DNA of 44,236 nt from Planktothrix sp. PCC 11201 (GTDB lineage Bacteria > Cyanobacteriota > Cyanobacteriia > Cyanobacteriales > Microcoleaceae), in the NCBI RefSeq assembly GCF_900009135.1, contig NZ_LT797701.1:72230-116465 (forward strand), in the 5' to 3' direction. Positions within the stretch are counted from its first letter, which is position 1. Each line of letters opens with the position of its first letter. The position numbers and the translations under genes were made by a program. A model generated the notes under the pieces. It did not search any database. It was not told the DNA's origin and saw only the letters and a program-made list of their open reading frames with translations. Positions 1 through 44,236 of the stretch are shown piece by piece.

Positions 1-52
1 GCAGGGGAGGCAGGGGGAGCAGGGGAGGTAGAGGGGGAGCGAGGACGCTCGC
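1..52. repeat. G-rich short repeat at the left edge
   Basis: This is a run of GGGGAG/GCAGGGG units. Positions 11-31 occur as a perfect 21-base inverted copy at 44208-44228, at the other end of the window. Such G-rich repeats recur in filamentous cyanobacterial genomes. There is no coding potential. Confidence 0.7.
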
Positions 53-109
53 ATTGCAAGAGTTGTAGGATTTTGAAATCTGGAATTTAGATGCCGAATA
101 GCCTAAGCA

Positions 110-1381
110 TCAACCATCAACCGTTACGCGACAACCGATATCCCGACGATAATAGAGTCCTTCAAAATTGATACAATCAACGGCTTTGTAGGTTTGGGTG
201 ATGGCTTCTTGGAAAGTAGACCCAACGGCCGTAACCCCTAAAACTCGTCCGCCATCGGTGAGAATTTGGCCGTCTTGTAGTTTAGTTCCCGCATGAAATA
301 CGATCGCCCCCGATGCTTCTGCGTCTTCTATTCCGGTGATCACTTTGCCCTTTTGATAGGAACCCGGATAACCCCCAGAAGCTAATACCACACACACAGA
401 AACCCCCGATTTCCAGGTTAAAGGAACCTGTTCTAGCCGCTGTTCACAACAGGCGAGTAGGACTTCTTCTAGGGGGGTTTCTAACAGGGCGAGAACCGTT
501 TGGGTTTCGGGGTCGCCAAACCGACAGTTAAATTCCAATACCTGAATTTCTCCTTCCGGGGAAATCATCAACCCGGCATAGACCACCCCCCGATAGTCAA
601 TACCCCGTTGACGCAGGGTGGCTAAAGTGGGTTCTAAGACCGACCGTTGCACGCGAGACAGCAGTTCCGGGGGGAGAATGGGAGTGGGAGCATAGGCCCC
701 CATCCCCCCCGTGTTGGGGCCAGTATCCCCCTCTCCGACCTGTTTATGGTCTTGGGCTGGAACTAAGGGCCGAATCGTTAACCCGTCCGTTAGGGCGAGT
801 ACGGAGACTTCCTGTCCGGTTAGGAAGTCCTCCACCACTACCCGTAGGTTATCCTGGCCAAATTCCCCGGCGAAAATAGTATCTATCGCTTCATGGGCCA
901 TTTCCACGGTGGTCGCAACGGTGACACCTTTTCCGGCGGCTAACCCATCGGCTTTGACCACGATAGGAGCGGTTTGAATATAAGCCTTAGCGCTGGCTGC
1001 ATCTGTGAAGACGGCCGCCTTAGCCGTAGGAATTCCGGCGTCTTCCATGAAGGCTTTAGACCAGGCTTTACTGGCTTCAAGTTGCGCCCCGGCTTGGTTG
1101 GGGCCGAATACTTTAATATTATGTTGTTGCAAATAGTCGGTAATTCCTAGGGCGAGGGGTAATTCTGGCCCGACTACCACTAGGGAAATATCCTGATTTT
1201 GAACTAAGTTTTTGATACCTGCAAAATCTTCTACGGAAATCGGATAATTTTCACAGCCTTTGAGGGTGGCTGTCCCGCCATTTCCGGGGGTACAAAATAC
1301 TTTTTCAACCCGGGGCGACTGGAGTAATGTCCAGGCGATGGCGTGTTCCCGTCCCCCATTTCCCACTACTAGAATTTTCAC
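110..1381 (-). CDS. purD: Phosphoribosylamine--glycine ligase (GAR synthetase)
   Basis: This enzyme catalyses the second step of de novo purine synthesis: ATP-dependent ligation of glycine to 5-phosphoribosylamine, in the cytosol. The 423-residue length is normal for bacterial PurD. The N-terminal GNGGREHA motif (residues 7-14) and the GPELPLA motif near 71 are present. The ATP-grasp domain carries KADGLAAGKG (143-152), GPNTGGMGAYAP (221-232) and the metal-binding NCRFGDPETQ (285-294). It starts at an ATG and has no strong ribosome binding site. It is transcribed away from the KGK genes and appears monocistronic here. The sequence looks intact. Confidence 0.98.
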   Translation of the reverse strand: MKILVVGNGGREHAIAWTLLQSPRVEKVFCTPGNGGTATLKGCENYPISVEDFAGIKNLVQNQDISLVVVGPELPLALGITDYLQQHNIKVFGPNQAGAQLEASKAWSKAFMEDAGIPTAKAAVFTDAASAKAYIQTAPIVVKADGLAAGKGVTVATTVEMAHEAIDTIFAGEFGQDNLRVVVEDFLTGQEVSVLALTDGLTIRPLVPAQDHKQVGEGDTGPNTGGMGAYAPTPILPPELLSRVQRSVLEPTLATLRQRGIDYRGVVYAGLMISPEGEIQVLEFNCRFGDPETQTVLALLETPLEEVLLACCEQRLEQVPLTWKSGVSVCVVLASGGYPGSYQKGKVITGIEDAEASGAIVFHAGTKLQDGQILTDGGRVLGVTAVGSTFQEAITQTYKAVDCINFEGLYYRRDIGCRVTVDG

Positions 1382-1507
1382 GGTTTTTTGTTCTCGAATT
1401 GATTAGCAGTTTTTGATTGTACAATTGTGGCGGTTGTTTTTACATCCGGTTGAGGATTGCTATATTCTAACCTAAAAAGATAACTTTAAAAATACCTACA
1501 TGACTCT

Positions 1508-1535
1508 GTAGGGGCGAGGCGCGCCTCGCCCCTAC
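1508..1535. repeat. 28-bp perfect palindrome
   Basis: The left half, GTAGGGGCGAGGCG, is followed directly by its exact reverse complement. It lies alone in the gap between purD and the broken KGK gene. Its sequence style (GTAGGGGCG...) resembles the ends of the MITE-like elements at 20967 and 21887. It could form a hairpin in RNA or be a relic of a mobile repeat. The rest of this 250-base gap shows nothing else clear. Confidence 0.8.
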
Positions 1536-1632
1536 GATGATTGAATTTCAAGCCATTTCTACAACAGATTAAAATTTGCTATCTATAATTTAGTATAATT
1601 TAAAAATTAATTTGCTTTTGAGGTTAAACCCC

Positions 1633-2124
1633 ATGACTGATAATTTTTATCCTTTAACTTGTGATGAAGATCTTTTATTGATTGATAAAGATACTTTTAC
1701 TGTTGCTCGCTTTAAATAATTCGCGATATATTCTTTGAATAAAACAATATATGCTTACAGAGACTCATCAAATCAAAGACCTATGATTTTTAATTATCTT
1801 AATAATTATGGCTATGAAATAGATCAAAAAATTGTACTACGATTAACACAAAGCTCTTGGAGTAATGTTAGTAAGTCTGTTGAATGTAAATTACTAAGTT
1901 TAACTTCTGGCAAAGGTTGGATCAGTGGTAAATTAATTATAAAAAGCACTGTTAATCTTTTTCCTGAAGACTATAAAAACTTTACTTATGATCCAAAATC
2001 TCCATCTTACCCCAAATCGGAAATTGACATGGAATTACAATTCTGTCCAGACGAAACTGAACCATTAGAAACATCTGATTATTCCTTAGATGAATTGAGA
2101 AAACAATTACAAATTCATAAATAA
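1633..2124 (+). pseudogene. KGK-domain protein, interrupted by an in-frame stop
   Basis: An ATG at 1633 opens a frame beginning MTDNFYPLTCDEDLLL that reaches TAA at 1717-1719 after 28 codons. The same frame then runs open to 2124. It aligns end to end with the intact paralogue at 2313: start MxxxFYxL, middle QSSWxxxS, W.SGKL near the KGK signature, FCPDE, and the identical last 12 residues LDELRKQLQIHK. The stop falls where the paralogue has Glu after V..(I/F)K, so a single GAA-to-TAA change would explain it. KGK-domain proteins are small cyanobacterial proteins of unknown function. A shorter protein could restart near 1735, but I see no ribosome binding site there. Confidence 0.75.
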
Positions 2125-2191
2125 TACAGCATTTTCTGGTTCCCCAGTTCCACCAGGGAATGTATTTTTGAGGCTCTGCCTCTATTTGATA

Positions 2192-2236
2192 GCAGGCGGA
2201 GCCTGCCCTAAGACATTGCTAGGTAGAACCTAGCAA
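2192..2236. repeat. Two small palindromes between the KGK genes
   Basis: GCAGGCGGAGCCTGC at 2192-2206 and a stem with the arms TTGCTAGGT and ACCTAGCAA at 2216-2236 are hairpin-forming. A related AGGCTCTGCCT lies at 2171-2181. They sit between two paralogous genes and could act as a transcript-end or processing structure, but there is no T-run typical of a terminator. Confidence 0.6.
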
Positions 2237-2312
2237 CGAGAATCAACCATTTTTTGGGTTACAATTATTTTATAATTGCTATATCAGATCAAATTTCGAG
2301 GATAATATCAAC

Positions 2313-2765
2313 ATGAACAATACATTTTATAAGCTGAGTGATGATTGTATGTTAATGTATGAAAAGAATATATTTATTGTAGAAAAAATTAAAGAACATT
2401 TACTTAAAGGTTTAAATCAGAAAATGCTATTTTCCTATAGTGAAGGTCAACGAACTTTTGGACGTTGCTTATTTCACGATCTAAATTCAGAATATAATAT
2501 TGAAAATAAAGTTCCTTTAAAAATTAATCAAAGTAGCTGGAATACAATTAGTGAACAAATTGATTGTCAACTCTTAAAATTAGGTGCTGCATCTTGGAAA
2601 AGTGGGAAATTGAGATTTAAAGCGATCGCCAATTATAATAACTTATCAGAACCTCAACTTACCATTGAAATTGAACTAGAATTCTGTCCTGATGAACCCG
2701 AATTATTAGAAACCTCCGATTCTTCCTTAGATGAATTGAGAAAACAATTACAAATTCATAAATAA
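2313..2765 (+). CDS. KGK-domain protein
   Basis: This is a 150-residue protein of unknown function. Its C-terminal half carries the features I associate with the cyanobacterial KGK family: CQLLKLGAASWKSGKLRFK (about residues 85-103), then ELEFCPDEPE and a serine/leucine-rich tail LDELRKQLQIHK. The tail is identical in protein, and nearly so in DNA, to that of the broken copy upstream, which points to a recent tandem duplication or gene conversion. There is no signal peptide or membrane segment, so it is probably cytosolic. It starts at the ATG at 2313. Confidence 0.8.
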   Translation: MNNTFYKLSDDCMLMYEKNIFIVEKIKEHLLKGLNQKMLFSYSEGQRTFGRCLFHDLNSEYNIENKVPLKINQSSWNTISEQIDCQLLKLGAASWKSGKLRFKAIANYNNLSEPQLTIEIELEFCPDEPELLETSDSSLDELRKQLQIHK

Positions 2766-2776
2766 TAAAGTTCGTT

Positions 2777-2837
2777 GTTACGATGCGTCGTCCCTGCTCA
2801 TGCGCTAAAGCGCAACAACGAGCTACGCCATCGTAGT
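2777..2837. repeat. Imperfect inverted repeat with inner hairpin
   Basis: TACGATG near 2779 pairs with CATCGTA near 2829, and TGCGCT-AA-AGCGCA (2801-2814) forms an inner hairpin. It sits between the 3' ends of the KGK gene (plus) and the giant protein gene (minus), so it could serve as a two-way transcript end, although no T-run follows. Confidence 0.5.
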
Positions 2838-2897
2838 CTAAAAAAAAGAGGTATCACACTTACTTTATCGACATTCCTTATGATAATTTTTAAGGTT

Positions 2898-5800
2898 TTA
2901 AATAAAATCACTACTATCTAAATCCGTAGCTGTAATATTCTGGATAATTGCTAAATATTGACCATTAGATTTAAGTTGAACTAGAGTATAATTAATAAAA
3001 ATCCCGGTTCCTTGGATAATATTTAATTGTTCAAAGGTTAAATTGGGAGATAATTCAATAATATCTTGAGTCAGGGTAAAATCCTTAATAATATCAACCT
3101 GATTTAGATCATCACTGGCTGTTTCCTGATTAATCACAAACACATCATTCCCCGAAAATCCAGTTAAAATATCAGTTCCCACCCCCCCATCTAAACGATC
3201 ATTTCCGAAACCTCCAAAAAGTTGATCGTTACCTTCTTCTCCATATAAACGGTCATCTCCTAACCCCCCAAACAGAATATCATCTCCAATTCCTCCAAAG
3301 ATAAAATCATTTTCTCTCCCTCCTAATAAAACATCATTTCCTTCATCTCCCAATAAAAGATCGACATTATTTTGACCTAAAATGACATCATTTCCCCCTT
3401 TTCCGGACAAATCATCGTTCCCGTCTCGTCCATAAATCACATCATCAAATACTGAACCCGTCACCCGGTCATCCTTGTTACCCACACCAATTGCATCGGG
3501 TTCGATTAAGTTAATAATCTCGCCCACATTATCATTATCATGAATTACGATTTCATTCACCGCCGATAATCCTTGATAACGACTATCGGTACTAATCGTT
3601 TGATGGGTGATAATGCTTGTATGTTGACGTTCATCTAGGGTATTATCAATAGCATTAACCGTAACGGTTTGGGGAATATTCCAATTTTCTGGAGTAAAAA
3701 ATAAGACGGTTTGATTAACATTTAACTGTGGGTCGGTGGAAAGATTGACTTCCACATTCGCAATGGGTTCACTGGTTAAAACAACTTTATAATTTGCAGA
3801 ACCAAATCCTTCCCAGAGTTCGGTTGTTCTTAGGGGTTGAAGAATATTAATTCCGGCTGTTCCTGGCGGTAAAGGAGCATCATTTTCGGTAATATTAACA
3901 GTTAGTAATGTGCTACTCACACCATCAATTAAAATCGGAACCTGATTTTGATAGTTAGTATCGGAACTATTAACCGTATGAACTAAGGTACTGGTATGAA
4001 TTGTATCTTCAATATCTTGATCATCCACCGCTTTCACCGTCACCGTTTGGGGTTTATTCCAGTTTTCTGAGGTAAAAGTGAGTTTTTTGGGTTCATCTTC
4101 TCCGTTACCTAAGTCGGTTTGACTATCGGGGGTAATCGTCACGGTGACATCGGCGGTGGGTTTACTATTGAGAACGACGCTATAGGTGTCGGTGAGTCCA
4201 TCTTCACTAACATCGGTGCGATTATCAGTTTGGGTAATCTTGACCGAGGCGGTGTCATTGTCGGTAATCCGCGTTACCACATCAGGCAGTGTTACCTTAG
4301 CATACTGAGGGTCAGTGGTGGTGATGCGGTGGCGAATCGGGGTAGTAAACTCAGACTCAGTAATATTATCATCAACGGCGGTGACGGTAACGGTTTGAGG
4401 TGTATTCCAGTTATTAACATCAAAGGTAATCGCTGAAATGGGTTGAAGTGGGTCGCCTGTTTCAAAATCAATTGTTACAGGGGCGGTGGGTTTTGCGGTT
4501 AAACTGATTTGATAGGTGTTGCTATTTCCTCCTTCGGTTACTCCCAGGGTTGGGGAACTAATTAAAATAGTAGGAGGGGGGTCATTATCAGTAATTTCCA
4601 CCGCCACGGAACTAATATTAATTCCATTATAATTTTTATCGGAACTAATAGCGGTGTGGGTAATACTCGCAGTCCGATTATTTTGAAATTCTGTATCATC
4701 AATCGCTTCTACCGTGACTGTTTGAGGTTGATTCCAATTATCAGGATTAAAAGTAATTTCTGTAATTGGTTTTAGGGGGTCTCCCGAGTTAAATTGAATG
4801 GTAACGGGAGCGGTGGGTTGGGTGGTTAAGAAAATATTATAAGTTTCGGTTTTTTTCCCTTCTATAATATCTAAATTATTGGGATTAATCGAGACTCCGG
4901 CGGAATCATTGTCGGTAATTTCTACCGTAACTGGATTGGTTTTTAACCCGTTATAGGTGATATCAGAACTGCTAACCGTGGAGGTAATAATTGCTTGATG
5001 GAGGGATTCCAATAAATTATCATCCGTTGCGGTAACGGTGACGGTTTGGGGGATATTCCAGTTATTAGAATTAAAGGTAATATCCGGTAGAGGTTGGAGT
5101 TGAGTATTGCTCTTAAAGGTTAGGGTGACATCTGCGGTCGGTACGGTGGTTAATAGGATTTGAAATATTCCGGTTGCGCCGCCTTCTGTCGCCGTAATTA
5201 ATAAGGGAGAAATAGAAATTCCGGCGGAATCATTATCGGTAATATTAACCGTAACATCGGGAATCAATACATTAGAATATTGTACATCATTGGTTTGGAG
5301 GGTATGACGAATTAAACTCTGATGATTTCCTTCAACTAAGTTATCATCCGTTGCAGTTATTGTCACGGTTTGGGGAGTATTCCAATTGTTTTGATCAAAA
5401 GTGAGGGGGGTAATAGGATTAATTTGATTATCCAGATTAAAATTAATGGTAACAGGTTCCGTGGGAATACTATTGAGAACTAGGGTATAATTTCCGGTGA
5501 CTCCTGCTTCAGTGGCTGAAATTTGGGTGGGATTAATTGTAATTCCAGTTTGGTCGTTATCAATGATTTCTAAATTGGCGGTCGTTTGGGTTCCAAGCAG
5601 GGTTCCCGTGTTGGGGTTTACTAAGGTTAATGTTAAGTTTTCTGGGTTTTCGGCTACGTTATCATCATTAATCGGAATAGTCAGGGTTTTTGAGGTTTCG
5701 TTGGCGGCGAAATTAACAACAATGGGAGTCGCAATAAAGTCCTCTCCCGCAATTGCTGTTCCAGTATTGAGTTGTACTTCAACGGAGGAGAATTGAGATA

Positions 5801-8800
5801 GATTTCCGGTACGATTTAAGGTAATTTGATTTCCAATAATTGTCCCATTTTCATTGGTTTGATATTGTGATTGGGAAAAGTTAACGGTTGCGGGAGAGTT
5901 ATCATCATTTTGTAGAGTTAAGGTGGTGGTTGATGGGTTTCCAGCTGTTCCTCCAGCACTAAAACTAGAGAGTTGCAATTCAATAGTTTCATCGAGTTCT
6001 AAGGTAGTATCTCCTAGGATTTCAACGGGTAAAATAGCTTGGGTTTGACCCGCAGCAAAGTTAACGGTTAAACTATTAATTAAATAATCATCTCCCTGGG
6101 TAGCAGTCCCTCCGATAATACTCAAAGTAACAGTTTCTGGGAGATTAATATTTCCAGTTCGATTCAGGGTAATAACTTGAGAACTATTAGAACTATTCCC
6201 TTCAGGTATGGTATAATTAGCTGCACTAAAATTATAGGTTAATGGGATATCATTATCAACGATAGTTAGGTTAGCTGCGGTTGTAGTTCCTAATATTAAT
6301 CCCGAAGAAGGATTTAAGATTTTAATATTGGCTATTTCATCCCCCTCAACTTCCTTATCATCATTAATCTTTAAAGTCACAGTGCCAATATTAGTGTCTT
6401 GATTAATGACTATTTGAGGATTAGATAGGATATAATCGTTGGGAGTAATTCCGGTTCCCGTAATATTAATATCCAGGGTTTGATTTTGCGTCACCCCGGC
6501 GGCGACGGTTGCGGTTAGGGTGACAATGGTTGCTTCTGATTCAGTTGCGGTTACGGTATCAATGGAGAGGTTAATTATCGGGATATCGTTATCACTATTA
6601 GTGACGGTGATATCGTCGGGATTAAGATTATTATATTTGGGGTCAAGACTAATAACTGGGTCGGTAATAATGCTGTAGGGAATATTACCGTCCACAATAT
6701 TATCATCGACTCCGGTAATGATCACGGTTTGGGGAAGATTCCAGTTGGTGGAATTGAAGGTAATTTTAGAAGTTGATAGGCTTCCTTCCTTGGGGTTACT
6801 GCTGTTAAGAGTTAGGGTAACGTCGGCGGTGGGTTGGGATTTTAAGCTGAGATTAAAGTTAGCTGTCCCTCCAACTTCGGTGGTGCTTAAACCACTGGTA
6901 GGGTTAATGGTAATTCCGGGGATATCGTTATCTGTATTAGTGACGGTGATATCGTCGGGATTAAGATTATTATATTTGGGGTCAAGACTAATAACCGGGT
7001 CGGTAATAATGGTATAGGGAATATTACCGTCCACAATATTATCATCGACTCCGGTAATGACAACGGTTTGGGGAAGATTCCAGTTGGTGGAATTGAAGGT
7101 AATTTTAGAAGTTGATAGGCTTCCTTCCTTGGGGTTACTGCTGTTAAGAGTTAGGGTAACGTCGGTGGTGGGTTGGGATTTTAAGCTGAGATTAAAGTTA
7201 GCTGTCCCTCCAACTTCGGTGGTGCTTAAACCACTGGTGGGGTTAATGGTAATTCCGGGGATATCGTTATCAGTATTAGTGACGGTGATATCGTCGGGAT
7301 TAAGATTATTATATTTGGGGTCAAGACTAATAACTGGGTCGGTAATAATGCTGTAGGGAATATTACCGTCCACAATATTATCATCGACTCCGGTAATGAT
7401 CACGGTTTGGGGAAGATTCCAGTTGGTGGAATTGAAGGTAATTTTAGAAGTTGATAGGCTTCCTTCCTTGGGGTTACTGCTGTTAAGAGTTAGGGTAACG
7501 TCGGCGGTGGGTTGGGATTTTAAGCTGAGATTAAAGTTAGCTGTCCCTCCAACTTCGGTGGTGCTTAAACCACTGGTGGGGTTAATGGTAATTCCGGGGA
7601 TATCGTTATCTGTGATATTCACAGTAACCGTTGAGGCGACAATTCCATCTACCGTAAAGGGGACTAATATACCATTATAATTGGGGTCAGAACTTAAAGC
7701 AGAATGAGCCAGAATACTATTATGAATTCCCTCCGCAATAAAATCATCAACAGCCGTGACAGTAACAGTTTGAGGAGTTAAAGCTGTAGCATCCGCCGTA
7801 AAGTTTAAGTTGAGGGGAACACCCGCCCCCGCACCTAAATTAACTTCCGCATTTGAAGGAGTAATAGTAATCGTAACTGGCGCGGTCGGAATCGAATTTA
7901 GGACAATATTATAGGTATCGGATAGTCCTCCTTCCGTAATATCGGAACTACTTCCAGTTTGAGTAATACCCACACCACTAATATCATCATTGGCTAGGGT
8001 TAGGGTTGTATTTCCCTGGGTTCCAACGACTCCTAAACCACTAAATCCAGTTATCTGTAAATTCAGGGTTTCATCGGGTTCAAATCCAATATCCCCTAAA
8101 ATTTCAATTGGGACAAAAGCATTGGTTTGATTGGCTGCAAAACTAACAGTAAACGGCCCTGTGGTATAATCAGTTCCTGGAGTTGCTGTTCCCGAAATAG
8201 CTGTAACAGTGACATTTTCTGCGACGGTAATATCCCCTGTTCTGATAATTTCTACCGTAGGAGGAATAGCCCTAATATTCCCTTCAGGTGTGGTATAATT
8301 AATACTACCAAAATTATAGGTGGGAGGGGGTACAATTAATGTAGCTTCCGGTGCAAAGGTAGATCGTCCAAAGGCAGTATCAACTGCTTGTACCGTCCAA
8401 TAATAAGTGCCGTAGGGTAAATTATTTAATGTCCAGTTCAGATTATGATTAACATTACCCATTTGGGGTAAAGAAGGCATAGCCGAAACAATTTCAGACC
8501 CCCCAGGTGTTGTTCCAACCTGCAAATTATAGGTTAAACCCGTTACAGGGGTTTCAATATCCGTTGCCGGGTTCCAGCTAAAGTTAACCGTATTAGCTGT
8601 GATAATTGGGATATTTAAGCTGCTAGGAGGAGTGGGGAGGGTATTCGGAATTAAGGTATTATTTTGATAAATGTCTGCGAAAGGAGTACCAATATTATTA
8701 CCCGTTAATAAAATATCTAACTTTCTATCATTATTAGCATCTCCCCAATGGGCTGAACCTTGACTAACACCCACTAATCCAGCAGCAATTTTAGTAAAAA

Positions 8801-11087
8801 CATTAGCACCTTCATTTCGATAAACAATCGATTGGTCGGAACCTGTTACAACTAGATCGAGGTTGCCATTATTATCATAATCTCCCCAAGCCACCGAACT
8901 ATCACCTAAACCAATTAATGAGGCGGCTGGGGAGAAAACTCCATTCGTGTTGGTATAAACTTGTGTAACTAAATTGGTAAGGCTATCAATTCCCGTTAGA
9001 GCAATGTCTAGGTCACCATCATTATCATAATCTCCCCAAGCTGCATCCCCATGATAAACACCGGGTAGGGCTGCATTAATATCTGTAAAAATTCCCCCAT
9101 CGTTGCGATAAACTTTACTATAAGGGGCTAATAGATCCTCCCCTGTGATTAAGATATCTAAATCCCTATCATTATCATAATCCCCCCAAGCCACGGAACC
9201 ATTTTGTAAACCAATTAGTAGGATTCCGCTATCAACAAAAGTGTTAGCTCCATCATTCCGATAAAGTTTAGTTGTGGGTATATTAGTTAAATAATCATTA
9301 CCATTAATTAAAAGATCAATATCTCCATCATTATCATAATCTCCCCAGGCTAAATCACTGTGATAAAAATTCAGTAATCCAGCCCCAATATTATTAAAAA
9401 TTCCCCCATCATTGCGATAGATTTGGGCTGTTCCAATGGTCAATTGATCATACCCGGCTAGGGCAATATCGAGGTTGCCATCATTGTTATAATCTCCCCA
9501 AGCTATCCCACCACTGGAAACCTCGGGGAGTGTGGCGACGGCGGTGAAGCTTCCCGGACTATTTTGATAGACCTTTGTGGGAGCATTAAACCCGGCAACC
9601 AAGGCGTCTAAAGCACCATCTTTGTTATAATCTCCCCAAACCCCGTCGCTACTTGTAGTTCCTGTTAGTCCAGCATTAGTGGGTTCAAAAGGAATAATAC
9701 CCAACTTAGAAATGAAGATGTCCACACCCCCATTACTGGTAAGGTTAACTGTGCCTGCACTGGAGTCAAAGTCGGCAACACCATTGAACCAACCTGTAGT
9801 GTAAACATTGCCTAAATTATCTACAGTGATACTACGCGGAGAATCATCAGCAGTTCCCCCCTGTTGTCTCGCCCAAACAAAATTACCATTGGAGTCCAAT
9901 TTGGAGATAAAGATATCTCCCTGTCCGGCAGAAGTTAGGTTGAATACACCGACACCGGGGTCAAAGTCCGCAGTTCCCGGAAACCGACCAGTATTGTAGA
10001 CATTCCCTAAACTATCTAGGGCTATATCGAATGGCACATCATCACCAATTCCCCCCTGTTGTTTTGCCCAAACAAAATTGCCACTGGAGTCCAGTTTGGA
10101 GATAAAAATGTCATTACTTCCAGCAAAAGAAGTGAAGCCAGTCACACCTGCACCGGGGTCAAAGTCCCCAGTCCCTTGAAAAATACCTACAGTGTAAACA
10201 TTATCTAAGCTATCTAGGACAAGACCAGTTGAACTATCATTATTAGTCCCGCCCAGTGTTTTAACCCAAATAAAATTACCATTGGAGTCCAGTTTGGAGA
10301 CAAAAACATCTGGATTTCCCAGAGAATTAGTATTAGAATTACCTAGACCCGGATCGAAATCTACACCAATGCCAGTAAACGAACCTGTTGTGTAGATATT
10401 TCCCAGGCTATCTAGGACTATACGAGTTGATAAATCATTATCAATTCCCCCCTGTTGTCTCGCCCAAACAAAATTACCATTGGAGTCCAATTTGGAGATA
10501 AAGATATCTCCCAGTCCGGCAGAAGTTAGATTAAATACACCGACACCGGGGTCAAAGTCCGCAGTCCCTTCAAAATTACCTGTAGTGTAGACATTGCCTA
10601 AACTGTCTACAGTTATGTCATACACAAAATCACCCAGAGTCCCCCCCAGTTGTTTTGCCCAAACAAAATTGCCATTGGAGTCCAATTTGGAAATAAAGCT
10701 GTCTTCCTGCCCCCCGGGAGTCGCAGCCAGGTTAAATACGCCAGCACCAGGATCAAAATCTATCGTCCCTAAAAAGCGACCTGTGGTGTAGATATAGCCT
10801 AAGTTATCAACTCTAATACTACTAAGCCCATTGGTATCATCAGTATCACCAATCAGTGGTTTCGCCCAAACAAAATTGCCATTGCTATCGAATTTGGTAA
10901 TGAATTTCTCATTAGCCCTAGCAGCAGTCAGATTAAAAATTCCTGCACTTGGGTCAAAGTCTACAGTCCCATTGAAAAAACCAATCGTGTAGACATTCCC
11001 CGCGCTGTCCACGGTGATGTCATAGCCAACGTCATCACCACTGCCCCCTAAATTCTTTGCCCAAATATAACTATTATTCTCTGGCAT
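2898..11087 (-). CDS. Giant secreted Calx-beta/RTX protein with two sets of propeller repeats
   Basis: 2729 residues. Order of parts: seven SBBP-like repeats (NGNFVWAKQLGG ... DSLGNVYTTG, residues about 5-465); seven FG-GAP/VCBS-type repeats with the calcium-loop motif WGDYDNDGDLDI (about 470-815); a fibronectin-III-like module with YYWTVQAVD (about 820-915); about 1,550 residues of Calx-beta-type repeats, most units ending in a D(N)D motif and many containing W(N/D)xPQTVT; then an RTX domain with nonapeptides such as GGIGDDILF (about 2515-2620) and a C-terminal tail ending DSSDFI. No N-terminal signal peptide is visible, and the C-terminal RTX block suggests type I secretion to the surface or outside. 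No ABC exporter, membrane-fusion or TolC gene lies nearby. Adhesion, motility or cell-cell contact is a guess from the architecture. The repeats are very A/T-third-position rich on the coding strand. Confidence 0.92.
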   Translation of the reverse strand: MPENNSYIWAKNLGGSGDDVGYDITVDSAGNVYTIGFFNGTVDFDPSAGIFNLTAARANEKFITKFDSNGNFVWAKPLIGDTDDTNGLSSIRVDNLGYIYTTGRFLGTIDFDPGAGVFNLAATPGGQEDSFISKLDSNGNFVWAKQLGGTLGDFVYDITVDSLGNVYTTGNFEGTADFDPGVGVFNLTSAGLGDIFISKLDSNGNFVWARQQGGIDNDLSTRIVLDSLGNIYTTGSFTGIGVDFDPGLGNSNTNSLGNPDVFVSKLDSNGNFIWVKTLGGTNNDSSTGLVLDSLDNVYTVGIFQGTGDFDPGAGVTGFTSFAGSNDIFISKLDSSGNFVWAKQQGGIGDDVPFDIALDSLGNVYNTGRFPGTADFDPGVGVFNLTSAGQGDIFISKLDSNGNFVWARQQGGTADDSPRSITVDNLGNVYTTGWFNGVADFDSSAGTVNLTSNGGVDIFISKLGIIPFEPTNAGLTGTTSSDGVWGDYNKDGALDALVAGFNAPTKVYQNSPGSFTAVATLPEVSSGGIAWGDYNNDGNLDIALAGYDQLTIGTAQIYRNDGGIFNNIGAGLLNFYHSDLAWGDYDNDGDIDLLINGNDYLTNIPTTKLYRNDGANTFVDSGILLIGLQNGSVAWGDYDNDRDLDILITGEDLLAPYSKVYRNDGGIFTDINAALPGVYHGDAAWGDYDNDGDLDIALTGIDSLTNLVTQVYTNTNGVFSPAASLIGLGDSSVAWGDYDNNGNLDLVVTGSDQSIVYRNEGANVFTKIAAGLVGVSQGSAHWGDANNDRKLDILLTGNNIGTPFADIYQNNTLIPNTLPTPPSSLNIPIITANTVNFSWNPATDIETPVTGLTYNLQVGTTPGGSEIVSAMPSLPQMGNVNHNLNWTLNNLPYGTYYWTVQAVDTAFGRSTFAPEATLIVPPPTYNFGSINYTTPEGNIRAIPPTVEIIRTGDITVAENVTVTAISGTATPGTDYTTGPFTVSFAANQTNAFVPIEILGDIGFEPDETLNLQITGFSGLGVVGTQGNTTLTLANDDISGVGITQTGSSSDITEGGLSDTYNIVLNSIPTAPVTITITPSNAEVNLGAGAGVPLNLNFTADATALTPQTVTVTAVDDFIAEGIHNSILAHSALSSDPNYNGILVPFTVDGIVASTVTVNITDNDIPGITINPTSGLSTTEVGGTANFNLSLKSQPTADVTLTLNSSNPKEGSLSTSKITFNSTNWNLPQTVIITGVDDNIVDGNIPYSIITDPVISLDPKYNNLNPDDITVTNTDNDIPGITINPTSGLSTTEVGGTANFNLSLKSQPTTDVTLTLNSSNPKEGSLSTSKITFNSTNWNLPQTVVITGVDDNIVDGNIPYTIITDPVISLDPKYNNLNPDDITVTNTDNDIPGITINPTSGLSTTEVGGTANFNLSLKSQPTADVTLTLNSSNPKEGSLSTSKITFNSTNWNLPQTVIITGVDDNIVDGNIPYSIITDPVISLDPKYNNLNPDDITVTNSDNDIPIINLSIDTVTATESEATIVTLTATVAAGVTQNQTLDINITGTGITPNDYILSNPQIVINQDTNIGTVTLKINDDKEVEGDEIANIKILNPSSGLILGTTTAANLTIVDNDIPLTYNFSAANYTIPEGNSSNSSQVITLNRTGNINLPETVTLSIIGGTATQGDDYLINSLTVNFAAGQTQAILPVEILGDTTLELDETIELQLSSFSAGGTAGNPSTTTLTLQNDDNSPATVNFSQSQYQTNENGTIIGNQITLNRTGNLSQFSSVEVQLNTGTAIAGEDFIATPIVVNFAANETSKTLTIPINDDNVAENPENLTLTLVNPNTGTLLGTQTTANLEIIDNDQTGITINPTQISATEAGVTGNYTLVLNSIPTEPVTINFNLDNQINPITPLTFDQNNWNTPQTVTITATDDNLVEGNHQSLIRHTLQTNDVQYSNVLIPDVTVNITDNDSAGISISPLLITATEGGATGIFQILLTTVPTADVTLTFKSNTQLQPLPDITFNSNNWNIPQTVTVTATDDNLLESLHQAIITSTVSSSDITYNGLKTNPVTVEITDNDSAGVSINPNNLDIIEGKKTETYNIFLTTQPTAPVTIQFNSGDPLKPITEITFNPDNWNQPQTVTVEAIDDTEFQNNRTASITHTAISSDKNYNGINISSVAVEITDNDPPPTILISSPTLGVTEGGNSNTYQISLTAKPTAPVTIDFETGDPLQPISAITFDVNNWNTPQTVTVTAVDDNITESEFTTPIRHRITTTDPQYAKVTLPDVVTRITDNDTASVKITQTDNRTDVSEDGLTDTYSVVLNSKPTADVTVTITPDSQTDLGNGEDEPKKLTFTSENWNKPQTVTVKAVDDQDIEDTIHTSTLVHTVNSSDTNYQNQVPILIDGVSSTLLTVNITENDAPLPPGTAGINILQPLRTTELWEGFGSANYKVVLTSEPIANVEVNLSTDPQLNVNQTVLFFTPENWNIPQTVTVNAIDNTLDERQHTSIITHQTISTDSRYQGLSAVNEIVIHDNDNVGEIINLIEPDAIGVGNKDDRVTGSVFDDVIYGRDGNDDLSGKGGNDVILGQNNVDLLLGDEGNDVLLGGRENDFIFGGIGDDILFGGLGDDRLYGEEGNDQLFGGFGNDRLDGGVGTDILTGFSGNDVFVINQETASDDLNQVDIIKDFTLTQDIIELSPNLTFEQLNIIQGTGIFINYTLVQLKSNGQYLAIIQNITATDLDSSDFI
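6582..7598 (-). repeat. Three tandem 339-bp units inside the giant gene
   Basis: The units are 6582-6920, 6921-7259 and 7260-7598, each encoding the same 113-residue Calx-beta-type repeat. Units 1 and 3 differ at only a few bases. Unit 2 differs at roughly ten sites, including Ala/Thr and Ser/Thr changes. The exact multiple of three keeps the frame. Such identity indicates recent expansion or homogenisation and makes copy number liable to change by recombination or to misassembly. Confidence 0.95.
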
Positions 11088-11482
11088 TTGTTTTACCTCT
11101 GAGTTGGCGATCGCAATTAATCATTAATAAAAGTAATTGTAGTAAGATTGATTTTGATGTTTTGAAGGGTTTTAAAACACAAAAAATCAAGATTATACTT
11201 ATTCAATTCTGCCGCACGTCTTTTTAATATACCCAAAAAAGACCCCTTACTAAATAGGAATAATCACTTACAGAGTAGGCAATGGGTGTATGGTATTCTC
11301 TATTCTCTGCTATGTAGAAGTCGCCCTTGGTGCTTAGAAAATGGATTCGGTGCTTAAGCGCCAAGCTCGGACTACGCTCAAGCACCGAATGACAAGCGTA
11401 TATATTGTCATGTCCGTTGCCATAAGGAATCGGACATTAATAAACCCAACCCGCTAAAGAAGTGTAAAGATGACTCAATTTC
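11088..11482. other. 395-base gap: likely promoter side of the giant gene, one long hairpin
   Basis: No gene is seen. The giant gene's start codon is at 11087, so its promoter should be at the low end, but I cannot assign boxes with confidence. A long hairpin lies at 11345-11390: ATTCGGTGCTTAAGCG pairs with CGCTCAAGCACCGAAT with one G-T/A-C type mismatch. A HIP1-like site (GCGATCGCA) sits at 11108-11116. Confidence 0.6.
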
Positions 11483-11791
11483 TTAGGATTTACTGCCATA
11501 ATAGAATAGGATTTCTTTCTCTTTTAAGCCTTGAAATCCCGCATCAATTAATAATTGATTCAGTTCGGTTTCGGGAATATGTTTAGCACCAATCCGAACA
11601 ATTCGAGACCGCATGGTATTACTCACACCACTGCGTTGACGTCCGGCTTCTAAACCCATAACTTGATGGTAAAGGTCTAACTTAACCGGAGGAATGGGTG
11701 TGCCATCAAAGTCAATTCCTTTCGCGATCGCCACATCAATTGCATCCGCGCCCGTTGTTGATTCCGTTGATATATTAGCTTCTGAAGTCAT
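11483..11791 (-). CDS. Small conserved cyanobacterial protein (DUF4090-like)
   Basis: 102 residues, acidic N-terminus, then TGADAIDVAIAKGIDFDGTPIP, a middle stretch RQRSGVSNTMRSRIVRIGAKH and the ending GLKEKEILFYYG. From memory this resembles a conserved cyanobacterial domain of unknown function (DUF4090), but I could not check it. There are no membrane segments or cysteines. It is flanked by hairpin repeats on both sides and probably forms a single-gene unit. The function is unknown. Confidence 0.75.
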   Translation of the reverse strand: MTSEANISTESTTGADAIDVAIAKGIDFDGTPIPPVKLDLYHQVMGLEAGRQRSGVSNTMRSRIVRIGAKHIPETELNQLLIDAGFQGLKEKEILFYYGSKS

Positions 11792-11871
11792 GGGAAATCA
11801 TCCAATTTAATCTTTAAACCATTCCATTCTACCGTGATTCTAAGTTCCTTGTTACCTATTACCCATTCCCC

Positions 11872-11950
11872 ATCACGGATTTAAAAAGATTACGCAGATT
11901 GACACAGATTAAAATCCGTGAAATCCGTGAAATCCTCTTAAATCCGTGAT
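11872..11950. repeat. Inverted repeat element ATCACGGATTTAA
   Basis: ATCACGGATTTAA (11872-11884) and TTAAATCCGTGAT (11938-11950) are perfect 13-base inverted arms. They enclose ATCCGTGAAATC-type direct repeats. The element ends two bases before the stop codon of the next minus-strand gene. It looks like a small non-autonomous repeat or a transcript-end hairpin. Confidence 0.7.
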
Positions 11951-11952
11951 CC

Positions 11953-13668
11953 CTATTCCCTCCTATACATTTGAGTTTCCAAATCCTTAATAATCCGTTG
12001 TTTATCCGGTTGTCCTTTCAAGAGTTTCAGTAGTCCTAACCCTTGATGAATCGGTTTATTACTAACGGGTTCAGCAAAGCCGCTCACCCCGTCTATTTCA
12101 CCCATAATTGTCCGATAAAATGCCGCGCCGAATAGATGGTCTATCGGTTTTTCTCCCTCTCCAAAGGAACCCACCGCCATCCAATTATTGCCGATCGCAG
12201 TGGAGGGATTTCTGGTTTCTGAAACCGTCGGAATTCCTAATTGAATTTTATCAGAAATTGACTTTTGTGCTACTTCTGCGATCGCCACCCGAGCGGTCAT
12301 TTCCATTAAAGGAATCGCTCCTTTAATAATTACATTTCCCGATAATAAACCCAAGCCGCCCCGAGAAACGGAATTATAGGATTTTTCCGCTAATCGATCT
12401 ATTTTAACCTCGGCAATATCAATCCGTTGAATATCCGTTGCAGGATAATCTTGATGCTTTTCTAAGATAGATTGCATCGTTGTTTGAATGGTTTTAAAGG
12501 CTTCTAAATAGTCATCATCATCAAACTCATGATCAAAGGCTAAATCCGGTTGACGGATGAGTTGATAAATCACTTTTCCTAGGGCTGGAATCTCTGCATT
12601 GATTATCCATTCATCTAAACTAATTAAAGTTAAAGCATCAAGAATACTTTTCCCTTCTCGCAGTTGAATATAGGTTTTTGCATAGCGTTTTTTATCGGAT
12701 TCGGATAATTCGGATTGATTATAAATAGTATTAATAATCAGAATATCTAAGGTTAAAACCCTGGCGGTAATACTGCCACGCAAATAGTATTTTTTTAAGT
12801 TAGATTTTAAGGAGGAATTGAGAATAATCGTATCAATTTTTGTTAACGCATCTAAATCGGGAACCGCTTCCCCTGAACGGACATATTGATAGGTTCCTTT
12901 TAACTGATTTTTTTCTTCTAACCCTAAATCCGATGTTTCTAAGGCTTTTTCCAAGCAATGTTCTAAGATCAAACAACGGGAATGATGGCTGGCAATAATA
13001 TAACGTTGACCGATATCAGAATACAGTTTAGAGGTTAGCACCAAATAATCTAATAAATCTAAGGCGGTAAAATCTTGAGTTGCTTGTCCATTATTTAGAC
13101 GATTATAGGCTTCTAAACATCTAATCTTAGTTTGTTCATAGAGAGAGAATTGATTAATTAAACGATTGATTTGTCGATCCAGATTCAATTCTGAGTTATA
13201 AAAACTATGCAAGACTAAAAAGGCATCATTTCCCCGAATTCCACAGCCTTTGAGTCGTAAATTTGCTCCTTCTGTGCGGTGGGGCGGAATTCTAACGGTA
13301 TAGGTTTTACCGTTTTTTAAGGTAACGGTTTGATTTCCCCCTTGATCGGCTGTTTGATAGGCAATAAAAATATGATACAGTTCATCTAAACTGCAATCGG
13401 TTCCTTGGGGATTGGATAAAGGTTCTTCTAATTCTGAACCCAAATAATCCATCCAATCTTGACCTTTTTTCCAAGTGGATTCTACGGAATGGGTTGCCGT
13501 ATCCCGAATCGTTTTTCCGGCTTCGGTGGCTTTATGGGTAATGGCTTCTCCCGCATGGGATACTCCATGTTTAGCGGCTTTGGTGGCTTTTTCCGTTAAA
13601 GACTGACTGGCTTTGGCTGCTTTTCGACTGATCGAATTCCATAAGGATTTATTTTTGTGATCGCCCAT
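11953..13668 (-). CDS. LEA-like helical N-terminus fused to a DnaJ-C-like module; function unknown
   Basis: 571 residues. Residues 8-70 form an Ala/Lys/Thr-rich amphipathic stretch (KAAKASQSLTEKATKAAKHG, then EAITHKATEAGKTIRDTATH). Its roughly 11-residue rhythm resembles LEA/apolipoprotein-like helices. Residues 112-155 resemble one unit of the DnaJ/Hsp40 C-terminal substrate-binding region: VTLKNGKTYTVRIPPHRTEGANLRLKGCGIRGNDAFLVL, like the VxIPxG...R..G.G... of DnaJ. There is no J domain or zinc finger. The remaining 400 residues are mostly helical and not recognised. There is no signal peptide. The upstream gap is short and holds no obvious operon partner. A role in protein or membrane protection is possible but unproven. 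Confidence 0.6.
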   Translation of the reverse strand: MGDHKNKSLWNSISRKAAKASQSLTEKATKAAKHGVSHAGEAITHKATEAGKTIRDTATHSVESTWKKGQDWMDYLGSELEEPLSNPQGTDCSLDELYHIFIAYQTADQGGNQTVTLKNGKTYTVRIPPHRTEGANLRLKGCGIRGNDAFLVLHSFYNSELNLDRQINRLINQFSLYEQTKIRCLEAYNRLNNGQATQDFTALDLLDYLVLTSKLYSDIGQRYIIASHHSRCLILEHCLEKALETSDLGLEEKNQLKGTYQYVRSGEAVPDLDALTKIDTIILNSSLKSNLKKYYLRGSITARVLTLDILIINTIYNQSELSESDKKRYAKTYIQLREGKSILDALTLISLDEWIINAEIPALGKVIYQLIRQPDLAFDHEFDDDDYLEAFKTIQTTMQSILEKHQDYPATDIQRIDIAEVKIDRLAEKSYNSVSRGGLGLLSGNVIIKGAIPLMEMTARVAIAEVAQKSISDKIQLGIPTVSETRNPSTAIGNNWMAVGSFGEGEKPIDHLFGAAFYRTIMGEIDGVSGFAEPVSNKPIHQGLGLLKLLKGQPDKQRIIKDLETQMYRRE

Positions 13669-13783
13669 TGATTCATTCCCCCCTGAACTCCCCTAAAGCC
13701 ATAATAGAATAGTTACCATCAAGTTATTTTAGCTCAGATCAACCCCTATTTTTAAATTGGTTTTTCTCCTGGGATTTTCTGGA

Positions 13784-14551
13784 TTAAAACAGCAACTTTA
13801 ATAATATCGGAGCCGCCGATTCTAACATTCCGACAAATCCACCGCGAGGTTTATTTTCTTGAGGATTTAATCGATATTCCAAGGTTTCAACTAACTGAAG
13901 GGAAATTTTTTCGCCCTCTGGGGAATTTAAAGTTTTATACAGTTGTTCGGCTTGTTTTGCATCAGCCATAGCCGCTGTTAAATTCCCTAAATCTGCCAGT
14001 GCCATACTGCGAGCAAAATAGGCGGCAGCTAACTTTTCGTCTAATCTCAAGGCTTGATTATAAAAATCAATCGCATTAACATAATGACCCGCTTTGGCTT
14101 CACTCACTCCTAGACGGTAAAAGTCCTCCGCATCGCCCACACTCGCCGGAAGTCCGATAACACCTACTAACTGAGCATTATTAATACTTTTGGCATCTAA
14201 AATCGCATTAGTGAGGTAGGAACTTCTTAAATCCGTGCCGTTGAGGTTCGCCCCCGCCAGGTTCGCCCCGGTTAAGTTAGCCCCGAATAAACTCGCCCCA
14301 GCTAGGTTAGCCCCCCGTAGGTCTGCTCCCGTCAGGTTAGCTCGGCTGAGGTTCGCTCCCACCAGATTAGCACCATTGAGGTTAGCACCGACCAAATTTG
14401 CCAACACCAAACCTGCACCACTGAGGTCGCAATTTTGACATTGTTTGGTTGATAAAAGTTGTTGAGTCTGTTGTAAATTTTCGGCTTGGGCTGGAGTTAG
14501 GGGACTAAGCACTGCTAACAAAGCAACACCAGCGATAATTTTTTGTTTCAT
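13784..14551 (-). CDS. Secreted pentapeptide-repeat/TPR protein
   Basis: 255 residues. A Sec signal peptide (MKQKIIAGVALLAVLSPLTPAQA, cleavage after about 23) is followed by a Cys pair (CQNC, about 38-41). About 15 pentapeptide repeats of the A(N/D)LxG type then form a right-handed beta-helix (about 42-120). Two TPR-like helical hairpins follow (about 145-215, with YNQALRLDEKLAAAYFARS). This layout is common among cyanobacterial periplasmic or lumenal proteins; the substrate or partner is unknown. A long opposite-strand frame over the repeats is only a by-product of the GCx-rich repeats. A roughly 200-base gap separates it from the divergent small gene at 14763. Confidence 0.85.
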   Translation of the reverse strand: MKQKIIAGVALLAVLSPLTPAQAENLQQTQQLLSTKQCQNCDLSGAGLVLANLVGANLNGANLVGANLSRANLTGADLRGANLAGASLFGANLTGANLAGANLNGTDLRSSYLTNAILDAKSINNAQLVGVIGLPASVGDAEDFYRLGVSEAKAGHYVNAIDFYNQALRLDEKLAAAYFARSMALADLGNLTAAMADAKQAEQLYKTLNSPEGEKISLQLVETLEYRLNPQENKPRGGFVGMLESAAPILLKLLF

Positions 14552-14762
14552 AGGACAGACTAATCAAAAGCTCGTTATGGCTATGATAAAATATTATTAG
14601 GGTAATTGCTACCGTTCCCAAGCGGACTTTCGGTTTTATCTTGATCAAAATCACGATTAAAAAGTGACTTTAATCACACTAATTTCGCGGTTTATATCAC
14701 TGGTAAAATCGGCGATTCAATCAATAATATAGGATGAACCCATCAGGTTGTAGGTGCTGCCC

Positions 14763-14960
14763 ATGTTAATGACTGAACCCTCTGTTAGTGTCGAAAGATT
14801 GGTCAATCAAATTTTTTCCTCTCGAAAAATCACCCGCAACGACCAACGATTACTGATGTCATTACTACTCTCCAAAGACGCATTGAGTTCAGAAGAACAT
14901 TCCTATATTGATCAAGTTTTTGAACGCCTAAGACGGGGGCTAATTCATGTCGTTGATTAA
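14763..14960 (+). CDS. Small conserved cyanobacterial protein
   Basis: 65 residues from the ATG at 14763 (a second in-frame ATG lies at 14769, and a GTG at 14754 could extend it by three). The middle is well ordered: VNQIFSSRKITRNDQRLLMSLLLSKDALSSEEHSYIDQVFERLRRGLIHVVD. This type of short helical protein recurs in cyanobacteria as a conserved hypothetical. The function is unknown. It is followed within 40 bases by a strong terminator, so it is transcribed alone. Confidence 0.75.
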   Translation: MLMTEPSVSVERLVNQIFSSRKITRNDQRLLMSLLLSKDALSSEEHSYIDQVFERLRRGLIHVVD

Positions 14961-14991
14961 GCATCAGAAATTACTCTTAAACCCAGAACTA

Positions 14992-15029
14992 AAACCACAG
15001 GAACTAACAGCCTGTGGTTTCGTTTTTTT
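14992..15029 (+). terminator. Rho-independent terminator
   Basis: AAACCACAGG (14992-15001) and CCTGTGGTTT (15011-15020) form a perfect 10-bp stem, followed by CG and seven T residues. The T-run touches the stop codon of the converging solute-binding gene. It ends the small plus-strand gene. Confidence 0.9.
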
Positions 15030-15891
15030 AAGATTTTGTGCTAGTTTGAAACCGTTGATAAGGAAAACGCCCGGTTTTGGGATCAAACCATTTATTCCAG
15101 AGTTGGGTATTTTCTTCACTGGTAATCGTTTGATTGACTAAATTTCCCCATTGAGAACTATTTTTAGGTAAAATACAACCGTAATTTTCAAAGGTTAGGG
15201 GTTGTGATGGGACTAAACGAAAGGCTTTAAAGTCTAGTCCTTGTCGCCACAATTCGCCCAATAATAGAATTCCATCACTGGCGATTAAATCAATTTCTCC
15301 AGCTTTTAAGCGACGAATTCCATCGGTGCGACTTCCAATAACTTGCCATTTCGCTTCAGGATAAATGGGACGAAATTCATCGTCGGTTGTTGTTCCCAAT
15401 AAGAATCCCACGGTAATATTACTTTCCCTAATTGTTTGCAATTTGGTTTCAGAAGTGCGGGTCGGGTTTAAACGTTCTGCATCCGCTTCTCTTGCCAAAA
15501 GTTGAATCCCAGTGGTAAAATAGGGAGTGGAAAAATCAACATTTTGTTCTCGTTCTGGGGTGATGCTGGTGGCTTCACAAACAATATCTAATTTACCTGT
15601 TTCTACCTGATTAAATCTGTTTTTTAAGTCAACGGTTTTTAATTCTAATTTAATCGGTTTATTCAGTTGTTTTTCTAGGCGCTGTTGAATGAGTTTAATT
15701 AAATCAACGGAATACCCTTGTAAGGTGTTGTTTTTGTCTGTATAACCAAAGGGAACCGCATCCGTCCTCACCCCGGCCGTAAGTACCCCTGTCCGGCTGA
15801 CTTTTTCTAATACGGTTTCCGCCCAAACCGAGAGGGGAAAACTAACGGTGAAAAGAAGACTCAAAAGAGAAACAGCAAGTTTTTTGTCCAT
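15028..15891 (-). CDS. Periplasmic amino-acid-type solute-binding protein (family 3)
   Basis: 287 residues from the chosen ATG at 15891. An upstream ATG at 15930 would add 13 residues before the signal peptide MDKKLAVSLLSLLFTVSFPL, so the internal start is preferred. The mature part begins ETVLEKVSRTGVLTAGVRTDAVPFGY and continues with GYSVDLIKLIQQRL, CEATSITPEREQNVDFSTPY and GSRTDGIRRLKAGEIDLIASDG. These are the two lobes of an SBP_bac_3 fold that usually binds polar amino acids for an ABC importer. No permease or ATPase gene is adjacent, so it is either an orphan binding protein or works with components elsewhere. Confidence 0.9.
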   Translation of the reverse strand: MDKKLAVSLLSLLFTVSFPLSVWAETVLEKVSRTGVLTAGVRTDAVPFGYTDKNNTLQGYSVDLIKLIQQRLEKQLNKPIKLELKTVDLKNRFNQVETGKLDIVCEATSITPEREQNVDFSTPYFTTGIQLLAREADAERLNPTRTSETKLQTIRESNITVGFLLGTTTDDEFRPIYPEAKWQVIGSRTDGIRRLKAGEIDLIASDGILLLGELWRQGLDFKAFRLVPSQPLTFENYGCILPKNSSQWGNLVNQTITSEENTQLWNKWFDPKTGRFPYQRFQTSTKS

Positions 15892-16107
15892 TGGTGTTAG
15901 ATTCTTAACCAGATTAAAACGTCCTGTCATCCTATAACATTAATTGGGAACTCAAGGCAAGGGGAAAAGATATATTTACTTGAAACCAGTTATGGGATTT
16001 TGGTGATTAACAACATTTAAGTTCACCGAATTTTGGGATTTTATACTCTTTTTTATTAGTTAATAGTATAATAAAAAGGAAAGAAACATCAACATCCCCT
16101 TCCTGAT

Positions 16108-16296
16108 ATGATTGAGTTACCCTATTGTTCACCTGATGCTAAATATCGAATCGGAATGAAAGTAGATCGATCTCAAATTGCTTATTTAGTTCTCGAAGAA
16201 CTCAGGAGCGGAAATCGATTAGAATATCCCTTGGGAAATGTTGTTTCTGAGATGTTCCCTGGTCATGTTTTAATTGATGGAATAATTTCTGAATAG
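16108..16296 (+). CDS. Small hypothetical protein
   Basis: 62 residues starting MIELPYCSPDAKYRIG, acidic, without a signal peptide or membrane helix. I do not recognise it. It lies 57 bases ahead of the coiled-coil gene on the same strand and may be co-transcribed. No strong ribosome binding site is visible (AAAGGAAAG lies rather far upstream). Its size and the good ATG-stop frame next to a real gene are the only support. Confidence 0.5.
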   Translation: MIELPYCSPDAKYRIGMKVDRSQIAYLVLEELRSGNRLEYPLGNVVSEMFPGHVLIDGIISE

Positions 16297-16353
16297 AAAC
16301 CCGGTTTCTATAAAAATTTTTCTCCCTAAGATTAATCATAACAATAAAAAATC

Positions 16354-17403
16354 ATGCGGCAAAATCCAGAAATTCTGAATCTGATTAAACAAATTCAAAA
16401 CTGTCAAAGTTTAGTGGAATTTGAAACGATTTGTTTACCCTTTGAGTTAATAGATGCTATCACTCAAACCTGTGCATCAACTTTTACCCCTGAAGTATTA
16501 AAACATTTATCAGAAACGGAACCGGAAACTTTAGAATCTTGGGCGATCGCTCTTTCTAAAACCCTGGGAACTCAATTCAAACTGCTCAACTCTTGGCAAC
16601 CTCTACTAGATTCTTTTCCAATTTCTGCGAACCTGAAGCAAAGAATTAGCGATCGCAATCAATCTTTAAAAACCCTAATTACTGAAAAATCAGAACTATT
16701 AAAATCATCTAGTTTAATTCTATCACAAGAGCAACAAATTTGTCAAGAAAATCAGGAATTAAAAACCTTAAAATCTAAGATTCAACAGTTAACTACCCTA
16801 GAAGCAGAACTACAAACCACTAACTTAGAACAACTCAGGAAAACTATTGCAGAAAAAGCCACCCAACTAGAACCCCAACAACAAATTCTCACCGATTTGT
16901 GCCAACAAAAAGCTGAATTAGACGAACAAATTACCGCCTTACAACAGCAACAAACCTTATTAAAAGAGGAAATCAACTATTGGCAATCTCGACAAAACCA
17001 TTTAGAACAAAATACCCGCAATTCCGTATCAGAATTAATCAGCTTAACCCAACTTCAACGTCAACGATTATCAGAAGCGCTCGCCGAAGAATTAGCTAAT
17101 TTAGAAACCCAGAAACAACAACTCATTCAACAACAAGAAACCTATACCCAAGTGCAACAACAAATCCAACAAACTCAAACCGATTTTGAAACTTATCAAA
17201 CGATAAACCAGGAATTAATCACAATTTTAAATAGTCATTATCAAACCAATGCGGTATTAGGAAAACTCTTACCTGTGAATTGTCAAAAAATCGATCATCT
17301 GCTCAAAACTGTACAGGAAACTTTAGTAGAAATTGACCAAGAATTATCAACATCTCGACAAAAACAAGAACAGATACAACAAAAAATCCGCTTTACTTTT
17401 TAA
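16354..17403 (+). CDS. Coiled-coil protein of unknown function
   Basis: 349 residues. The N-terminal 95 residues are globular-helical (ILNLIKQIQNCQSLVEFETICLPFELIDAI). From about 100 to the end is Gln/Glu/Leu-rich coiled coil with heptad spacing, interrupted near 285-305 (HYQTNAVLGKLLPVNCQKID). There is no signal peptide or membrane segment. The stop codon abuts an 84-bp inverted-repeat element. It sits upstream of a radical-SAM activase-like gene and the double AAA+ gene, and may be a scaffold or adaptor for them. That link is inferred only from position. Confidence 0.75.
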   Translation: MRQNPEILNLIKQIQNCQSLVEFETICLPFELIDAITQTCASTFTPEVLKHLSETEPETLESWAIALSKTLGTQFKLLNSWQPLLDSFPISANLKQRISDRNQSLKTLITEKSELLKSSSLILSQEQQICQENQELKTLKSKIQQLTTLEAELQTTNLEQLRKTIAEKATQLEPQQQILTDLCQQKAELDEQITALQQQQTLLKEEINYWQSRQNHLEQNTRNSVSELISLTQLQRQRLSEALAEELANLETQKQQLIQQQETYTQVQQQIQQTQTDFETYQTINQELITILNSHYQTNAVLGKLLPVNCQKIDHLLKTVQETLVEIDQELSTSRQKQEQIQQKIRFTF

Positions 17404-17487
17404 TATAGCACTAGGGAACAGGGAACAGTAAGCGGTAAAGAAATTTCAGGATTTAGAAATGTCCTAACTATAATGCGTAGTGCTATA
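17404..17487. mobile_element. 84-bp MITE-like element with 10-bp terminal inverted repeats
   Basis: TATAGCACTA (17404-17413) and TAGTGCTATA (17478-17487) are perfect inverted ends. The element begins right after the stop codon of the coiled-coil gene and supplies the last codons and stop of the minus-strand antitoxin-like gene, so it appears to have inserted into that gene's 3' end. It has no coding capacity of its own. Confidence 0.65.
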
Positions 17488-17712
17488 GGACTCAATAGAA
17501 TCATCTGCATTGAGTTTAATTACACCGATCAAACTTTGAGTCCAAGGATCAAGAGCGGTGATAAATTCAACGCTTGGAGTCGGAGAAATAGATAACAGGG
17601 TTTCTTGTTGAATTGAGGTTAAAACAGACTGGACTAACTGCCAGCGATCGCTAATTGGTAATTGCAATGCTTGGTTTTGTAATTCTTGCAGTGTCATCAG
17701 CACTCTCTCCAT
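17464..17712 (-). CDS. Antitoxin-like small protein, C-terminus replaced by a repeat element
   Basis: 82 residues. An internal ATG at 17697 gives MTLQELQNQALQLPISDRWQLVQSVLTSIQQE, the helical N-terminal pattern of many cyanobacterial addiction-module-type proteins. It is followed by LDPWTQSLIGVIKL, a motif I recall in full-length relatives that end in YxDYLEEKY-like residues. Here the frame runs into the inverted end of the 84-bp element and terminates as YSTTHYS, so the natural tail appears lost. There is no toxin gene next to it. It may be a solitary relic or still fold; the family assignment is tentative. Confidence 0.55.
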   Translation of the reverse strand: MERVLMTLQELQNQALQLPISDRWQLVQSVLTSIQQETLLSISPTPSVEFITALDPWTQSLIGVIKLNADDSIESYSTTHYS

Positions 17713-17762
17713 AGTTATAATAGTTCATAATCAAAAGTTTTTGACTGCTCCCTATTCCTAAA

Positions 17763-18371
17763 ATGACCTTACTTAATATTGCTGAAATTTGCCCTGCAAC
17801 CCGTACCCTTGGCCCTGGTCAACGGTCTGTAATTTGGGTGCAGGGATGTTGTTTTAACTGTCGCGGTTGTGTGTCTCCTGAGTGGATACCCCAGACACAA
17901 GCCACAGAAATTCATCCGAAACAATTAGCTAATTATATATTATCAATTCCGGGTACAGAAGGGTTAACGGTTTCCGGCGGTGAACCCATGTTACAAGCCG
18001 TCGCATTGAGTGAATTATTTCATAATTTGCGTCAACAACGGGATATTTCTATTATTTGTTTTACTGGGTTTACTTTAACACAACTCCAAGCCCAAAACAA
18101 CCCCGCTATTGATGAGATTTTAACCTTAATTGATGTTTTAATTGATGGACAATATCTTCCTGAATTTAATGATAATCAAGGTTGGCGAGGTTCATCAAAT
18201 CAAGTCGTACATTTTTTAACCCCTCGTCATTTACCCGAAGCAAGTTTATTTACACAGCGTCAGCGAGATGTTGAAATTCATCTGCGCCCCAATGACGCCT
18301 TAATGGTTGGTGTTCCCCCTGTTAATTTTTCTAATCAGTTTAAAACCGCCATTGATACCGCCACAAAGTAG
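17763..18371 (+). CDS. Radical-SAM activase-like protein (NrdG/4Fe-4S single-cluster type)
   Basis: 202 residues. The motif C29-x3-C33-x2-C36 (QGCCFNCRGC) binds the 4Fe-4S cluster for S-adenosylmethionine cleavage. GLTVSGGEPMLQ (68-78) is the GGE-type SAM-binding strand, and VLIDGQY follows. The size and layout match NrdG/PflA-like activases that put a glycyl radical on a partner, but no glycyl-radical enzyme lies nearby, so the substrate is unknown. It is separated by only 36 bases from the converging double AAA+ gene; a functional link between them is possible but inferred from position only. It starts at the ATG at 17763. Confidence 0.85.
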   Translation: MTLLNIAEICPATRTLGPGQRSVIWVQGCCFNCRGCVSPEWIPQTQATEIHPKQLANYILSIPGTEGLTVSGGEPMLQAVALSELFHNLRQQRDISIICFTGFTLTQLQAQNNPAIDEILTLIDVLIDGQYLPEFNDNQGWRGSSNQVVHFLTPRHLPEASLFTQRQRDVEIHLRPNDALMVGVPPVNFSNQFKTAIDTATK

Positions 18372-18407
18372 GGTTTGTAAGCTCCGCGTACGCACCATTA
18401 TCCCTTG

Positions 18408-20939
18408 TTAATTGGGAATATCTTCTAATCTAAAAGTTCTCATTCCTTCCCCGGATAAATGCTCTCTAACAATCCTACTTTTGAGACGTTGTACCATTTT
18501 TTCATAAAGGTTTCTTACCTCTCGACCATTGCCAAAATTTCGCCCTCGATTTTCATACATATCTCTAAATATTATTAACAATCTTGCTGATACTTCTGGG
18601 GTAACTATCCACCCCCCTTGCTGACCCATTCCTAAACAAATTTGATGCAATTCTTCTCCGGTATAATCGGGAAATTCAATAATATTACCAATTCGAGATT
18701 TAATCCCTGAATTTGCATTCATAAACCCTTGCATTTCTAGGGTATATCCTGCTAAAATAACAATTAGGCGATCGCGTTCATTTTCCATCATGGGTACTAA
18801 CGTATCAATCGCTTCTTTTCCAAAATCTTGACCCGCATCACTCCGACTTAACGCATAAGCTTCATCAATAAATAATACCCCATCTAGGGCAGATTCAATA
18901 ACTTCTTTCGTTTTTAAGGTCGTTTGTCCTATATATCCGGCGACTAAATTACTGCGATTTGCTTCAATAAAATGCCCTTTTTCTAATAGTCCCAACGCCT
19001 TAAAAATTTGCCCAATTAATCGCGCTACCGTTGTTTTTCCCGTCCCTGGATTTCCTGTAAATAATAGATGGCGAGTTTGCTGACCTTCATGAATAGAAAT
19101 TCCCGCTTCTCTTAATTGTTGATTGGCTAATTGTTCATTAACAATTTCTTTGATATTCTGTTTCACAGAATCTAATCCGGTTAATCGATCTAATTGTTGT
19201 AATAACTCCTGTAAAACCTGCTCATTTTTTCGAGATTCTTGGCGATATTCTGGGGGTAAATCTTGAAGTTGAAAAGGTTCTTGTAACGGTTCTAAATTCT
19301 GCTGAATTACACGCTGAGAACGCAATTGATCCATTTTGTCAAATAAATTTTCCACCACCCCCGCATTGCCAAAATTCTGATCCCTTCGTCTATATAAATC
19401 CGTAAATAAACTAACTAAAGCTAATTCTAATTCCGGTGTCATCGAACACTGTAACCGTGATAACCGTTGTTGAAAAATAGCCAACAATTCCGAGGGAGTA
19501 TAATCTTCAAAAATAATCGTAGTTGGTAAGCGACGTTTTAACCCTGGATTACTTTCTAAAAATTCATTAATATTATCAGGATATCCCGCAATAATTACCG
19601 CCAGTCGATGACGTTCATCTTCCATTCTTTTTAGCAAAGTATCAATCGCTTCCTGACCAAAATCATTATTTCCCCCTTGACTTAAGGTATAAGCTTCATC
19701 AATAAATAATACCCCATCTAAGGCTTGATCAATCACTTCATTGGTCTCAATTGGGGTTTGTCCTATATATCCAGCGACTAAATCCTGTTTAGCAACTTCT
19801 CGAACATGACCCCGTTTTAATAATCCTAAATCTCGATATATTTCCCCAATTAATCCCGCTACGGTGGTTTTCCCTGTACCCGGATTTCCGGTAAAGATTA
19901 AATGGAGACGGGGTGGGTCGGTTTGTTGTCCTTGTTTTTGACGTTGTTGTTGTACAATTAGCTGGGGTATTTGTTGACTAATTAAGGTTTTGACACTCGA
20001 TAAACCAATCATTTGATTTAACCTTTCTAAAGCGGGTTGGGTGCTAATATCCGCAACAAACCAACGCTTTGCTTTTGCTTGAGTGAGGGAAATTTCAGGA
20101 ACAATTTTAAACCGATGATACCAAGTCTTTAGAGATTGGTTTTCCGCCGATATCCATTGGGAGAGTTGATTAAGATTTTTCCAAACTAGGGTTTTTTGTT
20201 CCTGTAACCGAAAATACTGTTGTAAGTTATTAATTTCTTGAATATCGGGAGAGGAGAGGCGAACTAAATTTAGGGATTGAGTTGTAGAATTATCTCGGTT
20301 TCTGATATAATTAGACAGGAGAGTGAAACCAATGCGATCGCAATATTCTTGCAATTTGGCAATAGTTTCATGGTGAGAAATAAAAATACACAGGTTACAA
20401 TTCTGCGGAGGTAAACGTAACCAATTAACAAACCGCCCAAATAGTTCGCGGTGATTAGCAAATTGTCCTAAATCTTCCGTATTAGTAAAAATAATTACGG
20501 ATTTTTGGTTAATATCCTGCATGACAGTTTCAAAAATAGGCAGAATATTAACATCTTGTAATCGAGTTGGAGCATTGCTGGTTGTTGGTTGGGGTGCGAC
20601 TGTTGGTGCGGGAGTTTGTCGCCCTAATAATCCCCGTTTTCTTCCTAATGAACCGGAAAATCTAAGTTCTTGACAAGGGGCAGAATTATTGTTAGATTGA
20701 GTTTGGGGAAGACAGCGATCGCGGGATACTTTATCTAAGAAATACAGTTTTTCCACTCCTGAATAAAACAGGATTCTTTGATAACCTTGGGATTGTAAAT
20801 AACGATGTAAAACCTGTTCGATATCTTGTAATAATAAATCTGGAGTGCAGAAAGTATCGCTAGTATTAGTTCCGTAGAAGATAAAAAAGCGATCGCCTGA
20901 ATCTAAATTTAACCATGAGGTAATTCGTTCAACAGTCAT
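18408..20939 (-). CDS. Protein with two CbxX/CfqX-type AAA+ ATPase domains
   Basis: 843 residues from the ATG at 20939. A longer frame from a TTG at 21008 would add 23 residues encoded by the neighbouring repeat element, so the ATG start is preferred. Residues 1-290 form an unrecognised N-terminal region (FFIFYGTNTSDTFCTPDLLL; YQRILFYSGVEKLYFLD) with a Pro-rich linker near 108-126. Domain 1 has Walker A GNPGTGKTT (351-359) and Walker B VLFIDEAY (410-417). Domain 2 has Walker A GNPGTGKTT (629-637) and Walker B VLFIDEAY (688-695). Both carry the AGYIGQT pore-loop-like signature of the CbxX family, which includes rubisco activase CbbX and type VII secretion EccA. The protein is likely a cytosolic remodelling ATPase; the target is unknown. 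Confidence 0.9.
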   Translation of the reverse strand: MTVERITSWLNLDSGDRFFIFYGTNTSDTFCTPDLLLQDIEQVLHRYLQSQGYQRILFYSGVEKLYFLDKVSRDRCLPQTQSNNNSAPCQELRFSGSLGRKRGLLGRQTPAPTVAPQPTTSNAPTRLQDVNILPIFETVMQDINQKSVIIFTNTEDLGQFANHRELFGRFVNWLRLPPQNCNLCIFISHHETIAKLQEYCDRIGFTLLSNYIRNRDNSTTQSLNLVRLSSPDIQEINNLQQYFRLQEQKTLVWKNLNQLSQWISAENQSLKTWYHRFKIVPEISLTQAKAKRWFVADISTQPALERLNQMIGLSSVKTLISQQIPQLIVQQQRQKQGQQTDPPRLHLIFTGNPGTGKTTVAGLIGEIYRDLGLLKRGHVREVAKQDLVAGYIGQTPIETNEVIDQALDGVLFIDEAYTLSQGGNNDFGQEAIDTLLKRMEDERHRLAVIIAGYPDNINEFLESNPGLKRRLPTTIIFEDYTPSELLAIFQQRLSRLQCSMTPELELALVSLFTDLYRRRDQNFGNAGVVENLFDKMDQLRSQRVIQQNLEPLQEPFQLQDLPPEYRQESRKNEQVLQELLQQLDRLTGLDSVKQNIKEIVNEQLANQQLREAGISIHEGQQTRHLLFTGNPGTGKTTVARLIGQIFKALGLLEKGHFIEANRSNLVAGYIGQTTLKTKEVIESALDGVLFIDEAYALSRSDAGQDFGKEAIDTLVPMMENERDRLIVILAGYTLEMQGFMNANSGIKSRIGNIIEFPDYTGEELHQICLGMGQQGGWIVTPEVSARLLIIFRDMYENRGRNFGNGREVRNLYEKMVQRLKSRIVREHLSGEGMRTFRLEDIPN

Positions 20940-20966
20940 ATTATTAGGGATGAATATATTAATAAA

Positions 20967-21139
20967 CCCGTAGGGGCGGGTTCCGTACAAATTTATGTTT
21001 CCCACCAATAACTATCATAAACCCGCCCAAACCCACCATGAATTTTCAATTGCTGATGAAATTTTGGGGTAGGGTCAGGGGCGGGTTTAGATAAATTATT
21101 TCTGAGTATTCAAGGTTAACTCGAACCCGCCCCTACGGG
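20967..21139. mobile_element. MITE-like element, copy 1 (173 bp)
   Basis: The ends CCCGTAGGGGCGGGTT and AACCCGCCCCTACGGG are perfect 16-bp terminal inverted repeats. The internal sequence matches copy 2 at 21887-22088 in the same orientation. It lies directly upstream of the AAA+ gene start and supplies a false upstream start. It is non-coding and probably mobilised in trans or by recombination. Confidence 0.85.
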
Positions 21140-21211
21140 TGATCAAATATTCCTTATATGTTATATTATGGAGAATCTCAAACAGATAGTGTAGCGATCG
21201 GGAGTCAACCC

Positions 21212-21484
21212 ATGCAAGCGATCCTTCTAAGCCGTGAAGAAGTTGCGCGACGTGCAAAGCAACTGTACGAGTGCGGAATCCGTCAACAGGTCGATATCGA
21301 CGAAAACCTTGGCAAAATGGTGATCATCGACATTGAAACCGGTGATTATGAGGTCGATAAAACTGGGTTGCAAGCATCACGCAACCTTAGCAAAAAGCAC
21401 CCAAACGCCCGCCTCTTTGGTATTCGCATCGGCTACAACGTTGCTGTTTCATTTGGTGGTGTCATGGAGCGTGTCTATCAGTGA
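21212..21484 (+). CDS. Small partner protein of the aspartic peptidase
   Basis: 90 residues from the ATG at 21212, which has a good ribosome binding site (GGGAG seven bases before it). An upstream ATG at 21158 would add 18 unlikely residues. It begins MQAILLSREEVARRAKQLYE and contains the acidic VIIDIETGDYEVD and the charged SKKHPNARLFGIRIGYNVAVSFGG. No domain is recognised with certainty. Its stop overlaps the start of the peptidase gene by 4 bases (GTGA), so the two are translationally coupled. Higher GC and different codon choice than neighbouring genes, plus the flanking repeats, suggest acquisition. Confidence 0.75.
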   Translation: MQAILLSREEVARRAKQLYECGIRQQVDIDENLGKMVIIDIETGDYEVDKTGLQASRNLSKKHPNARLFGIRIGYNVAVSFGGVMERVYQ

Positions 21485-21846
21485 TTTCTGGAATCGTGAC
21501 AGATAGACATCCAACTGTCGCGCTGACGTTTTTGTTGCCAAATGGCTCAAGCATACCCATTGAGTTTGTTATAGATACAGGTTTTACAGGAGAACTGTGT
21601 CTTCCAATAGAAGCGGTTTCATTGATGGGCTTACCCTTCAGACACGATACTCCTGCAAACTTGGCAGATAACAGTGAAGTCCTGCTGCCAATTCACGAAG
21701 CCACCGTCCTGTGGGATGGTGAAGAACGAGAAGTCCTGGTTATTGCTACAGGGAGACGACCCTTGCTTGGAACTGCTTTATTGGATGAGCAAGAACTCGT
21801 CATTCAATTTACAGAAGGCGGGTTGGTGACAATCGATCAGTTGTAA
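21481..21846 (+). CDS. Clan AA (retropepsin-like) aspartic peptidase
   Basis: 121 residues starting at a GTG that overlaps the upstream stop (GTGA). The active-site motif IEFVIDTGFTGELCLP (about 26-41) has the D-T-G triad. A second typical strand, HEATVLWDGEEREVLVIATGRRPLLGTALL, contains the LLG motif before the final helix. One-domain proteins like this dimerise to form the active site. Cyanobacteria carry many such genes, often with a small partner upstream as here; the function is unproven. The pair sits between two direct copies of a MITE-like element. Confidence 0.85.
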   Translation: MISGIVTDRHPTVALTFLLPNGSSIPIEFVIDTGFTGELCLPIEAVSLMGLPFRHDTPANLADNSEVLLPIHEATVLWDGEEREVLVIATGRRPLLGTALLDEQELVIQFTEGGLVTIDQL

Positions 21847-21886
21847 ATACCAATCTAGCGTGAGGCAGCACAGGCTAACAATACAA

Positions 21887-22088
21887 CCCGTAGGGGCGGG
21901 TTCCGTACCAATTTATAATTCTCAGCGATAACTATTATAAACCCGCCCGACCCCGCCATGAATTTTAAATTACTGATTCAATTTTGGGGTGAGTCAGGGG
22001 CGGGTTTAGATAAATTATTTCTGAGTCAGGGGCGGGTTTAGACAAATTATTTGTGAGTATTCAAGGTTAACTCGAACCCGCCCCTACG
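21887..22088. mobile_element. MITE-like element, copy 2 (202 bp, with a 32-bp internal duplication)
   Basis: It has the same ends as copy 1 (right end 14 of 16 bases) and the same orientation. The segment starting GAGTCAGGGGCGGGTTTAGA is present twice in tandem here but once in copy 1. It ends four bases beyond the stop codon of the FGE-fold gene, on the side of that gene's putative variable region. Confidence 0.85.
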
Positions 22089-22092
22089 AATC

Positions 22093-23553
22093 CTAGCCAG
22101 CAAAGCAGGAGGCAACCCGAAACCCGCAGACGTTGAAGCAGTAGTCGGGATGGTTCCAGTTACGATTAGCAGAACGGCAGAGATCGGGATCGGAGTACCA
22201 CGAACCGCCCCGCAAACAACGAATTCTTCCGTAATCCAATAAATAATAGTTGACTAAATTTTCAACGCTGTAAACTTGATAACGATTATCATTCTCATGT
22301 AGATTATCCCAAACTTTCCCTAGAATTGGCGCATCAGCATAGCTGTCATGCCAAGGATCGGCGCACCATTCCCAAACATTGCCATGGAGGTCACACAACC
22401 CAAAGGCATTGGGGGAAAACTCCCCGACGGGATTAGTTTGCTTGCGATATTGCCCCGGGGGTTCGCTGGCATAGATGATGCTGCCGTTATAGTTGGCCAA
22501 CTGACTGGTGATCGTTTCCCCAAAGTAGAACGGCGATGTAGTTCCAGCGCGACAGGCATATTCCCATTCCGCCTCACTGGGTAAGCGATAGGCTGTTCCT
22601 GTGTCTTTATATAGTCTAGCACAAAATTCTACGGCATCATACCAGTTTACATTTTCTACAGGTCGGCGATCGCCTTTAAATTTAGAAGGGTCTGGTTTTA
22701 GGTCACGGCGAACTTTCGGTAAGTTAGCAACCCGTTTCCATTGGGCTTGAGTAATAGGATATTTGCCCATCAAAAAAGCTGAAACGGTAACTTGATGTTG
22801 GGGTTTTTCGTCAGCACTTCCTTCCCCCTCGGGTGCACCCATCAAGAACGTCCCACCGGGAATAGACACCATTTCTAAAATGATATTGTTGCCTAAATCT
22901 TCCAGAAATTCTTGGGCTTTTTGGGCTTGAGAATTAATAATTTGTCCATGACGATTAACGGTAAGTGCTACAAAACTAAATTCTTGCAGTTTTATCTTTA
23001 AAGACGGGGGAGGTTCGGGAATTGGTTCTTCTATTTTAGCAGCTTCGAGTTGGGTTTGAATCGCCGTTAACTGTTCATTAATGGGGGTAAAAAAATTGAG
23101 TAAGGTTTGCGGGGTTACGATTTCTTGGGCTAATTTTTCCTGATATTCTATTTGAGATTGGTTTAACTGATTAACTTGGGTTTGGAGTTCCTGACGTTCT
23201 GCGGTTGCGGTGGTCAGTTGTTGTTGAATTATTGTTAACTGTTGGGTGAGAGTAGAGATAGATTCTGTCAACTGTTGGCTGGGAACTTGGGAAAATTGAT
23301 CAAATTTATCCAGAAGTTCGGTTAACTGTTGTTGAGCAGCAAGTTGTTGTTGATTTAGTTGATCTTGCAGGGTTGTTAATTTTAACCATGCCTGTTTTGC
23401 CCAATTGAATTTAGCTTTTTCCTTAGCAATAAATTCATTAGGGATATGTCCAAGGAAAGTCACGGGATAGGGCGTTAAATCCCATCCACAAGTTGTACAG
23501 AAGCTAACTTGATTTTCTGTATATTCTGTTTGACAGATGGGACAATTAGCCAT
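22093..23553 (-). CDS. Zinc-ribbon/coiled-coil/FGE-fold protein, putative DGR target
   Basis: 486 residues. An N-terminal zinc ribbon (C4, C7, C19, C22) is followed by a long Gln/Leu coiled coil (about 50-170). A formylglycine-generating-enzyme/sulfatase-modifying-factor fold (C-type-lectin-like) spans about 222-486, with IPGGTFLMG, RLPSEAEWEYACRAG, GNVWEWCADPW and RGGSW. The last 40 residues (from W452) carry many codons of the form NNC/NNT (TAC, TCC, GAT, CTC, TAC, TGC, TTC, GTC, TGC) at sites where relatives have AAC/AAT asparagines. This pattern fits adenine-specific mutagenesis of a diversity-generating retroelement target. The protein probably binds a ligand rather than making formylglycine. 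No reverse transcriptase is in the window. Confidence 0.85.
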   Translation of the reverse strand: MANCPICQTEYTENQVSFCTTCGWDLTPYPVTFLGHIPNEFIAKEKAKFNWAKQAWLKLTTLQDQLNQQQLAAQQQLTELLDKFDQFSQVPSQQLTESISTLTQQLTIIQQQLTTATAERQELQTQVNQLNQSQIEYQEKLAQEIVTPQTLLNFFTPINEQLTAIQTQLEAAKIEEPIPEPPPSLKIKLQEFSFVALTVNRHGQIINSQAQKAQEFLEDLGNNIILEMVSIPGGTFLMGAPEGEGSADEKPQHQVTVSAFLMGKYPITQAQWKRVANLPKVRRDLKPDPSKFKGDRRPVENVNWYDAVEFCARLYKDTGTAYRLPSEAEWEYACRAGTTSPFYFGETITSQLANYNGSIIYASEPPGQYRKQTNPVGEFSPNAFGLCDLHGNVWEWCADPWHDSYADAPILGKVWDNLHENDNRYQVYSVENLVNYYLLDYGRIRCLRGGSWYSDPDLCRSANRNWNHPDYCFNVCGFRVASCFAG

Positions 23554-23927
23554 AAGTTTAGGGTTTGCAATCTTAGATAAAATTATATCATTGTCGGGGC
23601 GATTTCTGCAATTGTTTCTGTAAATTTTAACCTTAAAACCCGATTTTCACCCCAGATCCCCCTAAATCCCCCTTAATAAGCAGGGCGTTTTCATTTTCCA
23701 AAATGCGATCGCTATCTTCAAAAAAAATCATCAAGTTTTCCGGTCAAATTACCTCTAATTTTAATCAGATAAGTTAGAAATATTAAGAATGAACAATTTT
23801 GATATTTATTGACAGCAAAAAATAGCCATTGTCTTGATTGATAAGACTTTATGGCTATTTATTATTAAATGTTTTTGATTTTTTTTAAGAAAATAGTTTT
23901 AAAAACTCAATTAATTTAAGCGATCAC
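23554..23927. other. 374-base gap with repeat fragment and stem-loop
   Basis: No gene is seen. It contains AGATCCCCCTAAATCCCCCTT (23654-23674), a fragment of the repeat family seen whole at 41253-41366; a HIP1 site near 23706; and a strong stem-loop at 23821-23859 (AATAGCCAT against ATGGCTATT, with GTCTT/AAGAC inside). The stem-loop may mark the end of the decayed insertion sequence or a transcript end of it. Confidence 0.6.
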
Positions 23928-24560
23928 TTAAATCTTTTCCCAATTATTTCCCAACCATGACTGTCCCTCTTTTATTGAACTAAAACCCAAACTTCTGTAT
24001 ATATTCAAAACTAATGTTACTAATAACGAGAATTTCCCCGCTACGTCTATCCCTTTTATTCCTGATTTATCTTCATTAAAATTTACATCTTTGACCCAAT
24101 GTACTTGATTTTCAATTAACCAATGTGCTTTAATTTTTTCTGCAAATGTTTTCGCACTTAATTTCTGACTACTAATATAATATAAGGTTTGATTATATTC
24201 TTGATCACCCCGAAAACCTGTTCTTTCTACCTCAATAAAACTTTGAAGATGAGGATAATTTTTATGATTCACATTTTGGCTATCAAATACCGATACTTTT
24301 CTGCTAATATTTCGTCCATGACTAAAATCTTTTTCTTCATATACTGTTAAAGGCTTTTCAACTTTTGCTAATTTTTTTTATCTGCTTGTGCAATTTCATT
24401 TGATTGCCTTTTACCGTAATTAAATAATCATTTTTGCTCTCAATTATTGCCTGAGTTGTTCCCTTACTACAATGGAGAGCATCGAGAGTAAATACTTTAT
24501 TTAATAACCCACATTCCTCTATCATAGAGAGAATTTTTTGGATTTGATTTTTATTTAGAT
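23928..24560 (-). pseudogene. ISAs1-family transposase remnant (5'-truncated, frameshifted)
   Basis: The last 114 residues hold the ISAs1 signature HWLIENQVHWVKDVNFNEDKS. Reading upstream on the minus strand in another frame gives FTLDALHCSKGTTQAIIESKNDYLITVKGNQ, the catalytic-Asp part of the same DDE transposase. The two frames meet at a run of eight T at 24372-24379 on the plus strand (eight A in the coding sense). The first half of the gene, with the N-terminal domain, is missing beyond about 24560, where unrelated plus-strand sequence begins. It is a non-functional remnant beside the truncated cyanobactin genes. Confidence 0.88.
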
Positions 24561-24689
24561 GGTCGCAGTGCTATAGAGCTTTATCCTGAAGTTAAAAGAG
24601 AGGAATTTCAACAAATAAAAGTCCGCAAATTGCTAGAGGAAATTCTCTCACCTGCGGCTCTTAAACCTTTGGCTATCTCTACAAGTTAA
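24558..24689 (+). pseudogene. 3' fragment of an unrecognised gene
   Basis: A plus-strand frame of 43 codons, DGRSAIELYPEVKREEFQQI...LLEEILSPAALKPLAIST, ends at TAA 24687-24689. It has no start codon and begins where the transposase remnant stops. It has real-protein character but I cannot name the family. It overlaps the first codons of the PatA-like fragment in another frame, so the region looks like a deletion or recombination junction. Confidence 0.4.
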
Positions 24690-25905
24690 AAATGCCCTTT
24701 TGCAAAGTGCTACACCCTGTAATCCCAAAGATACCGATGATTTAAGTCGTTGTTTAATGGGAAAATTAAACATCCTTGATGCGATAGAATACTTAACAGG
24801 AGAAACCATGTCCGAAGGATTAGAATTAGAAAGCGTAGAGGCTTCTGGTTGTGGTTGCCAAGAGACTCAAATTAACGAGTCTGAACTTGATAGTGAACTA
24901 CAACCCGCATCGGAAATAAACCCCGATGAAATAGTTGCTTCTGTGACGACCCAAACCCCGATTAATATTCCCTCATTCCCTCAACAAATTACAACCCAAC
25001 CCGTTATGTCCAATCGTACCTCAAATTTTGTGACTGCCAGTGAAGCCCCCAGCGAACTCGAAGGCAAAAACTTAGTTTATGCTTTAGGTGTTTTGGGTTA
25101 TGATTTCGGTTCAGAAGCCCGCAGAGATTCCTTTAAACAACTGATGCCAGGAGTTAGTATTGAAGGAACAATGATTCCTGCTAATCCCTACGATGCTCGG
25201 CAAATGGTAGATTATTTAGGAGAAAATTTACCCGAAGCTAAAGCGTTAATTTGGACACTTAATTTAGAGTTAACTCCTATTTATGCCATTGAACCCGTAG
25301 GCGGTTTTTCCCGAGATGTTTATGAGGTTTTACAATCACTTTTAGACGGGCAAATTCAAGAAGAAAATAATCCCGAATTTGTGCAACGAGTTAGTATTCC
25401 TGGTGTTTTAACCGGACGTAGTGTTAAGTTATTCTCAGGACAAGTTGTTCCGGTAATTGAAATTAATAATACTCGTGGTTTATACGGCTGGAAAGTTAAT
25501 ACCTTAGTCAGTGCCGCAATTGAAAGTGTGCAAGCTGAAGCTGGTGATGCTCAAGAAGATGCCATTCGCCGCACCTTAAGCAGCTTCTTAAATCGGATTT
25601 ATTATGATTTACGCAACTTAGGTACAACCTCTCAAGACAGAGCTTTAAATTTTGCTTCTACAAATGCTTTCCAAGCCGCCCAAACCTTTGCTCAAGCGGT
25701 GGGTGCAGGTTATGAATTAGATAGTATTACCGTAGAAAAAAGTCCTTTCTGTCGTTTAGATAGCGATTGTTGGGATGTGAAATTAAAATTCTTTGACCCG
25801 GAAAATAGCCGTCGCGCCAAAAAAATCTATCGCTTTACCATTGATGTTAGCGATACCATTCCTGTCACCTTGGGTGAAGTTCGTTCTTGGTCAAGCGCTT
25901 ATTAA
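24685..25905 (+). pseudogene. Truncated PatA-like cyanobactin protease (C-terminal part)
   Basis: The frame opens with VKNALLQSATPCNP...RCLMGKLNILDAI, the typical end of a subtilisin (S8) domain. It has no Asp/His/Ser catalytic parts, so the peptidase is lost. A linker with SGCGCQ follows (about residue 50 of the readable frame). Then comes a domain running from NLVYALGVLGYDFGSEARRDSF to the end that resembles the C-terminal unknown-function domain shared by PatA and PatG of cyanobactin pathways. PatA cuts the leader from the precursor peptide. The order PatA-PatB-PatC matches the genes that follow. A shorter product from the ATG at 24808 is possible. The truncation sits beside an ISAs1 remnant. 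Confidence 0.7.
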
Positions 25906-25938
25906 CCCCCCCTACCCCCCTTATTAAGGGGGGAATTA
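25906..25938. repeat. Short C-rich inverted repeat
   Basis: CCCCCCTACCCCCCTTATT is followed by AAGGGGGGAA, directly after the PatA-like stop. It is a partial copy of the repeat family seen at 41253-41366 and 23654-23674. It could form a hairpin between PatA-like and PatB-like genes. Confidence 0.6.
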
Positions 25939-25968
25939 AAAATAAATAATCAGTAAGGATTAAATCAA

Positions 25969-26175
25969 ATGAGATTACCTAACCTTTCCCCTCCTGTTAA
26001 AAGACCTGATATTATTTATCCCCATCGGTCGGTGGATGTGATTCACGGAACAGAGGCAGAATTACTTCACATTCGCTTGCAATTATTACACGGTGCTAAT
26101 TATAACGACCCCGCAGCTTTTGCGAACCGAAGCTATCAACAACTTAAATCTTCAGGTTGTCGATGTGGATTTTAA
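25969..26175 (+). CDS. PatB-like cyanobactin-cluster small protein
   Basis: 68 residues: MRLPNLSPPVKRPDIIYPHR, then VDVIHGTEAELLHIRLQLLHGANYNDPAAFANRSY and a C-terminal SSGCRCGF. The PPVKRP and VIHGTEAELL blocks resemble what I remember of the PatB/AcyB/McaB family of cyanobactin clusters, whose biochemical role is unknown. The ribosome binding site is AAGGA ahead of the ATG. It sits between the PatA-like remnant and a PatC-like gene, the usual cluster order. The short Cys-rich tail is unusual enough to mention. The call needs an HMM search. Confidence 0.6.
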   Translation: MRLPNLSPPVKRPDIIYPHRSVDVIHGTEAELLHIRLQLLHGANYNDPAAFANRSYQQLKSSGCRCGF

Positions 26176-26222
26176 TATAGGTTGTGGTTTTTACTTAAAT
26201 TGAACAAGGAGTTAAGGGAATT

Positions 26223-26420
26223 ATGAGCAAGGAAAAAAATCCAAAGGCAGAAAATAAAGTGACTAAATCTATTAGCAAACCCGAAAAAAAAGAAATTCAA
26301 CAAGATTGTCTCATGACCGGACTTTCGGATTATGGTTTCTGGTCACAAAAGGTTAAAGAAGAAGTTGCAGCCCGAAAAGAACCTGATGCTCCTTTCCGTC
26401 GGGGTCGAATTTGGTGTTAG
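26223..26420 (+). CDS. PatC-like cyanobactin-cluster small protein
   Basis: 65 residues: a Lys-rich N-terminus, then TGLSDYGFWSQKVKEEVAARKEPDAPFRRGRIWC. The (T)GL.DYGFW and FRRGRIW parts fit my memory of the PatC/TenC/TruC family, non-essential small proteins of cyanobactin loci. The ribosome binding site is AAGGAG 12 bases before the ATG. It is the last gene of the group; no precursor (PatE), heterocyclase, PatF or PatG follows, because gap begins after a terminator. A core-peptide function is unlikely as no PatE-type leader or cleavage signal is seen. Confidence 0.5.
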   Translation: MSKEKNPKAENKVTKSISKPEKKEIQQDCLMTGLSDYGFWSQKVKEEVAARKEPDAPFRRGRIWC

Positions 26421-26456
26421 TGTTGGTGCGATCGCAATTCTGGATCATAAGAACAA

Positions 26457-26499
26457 AACCTCTGTAGAGACACAACATTAACGTATCTCTACAGAGGTT
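26457..26499. terminator. Bidirectional terminator
   Basis: AACCTCTGTAGAGA (26457-26470) pairs perfectly over 14 bases with TCTCTACAGAGGTT (26486-26499). The loop is 15 bases. It lies between the 3' ends of the PatC-like gene (plus) and gap (minus), so it can end both transcripts. Only short A/T stretches follow. Confidence 0.8.
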
Positions 26500-26508
26500 C
26501 AGAAATAA

Positions 26509-27871
<1,363 letters not shown>

Positions 27872-29017
27872 ATGAACAAACGTAAACGAATTGGCATTCT
27901 TACCAGTGGCGGAGACTGCCCGGGTCTCAATGCGGTGATTCGGGCCGTTGTCAATCATGCCACATCTGAGTATAACTGGGAAGTCCGAGGCATTCCCTAT
28001 GCCACTCAGGGGCTGATTGAACGAAAAAGTGTGGTATTAAATTCCTATGGTTTAGAACGGCATGGAACCGATCCCCTATTAAGTATGGGTGGAACCATTT
28101 TGGGTTCGATTAACAAGGGAGATACAGAAGGCAATACGGACGAAATTATTCAGGGATATTATGATTTAGGACTTGATGCTTTGATCGCCATTGGGGGGGA
28201 TGGTAGCCTGGCAATTTTGCAGAAACTTGCCGAAAAAGGCAATTGGAATTTAGTTGCTGTCCCCAAAACCATTGATAATGATGTTGCCCATACCGAATTA
28301 TCCGTGGGTTTTAACTCCGCCGTCACCACAATTTTAGACTGTTTAGATCGGTTGAGTTATACCGCCGCCAGCCATGACCGGGTAATGGTGGTGGAGGTGA
28401 TGGGACGGACAACCGGACATTTAGCCCTATATTCGGGAATTGTTGGGGGAGCCGATGCCATTTTAATCCCGGAAATTCCCTACTCAATTAAAACCCTCTG
28501 TAAACGCATTCGCGAGTTACGCAATCTCTGGGGACGGAAATTCGCCATTGTGGTAGTCGCTGAAGGGGCAAAAACCGCCGATGGGGAGAGTCGCTACTAT
28601 AAAGATGCCCTGGGAGAAGTCCGACTGCGGGGAATTGGGGAATATGTGACTGGGGAAATTGAAAAAAATCTGGGGGTAGAAGCCCGGGTCACCGTCTTAG
28701 GTCATGTTCAACGGGGTGGGGCTCCTTCTGCCTTAGATCGATTAATTGGCACTGCCTTTGGAAAGGTGGCGGTGGATTTAATTGCCCAGGAAACCTACGG
28801 AGTGATGGTGGCTTGGCATAATAATGCTGTTACCACTGTTCCCTTAGATCAGGTATTTGCCGATAGTCCCCTACTCATTGACCCCCAGGGATTTTGGGTG
28901 GAAACCGCCCGATCCCTGGGAATTTATCTGGGAGAAGAACTCGATTGTGAAAACGTCACTCCGTTAAACCCGAATATAAATTGTTTAAAGCCTCCTTATT
29001 TAGAGACAATAACTTAG
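27872..29017 (+). CDS. pfkA: 6-phosphofructokinase
   Basis: 381 residues. LTSGGDCPGLNAVIR (10-24) and GGDGS (108-112) bind ATP; PKTIDND (131-137) holds the catalytic Asp residues; MGRTTGH (about 175-181) and RGGAPSALDR follow. Gly at the GGDG position together with Lys132 is the group III type pattern: Gly there favours ATP, while Lys in PKTIDND is usual for PPi-dependent enzymes. It phosphorylates fructose-6-phosphate in the cytosol. The clade has ATP-using cyanobacterial members. It is divergent from gap. Confidence 0.95.
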   Translation: MNKRKRIGILTSGGDCPGLNAVIRAVVNHATSEYNWEVRGIPYATQGLIERKSVVLNSYGLERHGTDPLLSMGGTILGSINKGDTEGNTDEIIQGYYDLGLDALIAIGGDGSLAILQKLAEKGNWNLVAVPKTIDNDVAHTELSVGFNSAVTTILDCLDRLSYTAASHDRVMVVEVMGRTTGHLALYSGIVGGADAILIPEIPYSIKTLCKRIRELRNLWGRKFAIVVVAEGAKTADGESRYYKDALGEVRLRGIGEYVTGEIEKNLGVEARVTVLGHVQRGGAPSALDRLIGTAFGKVAVDLIAQETYGVMVAWHNNAVTTVPLDQVFADSPLLIDPQGFWVETARSLGIYLGEELDCENVTPLNPNINCLKPPYLETIT

Positions 29018-29028
29018 ATTAATTAGGT

Positions 29029-29409
29029 TTAAATAGAGTGTTTTAACCGACGTAAGCGATCGGAATAACTCTTGAGAACTTCTAAGGCAAACATGGGAGT
29101 TTGCTGAACGGCAAATAGAAATCGAGATTTATCCATGGTGGCTAAAAGACAATCGGTTTTAGCGATCGCCGTAGACGCTCGTGTGTGATCGGGTTGAACT
29201 AAAGCACCCTCCCCAAAGACATCTCCAGCCGTCAGAGTTTCCACCGCTTTCCCATTCACCCATAATTGGATTTCCCCTTCGAGAATGCCATACAAAACAT
29301 CTCCGGTTTCGCCCTCCTCAAAAATCACTTGATTGGCCAGATAGGATTGTTCTGGCTGTTTTTTAAACAGTTTTACGGTTTCGATGGGCTGTAACATAGT
29401 GTTATCCAT
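29029..29409 (-). CDS. Cyclic-nucleotide-binding-domain protein
   Basis: 126 residues, a single cNMP-binding fold: VIFEEGETGDVLYGILEGEIQLWVNG, GDVFGEGALVQPDHTRASTAIA (phosphate-binding cassette with Arg), then a C-terminal helix ALEVLKSYSDRLRRL. There is no DNA-binding or output domain, so it would act as a stand-alone sensor or partner protein. It converges with pfkA with 11 bases between the two stops. Upstream lies the heptamer repeat and the divergent thrB. Confidence 0.85.
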   Translation of the reverse strand: MDNTMLQPIETVKLFKKQPEQSYLANQVIFEEGETGDVLYGILEGEIQLWVNGKAVETLTAGDVFGEGALVQPDHTRASTAIAKTDCLLATMDKSRFLFAVQQTPMFALEVLKSYSDRLRRLKHSI

Positions 29410-29515
29410 TCAACCAGTTGAAATATGCTCTCTTAGATCAATCCTAGGGCAGAATAGGAAAAGAAAGACAGGGTAATATAGCAATACCCAAACCCCGAGG
29501 GTGAAATCTTTTCTC

Positions 29516-29570
29516 CCCCATTCCCCATTCCCCATTCCCCATTCCCCATTCCCCATTCCCCATTCCCTAC
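29516..29570. repeat. Heptanucleotide tandem repeat (ATTCCCC), about seven copies
   Basis: A 7-base unit, CCCCATT, is repeated in tandem just upstream of thrB. It matches the short tandemly repeated repetitive (STRR) sequences known in filamentous cyanobacteria. It keeps an open frame joined to thrB, which would give a false N-terminal extension of PFPIPHS units. Confidence 0.9.
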
Positions 29571-29584
29571 TACATTTAAATCTT

Positions 29585-30520
29585 ATGCCTAACACTGTTA
29601 CTGTAACTATTCCCGCAACAACGGCCAACTTGGGGCCAGGGTTTGATTGTATTGGAGCCGCCTTAACTCTATACAATACGCTGCGTTTTTCTAATTTTAA
29701 AAATACTTCAAGTGAGACCTTAAATATTACGGTTCAAGGGACAGAAGCCGCCGGAGTGCAGACCGATGAAAGTAACTTAGCCTATCAAGCCTTTATTCGG
29801 GTTTATCAACATCTGGGTCAAACGCCGCCCCCTGTTCAGATCGAGATTGATTTAGGAATTCCTTTAGCCAGGGGTTTAGGGAGTTCCGCCACCGCCATTG
29901 TGGGGGGACTGGTGGGGGCGAATACCTTAGCCGGAAATCCCTTAAATCAGGGAGATATCTTACAATTGGCAATTGAAATGGAAGGACACCCGGACAATGT
30001 GGTTCCGGCTCTCCTAGGCCATTGTCAATTATCCGTATCCAGAGGGGAAAATGGCATCGGCTGGGAAATTTGCCCCATTCCCTGGCATTCTGATCTGGTT
30101 CCGGTGGTGGCAATTCCTGATTTTGAATTATCCACCGCAGAAGCCAGAAAGGTTCTCCCCCAAACCTATAGTCGGGCGGATGGGATTTTTAATACAGCCC
30201 ATCTGGGATTATTAATTAGAGGTTTAGAAACCGGAAACCCCGACTGGTTGAGGGTGGCTCTCCAGGACAAAATTCATCAGCCCTATCGAAAATCCTTAAT
30301 TAAAGGCTTTGAAACCGTGCGCACGGCGGCATTAACGGCCGGAGCTTTTGAATTAGTTATTAGTGGGGCGGGGCCGACGTTATTAGCTTTAACCGATAAA
30401 ATATCAGCCCCGGCGGTGGCGGTAGCGATGACGATGGCCTGGAAACAAGAGGGCGTAAACCCAGAAGTTAAGGTTTTGCAACTGGATACTCAAGGGGCTA
30501 CGGCTATGAATATTAAATAG
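29585..30520 (+). CDS. thrB: Homoserine kinase
   Basis: 311 residues from the ATG at 29585 (MPNTVTVTIPATTANLGPGF). The longer frame from 29501 is translated heptamer repeat and is rejected. GHMP-kinase fold: N-terminal motif 1 (ATTANLGPG), ATP-binding PLARGLGSSATAIVGG (93-108), C-terminal SGAGPTLLAL. It phosphorylates homoserine in threonine synthesis, in the cytosol. It is followed after eight bases by the membrane protein gene, forming an operon. Confidence 0.95.
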   Translation: MPNTVTVTIPATTANLGPGFDCIGAALTLYNTLRFSNFKNTSSETLNITVQGTEAAGVQTDESNLAYQAFIRVYQHLGQTPPPVQIEIDLGIPLARGLGSSATAIVGGLVGANTLAGNPLNQGDILQLAIEMEGHPDNVVPALLGHCQLSVSRGENGIGWEICPIPWHSDLVPVVAIPDFELSTAEARKVLPQTYSRADGIFNTAHLGLLIRGLETGNPDWLRVALQDKIHQPYRKSLIKGFETVRTAALTAGAFELVISGAGPTLLALTDKISAPAVAVAMTMAWKQEGVNPEVKVLQLDTQGATAMNIK

Positions 30521-30528
30521 GAGCAACA

Positions 30529-31830
30529 ATGGTTCTTAATCCTAGTATTATTAATGCTGTTGAAAAACTGGGATATCGGGTCACCAGTGGCGATGTAGCA
30601 ACTCAAGCCGGAATTGATATTAATATTGCCCAACGGGAACTTTTAGTCCTGGCATCGGAAGCTGGAGGTCATTTGCAAGTTGCGGATTCAGGAAATATTG
30701 CCTTTGAATTTCCTCGCAATTTTCAAGCAATTCTGCGGAATAAATATTGGCAGTTAAAGTTAAAAGACTGGTGGAATAAGATTTGGAAAGTTTTATTTTA
30801 TCTGATTAGAATTTCCTTTGGAATTATTTTAATTGCCTCGATTCTTCTGATTGTCGCTGCTATTATTACGATTTTAGTTGTGATTAATTCAAATCAAAAT
30901 AATAATAGTTCCAGTAATAATCGTAGTGGTGGTAGTTGGTTTTGGATAGCTTGGTTGATGCCTGATTTTCGGTGGTTTTATAGTGTCGATAATAATAATT
31001 ATCAACGCCAAAAAGCCAAGAGTAGCGAAAAGCAACAGATGAATTTTTTTGAATCTATTTTTTCGTTTATTTTTGGAGACGGGAATCCGAATTATAATTT
31101 AGAAGAACGCCGATGGCAAACCATTGCAAAAGTTATTAAAAACCAAAAAGGAGCGATTATTGCTGAACAAGTAACTCCATATTTAGATGAAATTGGCAGT
31201 TCCATGGCTCAAGAATATGAAGATTATATGTTGCCGATTTTAACTAGATTTGATGGTAGACCGGAGGTGAGTCCAGAGGGACAGTTAATCTATCATTTCC
31301 CGGAATTACAAATCACCGCCAAAGCATCTAATTCTCAGTCAGTTCCTGCTTATTTAAAGGAAAAATCTTGGCGATTTAGTTTGGCAAGTTCCGGGCAAAT
31401 TATGGGAGCAATTGGTTTAGGTTCGGTTAATTTAATTGGAGCATTAATGTTAGGGAGTTTATTGAAAAGCCCTGAGATTGCTGGATATTTAACCGGATTT
31501 TTAGGATTTGTTCATGTAATTTATCCAGTTCTATTGATTTATGGTATAGTATTTTTGACGATTCCTTTAATTAGATATTTCTGGGTACAATGGAAAAATC
31601 AAAAAATCAATATTCGCAATACAACTCGCAAAGACAGAGTTAATATTTTGGATGATGATAATTCAATTATACAGAAAAAACTCAATTATGCCCGCCAATT
31701 TGCGAAGAAGAATGTAATTAATAAAGATGATTTAGCTTATACAACTGAAACGGATTTATTAGAACAAGAGGAACAAAATTCTGATAAAATTGATGTAGAA
31801 TGGCAAAAACGTTTAGATGAATCTGAATAA
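30529..31830 (+). CDS. Membrane protein with N-terminal winged-helix-like region
   Basis: 433 residues; ribosome binding site AGGAG eight bases after the thrB stop. Residues 1-75 look like a helix-turn-helix/winged-helix segment (ALVEKLGYRVTSGDVAT-like; here AVEKLGYRVTSGDVATQAGIDI). A strong membrane segment lies at about 88-121 (VLFYLIRISFGIILIASILLIVAAIITILVV). An Asn/Ser-rich linker follows, then a soluble stretch (160-280) and two or three more membrane segments (about 288-355) with a charged tail. I recall similar proteins in many cyanobacteria but not a function. Confidence 0.75.
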   Translation: MVLNPSIINAVEKLGYRVTSGDVATQAGIDINIAQRELLVLASEAGGHLQVADSGNIAFEFPRNFQAILRNKYWQLKLKDWWNKIWKVLFYLIRISFGIILIASILLIVAAIITILVVINSNQNNNSSSNNRSGGSWFWIAWLMPDFRWFYSVDNNNYQRQKAKSSEKQQMNFFESIFSFIFGDGNPNYNLEERRWQTIAKVIKNQKGAIIAEQVTPYLDEIGSSMAQEYEDYMLPILTRFDGRPEVSPEGQLIYHFPELQITAKASNSQSVPAYLKEKSWRFSLASSGQIMGAIGLGSVNLIGALMLGSLLKSPEIAGYLTGFLGFVHVIYPVLLIYGIVFLTIPLIRYFWVQWKNQKINIRNTTRKDRVNILDDDNSIIQKKLNYARQFAKKNVINKDDLAYTTETDLLEQEEQNSDKIDVEWQKRLDESE

Positions 31831-31876
31831 TCATAAAACAGGCAAAAATCAAATTTTATAACAGTTGAATCAGGAA

Positions 31877-32548
31877 TTATGAAGGTTTAGAAATTAATCC
31901 TTTTTGAATCGCTAAAATGGCGGCTTGGGTGCGATCGCGTACCTCTAACTTTTGTAAAATAGCATGAACATGACTCCTAACCGTTCCTGATGTAATATGA
32001 AGTAAATTAGCAATTTCTTGATTAGTTTTGCCATCGGCAATTAAGGCTAAAATTTCCTGTTCCCTGTGGGTTAAATCATGATCAGTGATCGCTGAATTTT
32101 GGGTTTCTCCTGATTTGATATTATCAAACAATGTCCGAATTTCTGCCGTTACGGTTTGATCCCACCAAAAAGCTCCCGCCGCCACAGAATATAAAGCTAA
32201 AATTAGTAAATTTGGTTCAATTCCTTTTAAACAATATCCCGATGCACCCGCCTTAATTAATCGTTCAATTAGGCTTTTTTGGGAATGGGAAGTTAGGACT
32301 AAAATCGGAATTTCAGGATGGTTTTGTTTGATTTGACGACAGGCTTCTACGCCTCCAATTCCCGGTAATCCTACATCTAATAGTACCACATCGGGTAAAT
32401 ATTGATTTGTCAATTCAACAGCTGTTTCTCCATCAGTCGCTTCTCCAATAATTTTAATTTCTGGTTCTTTTTGCAAACGAATATTTAATCCTAAACGGAA
32501 TAATTCATCATCTTCGACTAATAAAACTCTTAATAGGTTTGATGGCAT
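31877..32548 (-). CDS. NarL/FixJ-family response regulator
   Basis: 223 residues. Receiver domain 1-125 with the acidic pair VEDD (11-14) and phospho-acceptor Asp58 (VVLLDVGLPG). LuxR-type helix-turn-helix at about 155-215 (LTHREQEILALIADGKTNQEIANLL...GTVRSHV). It is the second gene after the histidine kinase, 38 bases apart. Given the kinase-less KdpD next door, it is a good candidate to control kdp. I recall the Synechocystis pair Hik20/Rre19 next to kdp, but this is from memory. Confidence 0.9.
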   Translation of the reverse strand: MPSNLLRVLLVEDDELFRLGLNIRLQKEPEIKIIGEATDGETAVELTNQYLPDVVLLDVGLPGIGGVEACRQIKQNHPEIPILVLTSHSQKSLIERLIKAGASGYCLKGIEPNLLILALYSVAAGAFWWDQTVTAEIRTLFDNIKSGETQNSAITDHDLTHREQEILALIADGKTNQEIANLLHITSGTVRSHVHAILQKLEVRDRTQAAILAIQKGLISKPS

Positions 32549-32586
32549 TTTTACTAACTTTTTTCAAAATATTTTAAGTGTTACAG

Positions 32587-33657
32587 TTAAATTTCTCCCT
32601 GAGCCAAAGCCGGAAGACGAAAACAAAATATCGCTCCATTGGGAATTTTGTTTTCTGCCCAAATTATACCCCCATGGGCTTCAATAATTTGTCGAGTCAA
32701 GTATAATCCTAATCCTGAGCCTTGGGCTTGGCGATCGCTATTTCCCTGATAGAATCGCTCAAATAAATTGGGGAGTTCTGCGGGGGTTATTCCTAAACCC
32801 TGATCTCGAATTTTCACCACTTGAAAATTAGCTTCAGACTCCAATATCACCTCGACCCGACCCCCACGGGGAGAATGATTAATCCCATTAATTAATAAAT
32901 TGCTAAAAACCCTCTGAAGTTGCAGTTGATCGCCTTTTACCCAGAGAAATCGCCGAAAATTGGAATCCCGATAACTTAAACCCAAATAAATGCGCCGGGT
33001 TGTGGCTAAAGCTATTAAAGTTGCGATCGCTTCTTCTGCAATTCTGACCAAATTAATCGGTTCTAAATTTAGTTTTAATCCCTCAGTATCATTGCGGTAA
33101 ACATCCAATAAAGTTTGAACTAATTGTAAGCTGCTTTGGTGAGAACGCAACATCATATTAAGAATTTTTTCTTGAGTCGAATTAATTTCACCAAATTGTC
33201 CATTTTGAAAGGATTTTAGAGTTTCAATTGCCCCTAAAAGGGGTGTTTTTAAATCATGGGTTAGAGTAGAGGCAAAATCTTCTCGAACACTGGCAAGTTT
33301 GCTGTGAGCTTGGAGTTGAACTTGTTGTTGGGCGATCGCTTCTTCATAACGACGAGCGCGATCACTTAACCAACCTGTAATAATTAAGGCAAAAACAGCA
33401 ATTACTCGATTACCGACTGTTGCTAAATTGATAATTTCATGATTCGGAAAAACCAAGTTTAATAACGTTAATAAACAAGCGACCACGGTCACTTGTAAGG
33501 TAATCCTCTGATTCAAACGGGGGTGAGCTAATAAAATAGTAATTGTGTAAAGATAACCAAAAATATATTCTGCGGGGGTCATATATTCTAATAAAATTAC
33601 CACCGTAAATAATCCTAAAATTAACCAATGAATTTTTAAAGTATTTTTTAAAATCAT
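32587..33657 (-). CDS. Membrane histidine kinase (HisKA type)
   Basis: 356 residues. The N-terminal 95 residues contain four or five closely spaced membrane segments with short loops and no large sensor. The dimerisation helix carries His134 (STLTHDLKTPL). The ATP-binding domain has an N-box (NLLINGINHSPRGGRV), G1 (DQGLGITP), F (FERFYQG) and G2 (GSGLGLYLTRQII) motifs. It forms one unit with the response regulator and is divergent from kdpA, 345 bases apart. Pairing a HisKA kinase with a NarL-type regulator is less usual than with OmpR types. The signal (turgor, potassium or ionic strength) is unknown. Confidence 0.9.
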   Translation of the reverse strand: MILKNTLKIHWLILGLFTVVILLEYMTPAEYIFGYLYTITILLAHPRLNQRITLQVTVVACLLTLLNLVFPNHEIINLATVGNRVIAVFALIITGWLSDRARRYEEAIAQQQVQLQAHSKLASVREDFASTLTHDLKTPLLGAIETLKSFQNGQFGEINSTQEKILNMMLRSHQSSLQLVQTLLDVYRNDTEGLKLNLEPINLVRIAEEAIATLIALATTRRIYLGLSYRDSNFRRFLWVKGDQLQLQRVFSNLLINGINHSPRGGRVEVILESEANFQVVKIRDQGLGITPAELPNLFERFYQGNSDRQAQGSGLGLYLTRQIIEAHGGIIWAENKIPNGAIFCFRLPALAQGEI

Positions 33658-34002
33658 AATTTATTTATCAATTACTATTTTTAATCTAGCTTAAAATTAC
33701 CGTTGAAAGTGAACTATAGCAATCCGCGCTGTAATATTTTATCACAGGGGTTAGGAGACCCAACCCTATTTCTGCCTAGGTTTAGAGACCCAACCCCTAG
33801 ATTTTTTTAGGATTGGTATATATCTCTAGTTATACTCATCTATATCAAGGGGTTTATTGGCTCAGATAGGAGTAGCTACATATCTCTTATATTTTTGGCT
33901 TATATCGTGTTCTGCTCAAAATTATACTTTTCGTTAGATGGTTTTATCTGGAAAAAGTCAGACAATCAAATTAAATTCTACGGCTAATCTCTATCATAAT
34001 TT
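33658..34002. promoter_or_regulatory. Divergent control region of kinase pair and kdp operon
   Basis: 345 non-coding bases. Two direct copies of GAGACCCAACCC lie at 33755-33766 and 33785-33796, 30 bases apart, both beside a CTAGG; they could be paired operator sites or a repeat fragment. I looked for a ydaO-type (c-di-AMP) riboswitch leader before kdpA and did not find its conserved parts. No firm promoter boxes can be named. Confidence 0.5.
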
Positions 34003-35685
34003 ATGTGGCAAGGCTTTTTTCAAATTGCCCTAACTTTGGGACTATTAGTGGCGATTGTTCCTATTCTCGGAACCTATATTGCTGATGTTTTCTTAGGGAA
34101 AAAGACCCCTCTTGACCGCATACTTAATCCCCTGGAACACCTGATTTATAAACTCAGTGGAGTTCGTTTACAAAGGGATATGACAGGTTGGCAATATGCT
34201 CGTGCCATGCTTTTGATCAACTTAGTCATGGGAGTTTTTGTCTATTTTATCATCAGTTTACAAGGAGTTTTACCCTTAAATCCCATGCAATTAAATCCTC
34301 CACGTTGGGATTTAACCCTACATACAACCATTTCATTTTTAACCAATACGGATCAACAACATTATTCCGGTGAAAACACCCTCAGCTATGCCAGCCAGGT
34401 ACTTGCATTAGGGTTTTTAATGTTTACTTCGGCTGCGACAGGTTTAGCGGTTTCTATCGCTTTTATTCGAGGAATAACAGGTCGCGCATTAGGAAATTTC
34501 TATGTTGATTTTATTCGTTCTATTACTCAAATTTTATTACCTATTTCCTTAATCGGTGCAGTCATTTTATTAGCATTAGGTGTGCCTGAAACCTTAGCTG
34601 GGTCGCAAATTGTTACACCCTTAGACGGAGGAACCCAAGTCATCGCTAGGGGGCCAATTGCCCATTTTGAAATCATTAAACAACTCGGAGAAAATGGAGG
34701 CGGTTTCTTTGGGGCAAATTCAGCCCATCCCTATGAAAATCCCAATGGGTTTTCTAACTTAATAGAAACCTTAGCAATGGTTAGTATTCCTGCTGCTTTG
34801 ATTTATACCTTTGGAATTTTTACCCAGGATAAAAAACAAGCTTGGTTACTGTTTGGAATGGTATTTTTCATCTATTCTAGCTTTATCATTATTACCGCCC
34901 TGGGGGAATTTCAAGGAAACCCAATTGTTAATCATGTTCTCGGTCAACAAGCCCCGAATTTAGAAGGAAAAGAAATCCGGTTCGGTTGGGCAGGAACAGC
35001 ATTGTGGGCTGTTACCGCAACTGGAACGATGTGTGGTGCTGTTAACGGAATGCTGGATTCCTTTATGCCAAATGGAGGTTTTTCAAGTTTATTTAACCTG
35101 TTTTTACAAATTGTTTGGGGGGGACAAGGAACCGGAACAGTCTACTTATTCATTTTCCTGATTTTAACAGTGTTTTTAACCGGATTAATGGTGGGTAGAA
35201 CTCCAGAATTTCTAGGGCGAAAAATCGAAAAACAACAAATTATTCTCGCCAGTGTAATTTTACTGGTTCACCCCATTGCCATTCTAATTCCTGGTGCTAT
35301 TACCCTCGCCTATCCTCAACTTTCAGGGATTTCAAACCCGGGATTTCATGGCATTTCCCAAGTGATTTATGAATATGCTTCCGCCGCCGCTAATAATGGC
35401 TCAGGATTTGAAGGATTAGGGGATAATACTATCTGGTGGAATCTGAGTACCAGCGTTGTACTTTTAGCCGGACGTTATATCCCAATTGTGGCGTTATTAC
35501 TGTTAGCAGAAAGTCTATTAAATAAACAACCTGTTCCCGAAACTCCTGGCACTTTAAAAACCAATTCTCTCCTATTTACTAGTGTTACAATGGGAGTTAT
35601 TTTGATTTTAGGAGCCTTAACATTCTTGCCTGTTTTAGCATTAGGGCCAGTGGCAGAAGCCTTTCAAATTGCTAGTTTCAAATAA
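34003..35685 (+). CDS. kdpA: Potassium-transporting ATPase subunit A
   Basis: 560 residues, about ten membrane segments in the inner membrane. It is the potassium-binding channel-like subunit of the KdpFABC pump. [19 protein letters not shown] (about 228-246) contains the filter-type signature, with further P-loops such as [10 protein letters not shown] and [10 protein letters not shown]. Length matches the family. It is the first gene of the operon; kdpB follows after 35 bases. Confidence 0.97.
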
Positions 35686-35720
35686 TCTCTCTGTTCTTCC
35701 TTAAATACTCCTGCAATTTT

Positions 35721-37790
35721 ATGATGCGAACTCGCTTAAATAAACGACAACAAAAAAAGCAAAAAAAAGTCAATACTAAAGGACTTTATCAACGGGCATT
35801 TCGGGATGCTTTTGGCAAACTCGATCCGCGATACATGATTAAAAATCCTGTGATGTTTGTCGTTTGGTTGGGAACAATAATCACAGCCTTATTAGTTCTT
35901 GATCCTAATTTGTTTGGAACCGTTCAAGGAGAAAATAATCGCTTTTTTAATTTCCTCGTCACAGTGATTTTATTGTTAACCCTTCTGTTTGCAAATTTCG
36001 CCGAAGCGATCGCAGAAGGAAGGGGAAAAGCCCAAGCAGATTCCTTACGTTCTACGAAAACAGAAACCACCGCCCGAAAATTATTACCCGATGGTTTGAT
36101 TGAAGAAATTAGCTCCACATCGTTAAAAAAAGGAGATCAAATTAAAGTTATTTCTGGAGATATGATTCCAGTGGATGGTGAAGTGATTGCGGGAGTTGCC
36201 TCCGTTGATGAATCAGCAATTACGGGAGAATCTGCCCCGGTTTTGAAAGAACCAGGAAGTGATGTTGCTAGTTCTGTAACCGGGGGAACTCGGATTATTT
36301 CTGATGAATTAATCTTGCGGGTGACATCGGAACAGGGGAAAGGATTTTTAGATCGAATGATTGCTTTAGTTGAAGGAGCAGAACGGACAAAAACCCCGAA
36401 TGAAATTGCCTTAACGGTTTTATTAGCCGTATTAACTGAAGTTTTTTTAATTGTGGTTGCGACGATTTCACCCATTGCTAATTACGTTCAAACTCCAGTT
36501 AGTATTGTGATTTTAATTGCCCTATTGGTAGCGTTAATTCCCACAACAATTGGCGGTTTATTAAGTGCAATTGGAATTGCTGGAATGGATCGAGTGGCTC
36601 AATTTAATGTTGTTGCCACATCAGGGCGGGCGGTGGAAGCCTGTGGGGATATTAATACTTTAGTCTTGGATAAAACTGGAACAATTACTTTAGGAAATCG
36701 ACTGGCTGAGGAGTTTATTTCAGTTAATAATCATACTCCAGAAGCCGTTGCTAAAGTGGCACTCATGGCTAGTATTTTTGACGAGACACCAGAAGGAAAA
36801 TCAATTGTTAGACTCGCGGAAAAAATGGGGGCGATGGTTAATTTTGATCGAGAATTAGCCGAAGGAATTGAGTTTTCTGCTAGAACTCGCATGAGTGGTA
36901 CAAACTTACCTGATAACAGTGAAGTTAGAAAAGGAGCAGTTGATGCCATTAAGGGGTTTGTTCGTTCTCGTGGAGGTCAACTAACGGATGATTTAGATAT
37001 CGCTTATCAGCGCGTTTCCCGTTTGGGTGGTACACCTTTAGCCGTTTGTAAAGACAGTGAATTGTATGGAATTATTTACTTGAAAGATATTATTAAACCA
37101 GGAATTAAAGATCGCTTTGACCAACTGCGACGGATGGGAGTCCGAACCGTAATGTTAACGGGAGATAATCGAATTACGGCGGAAGTTATTGCCCAAGAAG
37201 CGGGGGTAGATGACTTTATTGCCGAAGCCACTCCAGAGGATAAAATTGCTGTAATTCAACGGGAACAATCCCAGGGTAAATTAGTAGCAATGACCGGGGA
37301 TGGAACCAATGATGCTCCAGCCTTAGCTCAAGCGAATGTCGGGTTAGCAATGAATTCTGGAACCCAAGCTGCAAAGGAAGCAGCAAATATGGTTGACTTA
37401 GATTCTGATCCCACAAAATTGATTGATTTAGTTACCATTGGTAAGCAATTATTGATTACCCGTGGGGCATTAACTACTTTTTCTCTTGCTAATGATATTG
37501 CCAAATATTTTGCGATCATTCCAGCGATGTTTTCTGCGGCGGGTATTGGCAGTTTAAATATTATGGGGTTAGCGAGTAGTCAATCAGCTATTTTATCCGC
37601 CCTAATTTATAATGCTTTAATTATCCCAGCCTTAATTCCTTTGGCCTTAAAAGGGGTTAAGTTTCGCCCCGTCAGTGCAAATCAATTACTTAGAGAAAAT
37701 ATTTTGATTTATGGATTAGGAGGAATCATTGCACCCTTTATTGGAATTAAAATGATTGATAGCATAATCGCTGTTATTGGTTTAATATAA
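35721..37790 (+). CDS. kdpB: Potassium-transporting P-type ATPase subunit B
   Basis: 689 residues. Phosphorylation site DKTGTIT with Asp317; TGES-type motif (ITGESAP, about 167-173); hinge MLTGDN and [18 protein letters not shown] for nucleotide and Mg binding; seven membrane segments. It hydrolyses ATP to drive potassium import through KdpA. A basic Lys/Arg-rich tail of about 20 residues precedes the first segment, a little longer than in E. coli. Two adjacent ATGs start the gene. Confidence 0.98.
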
Positions 37791-37833
37791 AAATAAACTA
37801 GGTTTCTAGGGTCAAAAAAAATAGGAGTAAAAA

Positions 37834-38103
37834 ATGAAAACATTAGACGATTTTAATTCAATATTACCCAGTGAACTCAAAGGAATAATTTCCCTAATTC
37901 AAACTCAAGGTAAACGCAACTTTTTACCCCTTTCTTTGTTTTTCCTGTTATCTTGTAATTTAATCTTTGCCCCCGTAATTTATGCAGCAACGGGAGAAGA
38001 AATAACTCGCAAAGCAGCTTGGGCTATTGGAGTTTTAATTTTAGTCACAATAGCCATAGCCCTCTATTTATTAGCTGTGATTTTGCAACCTGAACGGTTT
38101 TAA
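37834..38103 (+). CDS. kdpG: KdpG/KdpF-like small membrane protein
   Basis: 89 residues between kdpB and kdpC, with AGGAG seven bases before the ATG. Two membrane stretches are present: FLPLSLFFLLSCNLIFAPVIYAA and the KdpF-like AWAIGVLILVTIAIALYLLAVILQPERF. In Anabaena this place is taken by kdpG; in E. coli the 29-residue KdpF sits before kdpA. The C-terminal half matches the KdpF type (ending LQPERF), so it likely stabilises the complex in the membrane. The N-terminal extension is an additional, non-E. coli feature. Confidence 0.75.
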   Translation: MKTLDDFNSILPSELKGIISLIQTQGKRNFLPLSLFFLLSCNLIFAPVIYAATGEEITRKAAWAIGVLILVTIAIALYLLAVILQPERF

Positions 38104-38151
38104 AAACCAGTCAAACCATTAAAAAATGTACCTTCAATTTCAAAATATACT

Positions 38152-38736
38152 ATGTTTAGAGATTTGTTAACCGCCATCCGCACTACCCTAGTTTTATGGG
38201 TTTTAACGGCTATTTTATACCCGATTTTGATTCTAATAATCGGTCAGGGAATTTTTCCCTTTCAAGCGAATGGAAGTTTGATCAAAAATCCTCAAGGAGA
38301 GATTGTTGGTTCGGCTCTAATCGGTCAGAATTTTACCTCCAATCGTTATTTTATCTCCCGTCCGAGTAGCGTTGATTATAGTCCCGTTAAAGATGGTTTA
38401 GCAACGGGAATTTCAGGAGGAAGTAATTTAGCACCGAGTAATCCAGATTTGTTAAAAAAAGTAACAGAACGAATTAATCAACTACAATCTAATAATATTA
38501 CTCCAACGGCGGATTTAGTTTATTCCTCGGGTTCAGGGTTAGATCCTCATATTAGTATTCAAGCCGCAAACGCCCAAATTCAACGAGTCGCTAAGGCGCG
38601 TTCTTTGAATCCCAATCAAGTGGAAATTCTCGTTAACAAAAATACCAAAAATAGATTTTTAGGAATTTTTGGAAAACCGGGAGTTAATGTGCTAAAACTA
38701 AACCTAGATTTAGACAACCTATCCAATTCACGATGA
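38152..38736 (+). CDS. kdpC: Potassium-transporting ATPase subunit C
   Basis: 194 residues. One N-terminal membrane anchor (LWVLTAILYPILILIIGQGIFP), then the periplasmic part with GSALIGQNFTSNRYFISRPSSVDY and YSSGSGLDPHISIQAANAQIQRVAKAR, diagnostic of KdpC. It raises ATP affinity or assembles the pump. Its stop overlaps the kdpD start (ATGA), so the two are coupled. Confidence 0.96.
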   Translation: MFRDLLTAIRTTLVLWVLTAILYPILILIIGQGIFPFQANGSLIKNPQGEIVGSALIGQNFTSNRYFISRPSSVDYSPVKDGLATGISGGSNLAPSNPDLLKKVTERINQLQSNNITPTADLVYSSGSGLDPHISIQAANAQIQRVAKARSLNPNQVEILVNKNTKNRFLGIFGKPGVNVLKLNLDLDNLSNSR

Positions 38737-39881
38737 TTAACAGCAGTGAAATTGAAACTCAAAAGAATTCCCCTGAATCCTATGATCAAACATCCTCTCG
38801 AAATCGAGGAAAACATAAAATTTTTATTGGGATGTCTCCTGGGGTCGGTAAAACCTATCGAATGTTAGAAGAAGGACATCAATTAAAAGAAGAAGGGATT
38901 GATATTGTAATTGGGTTATTAGAAACCCATGGACGGGAAGAAACCGCAGAAAAAGCCATAGATTTAGAACTTATTCCTAAAAAAACGGTTTTTCATCAAG
39001 GAATAACGTTATGGGAAATGGATACCGATGCGATTTTAGCTCGTCAACCTCAATTGGTTTTAGTGGATGAATTGGCTCATACTAATGTTCCGGGTTCTAT
39101 TCGAGAAAAACGCTATCAAGATGTAGAAATTATTCTTAATCATGGAATTGATGTCTATTCAACGGTGAATATTCAACATTTAGAAAGTTTAAATGATTTA
39201 GTTGCAAAAATTACGGGAGTTATTGTTCGAGAACGAATTCCCGATCGTCTTTTGGATGAAGCGACACAAGTTGTGGTAATTGATGTGACCCCAGAAACCC
39301 TACAAGAACGGTTAAAAGAGGGTAAAATCTATGCACCTGAAAAAATAGAACAAGCGTTACAAAATTTCTTTCAACGTCGTCATTTAGTGGCGTTGCGAGA
39401 GTTAGCTTTGCGGGAAGTTGCTGATAATATTGAAGCTGCCGCAGAAACCACTGAAAAGACTTTATTTTGTAATGTTCATGAGCGAGTTTTAGTTTGTATT
39501 TCTACTTATCAAAATTCCCCTCAACTTTTGCGGCGAGGATTACGTTTAGCGAATGCGATGAAAGCGCGTTTATATGGGTTATATGTGGAAAATCCAGAAC
39601 GTTTTTTAACGAAAGAAGAAAGTTTACTGTTAGAAACTTGTCAGGATTTAATTAAGGAGTTTGGGGGAGAATTTATTAGGGTGAAAAGTTATAATGTTTC
39701 TGAAGCGATCGCTCAAGTTGCTCACCAATATCATATCACTCAAGTTGTTCTCGGACATACACGCAAATCTCGCTGGGAATTGGTTTGGAAAGGATCACCT
39801 GTTCAACAATTATTAAAATATCTCAAAGGAGTTGATATTCATATTATTGATGCTGAGAAAATATTGAATTTACCCTCTTAA
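38733..39881 (+). CDS. kdpD: Truncated KdpD: sensor and USP domains without kinase
   Basis: 382 residues against about 900 in E. coli. KdpD N-terminal domain with Walker A GMSPGVGKT (33-41) and Walker B QLVLVDELAHTN (near 106-117). A universal-stress-type domain runs from about 245 (HERVLVCISTYQNS ... HTRKSRWELVWKGSPVQQLLKYL). The four membrane segments, GAF part and histidine kinase are absent, and the frame ends cleanly, so this is not a broken gene but the short form known from Anabaena and other cyanobacteria. USP domain of KdpD binds c-di-AMP in some bacteria; here that is only a possibility. Confidence 0.93.
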   Translation: MINSSEIETQKNSPESYDQTSSRNRGKHKIFIGMSPGVGKTYRMLEEGHQLKEEGIDIVIGLLETHGREETAEKAIDLELIPKKTVFHQGITLWEMDTDAILARQPQLVLVDELAHTNVPGSIREKRYQDVEIILNHGIDVYSTVNIQHLESLNDLVAKITGVIVRERIPDRLLDEATQVVVIDVTPETLQERLKEGKIYAPEKIEQALQNFFQRRHLVALRELALREVADNIEAAAETTEKTLFCNVHERVLVCISTYQNSPQLLRRGLRLANAMKARLYGLYVENPERFLTKEESLLLETCQDLIKEFGGEFIRVKSYNVSEAIAQVAHQYHITQVVLGHTRKSRWELVWKGSPVQQLLKYLKGVDIHIIDAEKILNLPS

Positions 39882-39898
39882 TATTATGGGATTTATAG

Positions 39899-41152
39899 CT
39901 AATCTAAAAATAAGGTTTTAAAGCTTTGGCGACGATATCGGGGGGAGTCGGGAGTAAAATAACTCCAGAGGGTTTCCCAATAAAAAAATGAGATTCCATC
40001 AAAGCCGCGATCGCGCACAACCTTCATTTGTTTTTCAATTTGCTCCATGGGAACAGGATGTCTTAATGTTCCACTTAATAACCCAATAATGACCGGAACT
40101 TTCCGCCGTGCAATTTGAACTGATTCGTGGTCTAATTCTGAAATAAATTTTCCCATACTATCTCGATAAACCTGTAAAATAATTTCATCTACTAATCCTT
40201 GATTCACCCAAGTTAACCAATCCTGTAAATACATTTCATAAGTATATTCATAGGGATTAGGAGATAGAGAAATAATACAATTAGGTTTAACTATTTTAAC
40301 TTTTTTAACAATACGTTGAACTAACTCAGTGATTTTATTGGCTCTCCAACTTCGCCATTCTTGATCATAATAATTATTGGGGGGAGATTGACCATTATGT
40401 TCTTTTCGATAAAGTTTAATGGTATATTCATCATAGCCAAATTCAACGGGAAGACCAAAATGATCATCCAGTTGAATCCCATCAATATTATATTTCATCA
40501 CGACTTCTAAAATTAAATCTTCAATAAACTGTTGGACTTGGGGATGAAAAGGATTTAACCAGACATTCTGAATCGTCATCGATTCTAAAATTTGATTCAC
40601 AATCCAGTTTTTAACTTTAGTTTGATAGGAAACATCCTCGCTATTTCTGAAATGATTTAATTCTTTTTCGCCTTTTTGAGTTTCAGCAATCCAGTCGGGG
40701 TGTTGTTGCACAATAGCCGAGTTTTTAGGAGCCATAAACCCATATTCAAACCAAGGAATGACTTTTAACCCTTTTCGGTGTCCTTCTAAGACAATTTTTG
40801 AGAGAATATCTCCCCCTAATTGGGTTATATTTAATAGGGAATCTTGAGAGCGACCCATGACTCTTTTCCCCACTGCACTTTTATAAAAGGTGTTTCCTCG
40901 GTTCCAAACAACGGGATAAATGGTATTAAATTTGAGTTGCGATAATTGTTCTAAAGCACGATTAATTCCCCAGGGAAAAAATAAGACTCCACTACTAACA
41001 TTGGTTAACCAAACCCCTCTAATTTCATTCGGGATAATTAAAATAGGTTGGGGGGAGGTGGGCGGAATTAAAAGGGCGATCGCTAAAATCAATGATAAAA
41101 TTAAACTGGAAATCCCATAGATAATTAAGCTAGTTTTTTTTCTTAATTTCAT
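39899..41152 (-). CDS. GH10-like glycosidase (DUF187/family-10-type), membrane-anchored
   Basis: 417 residues. An N-terminal membrane anchor or signal (SLIIYGISSLILSLILAIALLI, about 8-30) precedes a TIM-barrel-like enzyme: EIRGVWLTNVSSGVLFFP, FNTIYPVVWNRGNT, GLKVIPWFEYGFM, YNIDGIQLDDHFGLP (with the Asp-Asp pair), IISLSPNPYEY, and GFDGISFFYWETLW at the end. This matches the bacterial family-10-type glycosylhydrolases often linked to cell-wall or polysaccharide turnover. It acts outside the inner membrane. It converges with kdpD with 17 bases between. Confidence 0.85.
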   Translation of the reverse strand: MKLRKKTSLIIYGISSLILSLILAIALLIPPTSPQPILIIPNEIRGVWLTNVSSGVLFFPWGINRALEQLSQLKFNTIYPVVWNRGNTFYKSAVGKRVMGRSQDSLLNITQLGGDILSKIVLEGHRKGLKVIPWFEYGFMAPKNSAIVQQHPDWIAETQKGEKELNHFRNSEDVSYQTKVKNWIVNQILESMTIQNVWLNPFHPQVQQFIEDLILEVVMKYNIDGIQLDDHFGLPVEFGYDEYTIKLYRKEHNGQSPPNNYYDQEWRSWRANKITELVQRIVKKVKIVKPNCIISLSPNPYEYTYEMYLQDWLTWVNQGLVDEIILQVYRDSMGKFISELDHESVQIARRKVPVIIGLLSGTLRHPVPMEQIEKQMKVVRDRGFDGISFFYWETLWSYFTPDSPRYRRQSFKTLFLD

Positions 41153-41252
41153 TATTATACCGCAGATAAAATATTGATCAGTCCTAGGGAGTTTGCTATT
41201 CGTATTAGTGTCAACTTCAGCCCTAGAAACTCCTGCTTTAACCCTTAGATTA

Positions 41253-41366
41253 GATCCCCCTAAATCCCCCTTAAAAAGGGGGACTTTGAATTTTAATTTT
41301 CGGGCTGTCCTGGTGGAATAAGTGCATCCAGTTCCCCCCTTTTTTAAGGGGGGTTAGGGGGGATCT
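41253..41366. mobile_element. 114-bp MITE-like element with about 31-bp terminal inverted repeats
   Basis: The left end AGATCCCCCTAAATCCCCCT continues into TTAAAAAGGGGG; the right end is its near-perfect reverse complement (CCCCCCTTTTTTAAGGGGGG then TTAGGGGGGATCT). The core holds no gene. Partial copies lie at 23654-23674 and 25906-25938. It sits just downstream of the fused kinase gene. Confidence 0.8.
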
Positions 41367-41371
41367 AAATT

Positions 41372-42913
41372 TTAATATAATTTCTTCCATTGATTATCGA
41401 TATTTTGGGTTGTATCAATAGTAGTAAGATAGCTTTTTTCGGAATCTGTAAAAGGTTGAGATATGGCACGTTGAGATGTTAATAAATCAATAGTTGCATC
41501 AGAAATATCCCCCTGACGTTGTTGTAAACGTTCTTGTAAAATATCCATGGGTGCTATACATTCAACAATTTGTAACGGTAATTGATTGGTATTACAGGTT
41601 TCTATTACTTCTCCCCGTCGTTCTTGTTGCTCATATTTGGCATCTAAAATTACCCAAAATCCTTGTTTTGCTAATAATAATCCTAACTCTAATAGTTGTT
41701 TATAGGTCTTTTCTGTCATCTCTGGAGTATAGATTTCTTCTCCTCCTGGTTCATGGAGAGGAACATTCGCTAAATGTTTTCTCACCGCATCGGAACGAAT
41801 ATGAATTGCATTTAATTGTTTAGATAGTTGTCGGGCGGTTGTGCTTTTTCCTGACCCCGATAACCCCGACATCATGACTATTCCTCCTGGAGATCTGCGG
41901 GTATATTGCCAAGCTAATTTATAATATTGAGTGGCTTCTTGTTTGGCTGTTTCTTTCTGTTCTTCAGAAACGGCAGGATCATCTAATATTAAGGAATTAA
42001 CTTTAGCTCTAACATAGGCTTGACGGGTTAAATAAAAGGGTAATAATTGTAATCCTTCCCAGTCTCCCGTTTGTTCTATATAAGTATTTAAAAACCGATT
42101 TCCCAAATCAGTCCTTCCTCGTCCTTCTAAGTCCATAACCACAAAAGCCACATCATAAATCACATCTACAAAGCGAAATTCTTGATTAAATTCAATTCGA
42201 TCAAATAAAATAATTTTGTCTTGATAAATACAGATATTTTTTAAATGTAAATCTCCATGACATTCTCGAATCCATCGGTTTTCAATTCGACTTTTAAAAA
42301 TAGCTTCATGGGTTTCAAAAAATCTATCTGTATATTCTTTAGTTTGTTCATATTGTTCTTGAGTTTGACAACAACCAATATATTTTTCTGTTTTTTGATA
42401 ATTGCCATCAATGGAATGGCGAACTTGAGCAATTTCTCCAAATTTTAAAATTTCCTCATTTGTTGGACAATTCAGATGAAACTTAGCTACGATATTTCCT
42501 AAGTCCTCCATTTCTTGTTTTGTGAGTTTATCCTGATTAAATAAATTAATAAATAAGTTTTCTTGGGGAAATTGACGCATTTTTAAAGTATATTCAACGG
42601 CAGAATTTTGATTATCCCCAAATTGAAAGCGATCGCCTATTTCTACTATCGGTAAAACTTCTAAATATAATTCCGGTGCTTGTTGCTGGTTGAGTTGCAA
42701 TTCCTGTTCACAAAAATAGCGCCGTTTCTCTAAGGTCGAATAATCTAAAAATCCAAAATCAACGGTTTTTTTTATTTTATACGCATATTCTCCCGTTAAC
42801 AGAATAAATGAAATATGAGTTTGTAAAAGTTCAATGGGTTCTTCTACCGAATGGGGATAAAAATTCGGTTCTAACATTTGTTGAATCAGTGGAGGAAGGT
42901 CAGAGTCAGTCAT
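41372..42913 (-). CDS. Fused APH-like kinase/P-loop (AAA_33) protein
   Basis: 513 residues. N-terminal aminoglycoside-phosphotransferase-like fold (residues about 1-320) with the catalytic HGDLHLKN (219-226) and LFDRIEFN (metal-binding Asp). C-terminal nucleotide kinase-like P-loop domain with GLSGSGKST (350-358) and a later Arg-rich lid. This two-domain form is widespread in bacteria and is annotated as bifunctional aminoglycoside phosphotransferase/ATP-binding protein. The substrate is unknown and resistance should not be assumed. It stands alone between a MITE-like element and the divergent pfkB-type gene. Confidence 0.88.
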   Translation of the reverse strand: MTDSDLPPLIQQMLEPNFYPHSVEEPIELLQTHISFILLTGEYAYKIKKTVDFGFLDYSTLEKRRYFCEQELQLNQQQAPELYLEVLPIVEIGDRFQFGDNQNSAVEYTLKMRQFPQENLFINLFNQDKLTKQEMEDLGNIVAKFHLNCPTNEEILKFGEIAQVRHSIDGNYQKTEKYIGCCQTQEQYEQTKEYTDRFFETHEAIFKSRIENRWIRECHGDLHLKNICIYQDKIILFDRIEFNQEFRFVDVIYDVAFVVMDLEGRGRTDLGNRFLNTYIEQTGDWEGLQLLPFYLTRQAYVRAKVNSLILDDPAVSEEQKETAKQEATQYYKLAWQYTRRSPGGIVMMSGLSGSGKSTTARQLSKQLNAIHIRSDAVRKHLANVPLHEPGGEEIYTPEMTEKTYKQLLELGLLLAKQGFWVILDAKYEQQERRGEVIETCNTNQLPLQIVECIAPMDILQERLQQRQGDISDATIDLLTSQRAISQPFTDSEKSYLTTIDTTQNIDNQWKKLY

Positions 42914-43092
42914 ATTAAAAAAAATAAAGATAAAAATGAATTGAGTTACCCAACAAAAAGGATAATCAGTTGAGTCTTATTTTTATTATCTCACCGAAAA
43001 AACCAAATTCTCAGGATTTGAAAATAAAAGTTACAGAAAATTTGATAGGATTAATCATTGAATTGCTCAAGTCGTTTTTATATAAATAGTCA

Positions 43093-44094
43093 ATGACAGA
43101 ACCCAAATCCTTTAATGTCTTTGGTGTGGGAAATGCCCTCCTCGATATTTTGGCATTAGTTGAGGATGATTTTATTCAAAGCCATGACCTCAACCGAGGC
43201 GCCATGACCCTGATGGATACGGTCAAACAGGGAAAATTGTTACAACAATTGGAGAGCCATCCTTTAGAATTACGCTGTGGGGGTTCGGCTGCAAATACCA
43301 TGATTGCGATCGCCCAAAGTGGCGGTACGGGCATTTATTCGGGTAAAGTGAGTACGGACACCAATGGCGAATTTTATCAACAGGATATGGTCGCCGCCGG
43401 AATTGGGTTTGAAATTGAACCCACCGAGAGTACCCAAGGGCCGACGGGAACCTGTTTGGTATTAACAACTCCCGACGCAGAACGCACCATGTGTACGAAT
43501 TTGGGGGTTTCTACAACTTTATCCGTGACGGATATTAATATTGATCATTTGAGTCAGTGTCAATACAGTTATATTGAAGGCTATTTGTGGGATGCCCCCG
43601 AACCCCGCAAAGCCAGTATTGAAACCATGGAACAGTCGAAACGCCTAGGGGTAAAGGTGGCGTTTACCTTCTCCGATATGTTTTTAGTGGGACGGTTTGG
43701 GGATGATTTTCGCAGTGTTTTAACCGAATATTGTGATGTGTTGTTTTGCAATGCGGATGAGGTGCGTCACTTCTGCGGTAGCGAAGATTTAGAGGTTTGC
43801 GCCCGTCAGTTAGGAGAAAAGGCGAATTTTGTTTTTATTACCAATAGTGATAAGGGCTGTTTAGTGGTGGAAAACCAAAGCCTCATTCACGTTCCGGGGT
43901 TCCCGGTTAAACCCGTGGATACCGTTGGAGCCGGAGATGCCTTTGCTGGTGGGGTATTATACGGACTCACCAACGGTTTAACCACCACCCAAGCCGCCCG
44001 TTGGGGAAATTACCTGGGTTCCCAAATCGTTCAAATTCATGGCCCCCGCTTACCCGTATCTCAACAGGATAAATTAAAGGAAATTATTAGTTAG
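43093..44094 (+). CDS. PfkB-family carbohydrate/adenosine-type kinase
   Basis: 333 residues. Ribokinase fold: N-terminal GVGNALLDILALV, GGSAANT (63-69), and the catalytic PVDTVGAGDAFAGG (274-287, Asp282). The lid region and N-terminal pattern resemble the adenosine-kinase-like branch found throughout cyanobacteria. It transfers phosphate from ATP to a sugar or nucleoside; the substrate is not settled from sequence. A cytosolic single gene, followed by a heptamer repeat. Confidence 0.93.
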   Translation: MTEPKSFNVFGVGNALLDILALVEDDFIQSHDLNRGAMTLMDTVKQGKLLQQLESHPLELRCGGSAANTMIAIAQSGGTGIYSGKVSTDTNGEFYQQDMVAAGIGFEIEPTESTQGPTGTCLVLTTPDAERTMCTNLGVSTTLSVTDINIDHLSQCQYSYIEGYLWDAPEPRKASIETMEQSKRLGVKVAFTFSDMFLVGRFGDDFRSVLTEYCDVLFCNADEVRHFCGSEDLEVCARQLGEKANFVFITNSDKGCLVVENQSLIHVPGFPVKPVDTVGAGDAFAGGVLYGLTNGLTTTQAARWGNYLGSQIVQIHGPRLPVSQQDKLKEIIS

Positions 44095-44101
44095 GCTGTG
44101 G

Positions 44102-44182
44102 GGTCAGAGTTCAGGGTTCAGAGTTCAAAGTTCAGGGTTCAGAGTTCAAAGTTCAGGGTTCAAAGTTCAGAGTTCAGGGTTA
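44102..44182. repeat. Heptanucleotide tandem repeat (GTTCARR)
   Basis: About eleven tandem copies of a 7-base unit (AGTTCAG, GGTTCAG, AGTTCAA) follow the pfkB-type gene. It is a second STRR-type array, with a different unit from that before thrB. Variants alternate in a higher-order pattern. Confidence 0.9.
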
Positions 44183-44207
44183 TTGACGAGCGAGGACACT
44201 TATTCCC

Positions 44208-44236
44208 CTACCTCCCCTGCTCCCCCTGCTCCCCCT
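44208..44236. repeat. C-rich repeat at the right edge
   Basis: Reverse complement of the G-rich repeat at 1-52, with 21 bases identical (44208-44228 against 11-31). It has no coding potential. Confidence 0.7.

Follow-up and report, generated by a model that had tools for sequence, protein, structure and literature searches.

A probable orphan variable region in Planktothrix sp. PCC 11201, related to a retroelement template from another Planktothrix species

The end of a 486-amino-acid protein encoded in the window (the whole stretch of 44,236 nucleotides analyzed here, from Planktothrix sp. PCC 11201) is very probably the work of a natural DNA-mutating system, a diversity-generating retroelement (DGR). 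In our judgment this tail is likely an orphan variable region (VR), written in the past from a template of the lineage that we call TR-B and now fixed. The preliminary description, made from the letters alone, had proposed a DGR-type VR at the end of a protein with the FGE/C-type-lectin fold, and our analysis supports that proposal. It had also taken the VR for a remote target; the DGR that the genome carries today has another template, TR-A, which the tail does not fit.

The window protein and the codons of its tail

The gene lies on the minus strand (22093..23553), and its product consists of a Cys4 zinc ribbon, a long coiled coil, and a C-terminal FGE (C-type-lectin) domain that bears the VR, as judged from the sequence, PF03781, and a structure model. 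The zinc-ribbon-like motif CPIC...CTTC, read by eye, occupies amino acids 4 to 22 (23488..23544); Pfam matched the FGE domain alone and gave no match for the zinc-ribbon part, which together with the coiled coil may form the platform for signaling or binding that the preliminary description suggested. A coiled coil is predicted at amino acids 39 to 141 (23131..23439), where the AlphaFold model has two long helices (39 to 89 and 92 to 141; pLDDT of 43 to 78 in blocks of ten). The FGE-sulfatase domain spans amino acids 227 to 481 (22111..22875; PF03781, E=1.1e-56). In a Foldseek search of the PDB, with the model used for fold assignment alone, this part matched PvdO, and the Treponema denticola variable protein 1, TvpA (2y3c), ranked third (E=1e-16). 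The window protein resembles TvpA in having an FGE-like C-type-lectin fold, with 24% identity between the two. TvpA is presumably the target of its own template in T. denticola.

The last 33 codons before the terminal ASCFAG encode RGGSWYSDPDLCRSANRNWNHPDYCFNVCGFRV, which is the VR (22114..22212). Its RGGSW...GFRV frame runs from 22212 down to 22114 and is followed by the post-VR tail ASCFAG and the stop codon (22093..22113, stop at 22093 to 22095). The VR thus sits at the 3' end of a gene with the C-type-lectin/FGE fold, as is expected of a DGR target. The codon string reported in the preliminary description was confirmed; it runs TGG TAC TCC GAT CCC GAT CTC TGC CGT TCT GCT AAT CGT AAC TGG AAC CAT CCC GAC TAC TGC TTC AAC GTC TGC GGG TTT CGG GTT and includes the varied codons TAC, TCC, GAT, GAT, CTC, CAT, TAC, TGC, TTC, GTC, and TGC and the interleaved CGT TCT GCT AAT CGT and GGG TTT CGG GTT. 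These 11 varied codons do all end in C or T, as described there, but this is weak as evidence for a DGR: 8 of the 11 residues have NNY codons only, and with the codon usage of 16 ORFs in the window, the probability that such residues would be encoded by NNY throughout is 0.08. A third-place C in 8 of the 11 is less expected (P=4e-5). We regard the comparison with a template, the TR-B of another Planktothrix genome, as the strongest sign of DGR writing in this VR.

The resident retroelement and the search for a matching template

The genome (G000) has one complete DGR, on contig C29, made up of a reverse transcriptase (RT), Avd, the TR-A template, and a TPR-FGE target protein of 958 amino acids. 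The RT (352 amino acids) contains LPIGNLTSQ and YVDD, which we take to be hallmarks of DGR RTs, and the Avd gene matches NF033474 at 140 bits against a cutoff of 80; TR-A adjoins both. A TR-A search of the genome returned TR-A itself and three tails, one on C29 and two (C19:158k and C19:235k) in remote targets on the contig of the window gene, more than 60 kb away from it. Over 99 nt, the C29, C19:158k, and C19:235k tails differ from TR-A at 12, 24, and 6 of 28 adenine sites, respectively (42/84 pooled), and at none of the other sites (0/71 each, 0/213 pooled), which puts 12/12, 24/24, and 6/6 of their differences at adenines; over 105 nt, the non-adenine count is 0/231. Homology to TR-A stops at the same point, CCTGCGTG, in C29 and C19:235k, and C19:158k has one change 8 nt before that endpoint. 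The heavily mutated C19:158k tail resembles Nostocales tails such as RGGSWSFSPELCRSASRSWNEADGGLRICGFRVV in several varied positions.

An RT on contig C23 was rejected as a second DGR RT. It encodes 338 amino acids directly upstream of an ORF that by eye reads like, and is presumably, Cas1 (L025:7321-9415), and it is probably a CRISPR-associated RT. The remaining RVT_1 matches in the genome are 26 to 34% identical to the DGR RT.

Could the window tail be an active remote target of TR-A? It is 67% identical to TR-A over 99 nt, which passes the >50% template identity that PMC7517822 gives as its rule for remote targets, and it differs from TR-A at 17/28 adenine sites against 16/71 other sites (Fisher 4.2e-4; the Fisher tests here and below assume independent sites). 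The 16 non-adenine differences, set against 0/213 in the three true targets, contradict this assignment, and both the TR-A type ending and the tract that follows the stop codon in other targets (see below) are absent at the window. TR-A therefore did not write the window tail, and its being an active TR-A target is extremely improbable; the identity rule would give the tail to TR-A, and the non-adenine sites exclude it. The preliminary description had suggested searching the genome for a template beside a DGR RT, and it would have given up a remote VR if there were neither and close strains showed the same residues or mutations not biased to template adenines. An RT and a template do exist, along with two remote targets, but the template does not match the window VR at non-adenine sites, and the mutations are not confined to its adenines, which is a part of that refuting outcome.

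The C29 RT could still act in trans with a second template, one missing from the assembly or overlooked by us, and this would make the window tail an active remote target after all. Both the DGR RT and Avd are intact in this genome, and its assembly is in 103 contigs (99.71% complete), from which a template could be missing. A DNA search of the genome with the window VR returned the window itself, the C19:158k tail, and a chance match that is not an FGE tail (C19:169324, L014, BLAST E=0.05); it returned no second template and also missed TR-A, hence its sensitivity is limited. A precedent for action in trans comes from G007, which has a DGR of the same type. Its template (L186:7588-7709) has a 4-nt deletion relative to TR-A, and a tail on another contig (L189:9339) copies this template over 115 nt, deletion included, with 7/27 adenines changed, all from A to G, and the other bases unchanged. 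The copied deletion puts the target out of frame, and its presence in a remote gene shows that the DGR acted in trans.

Against a second template in the window genome, a translated search with the tail peptide recovered the window, the three targets, and TR-A, the last serving as a positive control, and found no further template; its one other match (C23:133089, E=0.3) has no RGGSW...GFR frame. A TR-B DNA query of the genome found the window and, by chance, a Thr/Pro-rich gene (C19:331502) but no template, and a 24-base pattern with up to three mismatches returned the window alone. No matching template was thus found within the 103-contig assembly. Searches of plasmids and phages with the window VR, and of viral contigs with an 18-base piece common to the window and TR-B, gave no match. 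The downstream tract common to the other targets is also missing at the window, and we consider a hidden second template unlikely.

TR-B as the nearest template

When 61 genomes of the family were searched with the DNA of the window VR, 5 of them had matches, among them the window genome. The best template found was TR-B of Planktothrix G001, an N-rich stretch (RGGSWINNPDNCRSANRDRNTPDNFNNNNGFRVCWVVGAS) adjoining a DGR RT that has 73% identity with the C29 RT. Between TR-B and the window tail, 15/26 adenine sites and 7/73 other sites differ (Fisher 2.4e-6), and the 22 differences fall on codon positions 1, 2, and 3 in the numbers 11, 8, and 3, i.e., 19 at positions 1 and 2. Such a concentration at adenines and at the first two codon positions, relative to the template of a related DGR, is what an orphan VR should display. 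As a control, we compared the 113 codons upstream of the VR with five relatives, and position 3 changed most in all five (5/5). The shift to positions 1 and 2 in the VR is significant against the four relatives that have a TR-B type VR (p from 6e-5 to 5e-3) and not significant against L195, which carries a TR-A type VR (p 0.11).

Of the seven non-adenine differences, two fall on AAC codons of TR-A that read ATC or GAC in TR-B; judging from this alignment, they may be private to the G001 template. Others among the seven may reflect template divergence, as TR-B comes from another species, or later decay. Several observations do count against the orphan reading. Adenines account for 15 of the 22 differences to TR-B (68%) and for 17 of the 33 to TR-A, both below the >80% that PMC7517822 gives as its rule for calling a template/VR pair; the exact template was not found; and the ASCFAG ending fits neither the TR-A ending (VSLPPAWTL) nor the TR-B ending (CWVVGAS).

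FGE tails without any DGR also show some enrichment of differences at adenine sites. In five FGE tails from Nostocales, where nothing points to a DGR, 17 to 19 of the 26 TR-B adenines differ (Fisher 1e-3 to 4e-2), because those codons vary anyway. The window tail could accordingly be an ordinary FGE-family C terminus that no DGR ever touched, its RSANRN...GFRV match being a family resemblance. RGGSW...GFRV is found throughout the family, and Nostocales tails such as RGGSWSFSPELCRSASRSWNEADGGLRICGFRVV have L, C, W, N, and the C before GFR in common with the window. The other sites tell against this explanation, which we regard as very unlikely. Compared with TR-B, the window has 7 non-adenine differences versus 26 to 32 in the five Nostocales controls, and 3 third-position differences versus 18 to 24. 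Compared with the window itself, the Nostocales tails shown differ at 16 to 22 of 33 third codon positions, versus 3 to 4 in Planktothrix tails of TR-B type. In a set of 77 same-length tails from other cyanobacterial loci, which left out Planktothrix L057 and L127, the fewest non-adenine differences to TR-B were 11 and the median was 28.

At the level of the order, 388 genomes were searched with two candidates scored per genome; 72 genomes yielded matches, none of which came closer than those in Planktothrix. They include several DGR tails from other genera, and one match, L216 (G150), reads like a template. L062, L069, L113, and other Nostocales loci have VR-looking FGE tails that are near-identical across many genera (RGGSWSFSPELCRSASRSWNEADGGLRICGFRVV).

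Tails, downstream tracts, and exchange across Planktothrix

The state that we propose for the window tail appears to be common in the genus. With one genome per species compared, a DGR RT of this type occurs in 3/10 Planktothrix genomes (G000, G001, and G007), and 16 VR-like tails occur in 6 of the 7 genomes without this RT. Twelve of these 16 tails match TR-A or TR-B at Fisher p<1e-5, the exceptions being L184, L185, L196, and L199. The six tail-bearing genomes are at least 97% complete, and the seventh, G006 (73% complete), yielded no tail of this kind. Our tail finder demands a RGGSW-like...GFR frame; L189 and L188 escaped it, and the latter was included manually. Queries of the six tail-bearing genomes with TR-A and TR-B returned the tails and two broken pieces but no recognizable template. 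These pieces, L242 (G003:C100) and L254 (G008:C3), are of TR-A and TR-B type and lie outside any intact FGE gene.

The template type has also switched at one target. The TPR-FGE gene is present in seven genomes, with a TR-A type tail in six and a TR-B type tail in G002. The G002 gene (L182:7071) and its G001 ortholog (L200:8391) are near-identical until 13 to 14 nt before RGGSW, are identical at 58/99 VR sites, and become near-identical again at the stop codon, through the tract and the GCGCGTCAGCGCG hairpin. Read from this alignment, the template type switched at an orthologous target between the two.

A pyrimidine tract follows the stop codon in 16 of 25 Planktothrix tails counted (43 to 49 pyrimidines in 50 nt) and is absent in 9 (28 to 34 in 50). 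The window, with 32 in 50, is among the latter; interspersed repeats start 4 nt after its stop codon (21885..22088), in the place of the tract. In the three RT-bearing genomes the tract is found in 8/9 counted tails (all eight other VRs), with the window as the sole exception, and in the RT-less genomes it is found at 8/16. A hairpin stands behind the tract in many targets by eye, and an automatic finder gave mixed stems. According to PMC3240598, efficient homing in phage BPP-1 requires a sequence immediately downstream of the VR and can do without those upstream; by analogy, the Planktothrix tract may play a similar role, and if so the window lacks the signals that a target has just downstream of its VR. 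Tractless VRs (9) have more non-adenine differences than tract-bearing ones (16) (Mann-Whitney p=0.004; 0.007 minus the window), in a count that includes L185 and L199, which also have indels, and leaves out the frameshifted L189. There are two counterexamples, L187, with 13 differences and a tract (it is one codon longer, and its ungapped count is inflated), and L198, with 2 differences and no tract.

The window gene also has a recombined C-terminal part. It is identical to its G004 ortholog at 924/1020 nt over amino acids 1 to 340 and at 226/375 from amino acid 341 to the end (22093..22533), where it also has a 21-codon insertion; the neighboring AAA ATPase is 94% identical between the two genomes. 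This part is nearest (74 to 75% of DNA over 450 nt) to the TR-B-tailed genes of G007, G001, G003, and G002. As far as the alignments indicate, the C-terminal part was exchanged in one of the two, the window gene or its G004 ortholog.

The ATPase, of SpoVK type (18408-20939; TIGR02881, 503 bits, cutoff 423), is a neighbor of the FGE gene in G000 as well as in G004 and is a possible partner of the FGE protein. In the window, two small genes without a Pfam match lie in between (21158-21846), flanked by two copies of a 106-nt repeat (20965-21070 and 21885-21990), and the second gene is aspartic-protease-like by eye; in G004 the gap from FGE gene to ATPase gene is just 578 nt. On the other side, an ORF at 24700-25905 aligns with the profile of the PatA/PatG cyanobactin maturation protease (TIGR03895) from its position 197 onward only and is possibly a truncated gene.

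We propose the following order of events for the orphan VR. A past DGR with a TR-B lineage template, as in G001, would have reverse-transcribed the template with random changes at adenines, and the mutated copy would have overwritten an FGE gene at its 3' end; the C-terminal part written in this way would now sit on the zinc-ribbon/coiled-coil protein. The TR-B template would then have been lost from the genome, leaving a sole DGR with TR-A, and the target-marking tract downstream of the tail would have disappeared. With the TR-B template absent, the remaining DGR carrying TR-A, and the tract gone, the tail should no longer change by retrohoming. It would be inherited as a fixed surface, probably one selected for binding, with a ligand that we presume.

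Orphan VRs as a kind are already known. According to PMC4891356, T. denticola isolates that lack both RT and template retain leftover targets, and the target VR of SP32 fits a template type foreign to its own genome, as the window VR does. The window differs from these leftovers in phylum, target architecture, exchanged C-terminal part, and lost 3' tract, and its foreign-template match is weaker (15/22 differences at adenines versus 19/21 in SP32). In Nostoc, the paralog all3226 retains remnant template-VR homology, and PMC7517822 suggests that diversifying parts are removed after selection. The window gene resembles the remote variable proteins of cyanobacteria in that paper, with a C-terminal CLec/FGE module bearing the VR and dispersed paralogs; its main text does not mention Planktothrix. 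Thiohalocapsa PB-PSB1 has remote and incomplete DGR loci, and diversification in trans was judged there by a perfect non-adenine match (PMC10907252). Its DGR 1 has a VR that no longer varies, as we propose for the window VR; population reads show activity there, whereas the window is known from one genome. Titles and abstract openings of literature on Planktothrix and retroelements held nothing on this subject, and the Planktothrix case and the template switch were not found in the literature searched.

Leftover VRs are easily mistaken for active remote targets, and a simple identity threshold would assign the window VR to the wrong template. The Planktothrix set provides natural experiments on DGRs outside phage. 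One is the orthologous target with a switched template type between the same flanks; a second is the G007 template with its 4-nt deletion, whose copy in a remote gene demonstrates that a DGR acted in trans. With this set one could also test if a target's accessibility to rewriting depends on the downstream tract. More broadly, we speculate, at somewhat less than even confidence, that two interchangeable template lineages, TR-A and TR-B, serve the same FGE targets, which all share a 3' tract; that Planktothrix species exchange templates, RTs, and targets; that a foreign template can rewrite a target wholesale and loss of the tract locks it; and that the window tail is such a locked, adopted product. 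If this is true, the DGR would breed fixed receptors on the scale of a genus, beyond its role as a diversifier within strains.
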